From Fulvivirga ligni (GTDB lineage: Bacteria; Bacteroidota; Bacteroidia; Cytophagales; Cyclobacteriaceae), in NCBI RefSeq assembly GCF_021389935.1, contig NZ_CP089979.1, forward strand, positions 62,001-126,000: a stretch of 64,000 nt of DNA, given 5' to 3'. Under the pieces are notes generated by a model. That model saw nothing but the letters and a program-made list of their open reading frames with translations, had not been told where the DNA came from and did no database searches. A program made the position numbers and the translations under genes. Shown here in pieces: positions 1 to 64,000 of this stretch. The number at the start of each line of letters is the position of its first letter. The stretch's first letter is position 1.

Positions 1-26
1 TTTGTACTTAGATGGTTATCTAATCG

Positions 27-101
27 TCGGGATGACTGGATTCGAACCAGCGGCCCCCACTACCCTAAAGTGGTGCGCTAACCGGGCTGCGCCACATCCC
101 G
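27..101 (-). tRNA. tRNA-Pro, anticodon AGG
   Basis: Reading the minus strand, a full cloverleaf can be drawn: a 7-bp acceptor stem (CGGGATG with CATCCCG), D-arm, a 5-bp anticodon stem (CCACT/AGTGG), a 7-base loop TTAGGGT, a 5-base variable loop and a T-arm with TTCGAAT. C1-G72 with discriminator A73 is the bacterial tRNA-Pro signature. The anticodon at 66-64 reads AGG (codon CCU). The 3' CCA is not encoded. A34 in a proline tRNA is unusual in bacteria, where UGG, GGG and CGG are the common forms. Confidence 0.93.
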
Positions 102-172
102 AGCCCTAAATTTGGGTTGCAATTATAATAAAATTTTTATTTTCTAACACAAAAGAACGGTATTCCTTGTGC

Positions 173-823
173 TTACTTTTTCTTACTTTTCAAGCTTTTA
201 AAGAAACGAGCCCAGTTAAATGGATTCAGCAACGGATTGGGTCTTGGGCCAAAGCGATCGTTTTGATAGGTAGCCCAGTTATCCATGTAAAACCTGTAGT
301 TAGCATAGCCGTCCATCGGGGTGGTTTGCACCATCAGAGCCAGTAGCTCGTCATTCAGATTTTGTGAATTTACATCTTCATCTACCGGCAAGTTCAACGC
401 CAGCACAGCTTCTTTAAATATCTCTTCTGTGGGAAACGGCATAATCTCCACTGTCTCCAGGAAGGTGGTGTCAGATACCAGCTCAACCAAAATAGTGAGG
501 TTATCTGTCTCTGTATCTGGTATGGTGTAGTACTGCTTTCTATAACCTACCGCACTGATTACTATCTCATCTCCTACCAGCGTGGGCATAGAAAAATAGC
601 CTAAACGATTAGTGGATGTCCCTCTTCCGGCCTTAGGCACATATACGTTTACCCCTGGCACTCCTGCTACACTGTCTTCTCCTAATACGATACCTGAAAG
701 CTGAATAACCTTCTTTTTACCCTGAGCCTGAGCCTGGCTGGAAACCATGATGGCCACTACACTTAGCAAAACACATAGGATAAAAGGTGATAATCGTTTA
801 TAGAAGGCTTTCTCTTTTGTCAT
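173..823 (-). CDS. Secreted CarboxypepD_reg-like domain protein
   Basis: A 216-residue exported protein. Residues 1-34 form a basic start, a hydrophobic stretch and an Ala-Gln-Ala-Gln cleavage region. Residues about 38-115 match the carboxypeptidase regulatory-like beta-sandwich common in Bacteroidota (LSGIVLGEDS, GVNVYVPKAGRGTSTN, GYFSMP, VISAVGYR). The rest has no domain I recognise and ends in a basic tail. In this phylum the sandwich often stands at the front of TonB receptors, but here it is nearly the whole protein, so a small periplasmic or surface structural role is likely. It is transcribed towards the tRNA-Pro gene. The specific function is unknown. Confidence 0.75.
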   Translation of the reverse strand: MTKEKAFYKRLSPFILCVLLSVVAIMVSSQAQAQGKKKVIQLSGIVLGEDSVAGVPGVNVYVPKAGRGTSTNRLGYFSMPTLVGDEIVISAVGYRKQYYTIPDTETDNLTILVELVSDTTFLETVEIMPFPTEEIFKEAVLALNLPVDEDVNSQNLNDELLALMVQTTPMDGYANYRFYMDNWATYQNDRFGPRPNPLLNPFNWARFFKSLKSKKK

Positions 824-935
824 CTAAACACACATTGTCGAAATTCCGAAGTTATCAATTGAACGGCAAATTTCCTTATAATGTTCACTAATTATTTTTA
901 AATTTGGTTTTATACTTTTCCATTATTCTGATATT

Positions 936-1319
936 ATGAGGTTAAAAAATTTTAGTTTGTCTTTCGGCTCACAAATCTTCAAAGCCTGCTCAGATGAGTC
1001 AAGAGTAAGAATTCTTCACCTCATATTTCAAAACAAGGAAATGTGCATCTCAGACCTGGAGCAGATTCTGGATTTCACTCAAACCAAAACGTCGCGGCAC
1101 CTTATTTATTTGAAAAACTCAGGAATTCTCAGTACCCGAAAACATGATCAGTGGGTTTTTTATTATCTAAAGGATGAAGTATATGATATCATTAATCAGA
1201 TATTTCAGTTTTTACAAAAAGATCAGGTGCTCCGCGGTGACTTACAGACCTACAAAACCATGTATTCTAACCGTGAGCTTGCTCTTAACAAGTTAGAAAC
1301 CAGAAACTGGCAGCGCTAA
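936..1319 (+). CDS. ArsR-family winged-helix regulator
   Basis: A 127-residue cytoplasmic DNA-binding protein. Residues about 10-95 hold a typical ArsR winged helix: DESRVRILHLI in the first helices, MCISDLEQIL, a recognition helix around QTKTSRHLIYLKNSGIL, and a wing with STRKHDQWVFYYL. I see no clustered cysteines after the ELCV-like position, so metal sensing cannot be inferred; one Cys lies in MCISDLE. It ends 2 bases before the HAD phosphatase and is probably co-transcribed with it. The N-terminal SLSFGSQIFKACSDESR resembles other Bacteroidota ArsR proteins linked to HAD genes. Confidence 0.85.
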   Translation: MRLKNFSLSFGSQIFKACSDESRVRILHLIFQNKEMCISDLEQILDFTQTKTSRHLIYLKNSGILSTRKHDQWVFYYLKDEVYDIINQIFQFLQKDQVLRGDLQTYKTMYSNRELALNKLETRNWQR

Positions 1320-1321
1320 AC

Positions 1322-2014
1322 ATGAAGTACAACACCATTTTCTTTGATCTGGACCACACGCTGTGGGACTATGAGAAAAATTCTTCTGAAGCTCTTACTG
1401 AGCTTTATGATAAATATAACCTCTATAAATTAGGAGGCTTTTCATGCACTGCCTTTATCAAACGATTCTCCATCATCAACTATGGTTTGTGGGATCAGTT
1501 TAACCATGGCATTATCGGCAAAGAAGAGATCAGAAGAAATAGGTTTACTAATATCTTTAAGCATTTTAAGGTAACAGAGCCGAGCTTGTCATTAGAAATA
1601 TCTGATGAGTACCTAAAGCTTTGTCCTACCAAAACCAATTTGTTTCCCCACGCTCATGATGTGCTTACTTACCTTCAAGGTAAATACAAGCTCTACATCC
1701 TGACTAACGGCTTTAATGAGGTGCAGCAAATAAAGGTTAGCAGCAGCAACATTGGCAACTACTTTCAGGGTATGATTACCTCAGACACCACTGGCCATAA
1801 AAAGCCAAACCGAGAAATTTTTGACCACGCTCTGCAGGTAGCTGGAATAAAATGTAGCGAAGGTGTTATGATTGGCGACAGTCTTAATGCTGACATCGTA
1901 GGTGCCCAAAATGCTGAGATAGACGGCATCTTTTTCAACCCCGCCAGGGTAAAGCATAAGGAAAAACCCAGCGCAGAGATCAATTGCCTTAGTGAGCTCA
2001 TGAATATTCTGTAA
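1322..2014 (+). CDS. HAD hydrolase, YjjG-type nucleotidase
   Basis: A 230-residue HAD-superfamily phosphatase. Motif I is DLDHTLWD (residues about 9-16), with the DHT form typical of the YjjG group that dephosphorylates non-canonical pyrimidine nucleotides. Motif II is LTNGF, motif III the Lys of HKKPNREIF, and motif IV GDSLNADI. The cap between motifs I and II is helical (type C1). Family knowledge suggests a house-cleaning 5'-nucleotidase; substrate cannot be read from sequence. It follows the ArsR gene at once, implying one transcript. The end is 75 bases before the P5C dehydrogenase, which has its own upstream TAAATTTG motif at 2042-2049. Confidence 0.85.
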   Translation: MKYNTIFFDLDHTLWDYEKNSSEALTELYDKYNLYKLGGFSCTAFIKRFSIINYGLWDQFNHGIIGKEEIRRNRFTNIFKHFKVTEPSLSLEISDEYLKLCPTKTNLFPHAHDVLTYLQGKYKLYILTNGFNEVQQIKVSSSNIGNYFQGMITSDTTGHKKPNREIFDHALQVAGIKCSEGVMIGDSLNADIVGAQNAEIDGIFFNPARVKHKEKPSAEINCLSELMNIL

Positions 2015-2089
2015 CAGCCGGCTTATTAGCTCAGTATTACCTAAATTTGCAGCCTCAAACGAATTGTAATACTAAAAATATTAATAAGC

Positions 2090-3724
2090 ATGCCTAAAGG
2101 AATATACAATATACCTACTCCTGTTAATGAGCCGGTATTATCTTATGCTCCGGGATCTGCCGAAAGAGCAGCTGTACAACAAGCGCTTAAAGAGGCCAGA
2201 GCCGAGGAAATAGATGTACCTATGTACATTGGTAGTGAAGAGGTGACTACAGGAAACAAAATATCTTTAAACCCTCCACATGATCACCAGCATGTTCTTG
2301 GTTATTTCCACGAGGGAGATACTACGCACGTAGAGCAGGCAGTAAATGCCGCTTTAGGAGCAAAAGAAGCTTGGGCTAGCCTAAGCTGGGAGCACAGAGC
2401 CAGTATTTTCTTAAAAGCTGCTGATCTGATTGCCGGCCCTTACAGAGCGAAGATCAACGCGGCTACTATGCTAGGACAATCTAAAAATGCTTTCCAGGCT
2501 GAAATTGATGCCGCTTGTGAGTTTATCGATTTCCTTAGATTTAATGCTTACTTTATGTCTCAGATCTATGCTGAGCAACCACAATCTTCACCAGGTATCT
2601 GGAATAGAACAGAATACAGACCATTAGAAGGATTCATATTCGCTATTACTCCATTTAACTTCACTGCTATTGCTGGTAATTTACCTGCATGTGCTGCCTT
2701 AATGGGCAACACCGTGGTTTGGAAGCCTGCATACACTCAAATTTATGCGGCTAACGTAATCATGAAGGTGTTCAAAGAAGCCGGTCTTCCTGACGGTGTA
2801 ATTAACCTTATTTATGTTGATGGTCCTGTAGCCGGAGACGTGATCTTTAACCACCCTGATTTTGCTGGCCTTCACTTTACTGGTAGCACAGGCGTGTTCA
2901 AGCAACTTTGGAAAACTATCGGTCAGAATATCGATAAGTATAAAACTTACCCTAGAATAGTGGGTGAAACCGGAGGTAAAGACTTTATCATGGCGCATAA
3001 ATCAGCTAATGCCAAGCAACTGGCTACCGCCATTGTAAGAGGGTCTTTCGAATATCAAGGACAGAAGTGTTCTGCAGCATCTAGAGTATATGTGCCTTCT
3101 AACCTTTGGGAAGAGGTGAAAGGATACATTCAAGAAGATGTGAAGACCTTGAAAATGGGTGGCACTGAAGACTTTACTAACTTCGTAAACGCAGTTATTG
3201 ACGAGCGTGCTTTCGATAAGATTGCAGGATTCATTGATAAGGCTAAAGCCAACGATATGAATGAAATCGTAACTGGTGGTGGATATGATAAGTCTAAAGG
3301 ATACTTCATAGAGCCTACAGTGATCGAAACTAAAGATCCACAGTCATTAACTATGTGCGAAGAGATCTTCGGACCAGTAGTGACTATCTATGTGTATCAT
3401 GAAGAAAACTTCGAAGATACTTTAGAATTAGTAAACAGCACTTCACCATACGCGCTTACTGGATCTATTTTCTCTACTGACAGATATGCTATAGACCTGG
3501 CAGCCAAGAAATTAGTACATGCCGCTGGTAACTTCTACATCAACGATAAGCCAACAGGCGCCGTAGTAGGACAGCAACCGTTCGGTGGAGCCAGGGGTTC
3601 TGGAACTAACGATAAAGCAGGATCTGCTATGAACCTATTGAGATGGGTTTCTGCCAGAACTATCAAAGAAACATTTGTACCACCAGTAGATTATCGCTAT
3701 CCTTTTTTAGCAGAAGATAACTAG
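2090..3724 (+). CDS. pruA: L-glutamate gamma-semialdehyde (P5C) dehydrogenase
   Basis: A 544-residue NAD-dependent aldehyde dehydrogenase that oxidises glutamate gamma-semialdehyde (from proline via P5C) to glutamate. The full ALDH fold is visible: a substrate/NAD region with ITPFNFTAIAGN, the general base Glu in VGETGGKDF (residue 293), and the catalytic Cys in GQKCSAASR (residue 327), then EEIFGPVV and QPFGGARGSGTNDKAG near the end. Length and the KAG ending fit the stand-alone RocA/PruA type of the Bacteroidota, not the fused PutA. No proline dehydrogenase lies in the window. A TAAATTTG motif at 2042-2049 may be its -7 element; a strong terminator follows. Confidence 0.95.
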   Translation: MPKGIYNIPTPVNEPVLSYAPGSAERAAVQQALKEARAEEIDVPMYIGSEEVTTGNKISLNPPHDHQHVLGYFHEGDTTHVEQAVNAALGAKEAWASLSWEHRASIFLKAADLIAGPYRAKINAATMLGQSKNAFQAEIDAACEFIDFLRFNAYFMSQIYAEQPQSSPGIWNRTEYRPLEGFIFAITPFNFTAIAGNLPACAALMGNTVVWKPAYTQIYAANVIMKVFKEAGLPDGVINLIYVDGPVAGDVIFNHPDFAGLHFTGSTGVFKQLWKTIGQNIDKYKTYPRIVGETGGKDFIMAHKSANAKQLATAIVRGSFEYQGQKCSAASRVYVPSNLWEEVKGYIQEDVKTLKMGGTEDFTNFVNAVIDERAFDKIAGFIDKAKANDMNEIVTGGGYDKSKGYFIEPTVIETKDPQSLTMCEEIFGPVVTIYVYHEENFEDTLELVNSTSPYALTGSIFSTDRYAIDLAAKKLVHAAGNFYINDKPTGAVVGQQPFGGARGSGTNDKAGSAMNLLRWVSARTIKETFVPPVDYRYPFLAEDN

Positions 3725-3750
3725 TACTGAGTACAGAATATTCCCATGTT

Positions 3751-3804
3751 AGGGGCTGTATTGAAAGTGAGCTTTTAAACCACTTTTAATGCAGCCCCTT
3801 TTTT
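3751..3804 (+). terminator. Rho-independent terminator after pruA
   Basis: A long hairpin (left arm 3751-3769, right arm about 3781-3799, AGGGGCTG paired with CAGCCCCT, two non-Watson-Crick positions) is followed by a T run to 3804. It begins 26 bases after the pruA stop. Confidence 0.85.
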
Positions 3805-3936
3805 ATTCCACTAGGTTACATTACTTCACCATTCAAATAAAATCTTATAGATAATTAATGAATTCTATTATTTTTGTGTTAACCTAAGATTAATTAACAA
3901 CCTGCCCATTATCATAACTTAAACCTACTATAGCAA

Positions 3937-4488
3937 ATGTCTGGCTTCACCTTTAGTAAAGTGGATCATTACAGAATCAACAGGAAATCTACAGAAGATA
4001 TTATCGATCTGAAATTCCCTTCTGAAATTGATGACTCCACCGAAGAAACTCCTAGTAAACCACTGCTTGTCTTCATCATTGAAGATGACCCTCATTTCCT
4101 TCAAATTCTCAACACCCACTTTAGCAAACTGAAATTAAAAACATCTGGTGAAGCGCCTTTACTGGAGTTTAAAATCAGAAATTTTGCCACCGGCATGAGC
4201 GCCATTCAAAACCTGGAGTTGGAACCGGATATCATTTTGCTTAATTATTACATCAATCATGGCTTACCGAATGCACTTAGTGGCAGAGACACTTTGGAGC
4301 AGATACAGGAAAAGCGCCCGCACCAAAAAGTGATTGTGCTCAATGATCTTTCCTTTGATATTTCCCATGCCTTTGTAGAAAATGGCCTTAGGGATTATAT
4401 CATTCAAGATCAGGATGCGCTAAATCATTTGAATGCTCTTATCACTGACATCTTAAAAGATGTTAAAAACACCGAAGATTCAGAATAA
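3937..4488 (+). CDS. Response-regulator receiver-like protein with Asn at the phospho-acceptor site
   Basis: A 183-residue protein. Residues 1-40 are a non-conserved leader. Residues about 42-165 have a CheY-like layout: hydrophobic beta strand plus acidic pair (FIIEDDP, D50-D51), then DIILLNYYI where the phospho-acceptor should be. The expected Asp is Asn103, the Thr/Ser of strand 4 is replaced (VIVLND), and the Lys before strand 5 is not obvious (YIIQD). It therefore looks like a pseudo-receiver that cannot be phosphorylated in the normal way. There is no output domain. A TATTTTTG motif at 3869-3876 may be its -7 promoter element. Kup starts 70 bases downstream. Confidence 0.7.
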   Translation: MSGFTFSKVDHYRINRKSTEDIIDLKFPSEIDDSTEETPSKPLLVFIIEDDPHFLQILNTHFSKLKLKTSGEAPLLEFKIRNFATGMSAIQNLELEPDIILLNYYINHGLPNALSGRDTLEQIQEKRPHQKVIVLNDLSFDISHAFVENGLRDYIIQDQDALNHLNALITDILKDVKNTEDSE

Positions 4489-4558
4489 ATAGCTGATTAG
4501 GCAAAACATCCGTTTGCGCCCCATGTTTCTCTTATGATTTTTAATAAAGAGAACCAAG

Positions 4559-6517
4559 GTGGGTAAATCACAAGATGTAGCTCAGAAATTTTCAATGGCC
4601 GGCCTCCTCATCACGCTAGGGATCGTGTATGGAGATATCGGTACTTCGCCTTTGTATGTAATGAAGGCTATCGTTGGCGATCAAGCCATCGAAAAGAGCC
4701 TTGTTTTAGGTGGTCTTTCCTGTATCTTTTGGACGCTCACTATACAAACTACTGTTAAATACGTCATCATCACGCTCAGAGCAGATAACGATGGCGAAGG
4801 TGGCATACCTGCTCTTTATGCTCTTGTACGCCGAAAAGCCAGATGGCTGGTGGTTCCTGCTATTATAGGAACAGCGGCTTTGCTGGCTGATGGCCTGATT
4901 ACACCTCCTATTTCCGTAACATCGGCCATAGAGGGACTAAGACTGATCCGTGAAGACATCCCTGTGATTCCGATTGTAGTCATCATCATATCCACTTTGT
5001 TCTTCTTTCAGCAATTCGGGACCAAGTTTGTTGGTAAAGCTTTTGGCCCTATCATGCTGTTATGGTTCGGCACTTTAGGCACGCTTGGTGCCCTTCAGAT
5101 TTTACAACATGCTGATGTACTGGCAGCCATTAATCCATGGCATGCCATAGAGCTGCTGATGAACTATCCTGGAGGTTTCATTTTACTGGGCGCTGTATTC
5201 CTTTGTACTACCGGAGCAGAAGCCTTGTATTCTGACTTGGGGCATTGTGGCGTAAAAAACATTAGAATAACCTGGGCTTTTGTAAAAACAGCCTTATTGC
5301 TTAACTATTTTGGACAAGGAGCATGGTTGCTTTATGATGCTGGCGATAAACTGGGAGACAAGAATCCTTTTTATCAGATCATGCCAGAATGGTTTCTTAT
5401 ACCAGGAATTATCCTGGCTTCGCTAGCCACCATCATTGCCAGTCAGGCGTTAATCAGTGGGTCTTACACACTGGTACAAGAAGCCATGAAACTAAAATTT
5501 TGGCCTCGATTAAAAGTAATCTACCCTACAGATGTAAAAGGGCAATTATATATTCCTTTTGTAAACTGGAGCTTGCTAGCTGGCTGTTTATTCATCGTAT
5601 TTTTCTTCAGGGAATCAGAAAACATGGAAGCGGCCTATGGTCTTACCATCACCATTACTATGATCATGACCACCGTGTTGCTTATGTTCTACCTCAGAAA
5701 AATAGGAACCGCCTGGATATGGATCATACTGTGCGGCATTCTCTTTAGCGTAGTAGAATTTGCTTTCCTTTATGCAAACCTCAACAAGTTTATGCATGGT
5801 GGATATGTCACCATCATTATTGGTGCACTGCTTTCTTTAATGATGTGGGTGTGGTACAAAGGTCATAAAATCACCCGCAGGTATGAAAAGAACGTGGACA
5901 TTGCTGATTATTATGAGATGTTTAAGGATCTAAGTGCTGATGAAAGTGTGCCCAAATTCGCCTCTAATCTGGTGTACATAGATTCACAACCCATGGATGT
6001 AGTGGAGCATAAAATTCTCTACAGCATCTTTAATAAGCAACCAAAACGAGCAGACACCTATTGGATCATTCACGTAAAATATACTGACGAGCCTCATACG
6101 CGGCAATATTCTGTAGATGAGCTGATTCCCGGGCTGCTCATAAAAGTAGATTTTAAGCTGGGCTTTCAGGTAGAGCCCAGAATAAATATGTTCTTAAGAA
6201 ATGTAATCAAGGACCTGCAGGAAAATGAAGAAATAGACCTGACCAGCAAGCACGAGAGCATGAAAAAGCATGATATCCCGAGCGACTTTAGGTTCGTCAT
6301 TATTGAAAAGATACCAACGTATGATTATCAATTACCTGTATTTCAGGAGATTGTAATGAGCATATATTATTTCATAAAAAGAATTTCATTAACAGATGAT
6401 AAAGCTTACGAACTGGATACCAGTTTAGTAACAAAAGAGAAAGTACCTTTGATTATATCCAGAACTACTGACGAAAAACTAGAAAGAGTATCCCTAGAGG
6501 AGATTAAAAAACAATGA
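4559..6517 (+). CDS. kup: KUP-family low-affinity potassium transporter
   Basis: A 652-residue membrane protein of the KUP/HAK/KT K+:H+ symporter family. It opens with the family hallmark GIVYGDIGTSPLYV and shows GGIPALYALV, LLADGLITPPISVTSAIEG and GAEALYSDLGH. About 12 membrane segments fill residues 15-450, followed by a soluble C-terminal region of about 200 residues, normal for the family. The start is GTG at 4559; an AAGG just before it gives weak ribosome-binding support, and no ATG lies closer to the conserved start. Its stop overlaps the ATG of the next gene (ATGA), so the two are translationally coupled. Confidence 0.95.
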   Translation: MGKSQDVAQKFSMAGLLITLGIVYGDIGTSPLYVMKAIVGDQAIEKSLVLGGLSCIFWTLTIQTTVKYVIITLRADNDGEGGIPALYALVRRKARWLVVPAIIGTAALLADGLITPPISVTSAIEGLRLIREDIPVIPIVVIIISTLFFFQQFGTKFVGKAFGPIMLLWFGTLGTLGALQILQHADVLAAINPWHAIELLMNYPGGFILLGAVFLCTTGAEALYSDLGHCGVKNIRITWAFVKTALLLNYFGQGAWLLYDAGDKLGDKNPFYQIMPEWFLIPGIILASLATIIASQALISGSYTLVQEAMKLKFWPRLKVIYPTDVKGQLYIPFVNWSLLAGCLFIVFFFRESENMEAAYGLTITITMIMTTVLLMFYLRKIGTAWIWIILCGILFSVVEFAFLYANLNKFMHGGYVTIIIGALLSLMMWVWYKGHKITRRYEKNVDIADYYEMFKDLSADESVPKFASNLVYIDSQPMDVVEHKILYSIFNKQPKRADTYWIIHVKYTDEPHTRQYSVDELIPGLLIKVDFKLGFQVEPRINMFLRNVIKDLQENEEIDLTSKHESMKKHDIPSDFRFVIIEKIPTYDYQLPVFQEIVMSIYYFIKRISLTDDKAYELDTSLVTKEKVPLIISRTTDEKLERVSLEEIKKQ

Positions 6518-7437
6518 AGAAAAAATTTAAACCTGACACTTTTGACTATTTCATTAGCATAAGCTTATTCATAGGCGCCAGCATATTTTCATATCCGCTG
6601 TATAGTGAAGACCCATCCATGCTCATGATGGTTTTGCCAGTCTGTGCTTTAATTTCATACTTGGTGTTCAAGCACATGACCAAAGAAGTAGCCATTAAAA
6701 ACAAGAAATTAAAAGAGGAGTTTCCAGAGGCCTGGAAGGCTATACTTGAAGATAAGGTGAAATTTTACCGTAATCTTTCGGCTGATGATAAGGAGCAGTT
6801 TGAGCAAGAAGCCAACCTGTTTATATCGAGCAAAAAAATAACCGGTATTAGCACCGAAATTGATGATACCGACCGATTGTTAGTGGCCAGCAGTGCCATT
6901 ATACCTGTATTTGCCTTTCCGAATTGGAATTATGATGATCTTTCAGAAGTATTAATCTACCCGAACTCATTTAACCATGAATTTGAAACTGAGGGTGAAG
7001 GCAGAAATGTATTAGGGATGGTAGGCAATGGTGTATTAAACGGAAAAATGATCCTTTCGAAAAAAGACCTTCACTATGGTTTTGAATACCCACAAAGCAA
7101 AAGTAATGTTGGTATTCATGAATTTGTGCACCTCATAGATGACTCTGATGGCTCTATCGATGGTTTACCTGCCCTGCTCATGGAGCACAGCTACGCCAAG
7201 CCCTGGATGGAAGCTATTAAGAGAGAAATTGATAAAATAAGAAAAAATAAATCAGACATTAACCCCTACGGCGGCACCAGTGAAGAGGAATTTTTCCCTG
7301 TACTGAGTGAATACTTCTTCCAGCGCCCCAGGTTGCTTAAAAGAAAACATCCGGAGCTTTATAAAATGATGAATAAAGTATTCAGACAAGATCCTGTAAG
7401 CCGCATAAAAAGGAAGATGTCATTAAAAAAGAAGTAA
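6514..7437 (+). CDS. Membrane-anchored M90/MtfA-like zinc peptidase
   Basis: A 307-residue protein with two hydrophobic segments near the N-terminus (about 12-30 and 36-52) and a cytosolic-type MtfA/peptidase M90 domain. The zinc motif is HEFVH (His202-His206) within HEFVHLIDDSDGSIDGLP, and the third ligand is probably a Glu in EEFFPVLSEYFFQRP, the form typical of MtfA. E. coli MtfA is soluble and binds the glucose regulator Mlc; the membrane anchor here is different. It overlaps kup by 4 bases and ends 1 base before the glutamate-synthase-like gene. Protein turnover tied to the transporter is an inference; the substrate is unknown. Confidence 0.85.
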   Translation: MKKKFKPDTFDYFISISLFIGASIFSYPLYSEDPSMLMMVLPVCALISYLVFKHMTKEVAIKNKKLKEEFPEAWKAILEDKVKFYRNLSADDKEQFEQEANLFISSKKITGISTEIDDTDRLLVASSAIIPVFAFPNWNYDDLSEVLIYPNSFNHEFETEGEGRNVLGMVGNGVLNGKMILSKKDLHYGFEYPQSKSNVGIHEFVHLIDDSDGSIDGLPALLMEHSYAKPWMEAIKREIDKIRKNKSDINPYGGTSEEEFFPVLSEYFFQRPRLLKRKHPELYKMMNKVFRQDPVSRIKRKMSLKKK

Positions 7438-7438
7438 G

Positions 7439-8956
7439 ATGAGAAATGTGTTTGTTGTTGGAAATCTGATTATTCTGGCCATAGTGATTGGCCTCTACTT
7501 TATATGGTCTCCTGTAATCTGGACGCTGGCAATTTTGGCTCCGTTTACCCTGCTGGGGCTATATGATATATTCCAAAAGAAACACTCGATTCTTCGAAAC
7601 TTCCCTGTTTTAGGTCATTTCAGGTTTTTGTTTGAGATGATAGCACCAGAGCTGCACCAGTATTTTGTAGAAGGTGATACCGATGGCAAACCTATAGACA
7701 GAAATCATAGAGCTTACATATACCAAAGGGCAAAGCTGCAAACAGAAACTCATCCATTTGGTACTGAGCTGGATGTAACCTTGCCCAACTATGAATATAT
7801 GCACCACAGCATATATCCGGCAAAGAAACAGGAAGAGCTTCCTAGAATAACCGTGGGCGGACCAGACTGCAAACATCCTTATTCGGCCAGCATATTCAAC
7901 ATTTCAGCCATGAGCTATGGCGCTCTAAGTAAAAATGCTGTAATGGCTCTTAACATTGGCGCTCGCGAAGGCAATTTCTTTCATGATACTGGCGAGGGTA
8001 GCATCTCACCTTACCATCTGCATGGGGGTGATCTGGTATACGAAATAGGAACTGGCTATTTTGGCTGCCGATCTGATGATGGTAATTTTTCACCTGAAAA
8101 ATATAAAGCGCAAGCCGCTAAGAAAGAGGTGAAGATGATTGAGATTAAGATCTCACAAGGTGCAAAACCCGGTCATGGTGGAGTACTTCCTGCCGCCAAA
8201 AACAATAAAGAAATAGCTGAGATCAGAGGTGTAGAACCTCACACCACCGTTTTATCACCTCCGGGCCACAGTGCTTTTAATAATGCCGAGGGGCTGTGCG
8301 CATTCATCAAACAGCTTAGAGATCTATCTGATGGCAAACCGGTAGGGTTTAAACTAGCCATTGGTAATAGAGATGAGTTTGTAGAGATCTGCGAAGCCAT
8401 GCTTAAAACAGGCATAAAACCAGATTTTATCACAGTTGATGGTGCTGAAGGCGGAACTGGAGCAGCTCCTATTGACTTCTCTAACTATGTAGGCATGCCA
8501 TGGGAAGAGGCGCTTGTATTTGTAGTAGACACGCTCAATGGCTTTGATTTAAAGAAAGACATCAAAGTATTGACAGCCACTAAAATCTTCACCGCTTTTG
8601 ATATATACAAAGCCATTAGTATAGGTGCTGATATTTGTAACTCAGCAAGAGGCATGATGCTGGCCCTGGGCTGCATTCAGGCTTTAAAGTGCGACACTAA
8701 TGAATGTCCCACAGGTGTAACTACTAACAAACCTCACCTTATGAAGGGGTTAGTAGTATCAGAAAAGTGGAAAAGAGTTAAGAACTATCACCATGAGACG
8801 TTGAAAGACTTCATGGAACTATTAGCGGCCTCAGGCAATACGTCTACCGAGCAACTCAACCGGTCGCATGTATATAAAAGAAGCTTTAATAATAACTTAC
8901 TAAGCTTTGAAGAAATATACCCTTCTCAAGCAGCAGGTAGCTTCCTGAAAAACTAA
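7439..8956 (+). CDS. Membrane-anchored FMN-binding glutamate-synthase-like protein
   Basis: A 505-residue protein whose core matches the FMN/Fe-S synthase domain of glutamate synthase. Two membrane helices (about 5-22 and 26-44) precede it. Core signs are ISAMSYGALSKNAVMAL, TGEGSISPYH, the FMN-barrel strand KISQGAKPGHGG, TVDGAEGGTGAAP and the Fe-S region GCIQALKCDTNECPTGV. It has no glutamine amidotransferase domain and no GXGXG C-terminal domain, so it is not a full GltB; stand-alone forms of this family have poorly known donors. It begins 1 base after the peptidase stop and likely belongs to the kup transcript. Confidence 0.88.
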   Translation: MRNVFVVGNLIILAIVIGLYFIWSPVIWTLAILAPFTLLGLYDIFQKKHSILRNFPVLGHFRFLFEMIAPELHQYFVEGDTDGKPIDRNHRAYIYQRAKLQTETHPFGTELDVTLPNYEYMHHSIYPAKKQEELPRITVGGPDCKHPYSASIFNISAMSYGALSKNAVMALNIGAREGNFFHDTGEGSISPYHLHGGDLVYEIGTGYFGCRSDDGNFSPEKYKAQAAKKEVKMIEIKISQGAKPGHGGVLPAAKNNKEIAEIRGVEPHTTVLSPPGHSAFNNAEGLCAFIKQLRDLSDGKPVGFKLAIGNRDEFVEICEAMLKTGIKPDFITVDGAEGGTGAAPIDFSNYVGMPWEEALVFVVDTLNGFDLKKDIKVLTATKIFTAFDIYKAISIGADICNSARGMMLALGCIQALKCDTNECPTGVTTNKPHLMKGLVVSEKWKRVKNYHHETLKDFMELLAASGNTSTEQLNRSHVYKRSFNNNLLSFEEIYPSQAAGSFLKN

Positions 8957-9249
8957 ACTTGACCAAAAGTACGATTTCTTCGCAGCGTGATTTTTACAGA
9001 AGAACGGTCGGTCTCCTGTTTAATTTCGCTCTGCATGAAATTGATAAACTTATGCAGCAGCTTATGGCAGTTGTAAAATTTATCATCGTATTTGATGGCG
9101 TCATACTTGGCCAGCTGAGCATTGAAAGACATCTCCTCTTTATGTGAAGCCTCTATGTATCGGTTCACATTGAAAGTCAGTTCATTACCATCAGCAGATA
9201 TTTCAACCATAAATTTAAGTGAGGGCTTTTGAATGATAAGTTTATCCAT
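8953..9249 (-). CDS. Conserved-looking hypothetical protein, 98 residues
   Basis: A small soluble protein with no signal peptide or membrane helix and no domain I recognise. The middle is charged and Tyr/His-rich (KYDDKFYNCHKLLHKF), the end basic (TLRRNRTFG). Its stop overlaps the convergent glutamate-synthase-like stop by 4 bases. It diverges from oxyR across a 179-base spacer, so its promoter may share that region. The opposite strand also has an ORF here (8959-9147), but this frame is longer, fills the gap between neighbours exactly and has a more protein-like composition. Confidence 0.55.
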   Translation of the reverse strand: MDKLIIQKPSLKFMVEISADGNELTFNVNRYIEASHKEEMSFNAQLAKYDAIKYDDKFYNCHKLLHKFINFMQSEIKQETDRSSVKITLRRNRTFGQV

Positions 9250-9387
9250 AGTAGTGCGTTTTATTCATGGGGTATTCACTCAGGAATGGTGCTTAATCTT
9301 AACTGCAATCGATTTCTGTCATCCAGCAAAAAATAGTGGATTTCTCCACCATGCACCTCTTATTTAAGTTCGTGAATTTATTTTTAT

Positions 9388-9401
9388 AATCAAAATTGAT
9401 T
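9388..9401. promoter_or_regulatory. Inverted repeat upstream of oxyR
   Basis: AATCAA and TTGATT face each other with a 2-base AA centre, ending 27 bases before the oxyR start in the spacer shared with the 98-residue gene. LysR-type regulators often bind such dyads and repress themselves. It may be an OxyR operator, but it is short and AT-rich. Confidence 0.35.
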
Positions 9402-9428
9402 CTTATTATAGCTGTATAAACTCCGCTT

Positions 9429-10367
9429 ATGACCTTAACCCAATTGGAATACCTGGTAACGCTGAATAAGACCAAAAGCTTCTCTAAAGCAGCTAAACAA
9501 TGTCATGTTACCCAGCCTAACCTCAGCATGCAAATACACAAGCTGGAGCAGGAACTGGGTGTACTGCTACTGGACAGGTCTAAGAATGAAGTGATACCCA
9601 CCAAAACTGGGAAGGTGCTCATTGAGAAGGCTCAAAATATACTTAGAGAGGCCAACGGCTTTATGGATTATCTAAAGTCAGAGAAAAATGATTTGACAGG
9701 TACTTATAGAATAGGCATAATACCTACTCTGGCTCCTTATCTGGTACCGCTTTTTCTGCCAGAGTTCATGGAGAAATATCCTAAAACCAGGCTGATCATA
9801 GAAGAGATAAAAACTGATGACATCATAGAACTATTACATCAGGATAAGCTTGACCTGGGCGTGGCTGTTACACCCCTTAAAGAAAAGAAAATCAAGGAGA
9901 TACCCATTTTCATGGAACCTATTTACGCATACATCTCCAAAGGCCATGCACTATCAAACCATAAGACGATCAATGAAGAAGATTTGCGAGAGCACCAGGT
10001 GTGGCTTTTGAATCATGGTCATTGTTTTAGAAATCAGGCCCTCAACCTCTGCAAACAAATCTCTACTCAGCTTGATGATTACGAATTTGTTTATGAAAGC
10101 GGCTCTCTGGAAACCCTGAAGAATCTGGTTTCCATGAACCACGGCATTACTTTGCTGCCCGCATTAGCTGCCTATACTAATGTGGAAAGCCTGGAGATGG
10201 TGAAGAAATTTGCTGCACCAGAGCCTGTGAGAGAAGTGAGCCTGATTGTGCATCAAAACTGCATTAAAGACCATCTGATCAAGGCTTTATATGAAACCAT
10301 CATTGATAAGATCCCAAATGAGTACCAGGTGAAGTATAAAAACAACCGGGTCATTCACTGGCGCTAA
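9429..10367 (+). CDS. oxyR: OxyR, peroxide-responsive LysR-type activator
   Basis: A 312-residue LysR-family regulator. The N-terminal helix-turn-helix (FSKAAKQCHVTQPNLSMQIHKLE region, residues about 17-40) is typical. The sensor domain has HGHCFRNQALNLC, matching E. coli OxyR, and the two redox cysteines fall at 199 and 208, the same numbers as in E. coli, so disulfide activation by hydrogen peroxide is expected. No catalase, Dps or AhpC gene is next to it, so its targets must lie elsewhere. It ends at the convergent stop of the SnoaL-like gene with no gap. Confidence 0.93.
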   Translation: MTLTQLEYLVTLNKTKSFSKAAKQCHVTQPNLSMQIHKLEQELGVLLLDRSKNEVIPTKTGKVLIEKAQNILREANGFMDYLKSEKNDLTGTYRIGIIPTLAPYLVPLFLPEFMEKYPKTRLIIEEIKTDDIIELLHQDKLDLGVAVTPLKEKKIKEIPIFMEPIYAYISKGHALSNHKTINEEDLREHQVWLLNHGHCFRNQALNLCKQISTQLDDYEFVYESGSLETLKNLVSMNHGITLLPALAAYTNVESLEMVKKFAAPEPVREVSLIVHQNCIKDHLIKALYETIIDKIPNEYQVKYKNNRVIHWR

Positions 10368-10781
10368 TCATTGATCATAATAACTGGCATCTTTCACAAT
10401 CTCACCATTCTTGAGCGTAAATACTGTGCAAATAGGTAAATACCATTTGTTGCCATCCTCACCTTTGGCGGAAGCCACGAATTCTACTACCACCTGATCT
10501 CCCGAAACAATGAAAGTTTTCACTTCATCCTGCACATCAGGAAATTGCTGGTGAAGCTCAGAATAGTAATCAAATATAGCTTTACGGGTCATCCAAACAG
10601 GCTCTGTGCCTCTTAGCGGATCAAGCATCAAGGCAGAATCTGCATAGCATTCGGCCATGGCAGTTATATTATGATTATTAAAGGCCTCATACAGCTTTTT
10701 CACAATTTGACTGTTCTGAGCAGTTGACTCGCAGGCCATGATAAGGAAAATAAAAAGGAAGTAGAAACATGTCTTTTTCAT
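10368..10781 (-). CDS. SnoaL-like/NTF2-fold lipoprotein
   Basis: A 137-residue exported protein. Residues 1-20 give a signal ending in a lipobox (FLIMAC, Cys about 17). The rest fits the SnoaL/NTF2 cone fold: IVKKLYEAFNNHNITAMAECYADSALMLDP at the start, FPDVQDEVKTFIVSGDQVVVEFVASAKG, and a C-terminal strand with FTLKNGEIVKDASYYDQ. Family members include polyketide cyclases and ketosteroid isomerases, but most bacterial lipoprotein forms have no known substrate. It is a single gene between oxyR and the GH2 gene. Confidence 0.8.
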   Translation of the reverse strand: MKKTCFYFLFIFLIMACESTAQNSQIVKKLYEAFNNHNITAMAECYADSALMLDPLRGTEPVWMTRKAIFDYYSELHQQFPDVQDEVKTFIVSGDQVVVEFVASAKGEDGNKWYLPICTVFTLKNGEIVKDASYYDQ

Positions 10782-10840
10782 AGTAATGGATTTGTGTTTT
10801 ACTATAGACAGCTGCTACTTACTTTTGAGGACAATTGATG

Positions 10841-12652
10841 TCAATTATTTTTAAACTCGGCTTCTTTATCATTATAAAAACCCTGAAGTACATAAAAAGC
10901 CTTTTTCTTCTTTCCGGTGTTGGAGATTAAACCCTTGCGGTTCCAGAAGTTCTGATAAACCGGATGCGGCCTTCGTGGTGACTTGAAATCCACCAGGATC
11001 CAAGGCGTCATGCCTCTTAAAGTCTCCACTTTCGAAAGCATCTTCACCTGATTCACATATAATTCTTCCTGATACTCTTCTGACCACCTTACCTTGTCTT
11101 CACTATGAAACCCTGGTGTAGCACCTGCCCCAAGCTCTGATATAAACACCGGCTTATCCGTTGAAAAGTTAAACTTCAGCCCTGGCAGATCTTCGGGTTT
11201 ACCCCAATACCAGCCTGCATACTCGTTAAAGCTTACCAGATCAATCTTTTCCTGCAAAGGATCATCACAAGTAACTACTCCATCTTTTTGATGTACTTCA
11301 AGGGCAGCAGCCACAATTCTTGTATCATCTAAAGACCTTACCTTATCCACCAAGCTTCCCATAAATTTAAGTCTGGGCTCACTAACTGGAGTTTCATTAC
11401 CTACTGACCAAATCACTACTGACGCACGGTTTTTATCCCTTACAATCATGTCTGTGAGCTGCGCCTGAGCATTATCAAAAGTAGGCTGATTTTCCCAGGA
11501 GATGGTCCAGTAAACAGGCACTTCACCCCAGATCATCAGCCCCATTTCATCTGCAATACGGAGCGCCTTTTCGCTATGCGGATAATGCGCCAGGCGAATA
11601 AAGTTGCAGTTCATCTCCTTGGCCCACTGAAAAAGCATTCTTATATCTCCCTCACCTCTAATTCTTCCTGGGATCAGTGGATTTTCTTCATGCATAGAAA
11701 TACCTCGAAAGAATACCGATTTACCATTCAAGAGAATGTTATGACCTGACGTAACAATGGTTCTAAAGCCGATTTTATCTTTCACATTATCTGCTCCAGC
11801 ACTGAGCTCTACATCATACAATTTAGGATTTTCAGGACTCCAATAGCTGATCTTTTTCACTGGTAATGAGATGTTTACCAATCCATTAGTATCAGCCGAA
11901 AACGACTGACTTACCTTTAATTCAGGGATGCTTACTGTAACCTTATTAGCACCACCGGCCAATTGTACAAAGCCTTTGATTTCTTTATTATTCTCTCTGT
12001 TCAGTTGAATTTTATAATCCTGAATGTAGCTTTTTGGTGTATTCAATAACAGCACATCTCTGGTGATACCTCCATAGTTCCACCAGTCAGTGTTCACGGT
12101 GGGCACTTCATCCTGATGGCGGCTGTTGTCGACTTTAAGCACTACGGAATTCGCTCCGTTTTTCAGCAGATCGGTAACGTCAAACTGAAAGGGTGTGAAG
12201 CCGCCTTTGTGCATACCCAGCTTTTTCCCATTCAGATAAACATGTGCCTCATAGTTAGCCGCTCCGAAGTAAAGCCAGTATTTTTTATCCTTCTCCAGCT
12301 TTACATTGAAATCTCTTTGATACCACACCGTGCCTTCATAAAATTCCAGCGTAGGATCTTGCGAATTCCAGTCACCAGGAACATCGAGGGTGGGTGAATG
12401 GTCAAAATCATATTCTATTAATGCCATGGGATCAGTCTGCTCCCGATCGTCATAGTAGCCGCCGGTTTTGTTGCCAATCTGATCGAAAGCCTGCCTTCGG
12501 TAGTTGTAATATCCATTTTCATAAGGATCTATAATATAATGCCAGCGACCATTGAGGCTGAGATGCTCTCTGCCCTCGGGGTTTTGTAAAAGCTGAGCAT
12601 GAGTAGTAAAGGCAGTCAAAATCATGGCCAGAAGTAGTAGTGTAGGTTTCAT
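10841..12652 (-). CDS. Secreted glycoside hydrolase family 2 (beta-glucuronidase-like)
   Basis: A 603-residue exported retaining glycosidase. A signal peptide (about 1-19) precedes the GH2 sugar-binding jelly roll (VPGDWN, EGTVWYQRDF, YLNGKKLGMHKGGFTPF), an immunoglobulin-like domain and a TIM barrel (residues about 300-600) with IRLAHYPHSEKALRIADEMGL. The acid/base Glu is in WSVGNETP and the nucleophile Glu in FISELGAGA. The length and layout are close to UidA-type beta-glucuronidases, but beta-galactosidase or other exo-activity cannot be excluded. It sits alone with no SusCD pair, so periplasmic trimming of imported sugar chains is a reasonable inference. Confidence 0.9.
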   Translation of the reverse strand: MKPTLLLLAMILTAFTTHAQLLQNPEGREHLSLNGRWHYIIDPYENGYYNYRRQAFDQIGNKTGGYYDDREQTDPMALIEYDFDHSPTLDVPGDWNSQDPTLEFYEGTVWYQRDFNVKLEKDKKYWLYFGAANYEAHVYLNGKKLGMHKGGFTPFQFDVTDLLKNGANSVVLKVDNSRHQDEVPTVNTDWWNYGGITRDVLLLNTPKSYIQDYKIQLNRENNKEIKGFVQLAGGANKVTVSIPELKVSQSFSADTNGLVNISLPVKKISYWSPENPKLYDVELSAGADNVKDKIGFRTIVTSGHNILLNGKSVFFRGISMHEENPLIPGRIRGEGDIRMLFQWAKEMNCNFIRLAHYPHSEKALRIADEMGLMIWGEVPVYWTISWENQPTFDNAQAQLTDMIVRDKNRASVVIWSVGNETPVSEPRLKFMGSLVDKVRSLDDTRIVAAALEVHQKDGVVTCDDPLQEKIDLVSFNEYAGWYWGKPEDLPGLKFNFSTDKPVFISELGAGATPGFHSEDKVRWSEEYQEELYVNQVKMLSKVETLRGMTPWILVDFKSPRRPHPVYQNFWNRKGLISNTGKKKKAFYVLQGFYNDKEAEFKNN

Positions 12653-12718
12653 GAAGCTTAGTTTATATTCTATGTACTTTTTACACGTTAAATATAATAA
12701 ACAATTATCAAGACCGCC

Positions 12719-13201
12719 TTATAAATATGCCTCCACCTCCTGAACCTGGCTTTTATAGTCTATCTGCAAATCTGAATGAAGCTTACCATAAGCCGCTTTA
12801 ATCTTCTTCACCTGCGATTGGTACATATTTCTGAGCACGCTGCCACCATGGATATTGATTCTATGCTCTTTCATGCCCAAACACAAATGAATGAGAAGCT
12901 CCAGCTCCGTCCTTTTCTGACCTGAATAGCGAATGTATTTATTGAGTTGTCTTAATACCTTGCGAATATTTTTCTTGGTGTAATAGTAGGAATGCTTGTT
13001 CACCTCCTCCAGCTCATCATCTATAAACTCTTTGATCAAAGAGATATACTCATCCTCATCCTGAGCTTCGAAAATAAGATAGGTGAGCAGTTCTTTGTTA
13101 TCCTTTTTAAACTTAGCCAGGCGCAGCAGCATTTCCGCCATCTGCTGCGTGTCCATGTGCTTCAATTCCTTTTTTATATCTACTAAACTTGCTGCCTTCA
13201 T
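12719..13201 (-). CDS. Hypothetical alpha-helical protein, 160 residues
   Basis: A soluble, highly charged, probably all-helical protein (MAEMLLRLAKFKKDNKELLTYL region, then a Lys/Arg/Tyr-rich middle). There is no signal peptide, membrane helix or known motif. It seems similar in character to small conserved Cytophagales proteins found beside housekeeping genes, but I cannot assign a family. It is followed downstream by the GH2 gene on the same strand (66-base gap) and preceded by the SDR-like gene (61 bases), so a shared transcript is possible but not compelling. Confidence 0.65.
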   Translation of the reverse strand: MKAASLVDIKKELKHMDTQQMAEMLLRLAKFKKDNKELLTYLIFEAQDEDEYISLIKEFIDDELEEVNKHSYYYTKKNIRKVLRQLNKYIRYSGQKRTELELLIHLCLGMKEHRINIHGGSVLRNMYQSQVKKIKAAYGKLHSDLQIDYKSQVQEVEAYL

Positions 13202-13262
13202 ACAATTTCACTCTTTCCAACAAATAACCGGAAATTCTGCAAAGAGTTGGCAATAATTGGGC

Positions 13263-13895
13263 TTAGTATGACAAACCTGGCGTTTTAAACAGATACCGAT
13301 CACTGCTAAGCTGCTTCACCATGAAATCGGCTACATCTTTTCTTGAGATTTTTAATTGTGTGCTCTTATCCTGAGGAGAAAATCCATGGCGATATTCTCC
13401 GGTTTTGGCTCCGTCAGTGAAAGCTCCGGGGCGCACGATCACCCAGTTCAGTCCACTCGCTCTTACATAATCCTCCTGCAGCTCATGATCTAAGAATACC
13501 TGCTTCAAAAACCAGCCAAACATAATCCTCTTCCAGAAGAAATTGAGATTACCATTGCTATCCCCCGCTCCCAAAGTAGTCTGACAAACCAGACGATCAA
13601 CACCTTCTTCCTTCATCGCCTTGATAATATTCTGCGTGCCAACCGATCTCACGGTGCTTTTTCTGCTCTTTCCTGATCCTAATACAATACACACTGCATC
13701 ATGCCCATGAACGGCCTTTTTTACATCTGTAAACTGGAATACATCTCCTTCCATAGTGGTGAGGTTAGCATGTTTCAAATAAGAGAGCTTAGAAGCATCT
13801 CTGCAAAATGCCGTTACCTGGTGACCTTCGGCAAGTGTTTGCTCTACCAAATGTTTTCCTACGGTTCCTGTAGAACCAAATACGATTACTTTCAT
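13263..13895 (-). CDS. NAD(P)-binding atypical SDR (NmrA/BVR-B-like)
   Basis: A 210-residue Rossmann protein. The nucleotide-binding loop is VFGSTGTVGKHLVEQ (residues about 4-18), followed by AFCRD and a second-strand GDVFQ; this is the TGxxGxxG form of atypical short-chain dehydrogenases that bind NADPH. There is no clear YxxxK catalytic pair, as in NmrA-like sensors and flavin reductase/BVR-B types. The end (FKTPGLSY) is normal for the group. It lies 75 bases downstream of an AraC regulator on the same strand and is the likely target or partner of that regulator. Confidence 0.85.
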   Translation of the reverse strand: MKVIVFGSTGTVGKHLVEQTLAEGHQVTAFCRDASKLSYLKHANLTTMEGDVFQFTDVKKAVHGHDAVCIVLGSGKSRKSTVRSVGTQNIIKAMKEEGVDRLVCQTTLGAGDSNGNLNFFWKRIMFGWFLKQVFLDHELQEDYVRASGLNWVIVRPGAFTDGAKTGEYRHGFSPQDKSTQLKISRKDVADFMVKQLSSDRYLFKTPGLSY

Positions 13896-13970
13896 AGTTA
13901 TTTTGATTTAATTGACTAAAGCAAAAGTATTGGGTTCCCTATCTGAAAAATTGAACAAAACCGACAATCG

Positions 13971-14762
13971 CTAGGCCAGGGAAGTCATCTGTTTTACGTA
14001 TTGGCCCGGATTGAGGCCTGTGTATTTTTTAAAAGTGCGGATAAAGTGCGATTGATCAGCAAAACCACTATCAAGCCCTATATCATTGAATTTCTCATGA
14101 TTACCAGCACCGAGCTTATCCAGAGTAGACTGAAATTGAATGATTTTGGCAAATTGCTTTGGCGTAAGCCCCACTTCCTGCATAAAATTTCGTTCCAACG
14201 TACGCTCAGTAACATAAACCTGGTCCTGAACATCTTTCATCATTACCTGACCTTCAGCCTCCATGATCAGCTGAATAGCCTTTTGGACAGTATCATTGGT
14301 CGGCACCTGATGAACATCGATAAGCAACTCAATAAGATCAGACATGATTTCAATTTGGTTGGAAAAATCCTCCGTTGAATTGAGCTGTTGTAAATATTGA
14401 TCAGGCTTTAAATGATGAAGTTGTAGTAGGTCATAGCAGTCGTCATTCAGTATTTTCGGATCCACGTTCAAGAGATATTTTGAAGCGAATGGATAGAGCT
14501 GCATCACTACAAACCTATACGTGCCATCGGCAGTAATTGTGATAGGATCAAGTGTTTGCCCATAAAGAAATAGCTCTGATAGCTTCTTGTTTCTGGGAAG
14601 TAAAATAAGACCATTAGTAGAATTTTGAAACATAATTCCCGGATAACCATCTGCATAGAGCGGCATATTTAACTTGCCAGCTGGGTCTTTGCTCTCCCCT
14701 ACCATAATGCAATTGACATAATGCCGAAGACTTTTACGAACCGTGAATTGAATGTTTTGCAT
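13971..14762 (-). CDS. AraC-family transcriptional regulator
   Basis: A 263-residue regulator. Residues about 1-130 form an N-terminal beta-rich sensor of the type found in AraC proteins with a DUF6597-like domain (HYVNCIMVGE, GIMFQ, LFLYGQTLDP). The C-terminal 100 residues hold the double helix-turn-helix: VYVTERTLERNFMQEVGLTPKQFAKIIQFQ, then DIGLDSGFADQSHFIRTFKKYTGLNPGQY, the classic AraC second motif. It starts 134 bases from the divergent TlpA-DUF3738 gene and lies directly before the SDR gene. Ligand unknown. Confidence 0.9.
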   Translation of the reverse strand: MQNIQFTVRKSLRHYVNCIMVGESKDPAGKLNMPLYADGYPGIMFQNSTNGLILLPRNKKLSELFLYGQTLDPITITADGTYRFVVMQLYPFASKYLLNVDPKILNDDCYDLLQLHHLKPDQYLQQLNSTEDFSNQIEIMSDLIELLIDVHQVPTNDTVQKAIQLIMEAEGQVMMKDVQDQVYVTERTLERNFMQEVGLTPKQFAKIIQFQSTLDKLGAGNHEKFNDIGLDSGFADQSHFIRTFKKYTGLNPGQYVKQMTSLA

Positions 14763-14896
14763 ACCCTTTCACTATTTACGATTTGTAAGCAATTAAGATT
14801 TCACAGAAATTAAATGAAATTAATTATGGAATTTTTATAATTAATGCATCATATTGTTGTTTACCAGATAATTAACCGACAACCAACCTCTCCACC

Positions 14897-16075
14897 ATGA
14901 AAAAATATGCCTTTCTCATATTCCTATTCATTCATTTTCAAACCTTCTCCCAGACCTTAGAAATTGGTGATCAGCTTCCTGAATTTTCAGTTGAGGTATT
15001 GAACCGTGATAAAGAAAGTATTGGTTCGGAGGATTTGAAAGGCAAGGTAGTGCTACTAGATTTTTGGGCCACCTGGTGTAGTCCGTGCGTAGCTGGCATG
15101 CCTCATTTACAAGAGTTGCAGGATGAATTCAAAGATAAACTAGTAGTGATCACCGTGAGTGATGAAGCAAAAGACAAGCTGGAAAAGTTTATAGCCAAAA
15201 AACCATATAACTTTACTTATGCTCGTGACCTACAGACACTAAGGTCATTCTTCCCGTTTAACTCCATCCCTCACAGCGTACTCATTGCGCCCAACGGCAC
15301 AGTCAGCGCTCTTACAGAACCTCAGAACATCACCAAGAAAGTGATCGAAACCTTGATCAAAAGAGGCACTATTGACCTGCCTGTGAAAAAAGATATGTCA
15401 TTCGAGCTCGCTAAAGACTATTTTCAACTCGATACTACAGTAAAAAGCTCATTCATTATACAGCCATATAATCCGGACATTCCCAGCTTTTCATTCAGTG
15501 CCACAAAAGGCCCATTTAAGGGTAGAAGAATTACTATGCTGAATGCACCGATAAGCCGCATGTATAAGTTCGTCTATGATGTGGGTTCACCAAGGGTCGT
15601 TCAAGAGGGAGCTGAAGAATATTTCATTTTTGAGAACGCTCAATACCGATATAACATGGATATAGTAGTAGAAAATCCTGATTCTCTGTACGCAGAGTTA
15701 AAAGACAAATTAAATGAAGTGTTGCCGATAAAATCGAAAACCGCTAAGAAAACCATGAAGGTAGCGGTCATAAAAAGAATTCCCAACCAGCCGTTTCCAC
15801 TTAAAAAGACAGACCATATAGGCAATACCAATTCGGATGGATCATCATACCAAAGCACGGGAAATACTCTGGAGCATTTTGGTAAAGATTTAGAAAGCAG
15901 AAGTGTTTTTGGTAAACCAGTAGTAAATGACACTGATCTGAACGGCTTTTATGAGTTTGACTTCACCTACATGGCCGATGATTTAAATAGCCTGAAAGAA
16001 GAGCTCAATAAGATAGGACTGGACTATGCTTATGAGGAAAGAGAGATTGATGTACTGGTACTATATGAGGAATAG
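14897..16075 (+). CDS. TlpA-like thioredoxin fused to a DUF3738-type domain
   Basis: A 392-residue exported protein. A signal peptide (about 1-19) is followed by a TlpA/ResA redoxin (residues about 22-155) with active site WATWCSPC and the cis-Pro region NSIPHSVLI. The C-terminal 220 residues resemble DUF3738 (the TIGR03435 type): an early FSFSATKG strand, and the end pattern KPVVNDTDLNGFYEFDFTY followed by a helix and a final VLVLY strand. DUF3738 proteins are usually separate lipoproteins or part of M56/BlaR1 loci, so this fusion suggests redox-linked control in the periplasm. The promoter lies in the spacer shared with AraC. Confidence 0.8.
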   Translation: MKKYAFLIFLFIHFQTFSQTLEIGDQLPEFSVEVLNRDKESIGSEDLKGKVVLLDFWATWCSPCVAGMPHLQELQDEFKDKLVVITVSDEAKDKLEKFIAKKPYNFTYARDLQTLRSFFPFNSIPHSVLIAPNGTVSALTEPQNITKKVIETLIKRGTIDLPVKKDMSFELAKDYFQLDTTVKSSFIIQPYNPDIPSFSFSATKGPFKGRRITMLNAPISRMYKFVYDVGSPRVVQEGAEEYFIFENAQYRYNMDIVVENPDSLYAELKDKLNEVLPIKSKTAKKTMKVAVIKRIPNQPFPLKKTDHIGNTNSDGSSYQSTGNTLEHFGKDLESRSVFGKPVVNDTDLNGFYEFDFTYMADDLNSLKEELNKIGLDYAYEEREIDVLVLYEE

Positions 16076-16216
16076 TCTTGTTTCATTCTGACACAAATAA
16101 TTGTATCATTGTGAGACAATAGAGCAGAGCTTACAACATAAAACACTCATTATCAATAACATAACTTATTGGTATAGCTATTGGCAAGTGAATATCATTA
16201 CTTATTTACATGAAGA

Positions 16217-18595
16217 ATGCTATTTAACTTACTGAAGATCTCATATCGACAAATATTTAAAAACAGGTTTTATTCTTTGATCAATATCCTGGGGCTGGCC
16301 TTTGGGTTAACCTGTGTAGTGCTCATTTCCCTTTGGGTCTGGGATGAGCTCAGACACGACCAGTTCCATTCCAATAACAACAACATATACCAGCTCTATG
16401 CAGAACTGCGAAGTGATGGAGAAGCTAACATAGTGCCTTACTCCCCTTCTGCGTTGGCTACTCCCCTACAGGATCGTCTGCCTGAGATCAAAGACATCAG
16501 CAGATCATTTCCTGCCAATGCTGTATTTAACAATGGCCAGGCTAAGTTTGAAGAACAAGGACTTTATACTGATCCTGCATTCACCAATATTTTCACCTTC
16601 CCTCTGTTAGCAGGTAAAAACCAGCTTGACCAACCAAACACAGTAATGGTCACTGAAACTTTGGCTAAGAAATACTTTCCTCATGAAAGTGCCATTGGTA
16701 AAACTATCGCCATCACTCAAGGCAAAAACAGCACTACCGATTATGTGGTGACAGGTGTCCTGCAGGATATTCCCAAACAGTCGTCTATACAATTTAGCTT
16801 TTTGATGTCATACAGTGATTTTGAAGATGCTTTCAGGCCATGGTGGCAGCCGGCCAATTCGCGTGGTGCGTATACCAACTTCAATGTCACCACCTATGTC
16901 TCTCTGAATGAACAAGCTAACATTTCAAAGCTAAACGAAAAGCTAGGCACCTTCATCAGTGAGTTTACCGATCAGAATATTAAAGATGGGCTATTCGCAT
17001 ATCCTTTCAATCGCACGTATTTATATGGAGATTTCTCAGAAGGTAGACATGCCAGCGGCCGTATTAAATATGTGAAGCTGATGAGCATCATAGCTTTGGT
17101 AGTGCTGCTGATTGCCAGCATCAACTTTATAAACCTATCTACCGCCACAGCGGGCAGAAGAGCTAAGGAAGTAGGCCTAAGAAAAACTGTTGGTGCCCAC
17201 AGACATCAACTGATATTTCAGTTTATGCTGGAAAGCATTTTTATCACGCTGATCTCCACGGCATTAGCGCTTACATTCGCTCACCTGATATTACCATTCT
17301 TCAATTTACTTACGGAAAAGCATATTGAAATACCTTTTACCTCGATGGCTTTCGTGCTCACCTGCCTGGGTGTAAGCATTTTCACCGGAATTTTGGCAGG
17401 GGTCTATCCGGCATTCTATCTCTCAGGCTTTGCACCGTCAAAGACTTTAAAGAACGCCATGTCTCCCGCGGCCGGGCTGAACTTCCTACGTAAAGGCCTG
17501 GTGATCTTTCAATTCACGCTTTCTATAGTGTTTATCGTGTACACCATTGTGGTGTACAATCAAATCTCTTTCATACAGCAAAAAGACCTGGGCATAAAAA
17601 AGGATAATATAGTGCATCACAGCCTGCACAGCATATCAGATCAGCCCGATGCATATAGAAATGACCTGTTACAACTACCTGATGTCAAGTCAGTTTCATT
17701 TACGGAGCATCATCCGTTGAGCGTTTCTAATGGCAACCGCTTTGTTAACTGGGATGGGAAACCAGAAGATGCTGTGATCTACTTTAATGTGATGCAGGTG
17801 GATAGAAATCTATTGGAAACTTTTGAATTGAAATTAATGGATGGGAAAAATTTCCCAGAGCATTATCAGAAAGAGGGCGAGCAATATTTCATCATCAATC
17901 AATCTGCTGCCCGCGCTATAAACAAGCCCGACATTATTGGAACTGAGATAGTAGTTTGGGGAAAGAAAGGAAAAGTGGTTGGTGTGGTGGCTGATTTCAA
18001 TCACCAGTCGATTACCAAAGCTATAGAACCCGTGATTTTGCTTTATAATCCGAAAGAAATTTGGCGAGCATTTATCAACATATCCGGAGAGCATAAGCAA
18101 GAAACTTTAAAACAAATAGAAGCCGTTTATGCCAAATACGAAAGCGAGTATGCCTTTGACTATTCTTTTGTAGAAGATGACTACCAGGCCACCTACAGCG
18201 AAGTGAACACCACCGGCAGGCTCAACTACATTTTTGCAACCGCTGCCATTCTAATCGCCTGCATAGGTTTATTTGGCCTCTCCTCCTACCTCACAGAACA
18301 GCGCACAAAAGAAACAGGCATTAGAAAAGTACTGGGAGCCAGCGAATTAAGCCTAATAAAACTCTTCTCCAGTGATTTCATCAAGCTGGTTTGTGTGGCC
18401 TTCGTTATAGCCATTCCCATAGCCTGGTACTACAGCACCCACTGGCTCTCAGACTTCGCCTACCACATCGACCTGGGCATAGCACCATTTGCCATTGCCG
18501 GAGTATCCGCCATTACCATCGCCTTGATTACCGTGAGCTATATCACTTTGAAAGTGGCTTTGAAGAATCCGGTGCAGTCATTGAAGTATGAGTGA
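16217..18595 (+). CDS. MacB/FtsX-family ABC transporter permease
   Basis: A 792-residue inner-membrane protein with the double MacB_PCD-FtsX layout of Bacteroidota: a first membrane helix (about 20-42, LGLAFGLTCVVLISLWVWDE), a periplasmic domain, an FtsX block of three helices (about 285-410) carrying RAKEVGLRKTVGAHR, a second membrane helix and periplasmic domain (about 430-665), and a last FtsX block with RTKETGIRKVLGASE. Such permeases mediate mechanotransmission, often exporting peptides, antibiotics or lipids. No ATPase gene is adjacent. The 141-base spacer upstream shows only a partial dyad (TTGT.. ACAA) and no gene. Confidence 0.92.
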   Translation: MLFNLLKISYRQIFKNRFYSLINILGLAFGLTCVVLISLWVWDELRHDQFHSNNNNIYQLYAELRSDGEANIVPYSPSALATPLQDRLPEIKDISRSFPANAVFNNGQAKFEEQGLYTDPAFTNIFTFPLLAGKNQLDQPNTVMVTETLAKKYFPHESAIGKTIAITQGKNSTTDYVVTGVLQDIPKQSSIQFSFLMSYSDFEDAFRPWWQPANSRGAYTNFNVTTYVSLNEQANISKLNEKLGTFISEFTDQNIKDGLFAYPFNRTYLYGDFSEGRHASGRIKYVKLMSIIALVVLLIASINFINLSTATAGRRAKEVGLRKTVGAHRHQLIFQFMLESIFITLISTALALTFAHLILPFFNLLTEKHIEIPFTSMAFVLTCLGVSIFTGILAGVYPAFYLSGFAPSKTLKNAMSPAAGLNFLRKGLVIFQFTLSIVFIVYTIVVYNQISFIQQKDLGIKKDNIVHHSLHSISDQPDAYRNDLLQLPDVKSVSFTEHHPLSVSNGNRFVNWDGKPEDAVIYFNVMQVDRNLLETFELKLMDGKNFPEHYQKEGEQYFIINQSAARAINKPDIIGTEIVVWGKKGKVVGVVADFNHQSITKAIEPVILLYNPKEIWRAFINISGEHKQETLKQIEAVYAKYESEYAFDYSFVEDDYQATYSEVNTTGRLNYIFATAAILIACIGLFGLSSYLTEQRTKETGIRKVLGASELSLIKLFSSDFIKLVCVAFVIAIPIAWYYSTHWLSDFAYHIDLGIAPFAIAGVSAITIALITVSYITLKVALKNPVQSLKYE

Positions 18596-18760
18596 TTTAT
18601 GAAAGCTAAAAGACTTTAATACTGCTGTTTGGAGTGTTCCGCAAGGATCACTTCAAACTTTTAGTGAATATGAAGTCTGTGACTTCATCGCTGATCTTTA
18701 TCAAATAAGAACTGAATCCATACTTATTATGCCAAATCACAAACCTTATTTAATAGCCGT

Positions 18761-19483
18761 TTATTTTTTAGAGGCCCGACGTATTTGCTTCAAAAATCTT
18801 ATCAATGGAGTATCTAACCGTGAGTTTAACCTATCATAGACTTCTTGATTATAAAATGTTAAGCTCAAGATTTCAGTTTCAGCAACTACCACTGAAACAA
18901 GGGTGTTTGAGTGATTTTTCTCATAAACATTTAGATTATAATCCTTCACTAAGCGAATATCCATTTTATCATCACGATATCCGCTGTAGAATAGAACCAA
19001 TCTAACAAAAGAAGACTCAGGGTGAGCTTCGTGCAATTCAGATATAAGACCGACATATACCTTCCCATTCTTTAAGGTTATCATCACAATTCTGTCATAA
19101 AAAAAACTTTCCAGAAAATCCTTTTGTAACGAGTTTCCAGTTTTTTCTATCACTTCCGCTAAATACCAGTTTTTATTATTTCGCTTAAAATAGTTAAAGG
19201 CGAATGTAAAAAGGGTTGACAGTACAATTGAAATGATTGAAGGTGGTAAATACTTTATATTAAGATCAAGCTTATTTAGAATGAAGTTTATTTCAAAGGG
19301 CCATTGCAACAAAATTAATACCCAAATAACATAACTAATGGTAAAGAATATTAGCCCTACAATTATAGAATCAAAAACGAGTCTTTGTCGCTCGGTTCTT
19401 TTATAAAAGTACTTAAACCAAATACATTTGGTTAATAAAATATATCCACCTAGAAGAGGGAGTAATAAAATACTCCAAGACAT
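18761..19483 (-). CDS. Membrane protein with C-terminal beta domain (DUF6338-like, tentative)
   Basis: A 240-residue protein with three membrane segments in the first 115 residues (about 3-20, 35-62, 78-95) and a cytosolic C-terminal half. That half has RIVMITLKNGKVYVGLISELHEAHP, an Sm-like strand pattern also seen in DUF6338-type proteins, and ends in a basic tail. The match is by eye only. Its ATG overlaps the stop of a 51-residue gene upstream (TAATG), so the two are translationally coupled. It lies at the left edge of the repeat/IS110 region. Function unknown. Confidence 0.6.
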   Translation of the reverse strand: MSWSILLLPLLGGYILLTKCIWFKYFYKRTERQRLVFDSIIVGLIFFTISYVIWVLILLQWPFEINFILNKLDLNIKYLPPSIISIVLSTLFTFAFNYFKRNNKNWYLAEVIEKTGNSLQKDFLESFFYDRIVMITLKNGKVYVGLISELHEAHPESSFVRLVLFYSGYRDDKMDIRLVKDYNLNVYEKNHSNTLVSVVVAETEILSLTFYNQEVYDRLNSRLDTPLIRFLKQIRRASKK

Positions 19484-19638
19484 TATCTATTGAGTGACTC
19501 TACAGGTTTAAGGCTGGCAACTATATTTTTGAAACTATCTGAATTGATAATATCCTTATCTTCTTTCGTGAAAGTACCTGACTTAGTAATCTTATACTTT
19601 CCTTGGTTCACTATTTCTTTCGTGTAAGCAGCAGCCAT
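19483..19638 (-). CDS. Small gene (51 residues) coupled to the membrane protein
   Basis: Reading from ATG at 19638, the frame is open for 51 codons (start MAAAYTKEIVNQGKYKI, end SLKPVESLNR) and stops in TAATG, sharing a base with the next start. It is a charged, soluble, probably helical peptide with no known motif. The tight coupling argues that it is real and works with the membrane protein; the function is unknown. Upstream, the sequence is AT-rich and without a clear ribosome-binding site, as usual in this phylum. Confidence 0.6.
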   Translation of the reverse strand: MAAAYTKEIVNQGKYKITKSGTFTKEDKDIINSDSFKNIVASLKPVESLNR

Positions 19639-19780
19639 AAATTCAATTATTGATATACATGAATTAACGTAAATTAATAAAAAAAGATCGTACTATAGTA
19701 CCGTATCCTATACTTTTTTTACATCAATACCCCCTAAATTTGGCTTCGCCCTTCGTAAGACTCCAAATAGCAAAGAGAAA

Positions 19781-20092
19781 GTCATATTGAAACGGCAGTG
19801 AGATATCTATAAATTAGAAGGTGGGCGACAGGTTAGTACTACTCACTACATAGATCTCCCCTAACGTCCAGATGACTTTAAAACGAGTCAATTTGAGTAT
19901 GCATAAAACAAATCTTGCTGCCCAGTCGTGCGGCAAAAGAACATTGAAAAGCAGTCTTATCTCAAGTCCTTAGTGGCAGTTGTGGTCTATGAAATACTCC
20001 AGCTCTCGGAAGACCTTGCAGCAAGAAAGACTTTTTTGTTACTTTTTTGGTCGACTGCAAAAAAGTAAAGAACTGTGGCAAAGGAATGGCGA
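19781..20092. repeat. Structured repeat, uninterrupted copy A
   Basis: Fills most of the gene-free stretch 19639-20101. Part 1 (19781-19876) is an imperfect palindrome with GTCAT-like and ATGAC ends. Part 2 (to about 20092) is shared with 22686-22937 and 24700-24945, and holds a perfect 11-bp hairpin (TTACTTTTTTG with CAAAAAAGTAA, 20039-20068). In the other copies an IS110 element sits exactly between the two parts; here GATGACTTTA reads straight through, so this is the empty site. No convincing ORF. Confidence 0.85.
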
Positions 20093-20101
20093 AAACGAAT
20101 G

Positions 20102-20380
20102 TTAATTAGGGCTTAGAGTCACAAATAGAGTATCACTCCATTCATGCTCCTTACCGGGCTTTTGTGCCACAACCAAAAAATCATCCCTGTATTCTGAGTT
20201 ATTAACAATCAATACTCCTCCTCGCTTAATTATTAGTTCATTTGCCTCTGAAAATGTTAATCCTTCTAAATCAGGCACATACATAACGCAGTGAGTGGAA
20301 GCATATTCTTGCTTAATTAATAAAAGAGGTACTAGTAAGATAACGCCTACAACCAAAACAATTAACCATTTATTCTTCAT
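20102..20380 (-). CDS. Membrane-anchored single PASTA-domain protein
   Basis: A 92-residue protein: a membrane helix (about 5-22), a short linker, then one PASTA domain of about 58 residues (VPDLEGLTFSEANELI at the start, VVAQKPGKEHEWSDTLFVTLS at the end, fitting the pattern VPdl.g.t..eA...l, ...q.P.....). PASTA domains bind peptidoglycan precursors or act in cell-wall complexes; here the domain faces the periplasm if the helix is an uncleaved anchor. It is 52 bases downstream of yoeB, so it may be transcribed with the toxin-antitoxin pair. A single copy without kinase or transpeptidase is uncommon. Confidence 0.75.
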   Translation of the reverse strand: MKNKWLIVLVVGVILLVPLLLIKQEYASTHCVMYVPDLEGLTFSEANELIIKRGGVLIVNNSEYRDDFLVVAQKPGKEHEWSDTLFVTLSPN

Positions 20381-20432
20381 AGATACCCCAAATACAATTA
20401 TTAGTACGATAATTTTTCTTAATCATATCTAC

Positions 20433-20687
20433 TCAATAATGCCTTCTACACTGTAAAATATAAAGACTTTCATTTTCCACCTTATAAACTAATCGATGTT
20501 CATGGTTTATTCGCCGTGACCACCAACCGGAAAGATTGCCCCTTAAAGGCTCAGGTTTTCCGATGCCTTCAAAAGGTGTCCGTTGGCATTGCCTGATGAG
20601 CTCATTAATTTTCCTTAAGATTTTCTTATCGGTTTGCTGCCAGTAGATATAATCCTCCCAAGCGGGAGACAGAAAAATAATTTCCAT
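20433..20687 (-). CDS. yoeB: YoeB-family ribosome-dependent mRNA interferase toxin
   Basis: An 84-residue RelE/YoeB-fold toxin that cleaves mRNA at the ribosomal A site. All residues needed for YoeB activity are present at the E. coli positions: Glu46 (KPEPLRG), Arg65 (NHEHR), His83 and Tyr84 at the very end (CRRHY). The start MEIIFLSPAWEDYIYWQQTDKK is typical. Its ATG overlaps the yefM stop by one base (TAATG), the normal toxin-antitoxin order with antitoxin first. Predicted to be neutralised by YefM and repressed with it. Confidence 0.95.
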   Translation of the reverse strand: MEIIFLSPAWEDYIYWQQTDKKILRKINELIRQCQRTPFEGIGKPEPLRGNLSGWWSRRINHEHRLVYKVENESLYILQCRRHY

Positions 20688-20941
20688 TAATCTTCAATAA
20701 GGTCTTTTTTCAAGCCTTTTCCATGCTCATATTCTTCTATGCCTTTAGCCAACCGATCGGCATTTTTTGGGCTACTTAGAAGATAAAGTGTCTCCTGAAT
20801 ACTTTCATAATCAGATTTCGACATGACCACCACATCTTCACCATTAGCTCGAGATACGTATAGTGGATCGTGAGATACGAAGACTTTATCTAAAAAGCTC
20901 TTTAGGTTTTGCCTGAAGTTAGAATAATTAGTTACTTCCAT
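20687..20941 (-). CDS. yefM: YefM-family antitoxin (Phd/YefM)
   Basis: An 84-residue antitoxin. Residues about 1-55 form the Phd/YefM DNA-binding fold (NYSNFRQNLKSFLDKV, then DPLYVSRANGEDVVVMSKSDYESIQETLYLL), and the tail (about 60-84, acidic and Lys-rich) is the disordered part that wraps the toxin. It is expected to bind its own promoter, which lies in the 20942-21028 spacer. The pair is within the repeat/IS110 region, typical of mobile stabilisation modules. Confidence 0.93.
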   Translation of the reverse strand: MEVTNYSNFRQNLKSFLDKVFVSHDPLYVSRANGEDVVVMSKSDYESIQETLYLLSSPKNADRLAKGIEEYEHGKGLKKDLIED

Positions 20942-21028
20942 ATTCTAAAATAACTGATTCGTTCGTATTGTACAACATTATGTACAATAAAGTTTATGCA
21001 ATATTGGCGAAATGAGTTTTTTCAGAAT

Positions 21029-21122
21029 GTCATATTGAAAGGCAGGAGATATCTATGAATTTGAAGGTCGGCGACAAATCAGTACTACTCACTAAATAGA
21101 TCTCTCCTAAGGTACCAATGAC
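21029..21122. repeat. Imperfect palindrome of the structured repeat, left part, copy B
   Basis: About 94 bases beginning GTCATATTGAA and ending CCAATGAC, with inner arms GATATCTATG and CATAGATCTC facing each other. Copies also at 19781 and 23038. The IS110 element begins directly after its terminal ATGAC. About 24 bases before it (ggcgaaatgag...) are also found before the palindrome at 23038. Confidence 0.85.
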
Positions 21123-21130
21123 GTAATAAA

Positions 21131-22450
21131 CTAAATAGGTATTTGTTCAAGCTCATAACCTAATTCTTTAGCTGTTTTTATTAGCCACTTTTCTCTATGA
21201 AGCTGCATTTTTTCTTCATATGCTTTGATCCCTTTTTCTGTGTAGTCAAGACCTTTTACCATAAGCCGCCAGTAGAGTACTGCCAGTTTTCGTGCTGTGG
21301 CTTTAGTCGCTATTCCAGGACCTCTTTTGCTTTTTAATCTGCGCCCAAAAGCACCTAGTGCTATCTTTTTGCTTTCAATTAAACTTTGGGCAAGTTGCCT
21401 AAATATTTGTCCAGCCTTCGGCCTGTACTTTCTGTTTCTGGTTTTGTTTTTCTTGCCGGACTGGTGTTGACCTGGAGATAACCCTAGCCATGAAGTGAAA
21501 TGTTTCTCGCTTGGCCAATTATAAAGTTCCAGACCTATTTCCGAATACAATTGTAGCCAGGTATAATCGGTAATGCCCGGCAAACACGTAGCATCTTTGC
21601 CTGAAAAAATTTTGAGTAGGTGTCCTCCTAAGTGGTCAATATCAGGCTTATTATGCCTAACTGGTTTTCGGTCTTTAACAGACTCTATTTCATTTTTGCT
21701 TTGCATATCTGAATCGTAATTATTGACCCGTTTCATAACTTCCTCTAGTTTATGGTCACATGCCTGTATTTGTTGCTTATAAAATTTATAACCGCTGAAT
21801 GCCTGTTCCAAAGCAAACAACCCAGCCTCGGTATAATAGCCTGAAAGCGCCTTGAGGACTTGAGATGCCTTTTTTTCTCTAATACTGCTATGGCACAGGG
21901 ATAAGAGCTTTTGGGCATCACGTTCTCCTGACAGGATAGCTTCTATGATTGCCAGACCACTGGCTCCATGTACCTGACTGAGCACCTCTTTGAGTCGAAT
22001 ATTCATCTCAATTAGTGACTTTTGCATATGATTTACATGCATAGAGGCTGTTCTCAGATGATCTTCTCTCAAGCGCTGGTAAGCACGAACTTCCTTTACT
22101 TGAGCATCGGGAACAAAACAGCGATTCAACAAACCATGACTATGGAGTTGCTGAATCCATTGACAGTCCTTTACATCAGTCTTTCGACCTGGTACTTGTC
22201 TAGTCTGGCGCCCATCTACTAACCAGACATCTAAACCTGCTGATTCAAGGATCTCATAAAGGATGATCCAGTAAACACCTGTAGCTTCCATAGCCACTGT
22301 CTCGATCCCCTCTGATAATAAATAGGAAGATGCCTCTCGAAAACTTTCAGTGAAGGTCTCAAAAACTCGAACATCCTTGTTTTCTAAGGACACAAAAATG
22401 TGCTTGGCACCTATATCTATGCCTGCAGCATTTGCTCTCATCTTTTTCAT
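21131..22450 (-). CDS. IS110-family transposase (DEDD recombinase), intact copy
   Basis: A 439-residue transposase if started at the ATG at 22450 (MKKMRANAAG). The frame stays open for 28 more codons upstream, but that part lies in the untranslated end and is unlike the family. The N-terminal RuvC-like DEDD domain has AGIDIGAKHIFVSLE, the Glu of VAMEATGVYW and the Asp pair in GRKTDVKDCQWIQ. The C-terminal transposase_20 domain has LPGITDYTWLQLYSEIG, WLGLSPGQHQSG and the catalytic-serine region RQLAQSLIESKK. IS110 enzymes work with a bridge RNA to recombine donor and target without classic inverted repeats. Confidence 0.93.
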   Translation of the reverse strand: MKKMRANAAGIDIGAKHIFVSLENKDVRVFETFTESFREASSYLLSEGIETVAMEATGVYWIILYEILESAGLDVWLVDGRQTRQVPGRKTDVKDCQWIQQLHSHGLLNRCFVPDAQVKEVRAYQRLREDHLRTASMHVNHMQKSLIEMNIRLKEVLSQVHGASGLAIIEAILSGERDAQKLLSLCHSSIREKKASQVLKALSGYYTEAGLFALEQAFSGYKFYKQQIQACDHKLEEVMKRVNNYDSDMQSKNEIESVKDRKPVRHNKPDIDHLGGHLLKIFSGKDATCLPGITDYTWLQLYSEIGLELYNWPSEKHFTSWLGLSPGQHQSGKKNKTRNRKYRPKAGQIFRQLAQSLIESKKIALGAFGRRLKSKRGPGIATKATARKLAVLYWRLMVKGLDYTEKGIKAYEEKMQLHREKWLIKTAKELGYELEQIPI

Positions 22451-22685
22451 GACTAAAATATTTAAAAGATAAACAAAGACCTGTAGGATGAAATATTGTA
22501 CACGACAGACTACCAATCGGACATTCCTAAACAAGGAAGTACCATACTTTGTGACTCCTTTCTATCCAACCATGCTCGAGGACAGGCAAATTGCACTATA
22601 CGAGGTACGGCTATATTGTACAGGCCACTTCTATCTTAACGTCATTTCGTTTTGTGCGGTTGGGTACCAAATGTTCGGTCTCGAG
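22451..22685 (-). ncRNA. Candidate bridge RNA region of IS110 copy 1
   Basis: The 235 bases upstream of the transposase start carry no convincing gene and are identical in copy 2 (24465-24699). In IS110-group elements the long untranslated end before the recombinase encodes the bridge RNA. Small stem-loops can be drawn (TTCCT/AGGAA around 22524-22540), and TACCAAATG near 22666 resembles the target-flank TACCAATGAC. The RNA ends and its guide loops cannot be fixed by eye. Confidence 0.45.
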
Positions 22686-23022
22686 ATGACTGTGGCACGA
22701 GTCAATTTCAGCATACATAAAACAAGACTTGCTGCCCAGTCGTGCGGTGAAATAATATTGAAAAACAAGCTCATCTCAAGTCCTTAGTGGTAGTGACTGT
22801 CTATAAAATGATCCAGTTCTCGGAAGACCTTGCAGCAAGAAAGACTTTTTTGTTACTTTTTTTGGTCGATTGCAAAAAAGTAAAGCAACCGTGGCGATGG
22901 AATGCCAAAGTGATAATCGCATTACAAATGCGGAGCTCTACAAATCCTCGTTATAAATAAGGATTAAGTTGGATCAGTGAGCAGTTTCGTAAGTGGAGAC
23001 ACCTACGAAGGCGAAATGAGTT
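22686..23022. repeat. Structured repeat, right part, copy B
   Basis: Starts at the ATGAC right of IS copy 1 and parallels 19872-20092 and 24700-25026. It includes a TTACTTTTTT / AAAAAAGTAA hairpin near 22854-22885 and, shared with copy C, an AATCCT/AGGATT stem-loop near 22945-22970 and a TTCGTA-type stem with a short loop near 22985-23010. No credible coding region. Copies A, B and C differ at many single positions, so they are older than the IS insertions. Confidence 0.8.
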
Positions 23023-23037
23023 TGAGTTTTTTAGAAT

Positions 23038-23132
23038 GTCATACCGAACGGCAGTGAGGTATCTATGAATTTGAAGGTGGGCGACAGGTTAGTATTACTA
23101 ACTGCATAGATCTCTCCTTACGTACCAATGAC
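23038..23132. repeat. Imperfect palindrome of the structured repeat, left part, copy C
   Basis: About 95 bases from GTCATACCGAA to CCAATGAC, with the same inner arms as the copies at 19781 and 21029 (GTATCTATG facing CATAGATCTC). IS110 copy 2 starts directly after its ATGAC. Confidence 0.85.
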
Positions 23133-23140
23133 GTAATAAA

Positions 23141-24464
23141 CTAAATAGGTATTTGTTCAAGCTCATAACCTAATTCTTTAGCTGTTTTTATTAGCCACTT
23201 TTCTCTATGAAGCTGCATTTTTTCTTCATATGCTTTGATCCCTTTTTCTGTGTAGTCAAGACCTTTTACCATAAGCCGCCAGTAGAGTACTGCCAGTTTT
23301 CGTGCTGTGGCTTTAGTCGCTATTCCAGGACCTCTTTTGCTTTTTAATCTGCGCCCAAAAGCACCTAGTGCTATCTTTTTGCTTTCAATTAAACTTTGGG
23401 TGGGCAAGTTGCCTAAATATTTGTCCAGCCTTCGGCCTGTACTTTCTGTTTCTGGTTTTGTTTTTCTTGCCGGACTGGTGTTGACCTGGAGATAACCCTA
23501 GCCATGAAGTGAAATGTTTCTCGCTTGGCCAATTATAAAGTTCCAGACCTATTTCCGAATACAATTGTAGCCAGGTATAATCGGTAATGCCCGGCAAACA
23601 CGTAGCATCTTTGCCTGAAAAAATTTTGAGTAGGTGTCCTCCTAAGTGGTCAATATCAGGCTTATTATGCCTAACTGGTTTTCGGTCTTTAACAGACTCT
23701 ATTTCATTTTTGCTTTGCATATCTGAATCGTAATTATTGACCCGTTTCATAACTTCCTCTAGTTTATGGTCACATGCCTGTATTTGTTGCTTATAAAATT
23801 TATAACCGCTGAATGCCTGTTCCAAAGCAAACAACCCAGCCTCGGTATAATAGCCTGAAAGCGCCTTGAGGACTTGAGATGCCTTTTTTTCTCTAATACT
23901 GCTATGGCACAGGGATAAGAGCTTTTGGGCATCACGTTCTCCTGACAGGATAGCTTCTATGATTGCCAGACCACTGGCTCCATGTACCTGACTGAGCACC
24001 TCTTTGAGTCGAATATTCATCTCAATTAGTGACTTTTGCATATGATTTACATGCATAGAGGCTGTTCTCAGATGATCTTCTCTCAAGCGCTGGTAAGCAC
24101 GAACTTCCTTTACTTGAGCATCGGGAACAAAACAGCGATTCAACAAACCATGACTATGGAGTTGCTGAATCCATTGACAGTCCTTTACATCAGTCTTTCG
24201 ACCTGGTACTTGTCTAGTCTGGCGCCCATCTACTAACCAGACATCTAAACCTGCTGATTCAAGGATCTCATAAAGGATGATCCAGTAAACACCTGTAGCT
24301 TCCATAGCCACTGTCTCGATCCCCTCTGATAATAAATAGGAAGATGCCTCTCGAAAACTTTCAGTGAAGGTCTCAAAAACTCGAACATCCTTGTTTTCTA
24401 AGGACACAAAAATGTGCTTGGCACCTATATCTATGCCTGCAGCATTTGCTCTCATCTTTTTCAT
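23141..24464 (-). pseudogene. IS110 transposase, frameshifted by a 4-base duplication
   Basis: Codes for the same protein as copy 1 up to the RQLA region before the serine motif, then an extra TGGG (TTTGGGTGGGC in place of TTTGGGC, about 23397-23404) shifts the frame, giving a stop after HPKFN. The remaining C-terminal part with SLIESKK (to 23141) is out of frame. The N-terminal fragment keeps the DEDD domain but loses the serine-bearing end of transposase_20, so it is probably inactive alone but could be supplied in trans by copy 1. Confidence 0.92.
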
Positions 24465-24699
24465 GACTAAAATATTTAAAAGATAAACAAAGACCTGTAG
24501 GATGAAATATTGTACACGACAGACTACCAATCGGACATTCCTAAACAAGGAAGTACCATACTTTGTGACTCCTTTCTATCCAACCATGCTCGAGGACAGG
24601 CAAATTGCACTATACGAGGTACGGCTATATTGTACAGGCCACTTCTATCTTAACGTCATTTCGTTTTGTGCGGTTGGGTACCAAATGTTCGGTCTCGAG
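24465..24699 (-). ncRNA. Candidate bridge RNA region of IS110 copy 2
   Basis: Identical by eye to 22451-22685. If the bridge RNA is made from here, copy 2 could still be mobile when transposase comes from copy 1. Confidence 0.42.
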
Positions 24700-25026
24700 A
24701 TGACTTTAACACGAGTCAATTGGGGTATGCATTAAACAAGCCTTGCTGCCCAGTCGTGCGGTGAAAGGGGATTGAAAAACAGGTTCTTCTCAAGTCCTTA
24801 GTGGTAGTTATGATATATGAAATACTCCAGCTCTCGGAAGACCTTGCAGCAAGAAAGACTTTTTTGTTACTTTTTTGGTCGACTGCAAAAAGGTAAAGAA
24901 CTGTGGCGATGGAATGCCGAAAGCGATAATCGCATTACAAATGCTGGGCTCTACAAATCCTCGTTATAAACAAGGATTAGGTTGGATAGGCAAGCAGTTT
25001 CGTAGGTGGAGACACTACGAAGGCGG
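24700..25026. repeat. Structured repeat, right part, copy C
   Basis: Begins at the ATGAC right of IS copy 2 and runs to just before the serine hydrolase stop. It has the TTACTTTTTTG hairpin with one change (AAAAAGGTAA), the AATCCT/AGGATT stem-loop near 24955-24985, and a perfect 7-bp TTCGTAG/CTACGAA stem near 24998-25020. A short ORF crosses it (24875-25084) but the conserved features are stems, not codons. Confidence 0.8.
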
Positions 25027-25036
25027 CATTAATAAA

Positions 25037-26380
25037 TTAATCCGCTGCCTTAAAATGAAAAGTTCTGCCCATACGCTCTGCTGAAAGTCCTGTTACTTTT
25101 TGCTGGCTGGTTTCAAAAACCATTTCAATTTCGATTTTCTTACCATAAAATTGATGATCTCCTTTGGGATAAATTTCAAAGGCAGGATTGCCGGCTAATT
25201 GAGCGTATAAATGATTATTGGAGCTAGAAATGGTCAGTATCATCTGGCCTGAGTCTGAAATATATTTACCACTATACGTATCCAATGGTAAAACTGACGC
25301 CTGCGCCTCTTGGACCACCGGCATCTCAAAAGGTTGGTTGAAAACTATCTTTTCAATATCGTCAGCCATATCTGAAACGGGTAATGTAGATACATTGCTC
25401 AGAAGTATGATACTGATCTGGCTCTCAGGATACATAGCAATACTTGAAGAGTAACCCCAGGTGCCGCCACCATGATAGTATTTTAGTCCATCTTCAACAT
25501 ACCACCCTAACCCATATTTCCCAGCATTGACATTAGGTGAAAAAATAATGGGCTTTTGTTTTTGATCTAAGAGCTCATTTTGAAAAAAGCTATTGGCCCA
25601 TTTTAAGAGATCCTGTGCCGATGAATACATGTCTCCCGCACCCTTAAGCATAGAATAGTTTCTGTAAGGCGCCACCACCAGACTATCATCCGACACCAAA
25701 TGGTACCCTGCCGCCATACCTTTGACTATGGTAAGAGAATTAACGGCCCCGGTTTCAGTCATATCTAAAGGCTGCAGTATCTTTTGCTTAAGAACATTGG
25801 CATAAGCATCGTGATAAACTCGCTCAATAATGGTAGCAAGCAGAAAATATCCCAAGCTGGAATAGTGAAACTCTGACCCTAGAGTAGAAAGTAATGACAA
25901 TTGATTGATTTCATTAATCACCTCATTAACAGACATTTGCAACTTTGATTTCACTTGCCAATATTCTTTGATCCCCTCATTATGTGGCAGCCCGGAAGTA
26001 TGCGTAAGCAGCTGCCTGATGGTAATATCCTTAAACTGAGGTGATAGCTCAGAAATGTAATCAATGGCCTTGTCATCCAGCTTTAATAAACCCTCCGATT
26101 GTGCCATAAGCAGCAGTGTACCCGTAAAAGTTTTAGTGATAGAAGCTATTTTATATTTTGCTCCCGGCTTTAGTTCCAGCTGATTTTCATAGGAAGCCAT
26201 TCCTATAGCTTTTTGAAAAAGAATTTTCTCACCTCTGGCAACTAGTAACTCCCCGCTAAAAACCTTCTTCCGGTGAATGACTTGAAGGTAACTAGCCAGT
26301 TTTGCATTAAGCTCAGGTTCTTGTCCGTAAAGGTTAAGCTGATAACATAGGAATATAAAAAGAAGAATAGATCGCTTCAT
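25037..26380 (-). CDS. Serine hydrolase, class C beta-lactamase/PBP fold
   Basis: A 447-residue exported protein: signal peptide (about 1-20), then a beta-lactamase-related domain with the SxxK motif S80-ITK83 (KIASITKTFTG), the second-motif region FHYSSLGYF and an HGGGTWGYSS third motif. The last about 90 residues form a beta-rich extension (LPLDTYSGKYI onward), common in lipoprotein-like family members. The family includes D-amino-acid peptidases, esterases and beta-lactamases; activity cannot be told from sequence. It lies at the right edge of the repeat region, 11 bases from copy C. Confidence 0.88.
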   Translation of the reverse strand: MKRSILLFIFLCYQLNLYGQEPELNAKLASYLQVIHRKKVFSGELLVARGEKILFQKAIGMASYENQLELKPGAKYKIASITKTFTGTLLLMAQSEGLLKLDDKAIDYISELSPQFKDITIRQLLTHTSGLPHNEGIKEYWQVKSKLQMSVNEVINEINQLSLLSTLGSEFHYSSLGYFLLATIIERVYHDAYANVLKQKILQPLDMTETGAVNSLTIVKGMAAGYHLVSDDSLVVAPYRNYSMLKGAGDMYSSAQDLLKWANSFFQNELLDQKQKPIIFSPNVNAGKYGLGWYVEDGLKYYHGGGTWGYSSSIAMYPESQISIILLSNVSTLPVSDMADDIEKIVFNQPFEMPVVQEAQASVLPLDTYSGKYISDSGQMILTISSSNNHLYAQLAGNPAFEIYPKGDHQFYGKKIEIEMVFETSQQKVTGLSAERMGRTFHFKAAD

Positions 26381-26516
26381 GAGACAGTCGTTTTAGTGAT
26401 TGTTTTCTAATGAGTTGTCTTATGATGCTGAAAACTTACAGTGGGGATTTAAAATTTGTTAGATTAGGAGAAAAAAGATAATAATGGCTAATAGAACCTG
26501 ATCAAGCGAATAAGGA

Positions 26517-27071
26517 ATGAAAAAAATCCATCTATTTTTATTTAGTCTTATACCTTTAATCTGCTATTCTCAGACTGATTCACAAAACAAAAACAACCAA
26601 GATCAAATCTTCTTAAAAATTAACAAAACCCTTTTTGAAAATTTTGTTAACGGAAATTTCGGTCCATATGAAACTAAAAACGAGCAAGGCTATTACATCT
26701 TGAACACGCAATCTTATTTTTCATATTTAAACCGACTAGATATTTTCTCCCAAGAATTCTATCAAAAGGAAAAAGAAAGGCTCAGAGAATGTCAACAAGA
26801 CTTAGAAGAATTAAAATGGACTGGCATCACAGACCTCGGTTGGGAGCCCAGATCCTGCTCTTTCTTTAATTATATGTATTGGTTAAAAAGTCAAGAATCA
26901 CCTCATGCCTATGAAGTTAGTGAATTGTCGATTAAGAGTAATTCTGCACAATCTAGACTAAGATTTTATGACAATTATAATAATGAAAAATCCTATTGGC
27001 ACGAATCATTGTTGATAAAGTATAGGAAATTTGATGACATCTGGCGGATAATAGAAATCTCGGAAGAATAA
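26517..27071 (+). CDS. Secreted hypothetical protein, 184 residues
   Basis: A signal peptide (about 1-18, ending ICYSQ) leads a charged mature protein with aromatic-rich patches (YILNTQSYFSYL, WTGITDLGWEP, SYWHESLLIKYRKFDDIWRI). I recognise no domain; the last part, a strand with 'lliKYRKFDDIWRIIEI', is like the end of NTF2-fold or DUF3828-type proteins, but this is weak. It is a single gene between divergent and convergent neighbours. Two Cys lie in the mature part (ECQQD, RSCSF). Confidence 0.6.
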   Translation: MKKIHLFLFSLIPLICYSQTDSQNKNNQDQIFLKINKTLFENFVNGNFGPYETKNEQGYYILNTQSYFSYLNRLDIFSQEFYQKEKERLRECQQDLEELKWTGITDLGWEPRSCSFFNYMYWLKSQESPHAYEVSELSIKSNSAQSRLRFYDNYNNEKSYWHESLLIKYRKFDDIWRIIEISEE

Positions 27072-27129
27072 CATTCTGTTTATTGCTTCTGTAATAAACA
27101 CTAAAAAACTCTAGAATATGACCAAACCC

Positions 27130-27576
27130 CTAACTATCCAACAACCTCCTATGATAATTGATCTGACCTAAATGATAGCTGAGGTGAGTAAGCAGGTGCA
27201 CCAGGGTGTATTCCATTTCGGTGGGTTTCTCCCAAATTTGAATGGGGAAATCTGATTTAAGATCATCCATAGACAAACCATCAAGACCTTGATTCACAAC
27301 CTTTTGTACCGCCTCAATTTTCTGTAGAAGCTCCGCCCTGGGAACATTTTTTTGAGAAAATTCCAAGTCTCGCTCTCTAATATAGCCTGTCTTCGCCAAG
27401 CCATTGCCGATATAATAATTTAGATTGCCCAACAAGTGCAAGCATAAATTACCAGCACAGTTAGATATCTGAGCATCTGTAAGCCAAAGATTTTCTTCAT
27501 TTTGATATTGCTCTATTTCGTATTTGAGCTTTTGAATGTCTCTGCTGAATAAGGTTTTAAGTGTTTCAATGATCAT
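27130..27576 (-). CDS. DinB-like four-helix protein (DUF1572 type)
   Basis: A 148-residue cytosolic four-helix-bundle protein of the DinB/YfiT metal-binding superfamily. The three helices carrying metal-ligand histidines are visible: LCLHLLGNLNYYIG, and HLLTHLSYHLGQINYHRRLL near the C-terminus. Members bind Ni or Zn and some are thiol transferases; the exact reaction is unknown. It starts 1 base before the acetyltransferase stop on the same strand, suggesting one operon. Confidence 0.8.
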   Translation of the reverse strand: MIIETLKTLFSRDIQKLKYEIEQYQNEENLWLTDAQISNCAGNLCLHLLGNLNYYIGNGLAKTGYIRERDLEFSQKNVPRAELLQKIEAVQKVVNQGLDGLSMDDLKSDFPIQIWEKPTEMEYTLVHLLTHLSYHLGQINYHRRLLDS

Positions 27577-27577
27577 A

Positions 27578-28141
27578 TCACTTCTTGTCCAGTTCTCTAA
27601 TCACCCTACAAGGATTCCCCGCCGCAAATACATCAGACGGAATGTCTTTAGTTACCACGCTGCCTGCACCGATCACCACGCGGTCTCCGATAGTTACACC
27701 TGGGCAAATAACTGCGCTACCACCTACCCAAACATCTTCACCAATAGTGATGGGTTTAGCAAACTCCAGGCCGCTGGCTCGCTCTTTATAGTCCATTGGG
27801 TGGGTGGCGGTGTATATTTGTACATTTGGTCCGAATAGGGTTCGGTCTCCCACTTTAACCTCCATTACATCCAGCACCACACAGTTGAAATTGAAAAACA
27901 CCTTTTCTCCCAGCGTGATGTTGGTACCATAATCACAATAGAAAGGCGGCTGAATCCACAGGCCCTGGCCGGCGTGAGGAATGAGCTTCTGGAGTATCTC
28001 CGCTCGTTCCTTTTCCTGATCTTCGCTGGAGTCATTGAGGGCCTTTAAATGTAGACGGGCATCGAGTCGCATTTGAGATAGTTGTTCATCTAAAGCGTTA
28101 TACAACTCTCCGGAGAGCATCTTTTCTTTTTCTGATTTCAT
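27578..28141 (-). CDS. Sugar O-acetyltransferase (Maa/LacA/NodL-like)
   Basis: A 187-residue left-handed beta-helix enzyme that moves acetyl from acetyl-CoA to a sugar hydroxyl. The N-terminal Mac domain (KMLSGELYNALDEQLSQMRLDARL) is followed by hexapeptide repeats: NITLGEKVFFNFNCVVLD, then IGEDVWVGGSAVICPGVTIGDRVVIGAGSVVTKDIP. The catalytic His is in TATHPMDYKER. The end AAGNPCRVIREL is the family signature. It is the first gene of a pair with the DinB-like gene, and diverges from the pentapeptide protein (73-base spacer). Confidence 0.93.
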   Translation of the reverse strand: MKSEKEKMLSGELYNALDEQLSQMRLDARLHLKALNDSSEDQEKERAEILQKLIPHAGQGLWIQPPFYCDYGTNITLGEKVFFNFNCVVLDVMEVKVGDRTLFGPNVQIYTATHPMDYKERASGLEFAKPITIGEDVWVGGSAVICPGVTIGDRVVIGAGSVVTKDIPSDVFAAGNPCRVIRELDKK

Positions 28142-28213
28142 GGGTAGCTATTTAGTTTTTTAATGCCCAATTTTGCGGCTTTGGGCAATTGATTAAAGTT
28201 AAGATTTAATAGC

Positions 28214-28813
28214 ATGGGAACCGCGAACCAACCTGATGAGTATCGTAAAAAAACCTTTAATGGCACTAACCTGGCAGAGAAGAAGCTGAGTAACAGGGAG
28301 TTTATAGAGTGCCAATTCATCTCATGTAATTTTCATAAGGCTACTCTTCATGACAACGACTTCGAAAACTGCGTTTTTAAGCAATGCGATCTTTCCATGA
28401 GCTCTCTGGAAAGCACAGGTTTTAAAGACTGCATTTTCATAGGCTGCAAAATACTTGGCGTAGACTTTACCCGCTGCAATTCTTTCCGTTTCTCTTTTGC
28501 CTTTAAAGATTGCTTTCTTGATTATAGCATTTTCTGTGGCACCAAAATGAAAAAGACACAGTTTACTAATTGCTCATTAAAAGAGGCCAATTTCTCCAAC
28601 ACCGACCTTACTTTATCCTCTTTCGACAATTGTGATCTATCAGACGCTGTTTTTTCACACAGCATTCTTATCCGGGTGGACTTTCGTACGGCCAGAGGTT
28701 TCGTCATCGATCCTGCGATCAACAAAATGAAACGTGCAAGATTCTCAAGCCTCAATCTGCAAGGGCTACTCTACAAGTATGACTTGGAGGTAGATGATAG
28801 TTTGATAGGGTAA
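28214..28813 (+). CDS. Pentapeptide-repeat protein, Qnr-like
   Basis: A 199-residue right-handed quadrilateral beta-helix: repeats of A(D/N)(L/F)XX type run from about residue 15 to 165 (FIECQFISCNFHKATL, ENCVFKQCDLSMSSL, ANFSNTDLTLSSFDNCDLSDAVF), with a short break and then a C-terminal dimer helix region (SSLNLQGLLYKYDLEVDD). Order, length and ending are similar to Qnr proteins, which protect gyrase from quinolones or toxins. The many Cys, Phe and Asn in the stack are normal for this family. Whether it protects gyrase is inference. Confidence 0.85.
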   Translation: MGTANQPDEYRKKTFNGTNLAEKKLSNREFIECQFISCNFHKATLHDNDFENCVFKQCDLSMSSLESTGFKDCIFIGCKILGVDFTRCNSFRFSFAFKDCFLDYSIFCGTKMKKTQFTNCSLKEANFSNTDLTLSSFDNCDLSDAVFSHSILIRVDFRTARGFVIDPAINKMKRARFSSLNLQGLLYKYDLEVDDSLIG

Positions 28814-28946
28814 TCTATTTACCCATTATCTTCTCTCTGCACCACACCCCAATCCGTAATATGGGTAATGATGGTTTGCAAAGTATTACCGTGCTTAGCC
28901 GCCTGGGTATGCTGGGTGGCTGACTTCTCCCCCTCAAGATCAGAGT
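28811..28946 (-). pseudogene. Possible C-terminal remnant of a gene
   Basis: Between the pentapeptide gene and 29009 the minus strand has a start-less open frame of about 44 codons, ending at a stop near 28814, with protein-like composition (TQHTQAAKHGNTLQTII, DWGVVQRE). It has an in-frame stop before it and no start, so it may be the tail of a lost gene; the family is not recognised. Confidence 0.3.
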
Positions 28947-29008
28947 TAGATTACATTGGTTTAAATATTCAATAAAAATACTTAGGTTGTAAAACCAAAT
29001 TCAAACTA

Positions 29009-29374
29009 ATGGAAATTCAAAACTTATCTAACTATGATCTCTATGTTCTAATAATGGATCAATCCATGAAGGAGGACAAATTACTAGCCGCAGAAGATGA
29101 ATTCAAAAATCGACAATTGTCTTTCCAGGAAATTGATGCTTTGAGCCTAAAATATGAGCAAGCAAAACGAAACGTTAAACCTCAAGAATTAACTACTGCT
29201 ACAAAGATTACACTTATCATATTTCCATTTTTTCTCTTACCCCACGTATTTGTTTCAATACAACATTTAAAGACAGGTCATGCAGAAAAATGGAAGCAAT
29301 ATTGGAGATTCGTGGCATTGGGGCATTTATTCTGGACAATTCTAGTCATTACCATTTTTAGATACCTAACATAG
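29009..29374 (+). CDS. Small membrane protein, 121 residues
   Basis: Residues 1-58 are a charged helical cytosolic part (LLAAEDEFKNRQLSFQEIDALSLKYEQAKR), then two membrane helices (about 66-86 and 100-119) with a short basic loop. No signal peptide and no known domain. It is a single gene with an upstream AT-rich spacer; the next gene converges from the right. Function unknown. Confidence 0.65.
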   Translation: MEIQNLSNYDLYVLIMDQSMKEDKLLAAEDEFKNRQLSFQEIDALSLKYEQAKRNVKPQELTTATKITLIIFPFFLLPHVFVSIQHLKTGHAEKWKQYWRFVALGHLFWTILVITIFRYLT

Positions 29375-29393
29375 CCATTCTCTTCTATACACC

Positions 29394-30212
29394 TCAATCA
29401 ACTACCAAAGGCCTAGAAGCACTCACTTTATCAAAATACAGAAATCCGCTGTACCCTCCTCTAGGCTCATCTGGGTAGACTAGCATGTAATTCTTTCCAT
29501 ACTCACTCAACTCTTTGTTGCCGGACACAGCTCTTTCCTTGCAACCATCACTCATACAGTTCCAATAAGTACCTTCTCCAAAATAAGTATTTAACGAAAT
29601 GAGCTGATTATCAAAGCCTTTCATCTGATTAAAATGATAAATAGCCGATTTGAAAGTAGGCCGCCAGAATCCTTCTTTTAGATTGGCATGAAGATTACCT
29701 GTGAGCACAATTAATCGGCCTTCTTTATAACCTTGGCTTAGATTAACACCCATCAAACTATCTCTTTCATTGGTAGAAAGGCCTAACCCTGACTGTACAT
29801 CGAAGCAAATAACCTCCACATTTTTCAATGCTCTAATTCCTTTAATGAGCTCGCCAATAGCTTCACTGGTTCTGCCATCCTGAGTTTTGAAGTAATCCAG
29901 GGCAATGAGTTTTTCAAAATCACCGCTCTTCATATATTCATCGAGGTCCTTTTGATAATTGCTATTTATTTCAAGTCCTACTGTCAATTTTTGATCTTCC
30001 TGGCTGAACTGTTGCAGTAATTCCAGCACAAACAATGGCACCTCGGTAGTCCCGTGCATTTCACCCACCACTATCACTTTTTTACTATCTATGAATGATT
30101 GGAAATCGGCACTATCTAATTTATCTAACTGGAAAATGCTGGACTGTGCAAAAGCCGCATGGACAGTAAGACAACTGATTAAAAGGAGAAATTTAAATTT
30201 CATTTTTAACAA
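29394..30212 (-). CDS. ChaN-like (Tiki/EreA-superfamily) secreted protein
   Basis: A 272-residue exported protein: a signal peptide (about 1-22), then the superfamily start VIVVGEMHGTTEVPLFVLELL with the conserved Glu/His pair, LTVGLEINSNYQKDLDEYM, and VICFDVQSG followed by LIVLTGNLHANL, whose His is the usual late motif. ChaN-type proteins bind haem or act as putative hydrolases. Two Cys near the end (MSDGCKE, YWNCMS) may form a disulfide. It is followed upstream on the same strand by a three-helix membrane gene with no gap (30213), so they are probably co-transcribed. Confidence 0.78.
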   Translation of the reverse strand: MLKMKFKFLLLISCLTVHAAFAQSSIFQLDKLDSADFQSFIDSKKVIVVGEMHGTTEVPLFVLELLQQFSQEDQKLTVGLEINSNYQKDLDEYMKSGDFEKLIALDYFKTQDGRTSEAIGELIKGIRALKNVEVICFDVQSGLGLSTNERDSLMGVNLSQGYKEGRLIVLTGNLHANLKEGFWRPTFKSAIYHFNQMKGFDNQLISLNTYFGEGTYWNCMSDGCKERAVSGNKELSEYGKNYMLVYPDEPRGGYSGFLYFDKVSASRPLVVD

Positions 30213-30722
30213 TTAAAATTTTATACCCAGCTCATTGACATCTCTGTTAACCTTTACCCATTCGCTATTATCGTAATCTGTCTTTATGTTTAAAGTATCA
30301 ACTAGCATAAATAAGCTGGTCAAATATATGACCTCCACATTTCTCCGGTTATACCCTAAAGCACCAACATTTTGCATTTGAAATTCAACTTTCTTAAATT
30401 GAAGTTGTCCGTTTTGATAAATAATTTTTTGAGTTTTCCATGCTGATGAGGATTGAATGATTTGCAATGGCCCTGTAGCAAAAACCATTATTAAAGTTAT
30501 CAATGGGATTATTATCAAGATGATTTCCCATTTAACCATTTTGATTATCAAAATATTCCAAAGCAAAATGAGTGGAGCTCCAATCATTACACCGAAATAA
30601 ACGCAAGATTTTATAAACTGATTTTTGATTTCAAAACTTGTAGCTACATCCAGAATAAACATTAGGAGAAGTATGATGAATATAGCGTTAAGTAAGACAG
30701 ATGACTTTTTCCTCCAATCCAT
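30213..30722 (-). CDS. Three-helix membrane protein, 169 residues
   Basis: I start it at ATG 30722 (MDWRKKSS), because the longer frame would run into the DUF4287 gene in another frame. Three membrane helices (about 8-30, 42-66, 72-88 from this start) are followed by a C-terminal soluble domain of about 80 residues, beta-rich (KIIYQNGQLQFKKVEFQMQ). No known family. Directly upstream of the ChaN-like gene (its stop is next to that start). Confidence 0.65.
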   Translation of the reverse strand: MDWRKKSSVLLNAIFIILLLMFILDVATSFEIKNQFIKSCVYFGVMIGAPLILLWNILIIKMVKWEIILIIIPLITLIMVFATGPLQIIQSSSAWKTQKIIYQNGQLQFKKVEFQMQNVGALGYNRRNVEVIYLTSLFMLVDTLNIKTDYDNSEWVKVNRDVNELGIKF

Positions 30723-30735
30723 TTCTAACAAATAG

Positions 30736-30954
30736 CTACTCCTTCTTCCCTTTAAAAGTAGCATAGATAGCCATGGCGTGACCATGCCCCAGCTCAAAAT
30801 CCTCCGTCAGCCAATTCGTAACTTCGGTTGCCTTCACTTTCGGATTTAATTTACCATCTATGATAAACCCCTTTTCTGTGGCTAATGACTTAAAATCTTC
30901 CGGGGTTTTCCCGGTTTTGGCTTTGATGTTATCGATATAGGCTTGAAAAGACAT
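30736..30954 (-). CDS. DUF4287-type protein
   Basis: A 72-residue soluble protein that matches DUF4287 along its length: a start with AYIDNIKAKTGKTPEDF, GLTE-like KGF, KATEVTNWLTEDFELGHGHAMAIYATFKG. The WL..dfgLghGHAmAi element is the family hallmark. In other Bacteroidota it often stands with DinB or glyoxalase-like genes; the function is unknown. Ends 13 bases before the start of the membrane protein. Confidence 0.88.
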   Translation of the reverse strand: MSFQAYIDNIKAKTGKTPEDFKSLATEKGFIIDGKLNPKVKATEVTNWLTEDFELGHGHAMAIYATFKGKKE

Positions 30955-31043
30955 AGCTTTTAGGTTTAAGTGGTTGGTGTTGGTCTATAATCAAATATAT
31001 TAAATTTTGAATATTTAATTACATTTAATATTAAGCCATTGAA

Positions 31044-31532
31044 TTAAGAGGATAGGCCTTTTACATATATAACGATGAGTGCACTAAAAAATGCTACGGT
31101 AAGTATTAATGGAACATAAAATACTAAGCCAATGGCTGGATTCAATGTGGAGAAGGAAGGATTGTTAATAGAATAATAGACCATAACCTTCTTACCCATA
31201 GCGAGTCTACCATAAAGAAAGATACTTGCAGTCTCAGAACCTTGATAGCACCCTTTATGCCCCGCATAAGTAAACCCTTTAATATTATCACCTGTATATA
31301 ACTGATTATCAACCTGATACTCATATCTGAATACAAAGCAATCATCATCTTCATTTACCATTGAATGTGTAATAATTCCAGTAGTTTGTCCTCCATTTTT
31401 CAAAATGAAAGAAAAATAACCTGTTATGCAGGTAAGGGACAAGATAATTAAAGTTACAGGGGCAAGTAGCTTAATGGCAAGCTTCTCCTCTCTGGTTTTG
31501 CTATTCCATGACAGCCGTTTAAAAAATGACAT
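31044..31532 (-). CDS. DUF3592-like membrane protein
   Basis: A 162-residue protein with a membrane helix near residues 22-44 and a second at about 133-156, and between them an outside beta domain: TTGIITHS, CFVFRYEYQVDNQLYTGDN, VMVYYSINNPSFSTLNP. The pattern 'v.V.Y.p.nP..s.l.p' is that of DUF3592. Function unknown. It is a single gene facing left, with spacers on both sides. Confidence 0.75.
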   Translation of the reverse strand: MSFFKRLSWNSKTREEKLAIKLLAPVTLIILSLTCITGYFSFILKNGGQTTGIITHSMVNEDDDCFVFRYEYQVDNQLYTGDNIKGFTYAGHKGCYQGSETASIFLYGRLAMGKKVMVYYSINNPSFSTLNPAIGLVFYVPLILTVAFFSALIVIYVKGLSS

Positions 31533-31564
31533 TCTTCAATATTCTTCAATACTCTTCAAATACA

Positions 31565-31593
31565 ATAAAAAAGCCACCCCAACAGGGCGGCTT
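31565..31593 (-). terminator. Rho-independent terminator, minus strand
   Basis: Reading left, AAGCCGCCC and GGGTGGCTT pair over 9 bases (one G-U) around a 5-base loop, followed by TTTTTTATT. It ends the leftward lipoprotein gene at 31669. Confidence 0.75.
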
Positions 31594-31668
31594 AAAGATA
31601 TTATATTTTAAATAAAATCAGTGTGAAGTATTATCCAAGGGAAAGATTTTAAAGCCTAACCAACGCCA

Positions 31669-32226
31669 TCAATCTTTTTCCCCCGTAGAAGTACCTCGTA
31701 AACGCAAAGGAGAATAAGTACCTCTTGACATAAGAATATCATATTCAATCTCTATCTCATCACCATTAACCTCTCCAGACAGCTCTACTTGAACGTTGAA
31801 TAAAAATAAATCTCCACCTTCAATCATAATAGGCATTCGAAAATCAAATTCATCTAGACTAAACTCTTCACCTTGTATTTCAGCAACTGTTTCTCGTTCA
31901 TCAATATCCACATTAACTATGATAGCAGCATTCCCTAAAACGGTTATTAAGGTATTTTGGATTAATTTTTCAACAAAAACATTAAGATTCAACTGTAGCT
32001 CATCCTTATCCAGATAATCATAAACGTCCAGACTAATTTTTGCATCCAAATCTATAGCCATAGTACTATCCAAAGCAGGGGTGGCCTGGGTTATCCTCAC
32101 CTCAGAGTCATCCATATCATACTTACCTTCAAGGGCTTGTCTTGTATCTGGTTCATCTTCTTCATCACAGGCGGCAAACAATAGGCCCAAGGCCAGTATT
32201 GCTGTAAATAGGCTATAAGTTTTCAT
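31669..32226 (-). CDS. Lipoprotein, paralogue 1 of a local family
   Basis: A 185-residue lipoprotein: signal with lipobox (LLFAAC, Cys about 20), then an acidic linker (DEEDEPDTRQ). The mature part has KYDMDDSEVRITQATPALDSTMAIDLDAKI, a hydrophobic helix (FVEKLIQNTLITVL) and a late LSGEVNGDEIEIEYDI strand. It aligns with the gene at 32357 along its whole length and with the broken gene at 33994. No known domain. It is very acidic, as surface proteins of marine bacteria often are. Confidence 0.8.
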   Translation of the reverse strand: MKTYSLFTAILALGLLFAACDEEDEPDTRQALEGKYDMDDSEVRITQATPALDSTMAIDLDAKISLDVYDYLDKDELQLNLNVFVEKLIQNTLITVLGNAAIIVNVDIDERETVAEIQGEEFSLDEFDFRMPIMIEGGDLFLFNVQVELSGEVNGDEIEIEYDILMSRGTYSPLRLRGTSTGEKD

Positions 32227-32356
32227 GGTGTGCAGTCTTAATTAGGTTTAAATTGTTCTACCAATTTAAATTACAGAACACCACATGATATGGTCTATTT
32301 GATTAGGTAAGCTTTTGGATTGACGTTAGAGCCCATTAAATTGATAGGCCGATATT

Positions 32357-32914
32357 TTAATGCCTTTTCCCCATGGCAGTACCGCGCAATCTTATAGGAC
32401 TGTCATTGGCTGTAAATGCTCCAGCGGCGATATCAAATTCAATTTCATGCTCATCGCCATCCATTTCACCATCAATATCTATTTTCACCACTACGGTTGA
32501 TTCACTGCCCCCAATAATTGAAAAAGGCATATCAAACTCAAACTCTTCAATGCTATACTTACCATCCTCCCCTTTCGCCACGGTATCGTCACCGTCAATA
32601 TCCACCTCTACCAAAACCTGATCATTAAAAATCCTCAATACTTCCTTAAGTAATTTCTCAATAAAATCATTTAGATCTACTTGCAGCTCATCAGAATCAA
32701 GTTCATCATCTATTTCAAACTCTATTTCAGAATTAAAATCCAGATAAACTGTGGTATCCATTATGGGATTAGTGCGAGTAAACCTCACCTCTGCATCCTC
32801 CATATCATATGTACCAGTGAGGGCCAGGCGCGCATCTGGAGTTTCTTCATCATCGCAGGCGTTTAGCGACAACATTAACACAAACAGCACAAATAGTAGT
32901 CTATAAACTTTCAT
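32357..32914 (-). CDS. Lipoprotein, paralogue 2 of a local family
   Basis: A 185-residue lipoprotein of equal length to the gene at 31669. Signal peptide with lipobox (LMLSLNAC) and DDEETPDARLALTGTYDMEDAEVRFTRTNP follow the same order, as do FIEKLLKEVLRIF and IDGDDTVAKGED...EFEFDMPFSIIGG; the end ..SPIRLRGTAMGK matches ..SPLRLRGTSTGE. The family is not one I can name. A 130-base spacer separates it from paralogue 1, so each probably has its own signals. Confidence 0.8.
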   Translation of the reverse strand: MKVYRLLFVLFVLMLSLNACDDEETPDARLALTGTYDMEDAEVRFTRTNPIMDTTVYLDFNSEIEFEIDDELDSDELQVDLNDFIEKLLKEVLRIFNDQVLVEVDIDGDDTVAKGEDGKYSIEEFEFDMPFSIIGGSESTVVVKIDIDGEMDGDEHEIEFDIAAGAFTANDSPIRLRGTAMGKRH

Positions 32915-33040
32915 GGTATATCCTTAATTAGGTTTAAATTGTATAGGCTTAATTTACACTGCATTTAGCGCTTGCAGGAAATAAATTGATTCATACAGGC
33001 TGTTATTTGATAACACGCCTCAGAAAATTGACAGTGAACA

Positions 33041-33180
33041 TCACTTAGAATCAAGTTTGGCTTTCAGATCATTCATAAACTCCGGAGTCCACATACTCAT
33101 ATGTCCTCCCTCCAACTTTATAACTTCTACTCCTTTATCCTTTAGGAAATATCCTAACCTGCACAATTCTTACACTCAGA
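33041..33180 (-). pseudogene. Alpha/beta-hydrolase C-terminal remnant
   Basis: In the 420-base gap 32915-33334 the minus strand has an open stretch ending at TGA (33041) that reads GYFLKDKGVEVIKLEGGHMS then MWTPEFMNDLKAKL. The GGH with its preceding strand is typical of the catalytic His and final helix of small alpha/beta hydrolases. Nothing upstream continues the reading. I regard it as the tail of a deleted hydrolase gene. The rest of the gap shows nothing I can support. Confidence 0.6.
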
Positions 33181-33334
33181 ATAAAGCCTTGATAATCAAA
33201 GCATAACACACAAAATCAAAATATAGGAGAGAAAACCTATGCACGAATTCTCAATGTAAAAACTTTTTCTTCCATTCATGTTTACACATAAGAAAATCAG
33301 GGTATGAAGCTGAAATTTCAAACAATCAATCATT

Positions 33335-33886
33335 ATGAAAAAGCTTTGGCTATACCTACCCTTCGTATATCTATGTCTTTTAGGCTGCGGCAAAGATGAG
33401 GGCGAAGCAAAATTTGCATCAAGCAATTACGACATCACATTATCAGTAAACTCAGATGTGAAGTATGAGTTTAAAGGAGACGAGCCTAGATTTTTAGGTA
33501 AATTATTCTCTGGCAAGTCTGGCGTGGATAAATATTCATTCCAAGTACTCACAGGCTCAGATCCTTCAAATATCATGGTAATTAACTTTTATATGCCTTC
33601 CGGCGAAACTCCATTTCAGGAAGACATGAGTTATCCTCTAACCTATGTAGATGGTATTACTTTAAATGAGGTTTTACAATATGGTCCCGTGGCTGAGCTT
33701 TATTTTGAGAATACCGAAGGATTCACCGACGGTCCATCTTCTACCACAGTTGCTTATTCAGGGGAACTAGAAACAAAAATTGGTGGGACTTACGGGTTCA
33801 CGGTAGAGCTTGGGGGTCATATCACTGATAAGGTAAAGCTAAAGCATGATATAGATGGCTCTGTTAAATTCTTAGAAACACCCTAA
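33335..33886 (+). CDS. Lipoprotein, 183 residues, unknown family
   Basis: Lipobox LCLLGC (Cys about 18) after a signal peptide. The mature part is beta-rich: DVKYEFKGDEPRFLGKLF, YSFQVLTGSDPSNIMVINFYMP, and an end with GGTYGFTVELGGHITDKVKLKH. It faces the opposite way to the lipoprotein paralogues and does not align with them. It ends 40 bases before a strong bidirectional terminator. Function unknown. Confidence 0.75.
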   Translation: MKKLWLYLPFVYLCLLGCGKDEGEAKFASSNYDITLSVNSDVKYEFKGDEPRFLGKLFSGKSGVDKYSFQVLTGSDPSNIMVINFYMPSGETPFQEDMSYPLTYVDGITLNEVLQYGPVAELYFENTEGFTDGPSSTTVAYSGELETKIGGTYGFTVELGGHITDKVKLKHDIDGSVKFLETP

Positions 33887-33925
33887 AAACCAAAAATCAA
33901 CTCAACCATAATACCTAACCTAAAA

Positions 33926-33970
33926 TGGGGCTGACTCAACAAGATGCAACATCATATTGAGTCAGCCCCA
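33926..33970. terminator. Bidirectional terminator between convergent genes
   Basis: A perfect 14-bp stem (TGGGGCTGACTCAA at 33926-33939 with its complement at 33957-33970) lies between the lipoprotein at 33335 and the broken lipoprotein at 33994. AT-rich runs flank both sides. Confidence 0.85.
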
Positions 33971-33993
33971 TAACTTTTAAGGCAATAAAGGCA

Positions 33994-34553
33994 TTAATCT
34001 ATTTTTTCACCCTTAGCCTCTCCCTCAAATACAAATGCAACCTGCTTGGTGCCTGCATTTTTAATTGTTGCTTTATAATCAAATTCCATCTCTCCGTCTT
34101 CTACCTCGCCATCCAAACGTATACTAGCTGTATAATTAGTGGCGGCTTCCAAACCTAGCCCGGCTTTCACTTTAACATTGAATTCATAGGTTTCAAATTT
34201 TTCATTATCAAACTCAACGGGGATCAAGCCATTTACTACATCAACCTGCACAATAAGCTTATTGGTACCATTGTAATGTGCCCAGAATGAAACCTCAATC
34301 ATACTCTCCAAAAACTCGGTCAGGGTCATGATAATGGTATCATCAGAATCTTCAGACTTTGCCAATTTTATTTTAGGCTTTATATCAAAAGTATATTGTG
34401 TCAATTCGTCACGGCCCAGATGTCTTGTTCCACATCAGTAACCACGTAAACTCCTTCAACTTCCACCTTAGGATCAACGGGATCTTCAGAATCTTCGCTA
34501 CAGCCAAAAAATGCCAGAGCCATACCCATACATAAAACTTGAACGTACTTCAT
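33994..34553 (-). pseudogene. Lipoprotein paralogue 3, frameshifted
   Basis: Two frames together rebuild a lipoprotein of about 185 residues. Frame 1 starts at ATG 34553, reads 50 residues (lipobox ALAFFGC, then SEDSEDP, VEGVYVVTD) and stops at TGA 34401. Frame 2 picks up in the same area (DELTQYTFDIKPKI) and runs to 33994 (end EGEAKGEKID). N- and C-terminal layout match the paralogues at 31669 and 32357. A single indel near 34405-34430 explains it; a real frameshift, programmed shift or sequencing error cannot be told apart here. A TTG at 34404 could start the second part alone, but that product would have no signal peptide. Confidence 0.7.
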
Positions 34554-34734
34554 GAATTTATAATTTAGATTGAATAATATCCAAGCTATAAACTCTTATG
34601 AGACCAGACCACTCAGATTTGATAGTGAGGGTTGGTGAATTGATGAGATAATAATATGACTTGATAGCCGAAATAACGTTATTTAACTATTAGCAGGAAA
34701 TGATGCGAATACTTGATAATTTAGTTGAGGCATA

Positions 34735-35454
34735 ATGAATGACCTTATGGATGAAACCACAGATGACTACGGGAGTAATCATTACATACACAGAAGTAAC
34801 TGGTTACGTGCAGCTGTATTAGGTGCGAATGATGGCATTTTGTCTACCGCCAGTTTAGCTATTGGCGTAGCCGCAGCCAGTGCTACCCGTGAACCCGTTT
34901 TACTTTCCGCCACAGCAGGTTTAGTGGCCGGCGCTCTTTCTATGGCGGCTGGAGAATACGTTTCTGTAAGCTCTCAAACTGATATGGAAAAATCAGACAT
35001 TAACCGTGAAAGAGAAGAATTGCGGGATATGCCTGAATTAGAACTACAGAGGTTAGCTGAGATTTATGAGGAAAGGGGCCTATCAAAAGAAACCGCCATG
35101 AAAGTAGCCATGGAGCTCACTGAGCATGATGCTTTGGCTGCTCATGTTAGAGATGAACTAGGAATTAATGATGTAAACAGACCTAACCCACTGCAAGCTG
35201 CCTGGGCATCTGGAGCAGCATTTAGTGCCGGCGGTATTTTACCAGTGCTGGTAGTTTTGTTTATGCCTCTGGAGCATCTTGAATATTATCTCTACGGATT
35301 CTCCATCATATTTCTGATGACCTTGGGATTGTTCGCTGCCAAAAGCGGAGGCTCCAGTAAGAAAAAGGCCATTCTCAGAATCACTTTCTGGGGCACTGTA
35401 ACTATGGGATTGACGGCACTTGTTGGCTATCTGTTTGGCGTTGGAGTAGCATAA
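34735..35454 (+). CDS. VIT1/CCC1-family iron/manganese transporter
   Basis: A 239-residue membrane protein. Start region HRSNWLRAAVLGANDGILSTASLAIGVAAAS is the family hallmark (NWLRA.VLGANDGi.s). Five membrane segments can be drawn, two before and three after a cytosolic charged loop (residues about 85-145, with EKSDINREREEL and ELTEHDALAAHVRDELGI). The family moves Fe2+ or Mn2+ out of the cytosol or into compartments. There is no visible regulator nearby. It is a single gene with a 180-base spacer upstream. Confidence 0.93.
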   Translation: MNDLMDETTDDYGSNHYIHRSNWLRAAVLGANDGILSTASLAIGVAAASATREPVLLSATAGLVAGALSMAAGEYVSVSSQTDMEKSDINREREELRDMPELELQRLAEIYEERGLSKETAMKVAMELTEHDALAAHVRDELGINDVNRPNPLQAAWASGAAFSAGGILPVLVVLFMPLEHLEYYLYGFSIIFLMTLGLFAAKSGGSSKKKAILRITFWGTVTMGLTALVGYLFGVGVA

Positions 35455-35557
35455 TCAACTCTACAATAAAACAAAAAGAAGAAAAATTATACCTCTAAAG
35501 ATACAGGTTCATTAAAAACGTCGTTACTTCAAGACTTACTTGATTAACAACATATTT

Positions 35558-37018
35558 ATGAACTCAAAATTTTATCAACTACTATCATGGTTGCTTCTCG
35601 CATCCGCTATCATCAGTTGTTCCGAAAAAAAAGAAGAAAAATCTGATCTGGTGGAGATTAGTTTTAATGCTCCTTCTTTCAAGAATGCATATTTAGAGCT
35701 CAATAGGTTTAACATGATAAGCTTCGATCCCACTTCACTTGACTCAATCACATTGGACTCATTAGGCAAAGGGAGTGTTAAATTCAATCTTAGCAAACCC
35801 ACTTTTGCAATTCTGAGAATAGATGAAAACTACTTTGATATATATCTGGAAGGCGGTTATAAGTTAGACGCTACATTAAAGACTGATGATGATTTGCTCA
35901 CTATTGCGTATACAGGTAAAGGCGCTGATACCAACAATTATTTGTCAGGCAGCTCTTCCATCAGACAGAAGTTTTATGCTAAAAATCCCACCTGGTGGAC
36001 AAAAAGCAGGACTGAAGCAACGGAAATTTTTAAAAATTTCAAGCAAAATCAGGACGATTACCTCGCTGGTTATTCTGATACCGCTTCTTTAGAGCCGGAC
36101 ATGAAAAAAACGCTCCAAGACAAAATTATAACCAGCCTAATTAGTCTAAAACAGCAATACGGTTTAGTTAATGCTCAGCACACCAAAGAAAGTAGCTCTG
36201 ACTCAACTTCTGATTATATGAAAGTTAATTTCGAAGATATTCCGGCAAACGCTAAATATCTGGAATTGGGCATACTTGAATACGCACAAACACTCGATCT
36301 ATATTTAAGAACAGAGGTTCATGGCAAGCTAGGTGAAAATATGGACATTAAACACATAGATTCTCTTTCAAAACAAAACACAATAAAATCTAACGAGATC
36401 ATCAAGGATTATACAGTACCTAATAATATAAAAGAATTACTTCTTGCCAAAAACATTATGTATTGGCTTGGGTCCGACGGAATAACCTGGAGTTTAGACA
36501 GCATATATAATGAGTATAAAAAACATTATCCAAACTCCGATTACACCGCTGATATTCAGGAGAAATATGAGGAATGGGTGAAAATTTCAAAAGGAAAACC
36601 TGCTCCAGAAATAACGGGCATTACCCAAGCAAATGACACCGTTTCACTAAATCAGCTGAAAGGAAAGGTAGTTTATGTAGATGTATGGGCCACCTGGTGC
36701 CGGCCATGTATAGCGGAATTTCCTCATTACAAAGAGCTCCAGGCACAATTTGAAGGCAATGAAAATGTAGCGTTCTTATTTGTATCTGTTGATGAAAACC
36801 AAGATCAATGGCGTAATTATCTTCAGCAAGAAAAATTACCCGATGGCATATACGTGAATGAAATTCCCATAGCAGGACAGACTGGTATAATGGAAGCATA
36901 TAACATGTGGGGCATTCCAAGGTATATTCTTATTGACAAGGATGGAAAAATAGCCAGCGCCAATACAAAAAGGCCTTCATCTGGAGATGTACCCCAGCTT
37001 ATCCGAGAGCTGTTGTAG
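35558..37018 (+). CDS. TlpA-family thiol-disulfide lipoprotein
   Basis: Starts probably at the second ATG (35558, MNSKFYQ), since that gives a clean signal with lipobox AIISC; the earlier ATG at 35540 adds six residues. The first about 300 mature residues include a beta-sandwich like DUF4369 (ISFNAPSFKNAYLELNRF, ILRIDENYFDIYLEGGYKLD) and a helical middle. The C-terminal thioredoxin fold (about 345-486) has WATWCRPC and the cis-Pro loop WGIPRYILID. Anchored in the membrane facing the periplasm, it probably keeps protein thiols reduced; substrate unknown. Confidence 0.88.
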   Translation: MNSKFYQLLSWLLLASAIISCSEKKEEKSDLVEISFNAPSFKNAYLELNRFNMISFDPTSLDSITLDSLGKGSVKFNLSKPTFAILRIDENYFDIYLEGGYKLDATLKTDDDLLTIAYTGKGADTNNYLSGSSSIRQKFYAKNPTWWTKSRTEATEIFKNFKQNQDDYLAGYSDTASLEPDMKKTLQDKIITSLISLKQQYGLVNAQHTKESSSDSTSDYMKVNFEDIPANAKYLELGILEYAQTLDLYLRTEVHGKLGENMDIKHIDSLSKQNTIKSNEIIKDYTVPNNIKELLLAKNIMYWLGSDGITWSLDSIYNEYKKHYPNSDYTADIQEKYEEWVKISKGKPAPEITGITQANDTVSLNQLKGKVVYVDVWATWCRPCIAEFPHYKELQAQFEGNENVAFLFVSVDENQDQWRNYLQQEKLPDGIYVNEIPIAGQTGIMEAYNMWGIPRYILIDKDGKIASANTKRPSSGDVPQLIRELL

Positions 37019-37024
37019 AAGTTT

Positions 37025-37074
37025 AAAGCCCATGATTAAAGTGCCTATTTCAAGGCTCCTTAATCATGGGCTTT
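37025..37074 (+). terminator. Terminator after the TlpA-like gene
   Basis: A perfect 15-bp stem (37025-37039 with 37060-37074; AAAGCCCATGATTAA and complement) lies 7 bases after the stop. It also faces the convergent gene at 37098. Confidence 0.8.
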
Positions 37075-37097
37075 CACTATCCCCACATCACACTCTC

Positions 37098-37571
37098 TCA
37101 ATTATAATATATCTGATTATCAGGCACCCTGAGTAATATATAGGCATGCTGATAATCATCCTGAAATTCCATTTTAGCACCGAGCCGTTTCATCAGCCTC
37201 TCCAGTATATAGCACTCAGCAAAATCATCTGAAATGCACTTGCCATTAGCACGCTTAAAGGAGCCTAACTTTTTCGAAGTCTTCTTAATAGTGCTTATAA
37301 TCAGATTATCAGGCCTTTCCTTATCTACACTTAATTCCGAAACACTAGAGTCAGCCATGCTAATAGATCGATTGATCAATATTTGTTTCACAGTAAGCTC
37401 CAAAACATTCTCATTTACCTGCCAGTGCAAGTCAGGCTTTATGAGGTTATTAACCTTGATATCATAATATCTACTTGCCTTGAGTAGTTTTTTCACGTTT
37501 TCCACCGCGGCCTTAATATTCACAAGCCTCTCCATAATTACCACTTTCAATCGTAATCTATTCTTTGCCAA
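37098..37571 (-). CDS. Small protein with a possible degenerate HATPase-like fold
   Basis: A 157-residue cytosolic protein. The second half looks like a histidine-kinase ATPase domain stripped of its nucleotide boxes: ENVLELTVKQILINRSI at the position of the N-box helix, DNLIISTIKKTSKK as the D-box strand, and ECYILERLMKRLGAKMEF followed by HAYILLRVP as the G2-box region and final strand. The key Asn, Asp and Gly residues are not clearly kept. This is my reading by eye; it may be unrelated. A long AT-rich spacer of 269 bases follows it on the right, with no gene seen. Confidence 0.5.
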   Translation of the reverse strand: MAKNRLRLKVVIMERLVNIKAAVENVKKLLKASRYYDIKVNNLIKPDLHWQVNENVLELTVKQILINRSISMADSSVSELSVDKERPDNLIISTIKKTSKKLGSFKRANGKCISDDFAECYILERLMKRLGAKMEFQDDYQHAYILLRVPDNQIYYN

Positions 37572-37840
37572 CCAACCACTTCTGATTTAAAACACGCTTA
37601 TTCCATATCCAAATTTTATACCTTGATATTCTATGATATGCAATCAATAATTTTCGGGGCTAAAAACGATTTAGTAGAATAGACATTTCGACTCATCATG
37701 TTCCGAGAAATAGAAAATTTCCATTATATGGACAAATACCTCCTCTTTTTGTAATTACAATACACCTGAAAATGTCGCGTTTTTACAATTCCCTCAAAAA
37801 CACTATCGCCATCTTTGGAATAAATTAATCTCCTCAAACC

Positions 37841-38494
37841 ATGGAAACTTTAAGTAAGAGCGAACTTCAAGAACTAGAAAAGCAACTGAGCTGTCCATCG
37901 GGCGATATGGGGCTGGAGGTTGGAAGGCGAATGCATGACTCAAATATTAATATGACTTTGAACACCTTATCTGAAATGCAGCTGGCTGCAGGAATGAAGA
38001 TATTGGAGATAGGTCATGGAAATTCTCAACATGCACATATGGCACTCAAAGAAGCCAGCAACCTTCATTACTGCGGACTAGAAATCTCTGTTACCATGCA
38101 TAATGAAGCAATTAAGATAAACAAGGAGTTAATTGGAAAGGGAAAGGCCAGCTTTCACCTTTACCAGGGAGACAAAATACCCTTTAAAACCAATAGTTTT
38201 GACAGAGTTTTCACCGTGAACACCATCTATTTCTGGAGAAACCCTACCGCTCTGCTACAAGAAATAGAAAGGGTACTAAAGCCTGGAGGGCAATGCCTTA
38301 TCACCTATGCTCAGAAAGACTTTATGAAAAAGCTCCCTTTTGTCGGGCATCAGTTCTGGCTTTATGACAATGAAGAGGTGAGGAAATTGGTTGAGGGTAC
38401 TGACATGAATATTTCCAAGATTATTAACATTACAGAAGATACTCCAGCTGGTGGAAATCGAAGGTACTCTATTGCCAAGCTCATAAAGTCATAA
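37841..38494 (+). CDS. Class I SAM-dependent methyltransferase
   Basis: A 217-residue methyltransferase. Motif I is KILEIGHGNSQHAHMA (SAM-binding loop), with GLEIS at the end of strand 2, the acidic FKTNSFDRVFTVNTIYFW strand 4, and the VLKPGGQCLITY motif after strand 4/helix. Substrate is not shown; such free-standing types act on small molecules or quinone and lipid heads. A catctttg and TTTTTG pair in the upstream spacer (about 37746 and 37811) may be its promoter. Followed by an AraC gene on the same strand (77 bases). Confidence 0.88.
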   Translation: METLSKSELQELEKQLSCPSGDMGLEVGRRMHDSNINMTLNTLSEMQLAAGMKILEIGHGNSQHAHMALKEASNLHYCGLEISVTMHNEAIKINKELIGKGKASFHLYQGDKIPFKTNSFDRVFTVNTIYFWRNPTALLQEIERVLKPGGQCLITYAQKDFMKKLPFVGHQFWLYDNEEVRKLVEGTDMNISKIINITEDTPAGGNRRYSIAKLIKS

Positions 38495-38571
38495 CTCTTA
38501 TCATCTTCTACAGTCGTTATTTCGTTAATAAGAGACTAGATCAGCATTAAAATTTTAATCTTTTTGAAATT

Positions 38572-39330
38572 ATGACGGATGCTTTTGCTAAAAAATATTT
38601 TGACGATATCTTAATCATTGAAAACAATAGCAATGATTCCTTCACTCAGATAGTTTATCCCGAGAATCGCGTAATTCTTGGCTGCATCATCAAAAACGAC
38701 ATCTCCGAGATTATAAATGATCAGTTACTTCAACTACCCACTTTCACAATTGATGGCCAGTTAACACATCACAAAAAATATTTAGTTTCACCTGGAAATA
38801 AAATTTTACTCGTAAAATTTAAGCCATATACCGCTTCTTTATTTTTCCCTAACCTTCATGAGACCGTCAACCTAACGGTTTCATTGTTAGAATTCATTTC
38901 TACTTCCAGGTATAATAGATTGGAAGATGCATTTATGAATAACAGCAATCACACCAGTGTCATTGTTGATTTTTTACAACGACATTTAAAATCTGGTCAG
39001 GCAGATGAATCCATAATTCAGGCCATCAAGCTTGCAGCGTATACCAAAGGACAAATGAATGTGAATGAATTAGCTCGCTGCATTGCCCTTAGTAAAAGAA
39101 GCTTCCAGAGAAGGTTCAAAGCTAGTACTGGAATCACAGCGAAGATATTTTTAAGAAATATTAGGTTTCAACACTCCGTAAACCTTCTTCAAACTCAGCA
39201 AAACCTAAGTGACATAACACATTTCAGCGGTTACTACGATCAACCTCACTTTATCCGTGAATTCAAAAGTATTACAGGAATCACACCAAGAAAATATAAA
39301 TCCGAATTTGTCACTTCTGTACAATTATAA
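38572..39330 (+). CDS. AraC-family transcriptional regulator
   Basis: A 252-residue regulator with an N-terminal beta-rich sensor and the AraC double helix-turn-helix at about residues 155-250: VNELARCIALSKRSFQRRFKASTGITAKIF, then HFSGYYDQPHFIREFKSITGITPRKY, which carries the 'Q.HFiReFk...G.tP' signature. Ligand unknown. It lies between the methyltransferase and a small lipoprotein on the same strand and may control both. Confidence 0.9.
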   Translation: MTDAFAKKYFDDILIIENNSNDSFTQIVYPENRVILGCIIKNDISEIINDQLLQLPTFTIDGQLTHHKKYLVSPGNKILLVKFKPYTASLFFPNLHETVNLTVSLLEFISTSRYNRLEDAFMNNSNHTSVIVDFLQRHLKSGQADESIIQAIKLAAYTKGQMNVNELARCIALSKRSFQRRFKASTGITAKIFLRNIRFQHSVNLLQTQQNLSDITHFSGYYDQPHFIREFKSITGITPRKYKSEFVTSVQL

Positions 39331-39374
39331 CTTTAACCCTGTCTGTAATTTAAGGACAACAAAATTCAAGAGTT

Positions 39375-39848
39375 ATGAAAAAACTGATCCTTATAATACT
39401 GATGATCTTACAAATCACCAGTTGCACTGACATTACCTCAAACAACGAGAAAGAAGATCCAACACTTCAAGAAGCAAGGCTGGAGATAAAAAACAGTAAT
39501 ACACTTTATTGGCAAGCATTCTCAAAAGGGGATCCAAATCTATTCATTAATCGCTATGCCTCTGATGCATGTATTATGGCACCGAATGCAGCTTCCATGT
39601 GCGGCAAAGATGCTGCTAAACTCTTTTTTCAGATTGCATATGACTCAATGGCTGTTCGAGATGGAAAATTCACTACCACCGAGCTCTATGGTATGGGTAA
39701 TTATGTTGCCGAAAATGGACTTTTCGAATTAAGAGACGCAAATGATGGGATTATTGACAATGGCAAATACCTTGTTCTATGGAAAAAAACAGATCAAGGA
39801 TGGAAAATGTACCGGGATAGTTTCAGCAGTAATAATCCGATATATTAA
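39375..39848 (+). CDS. DUF4440/SnoaL-like lipoprotein
   Basis: A 157-residue lipoprotein: lipobox LQITSC (Cys about 17), then an NTF2-like fold with TLYWQAFSKGDPNLFINRYASDACIMAPN, MAVRDGKFTTTELYGMGNYVAENGLFELRD and an end WKKTDQGWKMYRDSFSSN. Members have enzyme or binding roles, mostly unknown. Starts 44 bases after the AraC stop, same strand, so co-transcription is likely. Confidence 0.82.
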   Translation: MKKLILIILMILQITSCTDITSNNEKEDPTLQEARLEIKNSNTLYWQAFSKGDPNLFINRYASDACIMAPNAASMCGKDAAKLFFQIAYDSMAVRDGKFTTTELYGMGNYVAENGLFELRDANDGIIDNGKYLVLWKKTDQGWKMYRDSFSSNNPIY

Positions 39849-39886
39849 TCCCCATGCTTCCCCGCCACTTCACCTAAAGAATAACT

Positions 39887-40168
39887 TTAGCTATATCTTT
39901 CAAATAACTTCTCTTGCATTTCAGGGTATCGCACCAAATTGGATATATATTTAATAGATTTCATCTTCTTAATATGTTTTTCAATTTGGAGTGCCTGAGA
40001 TTTACTCATGCCTTCCATCTTAAAATACAGCTCCCAAGGTCTTCCTCGTTTAGTCCAATTATTATTAATTAAGGAATTATGGTAATCCAGACGCAAAGAT
40101 ACATCAGATGAATATCCGATATAAAACTTATCTATAGATGCGGAGTATAAAATGTAAACGCTATACAT
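39887..40168 (-). CDS. GIY-YIG nuclease-domain protein
   Basis: A 93-residue single-domain GIY-YIG protein: SVYILYSASIDKFYIGYSSDVSLRLDYHN carries the two tripeptides and the Arg; the Glu in QALQIEKHIKKMKS is the metal ligand. It is the common short UPF0213-like form found in many copies in Bacteroidota, likely a DNA structure-specific nuclease of unknown role. It is a single gene facing the lipoprotein. Confidence 0.9.
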   Translation of the reverse strand: MYSVYILYSASIDKFYIGYSSDVSLRLDYHNSLINNNWTKRGRPWELYFKMEGMSKSQALQIEKHIKKMKSIKYISNLVRYPEMQEKLFERYS

Positions 40169-40224
40169 AACGTGAAATGCAAATCTTCACATTAAGTTAG
40201 TAAGAAAATAGAAAGCCGTAAAAC

Positions 40225-40260
40225 AAAAAAGCCTGATTCCGATAGCTATCGAAATCAGGC
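40225..40260 (-). terminator. Terminator of tRNA-Asn
   Basis: Read leftward: a 30-base hairpin (40231-40260; GCCTGATT arms around CGATAGCTATCG) followed by a T run. It lies 8 bases beyond the 3' end of tRNA-Asn. The flanking A/T runs on both sides could make it work in both directions. Confidence 0.85.
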
Positions 40261-40268
40261 TTTTTTTG

Positions 40269-40342
40269 CTCCCCCTCTTGGGCTCGAACCAAGGACCTAC
40301 TGATTAACAGTCAGCCGCTCTAACCAACTGAGCTAAGGGGGA
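40269..40342 (-). tRNA. tRNA-Asn, anticodon GTT
   Basis: A complete 74-base cloverleaf on the minus strand: acceptor TCCCCCT/AGGGGGA, discriminator G, loop CTGTTAA with anticodon GTT, T-loop TTCGAGC. The CCA end is not encoded. A terminator follows 8 bases later. Confidence 0.95.
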
Positions 40343-40439
40343 GTGATGTGTTTCCCTCAAATGGGAGTGCAATTCTACGTCTTCGTTTTTTAATTTGCAA
40401 CAATTATTTTCAAAAAATTTTAAAAATTTTTTTTTGTTG

Positions 40440-41678
40440 TTACAAGAGGATATAGAAATACACTAGCGAGAACAAAATTAAGAATATAAGACCTAAAATA
40501 CCTAATATTTTCAGCCATTGTGGTGGTCTAAATTGCTCATCCACTTCAGATGAAAAGATGGCCTTGTAATTAAGAAATGCAGCAAATGGCGCAATGATGA
40601 ATGATACAATGGTTGCCATATCCACCAGACTCTTTAAATCATTCAAAAAACGAGATATAATTAAATAAGAACCCACCGCCAGCAGGATGATCCATACATA
40701 ATAGCTTACCCTTCTTTTTCCTTCAAACAGCAATAAAACGATGCGATCCATAGTTCTCCCATAACCATCTAGCACAGTGATAGAAGTACTGAACATTGTG
40801 CTAAAAGCAGCACTAGCTATAATGATATAACTCCAATCGCCGATGGATTCTGTATAAAGACCGATTAACTGCCCCGCAAACAAAGAAGCACTATTAGAAA
40901 ACTCTATCCCTGATCCATACATTACCAAAGCACCTAGTGATAAAAAGATCACAGCTAGTACGGCGGTAATAATATAGCCTAAATTAAAATCCAGCAATGT
41001 TTCCTTTTTGGTAGGCCTATAACCGGTTTGCTCTACTCTTGCCTCTGCCCACAGGCCCGTCCACACAGACATATCTACGGCAGTAGGCATCCACCCCATC
41101 AGCGCTATCAGGAAAACTATTCCTCCGGTAGACATCACCTCCATAGGTACAAAACCATTGACAGGCTCACTTCTTCCATTGAGCAATGCGGCTACCACGG
41201 CAGTAATGGTAGAAATTAAAAGCACTATGCTTACCACCTTCAACAATCCATCCATGGCGCTGTATTTTCCACTGGCTAATATCAGCACACTAACAGCGAA
41301 TATTATAGCAGCCCAAATATCTGCGGAAAGATCTATTCCGAGTAAATTACCTAGTAAGCCGGCAGCCACAAAAGTTACTGCTGCACTCACGATGAACATG
41401 GTGGCCAGTGTCATAAAAGCATAGATCCATAGAATCCATTTACCCTGTTTATAATAGCCATCTAATATACTCTTGCCAGTGGCGCTGGTATAGCGAGATG
41501 AAAATTCAAAGAAGGGGTATTTAAATAGGTTGGCAGCTAATACCGCTATTAAGAGGGTAAAACCATAATCTGCACCTGCTCTGGTAGATTGAACTAAGTG
41601 AGAAACACCGATACACATACCAGCAAACACAATCCCAGGACCTAATGTCTTGAGAAAGTTCTTAAGCTTATAATTCAT
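40440..41678 (-). CDS. Nramp-family divalent metal transporter
   Basis: A 412-residue membrane protein with about 11 helices of the LeuT fold. The family start PGIVFAGMCIGVSHLVQSTRAGADYGF is close to the DPGN-type metal site of Nramp/MntH, but the classical DPGN is not seen; here the matching place reads GVSHLVQ. Such divergent members are a known branch (Nramp-related) that may carry Mg2+ or other substrate; Mn2+/Fe2+ cannot be assumed. It diverges from hsp20 across a 208-base spacer with two palindromes. Single gene. Confidence 0.85.
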   Translation of the reverse strand: MNYKLKNFLKTLGPGIVFAGMCIGVSHLVQSTRAGADYGFTLLIAVLAANLFKYPFFEFSSRYTSATGKSILDGYYKQGKWILWIYAFMTLATMFIVSAAVTFVAAGLLGNLLGIDLSADIWAAIIFAVSVLILASGKYSAMDGLLKVVSIVLLISTITAVVAALLNGRSEPVNGFVPMEVMSTGGIVFLIALMGWMPTAVDMSVWTGLWAEARVEQTGYRPTKKETLLDFNLGYIITAVLAVIFLSLGALVMYGSGIEFSNSASLFAGQLIGLYTESIGDWSYIIIASAAFSTMFSTSITVLDGYGRTMDRIVLLLFEGKRRVSYYVWIILLAVGSYLIISRFLNDLKSLVDMATIVSFIIAPFAAFLNYKAIFSSEVDEQFRPPQWLKILGILGLIFLILFSLVYFYILL

Positions 41679-41734
41679 GAGAGTAGCTAAAATTAAAAGC
41701 TGAATATAGAAATTATAATTTTGACATCAAATAA

Positions 41735-41787
41735 GACATTATGTCATTATTTATTTTGCGTAATTACGATAAATCAGACTTTATGTC
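41735..41787. promoter_or_regulatory. Two related palindromes (putative operators)
   Basis: GACATTATGTC (41735-41745, perfect palindrome) and GACTTTATGTC (41777-41787, near-perfect) stand 42 bases apart, each followed by ATTA, in the spacer between the Nramp-type and hsp20 genes. Equal spacing of four helical turns suggests a protein bound on one face. Regulator unknown; a metal-responsive or stress repressor is possible. Confidence 0.5.
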
Positions 41788-41886
41788 ATTAAATATCGTG
41801 AAACTTCTTAGAAAATTGGCTTGGTACAGTTTTCACTATAGATGAATTAAACATTAAAAATTTAGAAACTAAAAATATTAAATATC

Positions 41887-42303
41887 ATGACATTAGTAAG
41901 ATACAACCCGCTTAACGATTTCGTTTCAGGAACATTTGGTGATGTTATCGAAAATTTCATCAAAGAAGGAAATAGAGGAAAATCATTTACACCTGCTATT
42001 GATGTATTCAAAACTGAAAACAACATTGAGCTACACGTTTATGCTCCAGGGGTTGACAAAAACAATTTTAATATTGATCTGAACGATGAGATTTTAACCA
42101 TCTCTGGTGCCAGAACTATCAGTGATGACTTAAAGAAGAATGCTACTCAAATAGAGTCACACTACGGTGAATTCAAGAGATCATTCAAATTATCAGGTGA
42201 GATTAACACTGAGAAGATTGAAGCAAAATATGAAAATGGTGTATTGATTTTAAACTTACCACTTACACCTAAGAAAGAAGCAAAAGTGATTAAGGTTAGT
42301 TAA
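41887..42303 (+). CDS. Hsp20/alpha-crystallin small heat-shock protein
   Basis: A 138-residue holdase chaperone. An N-terminal arm (RYNPLNDFVSGTFGDV) leads the crystallin domain (about 35-125): FTPAIDVFKTENNIELHVYAPGV, DEILTISGAR, GEFKRSFKLSG, and the A.YENGVLILNLP end; the short C-tail KEAKVIKVS carries the IxV motif used for oligomer contact. It diverges from the Nramp gene; the palindromes lie 100 bases upstream. A terminator follows the stop. Confidence 0.95.
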   Translation: MTLVRYNPLNDFVSGTFGDVIENFIKEGNRGKSFTPAIDVFKTENNIELHVYAPGVDKNNFNIDLNDEILTISGARTISDDLKKNATQIESHYGEFKRSFKLSGEINTEKIEAKYENGVLILNLPLTPKKEAKVIKVS

Positions 42304-42331
42304 TAGAGTTGTTGAGATGTTGAGTAAAAGA

Positions 42332-42360
42332 AAAGGCAGCCTAAGGGCTGCCTTTCTTCA
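42332..42360 (+). terminator. Terminator after hsp20
   Basis: AAAGGCAGCC pairs with GGCTGCCTTT around a 4-base loop (42332-42355), followed by TTCATTT. It lies 29 bases after the hsp20 stop and also faces the convergent gene at 42381. Confidence 0.75.
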
Positions 42361-42380
42361 TTTCAAATATGATTGATAAA

Positions 42381-43268
42381 CTAGTTTGCTAAATCATTTC
42401 TTACCGCGAAATCCAGATAAGCAATTTTATAGGTCTCCACATCAGGAGCTAACTCAATGGCATTTTCATAGCTCGATACCGCATCAAGTATAAGTCCATT
42501 TTCCTCATAAAAGCCAGCCAAAATAAATTGGTTCAATGCACTTTTCTCATCTATCTGACTTTTGAGATCATTTAAAGAGGTCTCCACTTTCTCAAGATCA
42601 TCTCCCTTTAAACGTTTGATAGCAAATACAGACGACTCCCTGGAACCATCTTTAGTTGAAACGTAAACAAGAATCACATTTTGATTCTTCAACTTTTCAC
42701 CATTTAAATCTAAGTCAACCTTAGTATCACTTGTAGTAAATGTTTGAAGAACATCATCAAACATGTTAGTAAGTGTAACTACATACTGAGCAGAGTTATT
42801 TAAAGAGTCCCATCTAATCAAGACTGAATTGTTATACACATATCCAGTGCTAGGTAGATACACTTTTATATTGGATATTTCTCGAGTTACTGATCCAGTG
42901 CTCTTTAATCTGTTTTTTTGACTTTCCGCCGTCATTTTACTGAGCACAAAATCTGCATACTTACTGGCAACGCTCGATGAGCTCTTTCCAACTTTCTCCT
43001 CAAGCTCCTTCACTTTATAAGTGCCTGCGGTTTTTAACTCTAAGGTTTTACCAGTACTGTGTACCAAACCTAGATACGAGTCTTTAGCTAGTGTTACTTC
43101 ATCAGCCGAATGCAAAGACGCCCCTGTTTTAACGGACATCCATTCAGAACCACTTTTAAATTTATTATCTCCTTTATTCGCTAATACCTTAAAAGTATAA
43201 TTCTGTCCATGAGCCAACCCTACTATAAATAGCAGTAGAACCAGGTTTAAAAGACTAAATTTCTTCAT
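42381..43268 (-). CDS. FecR-like domain secreted protein with C-terminal helical repeat
   Basis: Started at ATG 43268 (MKKFSLLN), which gives a clean signal peptide; the frame stays open 13 codons more upstream. 295 residues: a FecR-like beta domain in the first part (SEWMSVKTGASLHSADEVTLAKDSYLGLVHS, LELKTAGTYKV), a middle Ig/fibronectin-like domain (STGYVYNNSVLIRWDSLNNSAQYVVTL), and a TPR-like end (NQFILAGFYEENGLILDAVSSYENAIELAPD). It follows the CHASE2 gene by 62 bases on the same strand; together they look like a surface sensing pair. Function unknown. Confidence 0.75.
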   Translation of the reverse strand: MKKFSLLNLVLLLFIVGLAHGQNYTFKVLANKGDNKFKSGSEWMSVKTGASLHSADEVTLAKDSYLGLVHSTGKTLELKTAGTYKVKELEEKVGKSSSSVASKYADFVLSKMTAESQKNRLKSTGSVTREISNIKVYLPSTGYVYNNSVLIRWDSLNNSAQYVVTLTNMFDDVLQTFTTSDTKVDLDLNGEKLKNQNVILVYVSTKDGSRESSVFAIKRLKGDDLEKVETSLNDLKSQIDEKSALNQFILAGFYEENGLILDAVSSYENAIELAPDVETYKIAYLDFAVRNDLAN

Positions 43269-43330
43269 GGAAGTTATATTTAAATATTTTGTTATTTTGT
43301 CAAACAATATTACATTGCAAGGTTACACAT

Positions 43331-44608
43331 CTATACAGCTTTACGCTTTATGGTAAACAGCTGTCTTCTCTTTTCTTTATTAAAGATATTCTTCACCACA
43401 CCATAGTAAATTTCCAGTGCATCTCCCGCTAAAGCAATGGCTGCCAATGATATAACAAGATTCAATTTGAAACTGTAATGGCTAAATAATAGCACTATTA
43501 AGAATAAAATAAGACCGATTTCAACCAACTGAACCGTTTTAGTTATCCCATCATACCAATCTGGCAAACGATGATATATAAAGGAAAATAGTGACACATT
43601 AAGAAAGCAGATAAAGACAGCCACTAAGATGCCAAACCCCTCTTTATCATTAACATCATTCACATAATCTTCATTCAGAATCATTGAAATGATATTAGCA
43701 TGCACCACTACGCCGTACATATCAGGATTGGCCTTCCCTGCATACTTCTTATTTAGAGGCGTGAAGAATTTATCATCCCATGATGTATCATCAAAATCTC
43801 TCCCCATATATCCGAATAGAACGATCTTATCCTTGATCATCCCTGGAGTAAAATTTTCAGTTATAACATCGTTTACATCCAAAGCATAAAATCTGTTAGG
43901 GTAATCGGTACGACCATAAAGATCAACAACGTTACCCCGATAGTTAATTACCTCACTAGAATTTTTCCTTTCTAATATTTTATTAGCTTTTTCCGCATCA
44001 TACAATTGGGCTACTTTCACCGCAAAAGCTACATTTTCTTCCTTTCCTACTTTTCGCATGGGTGGGAATGATCTACAAGTTTTAAAATCCTCCTGAGAAT
44101 CTGCGTCTGTAAACAAATTTGCGAAACCGTTATGTGCATTCTGACTAAAAATTGGGTGTGATACATGAAGAGAATCGAACAAATCATCACCTTTATTTTT
44201 ATTAGCGAAGTCAGGTGTTTGAAGTAATTCAGACACTAATACCAAGCTATCTACATCACTAAGCACAGTACTCAAAAACATGTCGCCGAGAGTGTCTTGC
44301 TTTAACCCATCAAATAAAATATCAATACCGATGACTTTAGGGTCATACTGATTGATAATGGCAACCTCTTGAGCCAATTCTGCTCTGCTGAGATAGCCAA
44401 TATTTATCACCACAATATTAGTGTCAGGCACAGGATCCTCCCTCAGGTTTGAGAAAGCCACATCAGTAATATCCATATCTTCCAAAGCATCTCCTACAGG
44501 ATCAAAAGCATCGAAAATTTTAAACTGAGACACATTGAATATGATCCACATGATGGAAAACACGAAAACTGTGGCAAGGACTGAGTCGATCCAGAAACGC
44601 TTTTTCAT
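43331..44608 (-). CDS. CHASE2-domain membrane protein
   Basis: A 425-residue protein: one membrane helix (about 10-28), an extracytoplasmic CHASE2 sensor of about 280 residues (VVINIGYLSRAELAQEVAIINQYDPKVIGIDILFDG, NYRGN, KDKIVLFGYMGRDFDDTSWDDKFFTPLN, MYGVVVHANIISMILN), then three membrane helices (about 325-400). There is no kinase, cyclase or GGDEF domain after the helices, so no visible output. In cyanobacteria CHASE2 often partners FecR-like proteins; the next gene here fits that. Stimulus unknown. Confidence 0.85.
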   Translation of the reverse strand: MKKRFWIDSVLATVFVFSIMWIIFNVSQFKIFDAFDPVGDALEDMDITDVAFSNLREDPVPDTNIVVINIGYLSRAELAQEVAIINQYDPKVIGIDILFDGLKQDTLGDMFLSTVLSDVDSLVLVSELLQTPDFANKNKGDDLFDSLHVSHPIFSQNAHNGFANLFTDADSQEDFKTCRSFPPMRKVGKEENVAFAVKVAQLYDAEKANKILERKNSSEVINYRGNVVDLYGRTDYPNRFYALDVNDVITENFTPGMIKDKIVLFGYMGRDFDDTSWDDKFFTPLNKKYAGKANPDMYGVVVHANIISMILNEDYVNDVNDKEGFGILVAVFICFLNVSLFSFIYHRLPDWYDGITKTVQLVEIGLILFLIVLLFSHYSFKLNLVISLAAIALAGDALEIYYGVVKNIFNKEKRRQLFTIKRKAV

Positions 44609-44720
44609 TTAAGCTGAATGGCTGTTAAAACAAAAATTGATTACATGTAAGGAGAGTAAAAATATAAAAATAAAGCAGTTTTAGATAATATAATTTAATT
44701 TAATGAGCTGATTTAAGCTT

Positions 44721-45698
44721 ATGCGATTGAAACGAAAACGACTGGAAATCAATGAATATGCTGATGGAATATTGTCTGGCGACAAAATTATTCTGAGCCG
44801 GGCTATTACATTGATTGAAAGCAACTTAGATACAGACATTGAATTATCGGAAAAAGTACTTGAACTTATTCTACCACATACTGGAAACTCCAAAAGGATA
44901 GGCATAACAGGTGTTCCTGGTGTAGGGAAAAGCACTTTCATAGAAGCCTTGGGCATTTTACTAGCTGATCAGGGCAAGCAGCTGGCCGTACTTGCCGTCG
45001 ACCCCAGCAGTCAGCGCACTGGGGGCAGCATACTGGGAGATAAGACTCGAATGGAGCAACTATCGCATCATCCCAATGCCTACATCAGGCCTTCCGCCAC
45101 TGGAAATTCATTAGGTGGTGTAGCCAACAAAACCCGGGAAACCATGCTTTTGTGTGAGGCCGCGGGGTTTAATCATATTCTTATTGAGACAGTGGGTGTT
45201 GGCCAATCTGAGATAGCGGTAAAGGGAATGGTAGACTTCTTCCTCCTACTTATGCTTGCCGGCGCAGGTGATGAACTCCAAGGCATAAAAAAGGGCATTA
45301 TGGAAATGGCTGATGCTATTGCAATCACAAAAGCGGACCATGATAACATACAGGCTTCAAAAAGAGCAAAGGCAGAATATCAAAATGCTTTGCATTTATT
45401 TCCGCTGGCAGACTCTGGCTGGCAACCTAAGGTGCTAACGTGCTCATCAGTAGCCAAAACAGGACTTGATGATATACTTCATTTAATAGAGACGTATTAC
45501 GATCACATGGAAGGCAAGCTAGATAAACTGAGAACTCAACAAAATATCAGTTGGATGCATGAAAGCATTGGTTTTATGCTAAAGCAAAACTTTTATGGTA
45601 ATAGTGAAGTAAAAACAGACTTACCTGAAATAGAGCAACAAGTGGGAGCCGGAATGATCACGCCGCAGGCAGCTGCCAGAAAACTATTAAACCTTTAG
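44721..45698 (+). CDS. meaB: MeaB-type GTPase (methylmalonyl-CoA mutase chaperone)
   Basis: A 325-residue SIMIBI-class GTPase that loads and protects the B12-dependent methylmalonyl-CoA mutase. The P-loop is GVPGVGKSTFIEALG, then VDPSSQRTGGSILGDKTRM (switch I), ETVGVGQSE (switch II) and ITKADHDN (NKxD-like). Mutase genes are not in this window, but the B12 uptake locus is 3 kb away. Starts 113 bases from the CHASE2 gene, diverging; a sterol-desaturase-like gene follows on the same strand (46 bases). Confidence 0.93.
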   Translation: MRLKRKRLEINEYADGILSGDKIILSRAITLIESNLDTDIELSEKVLELILPHTGNSKRIGITGVPGVGKSTFIEALGILLADQGKQLAVLAVDPSSQRTGGSILGDKTRMEQLSHHPNAYIRPSATGNSLGGVANKTRETMLLCEAAGFNHILIETVGVGQSEIAVKGMVDFFLLLMLAGAGDELQGIKKGIMEMADAIAITKADHDNIQASKRAKAEYQNALHLFPLADSGWQPKVLTCSSVAKTGLDDILHLIETYYDHMEGKLDKLRTQQNISWMHESIGFMLKQNFYGNSEVKTDLPEIEQQVGAGMITPQAAARKLLNL

Positions 45699-45744
45699 GA
45701 ACGAATTTCATCTAAGCGTCATTAGTTATTAAAATCTGAGATAC

Positions 45745-46503
45745 ATGACTATTCCATGGACACAAGTAGCTTCTGTAATGCTGTTAAGATACCTTTTAGC
45801 AGCTGGAATTTCCTTTATCATATGGTATGTTCTTAGAAAATCAGCCTGGTCGTATAAAAAAATACAGTTGAAATTCCCGACTGGCAAAGACTACTTGAGA
45901 GAGGTAGGATATTCACTTCTTACCATAGTCATTTTTACCCTAGTCGCGATCATACTTTTCAGTCCCTTTGTAAAACCTTATACTTTAGTTTACTCAGAGA
46001 TAAGCACATACGGCTATGGTTATTTAGTCCTCAGCATTTTCATGCTAATACTTTTGCATGACACCTATTTTTATTGGACTCATCGCCTTATGCACCACAA
46101 AAGATTATACAGACTATCTCATTTAATTCATCACAAATCTACTAACCCAAGTCCATGGGCGGCCTTTGCTTTTCACCCTATTGAGGCTTTGTTTGAGGTA
46201 GGCATTATTGTGCTGGCTGTCTTTCTTTTTCCACTCCATCGCCTGGCAATAGCTGCCTTTTTAATCTTCATGATTATCTACAATGTGTATGGACACCTCG
46301 GTTATGAGCTTTATCCAAAAAGGTTTTACAAGCACTGGTTAGGCGAATGGCTGAACACCTCCACCAATCATAACATGCATCATGAATTTGTAAAAGGAAA
46401 TTATGGGCTATATTTCACCTTCTGGGATAGAATAATGGGGACAACCCACAAAAAATATGAAGCCAGATATGATGAAGTGAAAGGTAGGTCACGCCCTAGC
46501 TAA
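45745..46503 (+). CDS. Sterol-desaturase/fatty-acid-hydroxylase family protein
   Basis: A 252-residue membrane di-iron enzyme with about four helices. The three His boxes are in place: HDTYFYWTHRLMHHK, HLIHHKSTNPSPW and NTSTNHNMHHEF. The family hydroxylates or desaturates lipids; in this phylum it acts for example on carotenoids or hydroxy-fatty acids. The substrate cannot be told here. Its last bases overlap the convergent Dph6-like stop by 8 bases. Confidence 0.9.
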   Translation: MTIPWTQVASVMLLRYLLAAGISFIIWYVLRKSAWSYKKIQLKFPTGKDYLREVGYSLLTIVIFTLVAIILFSPFVKPYTLVYSEISTYGYGYLVLSIFMLILLHDTYFYWTHRLMHHKRLYRLSHLIHHKSTNPSPWAAFAFHPIEALFEVGIIVLAVFLFPLHRLAIAAFLIFMIIYNVYGHLGYELYPKRFYKHWLGEWLNTSTNHNMHHEFVKGNYGLYFTFWDRIMGTTHKKYEARYDEVKGRSRPS

Positions 46504-47203
46504 GATCTGCAAAGTAAAAAGTTGACTTTTGGTCTGTCAATGAACCGTCGTCATTTTTCACCTTAAACTCATATGATTTCTCAACGATCTCCCCAACTTG
46601 GTGCGCCACCGGATTTTTGAAAATAGGACCGTCATATACAAAAGAATGAAATTCTCCATTTTCACCACAGATATCAATGCCTTCAGGAGCTGATCTTATC
46701 CACTGATCATCAATAGTTTGGCCGACTTGTGACTTATCAAAATGTTTTTTATCCGCTGCGCAAATCCTGGTTTTATATCCTTTCTCTAAAAATTCAGCTA
46801 ACAACTCCTCAGACGGCTCCTTCCATATGGGATAAACCCCGTGCATCTCTGCGCTCGCTAGCTTAGTATCACGAAAGGCCTTTAAGTATTCCAGGAAAAT
46901 ATCACCGTACATAATTAACTCCACTCCTTCGCTTTTGAGGCCTTGAATGTAATCAGAGATCAGTTGATTATAAGTATCATGACTATCATCTTTTCTTAAG
47001 TACAATTTATGCAAGGGAATACCCAAAGATTCGGCTTGCCTCTCAATAAGATGTTCAGGCACACCATGCAAACCAACACGCTTAAGATCAGCATCAATTA
47101 CCGTATGTAGATGATGAATACTATATTTTTCACTTCTCACAATACGATCTAGTGCTAACATTGAATCTTTTCCGCCGCTCCAGGAGATGGATATTTTTTT
47201 CAT
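46496..47203 (-). CDS. Dph6-like adenosine-binding ATP-pyrophosphatase
   Basis: A 235-residue enzyme of the diphthine-ammonia ligase type. The PP-loop SWSGGKDSMLAL (residues about 7-18) is clear, with GLHGVPEHLIERQAESLGIPL and YGDIFLEYLKAFRDTKLASAEMHGVYPIW as further family signs. Bacteria lack diphthamide, so the bacterial forms must act on something else, possibly a B12- or coenzyme-linked substrate; this is unknown. Faces left, convergent with the desaturase gene. The start codon is followed upstream by GGTTATT repeats. Confidence 0.88.
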   Translation of the reverse strand: MKKISISWSGGKDSMLALDRIVRSEKYSIHHLHTVIDADLKRVGLHGVPEHLIERQAESLGIPLHKLYLRKDDSHDTYNQLISDYIQGLKSEGVELIMYGDIFLEYLKAFRDTKLASAEMHGVYPIWKEPSEELLAEFLEKGYKTRICAADKKHFDKSQVGQTIDDQWIRSAPEGIDICGENGEFHSFVYDGPIFKNPVAHQVGEIVEKSYEFKVKNDDGSLTDQKSTFYFADLS

Positions 47204-47210
47204 TGATTTT

Positions 47211-47337
47211 GTTATTGGTTATTGGTTATTGGGTTATTGAGTTATTTGGTTATTTGGTTATTGGGTTATTGGTTATTGGTTATTGCTTATTGAGTTATTG
47301 GTTATTTGGTTATTGGTTATTAGTTATTGGGTTATTG
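47211..47337. repeat. GGTTATT-type simple repeat array
   Basis: About 127 bases of imperfect 7-8-base units (TTGGTTATT, GGGTTATT, GAGTTATT). It fills the gap between the Dph6-like gene and the IVP-type gene. No spacers, so it is not a CRISPR. The right side of the IVP gene (47761-47960) carries related units in the opposite sense. Confidence 0.85.
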
Positions 47338-47730
47338 CTTTGAGGCTTTTTTAGCTCGATTGAGGTAAGAGATATAGCCATTAAGTATTTTCAGGCAATT
47401 ATTAAAGTCATTCTTGTATGCTACTAATTGATCGTTGTTAATGTACCCTTCGTCGTAAGCACAGATTACATGATCCAAGGTTTCAAATAAAGAACCTCTT
47501 GCCTGTCTACAGAATTGAATGTTCTCTTGAAAGTGAAATCTCCCAAAGCCTTCTGCAATGTTATTTGTGACTGACCGACTGGATCTCACTATTTGATCAA
47601 CTAATTTATATTTTTCATCAAGCGGAAAAGATTTTGCCAGATGAATGATTTTGATCTTGAATTCCCTACAAATCTGCCAGGCCTGTAAATCTGTGAAACT
47701 CTTCAGATTAGATGACATCATAGTATTCAC
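47332..47730 (-). CDS. Four-helix-bundle protein (23S rRNA intervening-sequence type)
   Basis: A 132-residue helical protein of the S23/IVP family: FTDLQAWQICREFKIKIIHLAKSFP, KYKLVDQIVRSSRSVTNNIAEGFGR, ENIQFCRQARGSLFETLDHV and a last helix with LNGYISYLNR. It forms pentameric barrels (as in the Avd protein of diversity-generating retroelements), and is scattered across Bacteroidota genomes near repeats. There is no reverse transcriptase nearby. Simple repeats flank both sides, in keeping with a mobile-like history. Confidence 0.92.
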   Translation of the reverse strand: MNTMMSSNLKSFTDLQAWQICREFKIKIIHLAKSFPLDEKYKLVDQIVRSSRSVTNNIAEGFGRFHFQENIQFCRQARGSLFETLDHVICAYDEGYINNDQLVAYKNDFNNCLKILNGYISYLNRAKKASKQ

Positions 47731-47760
47731 TTAAAATAATATTTAACTGAAATTAACCCT

Positions 47761-47960
47761 GCCTCCCAAAAATAAAAAGCTCTACTTCACCCAAAAACTA
47801 CATCAACAATCAATAACCCAACAACCAACCCAGAATTAATAAAATCAACAAAAAGAAAGAGCACCAATCAAGCAAAAGCCCACCCCAATAACCAACAACT
47901 TACCTTCAAACAACCCCAGCAACACTCAGACGCACTAACAATAGAGAAGAACTCACAGAC
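47761..47960. repeat. AACCAAT/AACCCAAC-type low-complexity region
   Basis: About 200 bases rich in A and C on the plus strand with units such as AATAACCCAACAACCAACC and AATAACCAACAAC, the complement of the GGTTATT array to the left of the IVP gene. No gene seen in this stretch. Confidence 0.6.
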
Positions 47961-47967
47961 CAGCCAA

Positions 47968-48114
47968 TCACTTTCTCTTCCTAAAACCATAAGGACAATG
48001 TCGGCAGCCATTTTTGCAGCAGTAGCCGCGTTTGAGATGGTAGGCTTCGGTAAAAACGTAGAGGCCGTTTTCTATGTAAAATAAGGGTTCGTCTTCGTTT
48101 GCTTTTTTAGCCAT
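47968..48114 (-). CDS. DUF5522-type small protein, 48 residues
   Basis: Starts at ATG 48114 and ends at TGA 47968. The residue pattern GYCCKNGCRHCPYGF near the end is the DUF5522 hallmark, with four cysteines and a His that could hold a metal. The start reads MAKKANEDEP. Function unknown; it is widespread in Bacteroidota as a separate small gene or at the end of larger ones. It is 9 bases downstream of the thioesterase stop on the same strand, so probably one operon. Confidence 0.85.
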   Translation of the reverse strand: MAKKANEDEPLFYIENGLYVFTEAYHLKRGYCCKNGCRHCPYGFRKRK

Positions 48115-48123
48115 AAGCCAAAG

Positions 48124-48516
48124 TTATAATACGCTCACCGGATTCTTATCTTCATCGATGGCCACAAATGAAAATTCACCTCTAATGGCTCGCTCTCTTT
48201 CTTCTGAATACATCTGCTCAATGAATATTTCGACCTTCACTTTCAAACTAGTATTTCCCACCTTAGTGACTTTCCCCATCAGCTCCACCAAGGTTCCGGC
48301 AGGAATAGGCTGTTTGAAATCTACTCTTTCTGATGATACTGTAACCACTCTTTTGCGTGAAAACCTGGTAGCTGTAATAAAGGCCACCTCGTCCATTAGC
48401 TGCAAGGCGGTGCCTCCGAAAAGTGTGTCGTAGTGATTTACGGTATTAGGAAAAACTGCTTTGAATAATGAGGTTTTTGAGGCCTCTATTCGCTGCTCTA
48501 TTTCTGGTGAATGCAT
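48124..48516 (-). CDS. Acyl-CoA thioesterase (hotdog fold, YciA/BfiT-like)
   Basis: A 130-residue hotdog-fold protein. The hallmark is PNTVNHYDTLFGGTALQLMDEVAFITATRFS (the 'N..GtlfGG.ll.wmD..a' element with its Asp catalytic), then VDFKQPIPAGTLVELMGKVTKVGNTSLKVKVEIF. It cleaves acyl-CoA to free acid. Chain preference unknown. Lies 4 bases before the stop of the BtuF-like gene; co-transcribed with it or DUF5522. Confidence 0.92.
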   Translation of the reverse strand: MHSPEIEQRIEASKTSLFKAVFPNTVNHYDTLFGGTALQLMDEVAFITATRFSRKRVVTVSSERVDFKQPIPAGTLVELMGKVTKVGNTSLKVKVEIFIEQMYSEERERAIRGEFSFVAIDEDKNPVSVL

Positions 48517-48520
48517 AGTT

Positions 48521-49435
48521 TTAAAATTTAATATATCCTGTTCCGCGATGCTGAGCAGGGAATAAGTTAGGATGGAAAATTTCGCTCAAAATTTCTGCTG
48601 AGTCAGCCACTCGTGGGCCAGGTCTGTTGAAGAAATGATTACCATCTGCCACATACACCTGATTATTCTTTACCGCTTTCAGCCGTTTCCAGCCTGGCTT
48701 TTTGGTGAGCAAGTGCATCTCATTCATGGAGCGATCTATTCCAAAACCGCAGGGCATTACCACTATAATATCTGGATCAGCATCTGGGATTACGGACCAA
48801 TCAAAGTAATGTGAATGCTCACCGGTTTCGGCTAGCAAACTTTCTCCACCGGCCAGCTCAACTAATTCAGGAATCCAGTTGCCTCCCAGCATTATGGGTG
48901 AGAGCCATTCTACCATAGCCACCAAAGGCCGGTTTTGAGTGGCAGCGACTCTTAATCTTATGCTATCAAGTCGGTATTTTATCTCATTCACCACCTGCTC
49001 AGCTTTTTCGGATACACCAAGCGCCGCACCTACTTTGATAATATCGCCATAGATATCTGCTAGCACATTGGGCTCCAGACTGATGAGCTGAGGGTTAGAT
49101 GAAGTGAGCTTACAGATGGCGTTTTCCACATCTTGTAAGCTCACTGCGCATATATCGCATAATGACTGGGTGATAACAAAATCTGGATTGAGCTCCTGCA
49201 AGAGCTCTTCGTTGATTTTGTAAACTGACAGTCCATCTTTAAGCAAATCAATCACACTATTGTCTATCTCTTCGCTGGATCGGTTAGTATCAAACTTGGG
49301 AGCTGTGAGAATAGGTAAGCTATTCACCCCCAGAGGGTAATCACATTCATGTGAGCGCCCTACCAGCTGATCGCCTAATCCTAAAGAAGTGACTATTTCC
49401 GTACTACTAGGAAGAAGAGAAACAATACGATTCAT
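48521..49435 (-). CDS. BtuF-like cobalamin-binding protein, no signal peptide
   Basis: A 304-residue protein of the periplasmic-binding-protein class III type seen in BtuF: RIVSLLPSSTEIVTSLGLGDQLVGRSHECDYP at the start, LNPDFVITQSLCDICAVS, and a C-lobe with MVEWLSPIMLGGNWIPELVELAGG. There is no signal peptide or lipobox; it begins MNRIVSLLP directly with the first strand. A cytosolic or non-classical role is therefore likely, unlike true BtuF. It is the third gene of the riboswitch-controlled leftward transcript. Confidence 0.85.
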   Translation of the reverse strand: MNRIVSLLPSSTEIVTSLGLGDQLVGRSHECDYPLGVNSLPILTAPKFDTNRSSEEIDNSVIDLLKDGLSVYKINEELLQELNPDFVITQSLCDICAVSLQDVENAICKLTSSNPQLISLEPNVLADIYGDIIKVGAALGVSEKAEQVVNEIKYRLDSIRLRVAATQNRPLVAMVEWLSPIMLGGNWIPELVELAGGESLLAETGEHSHYFDWSVIPDADPDIIVVMPCGFGIDRSMNEMHLLTKKPGWKRLKAVKNNQVYVADGNHFFNRPGPRVADSAEILSEIFHPNLFPAQHRGTGYIKF

Positions 49436-49441
49436 TTGATT

Positions 49442-50539
49442 TTAGTTATTTCTAAACACAAAACTGTTTGGTCCTATGCCCACTGACTCTGAACCGGTTT
49501 CTACACCAGAAGTATTGTAGAAATACATAGTACCCGCAGAACTAAAGTTTGGAGCTTCACCACCTATGATCTCTTTAGATACAGGGTCGAAACCTAAACC
49601 ATAAAAAGATTTACTTACTAAAGCTGATGCTGGCAACTCTGTAGCAGAAGTAGATAATTTATACACTCCGCCTGCATGAGAATAATATAACTCATCACCG
49701 GCTTCATTAATGGTAAGTCGATTGATGTCACCTGTACCTTCGGTAGCTTCCCAAATAAAATCAACTTCATCATCTTCACCTATTCTAGCAATATATCCGG
49801 GTGTCTGTCTGATTATTTCCGTGTAGTCAGCATTATAAATAGTTATACCGTTTCCAGCAACCCATATGTTACCATCGGCATCAAGCTGAAGGCTTTCAGG
49901 ATTTCCTTTTACCTCTATTTTCTTTAAAAGCTCATCCGTGTTCACATCAATTACAGCAATAGTGCTATCTCTGCTATAGCCTCCTTGATTAGCCACATAC
50001 ACTTTATCACCTCTTTTAATGAGCTTATTGGCACCATTTCCAGTACTGATGGTTTTAGTGATTTCATAAGTATTTAAATCTAAAACCTTTACGGTACCAT
50101 TTACACCTGTAGATCCCCAATCTGTGATATAGGCCTTATTTTCATTTACCCCTAAAACATAACGTGGCGACTCCAAGCCATCATCCCCATCAATGGTAGT
50201 CACTGAGGTGAACTTATAAGCGTGAATCACTTCGATTTTTACTGAGTTTTGAACCACTATAAAACCAAGAGAATCAATAAGCGACATAGACTGTGCCTGA
50301 TCTCCAAGCGGACGCCCTGCATAAGTCTGGAATATATCATTGTAAACTTCTGAAGAATCACGGTTATAGTATGAAAGACTGGCATCTCCATTGCCCCAGC
50401 CGCCTTCATTCACTATAAAAAATCCATTCTCCCCAATAGGAAAATTATGTACAACCTCAGGCTCAGGGTCATCATCAGAACAAGATGTCATTAAAAGCGC
50501 CCCGATAAGAATGGCCAAAAAGTAAATGTTTGTCTTCAT
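49442..50539 (-). CDS. DUF5074/YncE-like beta-propeller lipoprotein of the B12 locus
   Basis: A 365-residue lipoprotein: lipobox LLMTSC with DDDPEPEV after it, then a seven-bladed-type propeller (ENGFFIVNEGGWGNGDASLSYYN, NKAYITDWGSTGVNGTVKVLDLNTYEITKTI, GDKVYVANQGGYSRDSTIAVIDVNTDELLKKIEV). DUF5074 members stand beside BtuB-type receptors in Bacteroidota and are thought to cap or feed the receptor at the cell surface. Its stop is 6 bases before the BtuF-like start, its start 6 bases after the receptor stop: one operon under the cobalamin riboswitch. Confidence 0.85.
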   Translation of the reverse strand: MKTNIYFLAILIGALLMTSCSDDDPEPEVVHNFPIGENGFFIVNEGGWGNGDASLSYYNRDSSEVYNDIFQTYAGRPLGDQAQSMSLIDSLGFIVVQNSVKIEVIHAYKFTSVTTIDGDDGLESPRYVLGVNENKAYITDWGSTGVNGTVKVLDLNTYEITKTISTGNGANKLIKRGDKVYVANQGGYSRDSTIAVIDVNTDELLKKIEVKGNPESLQLDADGNIWVAGNGITIYNADYTEIIRQTPGYIARIGEDDEVDFIWEATEGTGDINRLTINEAGDELYYSHAGGVYKLSTSATELPASALVSKSFYGLGFDPVSKEIIGGEAPNFSSAGTMYFYNTSGVETGSESVGIGPNSFVFRNN

Positions 50540-50545
50540 AGATAT

Positions 50546-52441
50546 TTAATTAATTTGATATTGAATACTTAGTTGATAATACCTGCCGGGCATGGGCCTG
50601 GCATTTCTTATTTCATACTGCTTGTTAAAAGCATTTTTCACAGATGCCTGAAAGTTTATCTTTTGCTTACCAAAAGCTTTACCGTAGCCCAGTGAAATGT
50701 CACTGATCAGAAATGATGGTATGGTTTTCTTGTTATCGCCGGTAACAAATTGCTCACCGGTATAACTGAGTAAATAGAGGAGAGAAACACCGTTATAATT
50801 ACTAAAAACAGAAAATACTCCCTGATTCTTAGGAGTGTAAATGGCCTGTTTGTGAAGCTCCTGTTCCTCAGCATTTTCACCCACTTTTTCCTTAGTAGCT
50901 TTGGTGTAGGAATACTTCAGGCTGGCCCCAAGCTCCCAATTCGGCTTTAGCTGTAAACTGTAAGACAAGTTGCCTTCCACCCCGCGAGATTGTAACTGCT
51001 CCACATTTTGAGGAGACCATCCATTTGCAAAAGGCACCCATTGAATCCAGTTATCGATAATATTATAAAATCCAGTTATCTCAGTTTTAAAACCACTCTT
51101 CTCCATCACGAGTCCCTGCTCAAAACTCCAACCTTCTTCAGGCATCAAATCCATATTTCCTGAACTGCCTCCACCCTTCCAGTACAAGTCGTTAAAAGTG
51201 GGAATACGATAGCTTCTGGCTACTTTTGTTTTGGTGTAAATATGGTTAGAAGCGAAATATTGAACTCCCAGAGAAGGTAAGAACGGCGCAAAATAATCAT
51301 CTACATAAAGTTGTCTGGCTGAAACATTTACTTCCATCTTATTGAATAACAACCATTTAGAGCCGAGAAAGGCCGAGATTCTATGCCTGTCAGAAATATT
51401 ATCTCCGTAATTCTGTGTTTCAGCATGGTCAAAAGTATAATTAAGACCTACCTGAAATTCATGATTATCACTGATTTTGCTCACTTTGTGAATTTCGTTA
51501 ATCCACGTGCTGGACTGGCTGATCGAAGGCTCTGCTACCTGATCGGTGTAAGTGAGCTCATGGCTCACCAGGCCAGAACGAGCCTCGAGCACTCCATGCT
51601 CAGAATTACGTTGCCAATGGATTACCGCTCTATGAAATTCATCTTGCTGATTTTCAACGGCTTCTCCACCCGCAGAAGCTGGCCTAGGTAGGTTAACATT
51701 GTTAAACTGATACCAATATTTTGCGGAAATCCTTTGATTATCCTTGATCTGATAACGCCACTCCGCCAATACACCATGCTGATCAATTTCTGAATTCTCC
51801 TGTGTTTCTTCTTTATTGGAAAAGCGATTAAAATATTGAAAATCATTATCCGAGTGATGCAAAAAGCCCTTTACACTTACCTCGCTTTTCCCTGATCCGT
51901 AGGAGACGTTCAACCCAGTATAACTTTTACCAAAGCTTCCTGTCTGCTGAAATAACCCGGCACCAAAACCATGAGAAATATTGGAGTTGCTACTCATATG
52001 GATGGCGCCACCCAGCGCTCCAGACCCCATGGTGGTGCCTGCAGCTCCGTACTGAATAGATAGATTACTGATAAACGAAACGGGAACAAGGGTAAGATCT
52101 AAAGATCCGTTCATAGGGCTTTGTAAATTTAAGCCCTCCCAAATAACTGCGGTATGGCTACTTCCTGTTCCTCGCAATGACGGTGTAGAAAGGCCGCTAA
52201 TTCCGTAAGAGCGAACATTTACCCCGCCTGTTTTCATAAGCAATTCGGCAGCACTACCACCTTGCAGACCATTGATATATTCCGGGCTTACAGCATCTAT
52301 TTTCTCACCCGTCTGGAAATCTTCAATTCTTTTATCCTGTATTTCAATACCATGGAGCTGCTTTACCGCCAGGCTATCCTGGGCATAGAGCAAACTCATG
52401 CTTGTCATAAAAAAAAGGATACAACTAAAGAGTGTCTTCAT
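50546..52441 (-). CDS. BtuB-like TonB-dependent outer-membrane receptor
   Basis: A 631-residue outer-membrane receptor. A signal peptide (about 1-20), no carboxypeptidase-like front, then the plug (KQLHGIEIQDKRIEDF with a TonB-box-like start, GGSAAELLMKTGGVNVRSYGISGLSTPSLRGTGSSHTAVIWEG) and a 22-strand barrel ending in an aromatic (QLSIQYQIN). The size and the riboswitch upstream point to cobalamin import. It is first in the leftward operon; energy would come from TonB-ExbBD, not in this window. Confidence 0.92.
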   Translation of the reverse strand: MKTLFSCILFFMTSMSLLYAQDSLAVKQLHGIEIQDKRIEDFQTGEKIDAVSPEYINGLQGGSAAELLMKTGGVNVRSYGISGLSTPSLRGTGSSHTAVIWEGLNLQSPMNGSLDLTLVPVSFISNLSIQYGAAGTTMGSGALGGAIHMSSNSNISHGFGAGLFQQTGSFGKSYTGLNVSYGSGKSEVSVKGFLHHSDNDFQYFNRFSNKEETQENSEIDQHGVLAEWRYQIKDNQRISAKYWYQFNNVNLPRPASAGGEAVENQQDEFHRAVIHWQRNSEHGVLEARSGLVSHELTYTDQVAEPSISQSSTWINEIHKVSKISDNHEFQVGLNYTFDHAETQNYGDNISDRHRISAFLGSKWLLFNKMEVNVSARQLYVDDYFAPFLPSLGVQYFASNHIYTKTKVARSYRIPTFNDLYWKGGGSSGNMDLMPEEGWSFEQGLVMEKSGFKTEITGFYNIIDNWIQWVPFANGWSPQNVEQLQSRGVEGNLSYSLQLKPNWELGASLKYSYTKATKEKVGENAEEQELHKQAIYTPKNQGVFSVFSNYNGVSLLYLLSYTGEQFVTGDNKKTIPSFLISDISLGYGKAFGKQKINFQASVKNAFNKQYEIRNARPMPGRYYQLSIQYQIN

Positions 52442-52549
52442 AAACCATTATTCATGAAGCTTTTTAAATACGGAACAGGAAGGTGCACCAGAAAATGTAA
52501 TGGGTCATCTGCCTGAAGCCATAACTCCCGAAAGCTTCTTAGTAAAAGA

Positions 52550-52725
52550 ATGATGGCAGGTCTCCTGGCTTGCTCTTCATCATCGGCCTTCCCATCTATT
52601 TCTAGACAGTGGCTCTTGAATTGAATGATGAATTCTACGAGCTTACAGTTGCGGGGACAGCTCCGGATTTTTCTCAGAATCACCGGATTCCCTTTTAATT
52701 GCTACACCTTCAGAAAGAGGTAACA
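52550..52725 (-). promoter_or_regulatory. Cobalamin (AdoCbl-type) riboswitch
   Basis: On the minus strand the conserved elements occur in order: AAAAGGGAAtCCGGTG, CCGGAGCTGTCCCCGCAACTG (B12 box CAACTG at 52651-52646), GAGCCACTG, and the late GCCAGGAGACCTGCC (52569-52555). It sits in the leader of the TonB receptor (ATG 52441), with about 110 bases of expression platform, so high cobalamin should turn the operon off. The ORF at 52438-52683 on this strand is just the riboswitch read in frame. Confidence 0.95.
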
Positions 52726-52740
52726 AACCACAATTCACTG

Positions 52741-52770
52741 CAAAGGTAGCTAAAGATTTATTTAAACCAA
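52741..52770 (-). promoter_or_regulatory. Bacteroidota-type promoter for the riboswitch operon
   Basis: Read leftward: TTG at 52770-52768, 19 bases, then TACCTTTG at 52748-52741. This is the -33/-7 pattern (TTG-N19-TAnnTTTG) of the phylum. The riboswitch begins about 15 bases further. Confidence 0.75.
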
Positions 52771-52784
52771 CATACTGCTAACAG

Positions 52785-52816
52785 TTGCACATTAAATTCA
52801 TAAAAATGTATGTTTG
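52785..52816 (+). promoter_or_regulatory. Probable promoter for the ABC-importer operon
   Basis: TTG at 52785-52787 and TATGTTTG at 52809-52816 with a 21-base gap, 27 bases before the ATG at 52844. It lies back to back with the riboswitch promoter; the two transcripts diverge. I see no riboswitch on this side. Confidence 0.55.
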
Positions 52817-52843
52817 CCATGATCAACCCATGCTTATTTAACT

Positions 52844-53992
52844 ATGAATCGCTTTATTGCCCTATTTCTGACACTCTGCTTTGCCCTTGTTTCTTGCGAG
52901 CAGAAACCTCAAAACAACAGCTCTGAAAACCTTGAAATAGCAGAAAAACAGGAAATATTGATAGAAGATGCAGTCAATTTTTCTATGTGGAAACAAGGCA
53001 ATAATACCTACATTGAAGTACCCCAATCATACAAAGGTGCACCAACCTCCACCAAATATTTATTGGTGCCGAAAACAGATACTGTTCCAGATCATGATGA
53101 AGATATCATTATCATAAGAACTCCGGTAGAAAGAATGGTTTGCACGGCTACGGTTCACCTGCCAGCTATTGAAATGCTGAATGAGATAGACGCATTAGTA
53201 GGTTTTCCCAGCACAAAATTCATATCCTCTGAAAAGATTAACCAACGGGTAAAGTCAGGCAACATTCAGGAGCTGGGAATGGATAGCAAGCTGAACATGG
53301 AAACTTTAACTTCGCTGGAGCCGGAAGCTGTTTTTGGTTATACGTTGAATGGTAATTCTCAAGATTTGGAGCAGGTAAACAGGCTAGGAATACCTGTAAT
53401 TTTGCAAGCGGCTTATTTAGAAAAAACGCCTCTGGGCCGCGCTGAATGGGTAAAATTTATTGGGGCATTTTTCAACAAACAAGAGCTAGCTGAGCAAAAA
53501 TATAAAGAGATTAAATCAGCCTATTTAGCCGTAAAAGAAAAGGTAAAAACCACAGAAAATAAACCGACAGCCTTTACAGGTGTTGTTTATAACGATGTAT
53601 GGTATGTACCTGGTGGTGAAAGCTGGCCAGCAAAACTTCTAGACGAGGCCGGAGTCAACTACTTATGGGCTAATGACAGCAGCTCAGGCAGCATGTCTAT
53701 GGCCTTTGAAGCGGTTTATGACAAGGCCGCAGAAGCAGATAAGTGGATTGGAGCAGCTCAGTATAAAAGCCTTCAAGAGCTTTTACAGTCCAACGAAAGA
53801 TATGCTCAGTTTAAGGCCTTCAAGGAAGGTGAAGTATATGCCTATATCAAACGCATTAACGAAAACGGCGGCAATGATTACTTTGAGGCTGGAACAGCAA
53901 GACCAGACCTGATCCTCAGCGACTTAGTAAAAATTGCTCATCCTGAGTTATTGCCAGATTACGAAATGTATTTCTACGAAAAATTGAAATAA
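52844..53992 (+). CDS. ABC-importer binding lipoprotein (BtuF/FepB class)
   Basis: A 382-residue lipoprotein with lipobox FALVSC. It belongs to the class III periplasmic-binding family: VERMVCTATVHLPAIEMLNEIDALVGFPS, EPEAVFGYTLNG, LGRAEWVKFIGAFFNKQELAEQKYKEIK, GVNYLWAND, LQSNERYAQFKAFKEGEVYAY. Substrates in this class are iron chelates or cobalamin; genes beside it (TonB receptor and riboswitch) make cobalamin likely. Ends 2 bases before the permease start. Confidence 0.88.
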   Translation: MNRFIALFLTLCFALVSCEQKPQNNSSENLEIAEKQEILIEDAVNFSMWKQGNNTYIEVPQSYKGAPTSTKYLLVPKTDTVPDHDEDIIIIRTPVERMVCTATVHLPAIEMLNEIDALVGFPSTKFISSEKINQRVKSGNIQELGMDSKLNMETLTSLEPEAVFGYTLNGNSQDLEQVNRLGIPVILQAAYLEKTPLGRAEWVKFIGAFFNKQELAEQKYKEIKSAYLAVKEKVKTTENKPTAFTGVVYNDVWYVPGGESWPAKLLDEAGVNYLWANDSSSGSMSMAFEAVYDKAAEADKWIGAAQYKSLQELLQSNERYAQFKAFKEGEVYAYIKRINENGGNDYFEAGTARPDLILSDLVKIAHPELLPDYEMYFYEKLK

Positions 53993-53994
53993 AG

Positions 53995-55050
53995 TTGAAG
54001 ACTGCACTATCCTCTCAGCGCTCATTTAAACTTACTCTGTGGGTAGTGTTACCGCTCTGTATTGCTGCTCTTTTTATTTTAGACCTGGTACTTGGAAGCG
54101 TTTCTATTCCTTTAAAAGATATCATTCATATCATACTTGGAGGTGAAGGTTCAAAAACCAGCTGGACCAATATTATCTGGGAATTTCGAATGCCTCGAGC
54201 CATTACCACCTTACTGGTAGGAGCAGCATTATCTGTTAGCGGACTGCAGCTACAAACATTATTTAGAAATCCTTTAGCCGGCCCTTTTGTGCTCGGCATA
54301 AGCACAGGCGCCAGTCTTGGTGTAGCGATCATTGTGCTGGCCGGATCCATGATTGGAGCCGCCATTTCATTTTATATGAACAGCTGGGCCATCATACTGG
54401 CTTCTACTGTGGGCTCATCATTGGTTCTTTTCATGGTGCTGGCCGCTTCTTTCAGGGTAAGAGACAGTATGACTTTACTCATTATAGGCCTCATGTTTGG
54501 TTCCTTTACTGGAGCGTTAGTCAGTGTACTTCAGTTTTATAGCAACTCAGAAGAAATTAAAATCTACCTCATCTGGACTATGGGCAGCCTGGGGAGACTG
54601 TCATGGGAGCAGATCACTTTGCTAGTTCCCATTGTTATAGCAGGAATAGCCATTTCATTTAGCATGATAAAGCCGCTTAACACTTTGCTTCTCAGTGAAA
54701 ATTATGCTCAAAGTATGGGTGTTAACATTAAGAAGGTGAGGTTATCCATCATTCTCAGCACCAGTATTTTAGCAGGTAGTGTCACCGCTTTTTGCGGCCC
54801 TATTGCTTTCATAGGTTTGGCTGTACCTCATTTGGTGAGACTACTGGTAAATACCTCTGACCATAAATATACTTTGCCAGCCGTAGCCATGGGTGGAATG
54901 ATCATTATGCTGGTGTGTGATATTGTATCTCAGGTACCAAATAGCGAATTCATATTACCAATCAATGCCGTCACCTCACTGATAGGTGCCCCGGTAGTGG
55001 TATGGGTACTGTTAAGAAAAAGGAACGTTAAACAAGCCTTTGGAAGATGA
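53995..55050 (+). CDS. FecCD/BtuC-family permease
   Basis: A 351-residue inner-membrane permease with about ten helices. Signs: WEFRMPRAITTLLVGAALSVSGLQLQTLFRNPLAGPFVLGISTGASLG, the FecCD hallmark of R.PR...L.GA.La.sG...Q...rNPLA.P..lG...GA. The region FCGPIAFIGLAVPHLVRLL is the ATPase-coupling loop. The start is TTG at 53995, with no better ATG nearby. It overlaps the ATPase start by 4 bases (ATGA). Confidence 0.93.
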   Translation: MKTALSSQRSFKLTLWVVLPLCIAALFILDLVLGSVSIPLKDIIHIILGGEGSKTSWTNIIWEFRMPRAITTLLVGAALSVSGLQLQTLFRNPLAGPFVLGISTGASLGVAIIVLAGSMIGAAISFYMNSWAIILASTVGSSLVLFMVLAASFRVRDSMTLLIIGLMFGSFTGALVSVLQFYSNSEEIKIYLIWTMGSLGRLSWEQITLLVPIVIAGIAISFSMIKPLNTLLLSENYAQSMGVNIKKVRLSIILSTSILAGSVTAFCGPIAFIGLAVPHLVRLLVNTSDHKYTLPAVAMGGMIIMLVCDIVSQVPNSEFILPINAVTSLIGAPVVVWVLLRKRNVKQAFGR

Positions 55051-56063
55051 CCCCTATCGATAACAGCGATATTGCCCTGAACCTGAAGAACCTGGCGGTG
55101 GGCTACGTTTCTAAGAAGAAAGAAATACGAATTATTCAAGGTATTAATCTGGCGCTACATTATGGCGAGTTGGTTTGCTTTATGGGGCCTAATGGCGTTG
55201 GTAAATCAACCTTACTTCGATCTATCACAGGAGTACAAAAACCCCTGGCGGGAGATTTTTTTCTGGAAGAAACTAATGCTAAAGCACTATCTACAGCTCA
55301 GCTGGCAAAGAAAATCAGTCTGGTACTTACGGATAAAATCAATGCTGGCAACCTAACCGCCGAGGAAGTGGTAGCTCTGGGCAGGTATCCATATGTGGGT
55401 TGGAATATTTCATTCGATAAGAAGGATCTGAAAGCTATAAAAAAGGCCATTGAACTCACTGGAATTAAGCCTTTCATCCATAAAAAGACTTTTGAACTCA
55501 GTGATGGACAGCTTCAGAAAGTGATGATTGCCAGAGCATTAGCTCAGGATACGCCTATTGTCATTTTGGACGAACCCACAGCTCATCTGGATCTGAATAA
55601 TAGGGTGGGAATCATAAATTTATTGAGAGATTTAGCCAAGAATACAGGCAAGGCCATACTCATGGCTACCCATGAACTGGACCTGGCCCTACAAACGGCC
55701 GACAGGCTCTGGCTAGCCGGTTATCATTCGCCTATAGTTTCTGGAATACCTGAAGATCTGGTGCTTAACGGCGCTATTGATGATGTTTTTGAACTCAAAG
55801 GTTATGATTTGCGAACAGGCCTGTTAAAAAAACAAAGTCTGGGTAAAAAAGTAATGCTTAAAGGTGAGGGACATAATTACCTCTGGACCAAAAATGCTCT
55901 GGAAAGAAATGGCTATGAAATATCAGAAACATCCGATTATACCATAACCATTGAAATTGAAGGAGAGAAACCTTATTGGCAGGTGGAAGGACCGGGAGTG
56001 GCTTTTACCAATACCCTGGAAGAACTCATCCTCCACCTGAACCAAATAAATTTCCAGGTTTAA
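55047..56063 (+). CDS. ABC ATPase of the cobalamin/iron-chelate importer with C-terminal extension
   Basis: A 338-residue ATPase: Walker A GPNGVGKST, Q-loop region, signature LSDGQLQKVMIARAL (with LSDGQ for LSGGQ), Walker B IVILDEPTAHLDLN, and switch His MATHELDLAL. The ATPase core ends near residue 255, as in BtuD/FecE. A further 80 residues (KKVMLKGEGHNYLWTKNALERNGYEI, then a strand pair) form an extra alpha-beta domain, uncommon for this family. Its end overlaps the convergent DUF547 stop by 4 bases. Confidence 0.92.
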   Translation: MTPIDNSDIALNLKNLAVGYVSKKKEIRIIQGINLALHYGELVCFMGPNGVGKSTLLRSITGVQKPLAGDFFLEETNAKALSTAQLAKKISLVLTDKINAGNLTAEEVVALGRYPYVGWNISFDKKDLKAIKKAIELTGIKPFIHKKTFELSDGQLQKVMIARALAQDTPIVILDEPTAHLDLNNRVGIINLLRDLAKNTGKAILMATHELDLALQTADRLWLAGYHSPIVSGIPEDLVLNGAIDDVFELKGYDLRTGLLKKQSLGKKVMLKGEGHNYLWTKNALERNGYEISETSDYTITIEIEGEKPYWQVEGPGVAFTNTLEELILHLNQINFQV

Positions 56064-56779
56064 CTTTCGTTCAAATTCCAATCATATTCGTAATAACCTA
56101 CTTTATATGAATCTGGGATTTTCTTGGTTCGGTATTGATTAATAAAGCTTATCACTGATTTAGCTCCGTTCATGGAGAAGTCATCTTTATACCATTCAAA
56201 GATTTTAGAAAGTTCCACGCTTTTCTGTGAGGCGTGCACTTTTAGCCAGTCTGGATTATTTACTGACTTTTTAGTTCTTTCATCCAGCTGCTGATTTAAG
56301 GTAGCTGGTTTATAGGCAAAACTTGCTAAAGGCGGGCAACTCACTGCTGCACAGGCCAATGCGAAATGAATACGTGGATCTTTATAAGTCAAAATCAACT
56401 TTTTGATTTCCAGTGCATTGAGCGTCAAAGACTCGCCAGCTACCTTGTGTTTTACTTTATTAAAAAAGCCACTTTGATCTAATGGCGATTTTAACGGATA
56501 ATATTTAGACACCTGATAAATTACCACCAGATTATAAGCGTTGATATAAAAAGCCTTTTTATCTTCTGCTGAGGCACCAGAAAGGTTCATTTCACCAATA
56601 GCCTTGTAAAGTCCATTGATCTTCACATCATCACCCATAACAGCCTTGTAATCAACCCGACCGGCCTTTACATATTCACTAAAGAAATTATCTGCCTGCG
56701 TAATAAAACTGCTAAGCGAGGTCTGAGCTGAAGCAGTATAGGATAGGATAAAAAATGATAAAATCAGTATTGCTCTCAT
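56060..56779 (-). CDS. Secreted DUF547 protein
   Basis: Started at ATG 56779 (MRAILILSFF), which gives a clean signal peptide; the frame runs on for 16 codons upstream. 239 residues: RVDYKAVMGDD, EDKKAFYINAYNLVVIYQVSKYYPLKS, and PRIHFALACAAVSCPPLASFAY with its Cys are the DUF547 motif. The fold is related to transglutaminase-like Cys proteases; the reaction is unknown. It is a single gene convergent with the ABC ATPase. Confidence 0.9.
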   Translation of the reverse strand: MRAILILSFFILSYTASAQTSLSSFITQADNFFSEYVKAGRVDYKAVMGDDVKINGLYKAIGEMNLSGASAEDKKAFYINAYNLVVIYQVSKYYPLKSPLDQSGFFNKVKHKVAGESLTLNALEIKKLILTYKDPRIHFALACAAVSCPPLASFAYKPATLNQQLDERTKKSVNNPDWLKVHASQKSVELSKIFEWYKDDFSMNGAKSVISFINQYRTKKIPDSYKVGYYEYDWNLNES

Positions 56780-56897
56780 ATTATGACAATGATTTGATAA
56801 ACCACAATATAAAGCAGATTGCAGCAATTAATTCTGTCATAGAACTGACATAGAGAATGAATTAATTTGTCAGCTTGATTACATTAAAGAGCATAAA

Positions 56898-56974
56898 AAA
56901 AAGAATGCCTCATCAGCAGTGTAGGGAATAGACTACTTAAACTTTTCCCATACAGCTACTAATTGAGACATTCA
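56898..56974 (-). terminator. Terminator after the BspA-repeat genes
   Basis: Read leftward: arms GAATGTCTCA (56974 side) and TGAGGCATTC (56915-56906) pair with a long inner loop that has its own stem (GGGAAAAG / CTATTCCC), followed by an eight-T run. It lies 17 bases after the stop of the last BspA-repeat gene. Confidence 0.75.
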
Positions 56975-56990
56975 ATTTATTATGTGTGTG

Positions 56991-58400
56991 CTAGTCGCAG
57001 CTTTCAGATTTAGAGTGGCCTAAAAATTTCCAACCCCTATCAACTAAAGTATTAAGAGCACTTTCATTACAATATGTAAGCCCATACATCTGTATACTAA
57101 TATCAGAAAGACCAGAATTTTGAGCCCATCCGCTTAATGTAGCATCATAAGCCTCGGTAGACATACCAGTGTTAGACATAAAATAATTTAAATTTTCGAT
57201 GCTTACTAAATTCCAATCACCTAAGTCCTGACTAAATTTAGCTGCACCAGGAAACATTTCCGACATGTCAGTAACGCTGCTCACATCCCAGGTGCCGATA
57301 GGCTGATTAAAGTCCTTTGCGTAATAAAACAGCCTTTTCATGTTTGTTACTTTTGAGACATTCCATCTGCTTATATCTGCGTTAAAAGCATTGGTATTAG
57401 CAAACATGCCAGACATATCAATTACGTTACTTACGTCCCAACTACCTAAATCTTGATTAAACTTCTCAGCGCTGTAAAACATCCTTCTCATGTTTTCCAC
57501 TTTGGAAGTATTCCATTCACTTATGTCATCATTAAAAGAAGTGCCTTTAAACATGTATGACATGTCAGTAACATTGCTTACATCCCAGCTACTGAGACTT
57601 CCATTGAATAATACAGCCTCATAAAACATTAATGACATATCTGTCACCTCACTTAAATCAGGGGCATCAGTGAAATTACCAACCACCTTAGAACATCCTG
57701 CAAATGCTTCTTTAAAACTTTTCCACTGAATCTCACCCCATTGATCAATACTGGTTAAACTGGAATAATTTTCTGTTACTTTAAATGCTGGAAAATCTCC
57801 AATTATTTCAATCTGATACACACCTGGTTCACTATAAGTATGAGAAACCGATTCCGTCTGGTTGATACTTTCTGTACCATCTCCCCATGAAACATTGAAG
57901 TTATAATCACTGCTAAAATCTGCTTCTGTAACAGTATGTAAGGTGAAGTTAGTATCTTCTATATTCCATGTAGTGATAAACGGAGCATCTTTAAGGTCAT
58001 TTAAATTGATAGTAACATTAGCTTTCTTATCATCTGCTCCTGGCGCAGATACCGTTACAACAGCTTCTAAACTTTCATTCACCTCATGGTCGAAAAACTC
58101 TGCATTCAAAACAGAAAGCTCTCCCGTTTCTTTATTGATGACCATGGCACCTTCTACAGTCTGAGAAGTTATGGCATAACTAACCTCTCCTTCAGATACC
58201 TCCGCTTTTATAACGCCCAAAACAGCTCCGACTTCAGGATTTTCGTCTATAACAACTAGCAAATCCTCTACGGTAAGCTGCAAAGGCACTTCAGGACCTA
58301 AAACAGGGGGCGTTGGATCCTCAGCATCGTCATCACCACAGCTGGATAAGAACATAGTGCCTACCAGGCATACTAGAATAAAAAAGTAATTGAATTTCAT
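56991..58400 (-). CDS. BspA-type (DUF285) repeat lipoprotein, third of three
   Basis: A 469-residue surface lipoprotein: lipobox LSSC, then DDDAEDPTPP, a cadherin-like beta domain (VVIDENPEVGAVLGVIKAEVSEGEVSYAITSQ), a PKD-like part with VSWGDGTESINQTESVSHTYSEPGVYQIEI, and DUF285 repeats (MF..a..FN..ls.WDVSnVt.Ms.MF) at residues about 250-420. It ends SKSESCD. DUF285 proteins are found in BspA of oral Bacteroidota and in mycoplasma lipoproteins and bind host or surface proteins; for a free-living cell the partner is unknown. Last of three tandem paralogues. Confidence 0.9.
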   Translation of the reverse strand: MKFNYFFILVCLVGTMFLSSCGDDDAEDPTPPVLGPEVPLQLTVEDLLVVIDENPEVGAVLGVIKAEVSEGEVSYAITSQTVEGAMVINKETGELSVLNAEFFDHEVNESLEAVVTVSAPGADDKKANVTINLNDLKDAPFITTWNIEDTNFTLHTVTEADFSSDYNFNVSWGDGTESINQTESVSHTYSEPGVYQIEIIGDFPAFKVTENYSSLTSIDQWGEIQWKSFKEAFAGCSKVVGNFTDAPDLSEVTDMSLMFYEAVLFNGSLSSWDVSNVTDMSYMFKGTSFNDDISEWNTSKVENMRRMFYSAEKFNQDLGSWDVSNVIDMSGMFANTNAFNADISRWNVSKVTNMKRLFYYAKDFNQPIGTWDVSSVTDMSEMFPGAAKFSQDLGDWNLVSIENLNYFMSNTGMSTEAYDATLSGWAQNSGLSDISIQMYGLTYCNESALNTLVDRGWKFLGHSKSESCD

Positions 58401-58429
58401 TTTTTAAGATATATAGTTTGCAAAAGATG

Positions 58430-58451
58430 AACAGGAGAGGCTTCTCCTGTT
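58430..58451 (-). terminator. Hairpin between BspA-repeat genes 2 and 3
   Basis: AACAGGAGA and TCTCCTGTT form a 9-bp stem with a 4-base loop between the gene at 58470 and that at 58400. It is like the hairpin at 59868. There is no strong T run after it; it may be a weak terminator or an RNA processing site. Confidence 0.55.
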
Positions 58452-58469
58452 TATGATGAAATTGACTGT

Positions 58470-59840
58470 TTAATTGCACTCTTCAGATTGAATATCTCCC
58501 TCTATGCTCCAGCCTTTGTCTATCAAAATATTCCTTGCTGCTATGTTGCAGTATTTAACCTGATGGGCTCCTAAGACAATATTTGATGGCACTGCCTTTT
58601 GCGACCAGGCCTCTAAAGTGGCATCGTAATCATCAATGGATATTCCACTATAAAATAAGAAATAACTCATATCCTCTATACTCTCAATATTCCAGCTACC
58701 CAAATTTTGGCTAAATGCATTGGTCTTTGATAACATCCCAATCATATTAGTAACATTGCTTACATCCCAACTGCTAATATTCTGATTAAATACTTCTGTC
58801 CCATAGAGCATATATGACATCGTGGTTACGCTACTCACATCCCAGCCAGCAATGTTTTGATTAAACTTGGTAGCGTCATAAAACATATGATTCATGGTTT
58901 CAACCTTACCCACATCCCAGGTTGAAAGATTACCATTGAAGTTTTCAGCCTTGTAAAAAATATGGTTCAGGTAGACAACATTACTAACATCCCAGTTACT
59001 CAGATCAGCATTGAAAGACTTTGCTTCTGAAAACATATGAGACATATCAATAACTTCACTTAAATCTGGAGCATCTGTGAAATTAGCTCCTACATTAGAA
59101 CAGCCTTCAAAAGCTCTATTGAAGCTTAGCCACTTGATATCTCCCCACTGATCGATGCTTTTGAGCTTAGACCTGTGCTCTTCTTTTATTGTCCAGTTTG
59201 CAAACTTCCCTGTAATTTTTACCTGATAATATCCGGGTGAGCCATACTCATGGGTTGCAGTTCCAGTGTAAGCTTCTGCCGCTGTACCATCTCCCCATGA
59301 AATGACGTAGTCATAGCTTTCAGGAAAACCACTGTAGTAGGTAATTTCTAATGTTGGTGCATCAGCGGTTATTCCCCATGTGGTAACAAAAGGTACGTCT
59401 GATACATTATTGATCGTAATCATTATCGCTACCTCCACATCATCCGCACCCTCAGCTGATACAGTTACTGTTGAACTTATGCTTTCATTCACCTCATAAT
59501 CAAATGGTTCTACATTCAGCACACTGAGCTCACCGGTTTCTTCATTTATAGCTAAAGCACCCTCTACATCCTGAGAAGTAATTGCATAGCTGATAGTGCC
59601 TTCAGTAACCTCTGCTTTAATTGTACCTAACACTGCTCCCTCTGCCGGATTTTCATCGATAGTGACAGCAAAATCCTCTGCTGTAAGCGTAACTGATGTT
59701 TCAGGGTCGGTGTCCGGATCATCATCTTTAGGATCACCAGAAGATGGTGGCGTGGGATCTTCAGCATCGTCATCACCACAGCTGGATAAGAACATAGTGC
59801 CTACCAGGCACACTAGAATAAAAAAGTAATTGAGTTTCAT
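58470..59840 (-). CDS. BspA-type (DUF285) repeat lipoprotein, second of three
   Basis: A 456-residue paralogue. The first about 60 residues (signal, lipobox, DDDAEDPTPPSSGDPKDDDPD, DTDPETSVTLTAEDF) match the gene at 59908 almost exactly, and the first 30 match the gene at 56991. Then the cadherin-like domain (IDENPAEGAVLGTIKAEV, ISYAITSQDVEGALAI), a PKD-like VISWGDGTAAEAYTGTATHEYGSPG, and DUF285 repeats. Ends QSEECN. It is set between hairpins at 58430 and 59868. Confidence 0.9.
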   Translation of the reverse strand: MKLNYFFILVCLVGTMFLSSCGDDDAEDPTPPSSGDPKDDDPDTDPETSVTLTAEDFAVTIDENPAEGAVLGTIKAEVTEGTISYAITSQDVEGALAINEETGELSVLNVEPFDYEVNESISSTVTVSAEGADDVEVAIMITINNVSDVPFVTTWGITADAPTLEITYYSGFPESYDYVISWGDGTAAEAYTGTATHEYGSPGYYQVKITGKFANWTIKEEHRSKLKSIDQWGDIKWLSFNRAFEGCSNVGANFTDAPDLSEVIDMSHMFSEAKSFNADLSNWDVSNVVYLNHIFYKAENFNGNLSTWDVGKVETMNHMFYDATKFNQNIAGWDVSSVTTMSYMLYGTEVFNQNISSWDVSNVTNMIGMLSKTNAFSQNLGSWNIESIEDMSYFLFYSGISIDDYDATLEAWSQKAVPSNIVLGAHQVKYCNIAARNILIDKGWSIEGDIQSEECN

Positions 59841-59867
59841 TATTAAGAATAAGTAGTTTGAAAAATG

Positions 59868-59889
59868 AGCAGGAGAGGATTCTCCTGCT
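59868..59889 (-). terminator. Hairpin between BspA-repeat genes 1 and 2
   Basis: AGCAGGAGA and TCTCCTGCT form a 9-bp stem with a 4-base loop, 19 bases after the stop of the gene at 59908. The arms match those at 58430 except one compensated base pair (A-T to G-C), so the structure is conserved. Confidence 0.55.
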
Positions 59890-59907
59890 TATGATGAAAA
59901 TTTGTAT

Positions 59908-61146
59908 TTAATTACAGTCTGCAGATTTTGAATCACCACTGATAGTCCACCCTTTGCTAATAAGCGCGTTGCGGGCTGACTCATCACAAAATTCTAAGCC
60001 TGAGGCTCCCAGTTTGATACTACTTTTATCTTGCTTTGACCAACTGAATAATATTTTATCGTAATTGTCTTTAGAAACTCCGGAACCATCAAGCATGTAA
60101 CTCATACTTGACACCGACTTAAGATCCCAACTACTCAAATCCTGGTTAAATGATGAAGCATATTCGAACATTGAGTTCATATTAGCTACATTACTAACAT
60201 CCCATTTAGATAGATCTCCATTAAATTTACTTGCCCGGGTAAACATAAAAGACATGTTAGTAATGTTATCCACACTCCAGTCAGACAAGTCTGCATCAAA
60301 TTCCTCCGCATACAGAAACATCTTAGACGCACTTTTTACTTTAGTCATAGAGGGTGTATCTTCACTTCTATCCTGTATTTTAGCGCAGTAAGCAAACATT
60401 CCTGAAAAATTTTCCCATTGTATATTGCCCCATTGATCCAGGTATAATAAGCGTTCTTCCAGATTATCATGATAATAGTCCTCAGAACTGCCGTCCATAT
60501 TCATAGCTGGAAAAATCCCGGTCACTTCTATTTGGTATTCTCCCGCCTCATTGTACGTGTGTTCAGCATCACCTTCGTGATTTCTACTGGTAGTGCCATC
60601 TCCCCAATTTACTGTATAGTCATAGTCATAATCGGTGTTAATTGGTATAAGTACTGTTTTATCCTCTTCAGTAATTTTCCAGGTAGTGATAAAACCTACT
60701 TGATCATCTAAGTCCTGCAAAGTGACTGCTATTTCAATTTCCACATCTTCTGCACCTTCGGCTGACACTACCACTACTGCACTGAGACTTTCATAAGCAT
60801 CATAATCAAAGCGGTCAGGGTTTAGTACAGTTACTTCACCTGTTTCTGCATCTACAGATAATGCCTCCTCTTTTTCCTGAGAAGAAATAGCATAGCTGAT
60901 GGTTCCTTCAGTAACCTCTGCTTTAATTGTACCTAACACAGCTCCTGCGTCAGGATTCTCATCAATAGTTACTGAAAAATCTTCTGCTGTAAGTGTAACA
61001 GATGTTTCAGGATCGGTGTCCGGATCATCATCTTTAGGATCACCAGAAGATGGTGGCGTGGGATCTTCAGCATCGTCATCACCACAGCCGGATAAGAACA
61101 TAGTGCCTACCAGACATACTAGAATAAAAAAGTAATTGAGTTTCAT
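59908..61146 (-). CDS. BspA-type (DUF285) repeat lipoprotein, first of three
   Basis: A 412-residue paralogue with the same lipobox start (LSGC), cadherin-like domain (IDENPDAGAVLGTIKAEV) and a PKD-like VNWGDGTTSRNHEGDAEHTYNEAGEYQIEV. It has fewer DUF285 repeats (about residues 275-380) than the other two, ending SKSADCN. It is probably the first gene of the cluster; the 235-base upstream spacer to 61382 is AT-rich with no gene. Exposed on the cell surface by its class; function unknown. Confidence 0.9.
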   Translation of the reverse strand: MKLNYFFILVCLVGTMFLSGCGDDDAEDPTPPSSGDPKDDDPDTDPETSVTLTAEDFSVTIDENPDAGAVLGTIKAEVTEGTISYAISSQEKEEALSVDAETGEVTVLNPDRFDYDAYESLSAVVVVSAEGAEDVEIEIAVTLQDLDDQVGFITTWKITEEDKTVLIPINTDYDYDYTVNWGDGTTSRNHEGDAEHTYNEAGEYQIEVTGIFPAMNMDGSSEDYYHDNLEERLLYLDQWGNIQWENFSGMFAYCAKIQDRSEDTPSMTKVKSASKMFLYAEEFDADLSDWSVDNITNMSFMFTRASKFNGDLSKWDVSNVANMNSMFEYASSFNQDLSSWDLKSVSSMSYMLDGSGVSKDNYDKILFSWSKQDKSSIKLGASGLEFCDESARNALISKGWTISGDSKSADCN

Positions 61147-61381
61147 GTTTGTTGTATGTTAAAAAAATATGGAGCCGAAACAGCTCTATTAAAAATTATT
61201 TCTAGCCTCAGATTAAAAGACAATCATGGGCTCTAAATCCCCTATGGAGTTTTGATGTTTTTTGAAATAATTTTTGACATGTAATATGTATGTAAGCCAA
61301 CCGACATATTTCTGATAACTTATCCAGAGTATTTTCATTTAATGAATCTAGTAGGGATATTTACCTGATAAGAACTCATGT

Positions 61382-62710
61382 ATGAAAAAGGTAGTCATAA
61401 TAGGTAATGGTATTTCGGGCATTACTGCTGCACGTCATATTCGTAAGCGAAGCAACTATGATATAACAGTTATATCTGCCGAGTCTGAACATTTCTGGTC
61501 GCGTACAGCTCTGATGTACATTTACATGGGCCACATGAAATATGAACACACCAAGCCCTATGAAGATAGCTTTTGGAAGAAAAACAACATTTCTTTGATT
61601 CATGATTATGTTCATACTATCGATTTTGATTCGAAAACATTATCACTTCAATCCAATGCGCCCGTTCATTATGACAGCCTGATATTAGCTACCGGATCAA
61701 AGCCTAACAAATTTAATTGGCCTGGACAGGATTTGGAGGGAGTTTGTACCATGGTAAGCCTGCAAGACCTTGAAAATATAGAAAAGCAAAGCAAAGACGC
61801 TCGAAAGGCGGTGGTAGTAGGAGGCGGCTTGATAGGTGTAGAAATGGCAGAAATGTTAAGATCAAGAAATATTGACACCACATTTTTGGTGCGTGAAAAG
61901 CACTTTTGGGGTGGAATTCTACCTCAAAAAGAGGGTTCATTAATTGAAAATCATATTCGTGAGCATCATGTAAACTTATTGCTTGGCACTGAGCTAAAAG
62001 AAATAAAGTCTGATAATTCCGGAAAGGTGAAATCACTAATCACCTTAGAGGGCAAAGAAATTGAATGTGACTTTGTAGGGCTCGCAGTAGGTGTACACCC
62101 AAATCTGGACTTAGTAAAAAACACTGCTCTAAAAACGAATAAAGGAATTTTAGTTAATGAATATCTGGAGACAAATCTCCCTGATGTTTATGCGGTTGGA
62201 GATTGTGCAGAGCGAATTGAGCCTTTGACAGACCGCCCGCCAGTGGAGCAAGTTTGGTACACCGGCAGAATGATGGGTGAGGCAGTTGCCGCCACCATTT
62301 GCGGAAGTAAAACAGCGTATCAACCTGGGCCCTGGTTTAACTCAGCCAAGTTTTTTGATGTAGAATACCAGACTTATGGCCAGGTGAAAAATCTGCTAAA
62401 AGAAGGAGAAACCGACTTTTACTGGCAGCATGACACTAAGCATTTGGCTATGCATTTTGTATTTGACCAACAGTCGGAAAAGTTTTTGGGCGTGAACACT
62501 TTTGGCATAAGATTAAGGCATGAATACTTTGACAGGTGGCTTAAATCTGGCAAAAGCATTCGATTTGTGCTGGAAAATTTAAGGGAAGCCAATTTCGACC
62601 CTGAATTCTATTCTTCATACGAGGAAGAAATTATAAGCGCATTTAACCAGCAGCACCCACAGTTAGCAGTATCTGTGACAAAACGAAAGAAAATTTTAGG
62701 GCTATTCTAA
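61382..62710 (+). CDS. NAD(P)/FAD-dependent pyridine-nucleotide disulfide-type oxidoreductase
   Basis: A 442-residue flavoprotein. The FAD-binding start VVIIGNGISGITAARHIRK and the NAD(P) loop VVVGGGLIGVEMAEMLRS are clear, and a second FAD contact is VYAVGDCAER. There is no CxxxxC redox pair, so it is of the NADH oxidase/ferredoxin reductase/nitrite reductase-type rather than lipoamide type. The C-terminal 110 residues (FNSAKFFDVEYQTYGQV onward) are of the rubredoxin reductase-like kind. It ends 7 bases before the Fe-S membrane gene; the two may pass electrons to each other. Confidence 0.88.
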   Translation: MKKVVIIGNGISGITAARHIRKRSNYDITVISAESEHFWSRTALMYIYMGHMKYEHTKPYEDSFWKKNNISLIHDYVHTIDFDSKTLSLQSNAPVHYDSLILATGSKPNKFNWPGQDLEGVCTMVSLQDLENIEKQSKDARKAVVVGGGLIGVEMAEMLRSRNIDTTFLVREKHFWGGILPQKEGSLIENHIREHHVNLLLGTELKEIKSDNSGKVKSLITLEGKEIECDFVGLAVGVHPNLDLVKNTALKTNKGILVNEYLETNLPDVYAVGDCAERIEPLTDRPPVEQVWYTGRMMGEAVAATICGSKTAYQPGPWFNSAKFFDVEYQTYGQVKNLLKEGETDFYWQHDTKHLAMHFVFDQQSEKFLGVNTFGIRLRHEYFDRWLKSGKSIRFVLENLREANFDPEFYSSYEEEIISAFNQQHPQLAVSVTKRKKILGLF

Positions 62711-62717
62711 TTTAACG

Positions 62718-64000
62718 ATGATGAAAACTTCAATGCTTCAAAAAACCGGGATGGCCATATTTATATCCGCTTGTGCGATATTAATAGCTGTGCTATTCAT
62801 TAATCACTACAAGCTTGATTCCCATAAGCTAGAAGAGGCGGTTAACGAAGAAGAGTACCAACAACTGGCATCAATATTAGAGCCTATCTTTAATAAAAAA
62901 TACAGCGAAAGCTTTTCATTTAATGCGGCTACAAAAGAACGGCTTCAAAATGCCAATAAAGAGATCATTTCAACTTACTCTGTTACAGAACAAGACATCG
63001 ACCTCAGCTTAAAAAGTTTTGAAAAGGAGAACATCACTTATGACAATACTCTCGTAGCTAGCTCATTTCCAGCCAATAACATCAGTGATTTTAAAAAAGA
63101 AAAACTACAAGCTTACACCAGCTGGATGAATGGGAAAGTCTATGCTAATAGTGATGATTTAAAAAAAGAACTACTAACCACCGCTCAAAACATTAACAAT
63201 AGTATCATCAACGATAAAGGATTTAGTGATTATAAAATCAGCAATCTACAACTTACTATTACACGAGCTGCCAGTGAAGGTCCGGTCAAATCCAACCCCA
63301 TCTTATGGTTCCTACTTACTTTCGGACTAGGTATTATAGGAGCGCTTATTTACATTTTACCCAAGCTAAAGCTACTTCCGGGCATTAAAAATGATGGCAT
63401 TTTCCATAGCGCTCACACAGGTAGAGGATGGATTGGGATCACCATCGGAGTATTACTCATTTTGTTCTATGTGATTTTATATTGGTTCCCTGAGTATATG
63501 ACGGGATGGATGCAACTGGTTGACCCTGTAAGCTATTTACTCAATGGTGGAGCCGCCAGCCAATGGTTCTTTTATGGTTTCCTCTACACGATAGCTATAG
63601 CTGTAATGGGTGTACGTATGCTGATCAAATATCGACACAGCAAATACCATATCATCAGAACATCATCAATCATTTTCTTTCAAACGGCCTTTGCTTTTAT
63701 TATCCCTGAGATATTAATTCTGCTTAATAAGCCTAGCATGGACTTCAAAAACATATGGCCTCTTAACTACACCTTCTTCTTCGATTACAACATCCAAAAT
63801 CTGGTTAGCAGTGGTGCTTTAGGTCTTTTTATGCTGGTTTGGGGAATAATTTTGGCTGTGGTGGCGGTCCCAGTGATTACATATTTCTATGGTAAAAGAT
63901 GGTATTGCTCCTGGGTATGTGGTTGCGGCGGACTGGCAGAGACGCTGGGAGATCCATATCGTCAACTGTCGGATAAGTCAACCAAAGCCTGGAAAGTAGA
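62718..64000 (+). CDS. Membrane 4Fe-4S protein (NosR/NapH-like), cut by the window end
   Basis: The frame from ATG 62718 is open for 427 codons and runs off the window. It starts with a membrane helix (about 11-27), a periplasmic domain (about 30-190), then about five membrane helices and the WYCSWVCGCGGLAETLGDPY cluster motif near the end, the Cys pattern that precedes the ferredoxin part in NosR/NapH/CcoG-like proteins. It probably moves electrons across the inner membrane, with the flavoprotein upstream as donor. The rest of the gene is not in view. Confidence 0.85.
   Translation, partial: MMKTSMLQKTGMAIFISACAILIAVLFINHYKLDSHKLEEAVNEEEYQQLASILEPIFNKKYSESFSFNAATKERLQNANKEIISTYSVTEQDIDLSLKSFEKENITYDNTLVASSFPANNISDFKKEKLQAYTSWMNGKVYANSDDLKKELLTTAQNINNSIINDKGFSDYKISNLQLTITRAASEGPVKSNPILWFLLTFGLGIIGALIYILPKLKLLPGIKNDGIFHSAHTGRGWIGITIGVLLILFYVILYWFPEYMTGWMQLVDPVSYLLNGGAASQWFFYGFLYTIAIAVMGVRMLIKYRHSKYHIIRTSSIIFFQTAFAFIIPEILILLNKPSMDFKNIWPLNYTFFFDYNIQNLVSSGALGLFMLVWGIILAVVAVPVITYFYGKRWYCSWVCGCGGLAETLGDPYRQLSDKSTKAWKV

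Follow-up and report, generated by a model that had tools for sequence, protein, structure and literature searches.

Bridge-RNA-guided targeting of REP sequences is already known as a kind. IS621 targets REP sequences in E. coli, as the title of a reference cited in PMC11187229 states, and the available parts of PMC11208160 and PMC11208158 describe it with a DEDD recombinase, a long left end and a two-loop RNA comprising a target and a donor loop, all of which recur in the elements reported here, the RNA as a predicted one. In the available part of PMC1525189, every copy of ISPpu9, ISPpu10, ISPa11, ISRm19, ISRm22 and ISPsy8 occupies one fixed point of a REP, as here; these elements come from Pseudomonas and Sinorhizobium genomes, sit in other REP families and were described before guide RNAs, and the likeness concerns REP insertion, not family membership. 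The repeats of the present locus may resemble the CGTC-tagged REPs of PMC3733652, which have a GTC tag followed by AT, also occur in Bacteroidetes and are often dimers; the authors report no dedicated transposase for them. Unlike those REPs, as far as they are described there, the Fulvivirga repeats are targets of an IS, and the IS has a terminal GTCA foot itself.

Two IS110-family elements in a family of REP-like palindromes

The window, a stretch of 64,000 nucleotides of Fulvivirga ligni DNA, had been described in an earlier note as carrying near-identical IS110-family elements after palindromes at 21029 and 23038. Alignment confirmed this: the copies align over 1577 columns with 4 gaps and 0 mismatches, and their sole difference is a 4-bp duplication in copy 2, which shifts the transposase reading frame. 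The features are as follows.

19781-19876, + strand: empty palindrome, copy A
21029-21112 (copy 1) and 23038-23122 (copy 2), + strand: remainder of the interrupted palindrome
21113-22680, - strand: IS110-family element copy 1, 1568 bp, boundaries from G005 (a genome of the same genus) and other relatives; in element sense LE starts GACCGAACATTTGG and RE terminates ...ACGTCATTGGTA
23123-24694, - strand: IS110-family element copy 2, 1572 bp, from comparison with copy 1 and G005
22681-22690 (copy 1) and 24695-24704 (copy 2), - strand: left target half GTCATCTCGA adjoining LE, from G005 comparison and flank joining
22639-22646 (copy 1) and 24653-24660 (copy 2), - strand: left subterminal inverted repeat AATGACGT
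21117-21124 (copy 1) and 23127-23134 (copy 2), - strand: right subterminal inverted repeat ACGTCATT
21131-22450, - strand: transposase/recombinase ORF of copy 1, 439 aa from MKKMRAN, with DEDD_Tnp_IS110 and Transposase_20 domains
23141-24464, - strand: transposase ORF of copy 2, split across two frames by the 4-bp duplication

As listed, the ORF of copy 1 has 467 aa and starts at a TTG further upstream. Scores above the cut-off were obtained for the protein with PF01548 at E 2.1e-16, with PF02371 at E 1e-10 and with NF033542 at 210.5 bits (cut-off 140); it thus has the pair of domains, DEDD_Tnp_IS110 and Transposase_20, that defines the IS110 family. Among solved structures there was no match at E 0.001, ISCro4 appearing merely at E 0.07, and the viral contigs searched held no relative of the element. 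A REP transposase of the own genome was considered and rejected: of 6 Y1_Tnp matches, the one examined, which is the only one adjacent to repeats, is broken and lies amid unrelated hairpins.

In the whole genome (G000), 8 full copies were found after scoring 40 of 58 first-look candidates, and a protein search gave 11 matches that represent the same 8 elements, some split in two pieces. Every copy found lies inside one family of REP-like inverted repeats and none at an unrelated sequence. This is the outcome to be expected from the earlier proposal, in which these repeats serve a bridge-RNA-using element as its natural target. Seven of the 8 copies occupy the right arm; the remaining one (G000:C1:4106120-4107702) is inverted and sits in the left arm. 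Copy A (19781-20092) reads straight through without an IS, as had been stated. It has CTGGA at -5 to -1 and is an empty family member, not the exact pre-insertion allele.

The shared insertion point could also stem from copying rather than targeting, if repeat units already carrying the IS had been duplicated or recombined. The flanks of 5442831 and 5444641 are near-identical, the alignment of the window copies extends to 1952 columns at 97%, 6479062 also matches the palindrome, the IS and the right-hand repeat, and the right flank of L004 is a diverged copy of the window right-hand repeat. Some of the 8 copies may therefore be duplication products and not separate insertions (5442831/5444641, possibly the window pair and 6479062). 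As an account of the whole pattern, copying is very unlikely: by eye, the right flanks of L007, L008 and the L005/L006 pair are unlike those of the window copies, L008 occupies the other arm, and relatives in other genera occupy sites that are alike in kind but different in sequence.

The exchange point within the palindrome arm

The earlier note had taken ATGAC as the exact junction and had staked this on the alignment of all copies. The claim did not hold: the crossover falls within the arm, and the GTCAT comes with the element's own end. The exchange point is about 5 bp within the arm, directly after GTCATNTCGA, and the sequence places it to about 1 nt. ATGAC stands on both sides because the right end of the element carries its own GTCATTGGTA. 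Since this right end is constant and ATGAC is not the junction, the elements were placed at 21113-22680 and 23123-24694. The correction alters the anatomy of the insertion and leaves the targeting intact.

If ATGAC, which flanks the element on both sides in the window, were the true junction, the element would have to favour rare palindromes reading TACCAATGAC. The RE side reads TACCAATGAC in 8/8 own copies. A right-arm pattern search with at most 2 mismatches gave 25 matches (reversed control, 8), among which 7 arms read TACCAATGAC; all of these are IS junctions and 0 are empty. All 11 copies in G005 have GTCATTGGTA as their right end, whereas the sequence left of LE depends on the site. Joined flanks in G005 were identical to an empty repeat at 3/8 tested sites when joined at the inner point and at 0/8 when joined at ATGAC, the three tandem or nested copies L086, L074 and L087b being left aside in the joining test. 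The inner crossover was closer than ATGAC to some listed empty arm in 16/16 sites tested and exact in 3, with 0 to 4 edits to the nearest listed empty arm as against 4 to 7; for G000 alone the gap is small (2 to 3 versus 4 to 5 edits). The donor guide described below also covaries with the right end. An ATGAC junction is thus extremely improbable. In G000 the final guide base has no match in the targets, which read AC or AA where the guide has AG, so that the core may be AG or A alone.

The predicted bridge RNA and its guides

The noncoding region upstream of the transposase gene is predicted to fold into a conserved two-loop RNA with the following parts.

22455-22643 (copy 1), - strand: predicted bridge-RNA region, aligned in 37 elements; stretch aligned in copy 2, 24469-24657
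22568-22612 (copy 1) and 24582-24626 (copy 2), - strand: target-binding loop unit
22575-22582 (copy 1) and 24589-24596 (copy 2), - strand: left target guide TCCTCGAG, 3' strand of the target loop
22599-22607 (copy 1), - strand: possible right target guide, 5' strand of the target loop, a weak candidate
22485-22567 (copy 1) and 24499-24581 (copy 2), - strand: donor-binding loop unit
22510-22517 (copy 1) and 24524-24531 (copy 2), - strand: left donor guide ATTGGTAG, which has its match in the right end of the element itself
22539-22553 (copy 1), - strand: donor loop 5' strand CACAAAGTATGGTAC

Of 924 cells, 96.0% were paired compared to 80.8% in shuffles and at most 50.1% when the structure was slid, the structure being the consensus of the same alignment, and there were 174 double-changed cells versus 49.5. 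One small helix of 3 pairs proposed by RNAalifold (145-147/155-157) was removed before this test because of its overlap with the donor guide. An Rfam search of the predicted RNA matched 0 families. Judged by sequence, the element has the two-loop noncoding RNA with matches to target and donor that characterizes the IS110 family.

Many Bacteroidota relatives occupy other sites, and their guides match those sites. Over 39 distinct elements the left target guide covaries with the target (p ≤ 5e-5 for positions -6 to -3, p = 0.0013 for -2); these p-values are optimistic, since the permutations ignore relatedness. The last 5 guide bases were exact in 29/39 elements (permutation mean 4.4, maximum 12), and position -7 was not matched by the guide (0.08 versus 0.07 expected). 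The left-target pattern demands G or C followed by A before the junction, which makes -1 uninformative and -2 nearly so. When 216 NCR columns were compared with the four flanks without presetting the position, the left target reached z 10 and the left donor z 8, 95% of permutations lying below about 3.5. The donor guide covaries with the element right end, the patterns for both fixing positions -3, -1 and 0. In G005, 10/11 copies have the guide TCCCTGAG and a left side ending in GTCANNCTGA at the junction, and the 11th copy has a changed guide. In one relative whose protein is 95% alike, a few guide bases are changed and the element occupies another repeat family.

The target loop was parsed in 69/70 entries (L132 was missed), and the left-guide test comprised 52 rows, 49 of them with a left target (L098, L105 and L152 had none). 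Identical copies were collapsed to 2 rows for the own genome and 3 for G005, and L117, L136 and L143, the same element as L115, were omitted, as was G005_L087b, where the left side is GTCATTGGTA and not a target. In this last copy the changed guide TTGTCGAG fits the adjacent CAAAAGGAGACATC flank, which was not counted. Where the pattern missed or mispicked a target, it was placed by eye, which applies to the left target of L148 and to the right ones of G001a and G002. Among the loci of relatives, 48/80 were parsed for guides; L100-L102 are G001/G002 copies already in the set, and the others, mostly with <50% identity or partial, were omitted. L056 (G052) served only in the G005 boundary comparison and L134, L135 and L162 were inspected only by eye, while loci L178-L194, G213 (L094, L095) and two G085 copies lie outside the analysis.

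For the right target guide, complements in fixed registers (16 settings, best uncorrected p 0.025) and best local matches (5 settings, best p 0.049) failed after correction for settings, windows from +1 to +110 (7 settings) gave a best p of 0.12, and the top match in the unbiased scan (z 3.86) was just below the 95% level of 3.91. Same-sense comparison of the loop 1 5' strand with the right flank gave no match in windows and 2/17 fixed offsets at p 0.035 and 0.048. Significance was reached solely in a test confined to the loop 1 5' strand and made after the scan had pointed there, which suggests that a right target guide on this strand is possible.

The earlier note had also expected occupied and empty copies to offer a comparison, and they do: occupation favours guide-matched arms. 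In G000 the guide-matched bases (CTCGA) occur in 7/8 occupied arms versus 1/21 listed empty arms (p = 4e-5), and in G005 8/10 occupied versus 9/33 empty arms are guide-matched (p = 0.004), so that some guide-matched G005 arms remain empty. The lists of empty arms are pattern-derived and not exhaustive. The 21 arms of G000 are the pattern list minus one IS-end artefact plus the left arm of copy A, with free arms of occupied palindromes included. The list lacks the arm at 6225632 and the two right arms located at 3529201 and 3532062, of which one reads CTCGG; 20/21 listed arms start with GTCA and 17/21 with GTCAT, starts that the finding patterns favour. The 33 arms of G005 remain from 41 pattern matches (reversed control, 1) after removal of 7 right-hand IS junctions and of the site GTCAAAGGTA, and L086 and L074 were counted as occupied and L087b was not.

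The targets resemble palindromic repeats and either arm can be used (L008), as would also be expected if the recombinase recognised the palindrome by its shape, as a hairpin or cruciform, and the agreement with the RNA were incidental. We consider this highly improbable. Guide and target shift together in the near relatives G000/G005 and L107/L110, and also in L113/L114 with one mismatch remaining in L114; occupancy among the palindromes of one genome tracks the guide-matched bases; and the L104 target, non-palindromic by eye, still matches its guide over 7 bases. The 8/8 placement and the strong guide/target covariation support guide-directed targeting of the repeat family.

Relation to known systems and proposed mechanism

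The noncoding region lies upstream of the transposase gene, with about 230 nt upstream and about 18 nt downstream of it in copy 1, as in the IS110 group. In IS1111 elements the NCR is downstream and the termini have 7- and 3-bp extensions (PMC11187229), whereas here the left repeat begins at a distance of 32-40 nt from the end. The IS110 group has only a 2-3 bp inverted repeat; the G000 element has a subterminal one of 8 bp, like IS1111 with at least 7 bp (PMC11187229). GTCA/TGAC within this repeat is imposed by the search pattern and gives no evidence, but the two bases outside it agree at 1.00 and 0.87 versus 0.50 and 0.44 by permutation (0/20,000; 33 elements, 31 distinct pairs). In IS621, and in the IS110 group, the left guide precedes the right guide in each loop (available parts of PMC11208160 and PMC11208158), whereas both left guides of the Fulvivirga element are on the 3' strand; with the weakly supported right guide accepted, the order would be top-strand complement first, as in IS1111 and its seekRNA (PMC11187229). 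The core of IS621 is CT, whereas donor and target of the G000 element have only an A in common. In guide order, as far as the tentative right guide allows, and in the 8-bp repeat the element resembles IS1111, while its RNA is upstream as in IS110.

The best explanation, which we hold to be very probable, is that these are IS110-family transposons whose own two-loop bridge RNA directs them to palindromes. The element encodes a DEDD/Transposase_20 recombinase of 439 aa, and its long left end, upstream of that gene, would encode the RNA. The site would be chosen by the first loop, whose 3' strand (TCCTCGAG) would pair with one arm strand, ending in GTCATCTCGA at the junction; in the second loop the 3' strand (ATTGGTAG) would pair with the element's own right end. 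Strand exchange would occur about 5 bp within the arm, at the A that donor and target share, leaving the left arm half beside LE, and the IS right end would give the rest of the palindrome a new GTCAT foot. Positions, crossover, RNA fold, covariation of guides with target and donor, and guide-following occupancy are read from the sequences; RNA transcription, a circular intermediate, a complex of RNA and protein and the chemistry of the reaction would be as in published IS621 and IS110/IS1111 work.

Across the element set, a stretch of up to 11 nt that lies beside the inverted repeat, about 20-35 bp in from the left end, recurs in the same sense on the 5' strand of the donor loop, and the two covary (37 elements used, 29 distinct, unparsed left ends or loop strands being dropped). 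Here the repetition covers only 6 to 8 bases; in some relatives the inner stretch reads GGCATAATGAG. The bottom strand of this stretch could offer a pairing site for the RNA. It is conceivable, though rather unlikely, that this represents a further donor contact beyond the description of IS621 and that the RE-LE junction (GTCAT...ATGAC) is recognised as a REP-like unit; if true, this would connect IS110 elements with the CGTC-tagged REPs.

As a branch of the bridge recombinases in which the guide order is apparently different and a subterminal inverted repeat is present, these elements would be useful to test the relation between IS110 and IS1111. The natural variation among these elements amounts to a large guide/target experiment and suggests how RNA-guided transposons follow the repeats of their hosts.

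Element copies and their probable target repeats

The window (G000:C1:62001-126000) belongs to a genome of 6.52 Mb in one contig, and contains the following features around the two IS110-family elements:

19781-19876, empty palindrome (copy A)
19880-20092, 22696-22990 and 24705-25000, ~300-bp repeat located 3' of the palindromes
20433-20941, YoeB/YefM-type toxin-antitoxin pair between empty copy A and element copy 1
21113-22680, minus strand, element copy 1
23123-24694, minus strand, element copy 2, near-identical to copy 1

The recombinase contains the IS110 DEDD and Transposase_20 domains. It is likely a 439-aa protein starting with MKKMRAN, since a longer TTG-started frame hits a stop in other copies of the element, which carry one extra base just upstream. 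In copy 2, a 4-bp duplication throws the transposase gene out of frame.

When the genome was searched with the element, 84 matches were obtained, of which eight were full-length elements and the remainder mostly the neighbouring ~300-bp repeat. All eight full-length elements found are located inside one family of inverted repeats, one of them inverted in the opposite arm of the palindrome, which supports the proposal of the earlier note that this palindrome family is the natural target. A palindrome model gave at least 21 matches with E ≤ 1 (150 of 924 first-look candidates scored), several being the two strands of one site. The arms, found with patterns that favour this motif, start with GTCA, mostly GTCAT, and are reminiscent of the CGTC-tagged REP superfamily, whose stems start with AT; these REPs are reported to occur also in Bacteroidetes and to lack a dedicated transposase (PMC3733652). 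At G000:C1:6225091-6225393 (locus L201), a broken Y1 transposase lies between CCCCGAAGGGGTGACA hairpins, close to two REP arms.

Position of the junction

In every copy of this genome the right-end (RE) side reads TACCAATGAC, as opposed to CGTCGANATGAC and similar in the empty arms picked up by the pattern search (25 matches, with 8 in the reversed control, so that some are due to chance). A genome of the same genus, G005, harbors 11 copies with 94-95% protein identity. Their right end is GTCATTGGTA in 11/11 cases, whereas the left flank is GTCATCCTGA, GTCAGCCTGA or GTCACACTGA in ten copies and GTCATTGGTA in one. When the G005 flanks were joined after the inner A, three of the eight tested sites yielded exact empty repeats existing in G005. 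The distance of the joined flanks to an empty repeat was lower at the inner A than at ATGAC for all 16 sites (8 from G005 and 8 from G000), which speaks against the earlier assignment of ATGAC as the exact junction. The constant right end, the variable left flank and these distances indicate, at the sequence level, that strand exchange occurs within the arm at the shared A and that GTCAT is supplied by the element itself.

Two further observations were made in G005. At loci L074, L086 and L087, copies are nested or lie in tandem, and the target there may have been the right end of an element itself. At G005:C1:4069312, a repeat GTCAAAGGTAGGC... resembles a donor end and is possibly the scar of a lost element.

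The predicted bridge RNA and its guides

The region upstream of the transposase was aligned for 37 elements, and the RNAalifold consensus consists of two units, each comprising a stem, an internal loop and a stem-loop. Four named helices (a fifth of three pairs was omitted) were paired in 96.0% of 924 cells. This figure was 80.8% after shuffling and no higher than 50.1% in the slid control, a control that favours the structure because the structure was itself built on this alignment. In loop 1, the 3' strand runs in the sense of the left target, and in loop 2 it runs in that of the element's right end.

In a permutation test with 39 distinct elements, whose p-values, like all permutation values here, take no account of ancestry, left guide and left target matched at positions -6 to -3 with frequencies of 0.70, 0.89, 0.87, and 0.97 (0.41-0.48 by permutation, p ≤ 5e-5) and at -2 with 1.00 (0.90 by permutation, p 0.0013); position -7 showed no excess (0.08 vs. 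0.07). For the left donor guide and the right end (18 distinct pairs from 36), p was ≤ 0.0053 at -5, -4, and -2 and 0.041 at -6, with no covariation at -7. Both contacts also came out of a position-free scan, at z 10 for the left target and z 8 for the left donor (permutation 95% level ~3.5). Examples recognized by eye are the guides GCCTCAG with GTCACCCTCA, CTCAGAG with GTCACTCAGA, and GTTCGAG with GTCAGTTCGA. Evidence against ancestry as the cause of the covariation comes from pairs of similar RNAs whose guide and target both differ: G000/G005, L107/L110 and, with a single mismatch, L113/L114. The guide-matched CTCGA was present in 7/8 occupied arms of G000 vs. 1/21 listed empty arms (Fisher p 4e-5), and CCTGA in 8/10 occupied arms of G005 vs. 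9/33 listed empty arms (p 0.004).

A right target guide on the 5' strand of loop 1 is weakly suggested. It ranked first in its section of the scan, but its z of 3.86 fell below the 95% level of 3.91, and three further pairing tests outside that scan did not uphold it. A test confined to this strand, run after the scan, gave family-wise p-values of < 0.0004 to 0.036 in six settings with 32 elements. The guide order in loop 1 would seem to be right then left, as described for IS1111 (PMC11187229) and different from ISEc21 and IS621 (PMC11187229, PMC11208158), whereas the upstream location of the RNA corresponds to the IS110 group (PMC11208160).

RE and the left end (LE) have a subterminal inverted repeat in common, whose GTCA/TGAC was demanded by the search patterns. 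In 31 distinct pairs, the two bases outside this motif agreed with 1.00 and 0.87 (permutation 0.50 and 0.44, 0/20,000). Agreement was weak for the two inner bases (p 0.05 and 0.04) and did not exceed permutation further out. A stretch of the LE just inside the subterminal repeat recurs, with the same sense, on the 5' strand of loop 2 (29 distinct, mean score 6.4 vs. 4.2, 0/20,000 permutations as high; as reverse complement, p 0.13). This strand also heads the same-sense scan list for the LE flank (z 4.42, 95% level 3.83), but rival windows reached 4.36 and 4.09 (complement ≤ 3.97 vs. 3.88), so the scan by itself is not specific for this strand. In the G000 element the match comprises just 6 to 8 bases.

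Relatives and known REP-targeting elements

With one genome per species, 124 relatives were found, 80 kept and 48 read, 47 of these being labelled as Bacteroidota groups and one (L150) lying in a Desulfitobacteriaceae bin. The left flank was readable in 44 of the 48 and started with GTCA at the same place in 39, the exceptions being L104, L110, L117, L124, and L148. L134, L135, and L162 (~48% identity) have a different left flank, GCGTTAGGGA, and an apparent NNGTCC subterminal repeat at the ends (both by eye).

A 2006 catalogue of insertion sequences at fixed REP positions includes ISPpu9, ISPpu10, and ISPa11 (PMC1525189), and natural redirection was noted for ISMch6 and ISXne4 (PMC11187229). 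The open-licence full texts searched yielded no paper on this clade of Bacteroidota elements or on the order of its guides.
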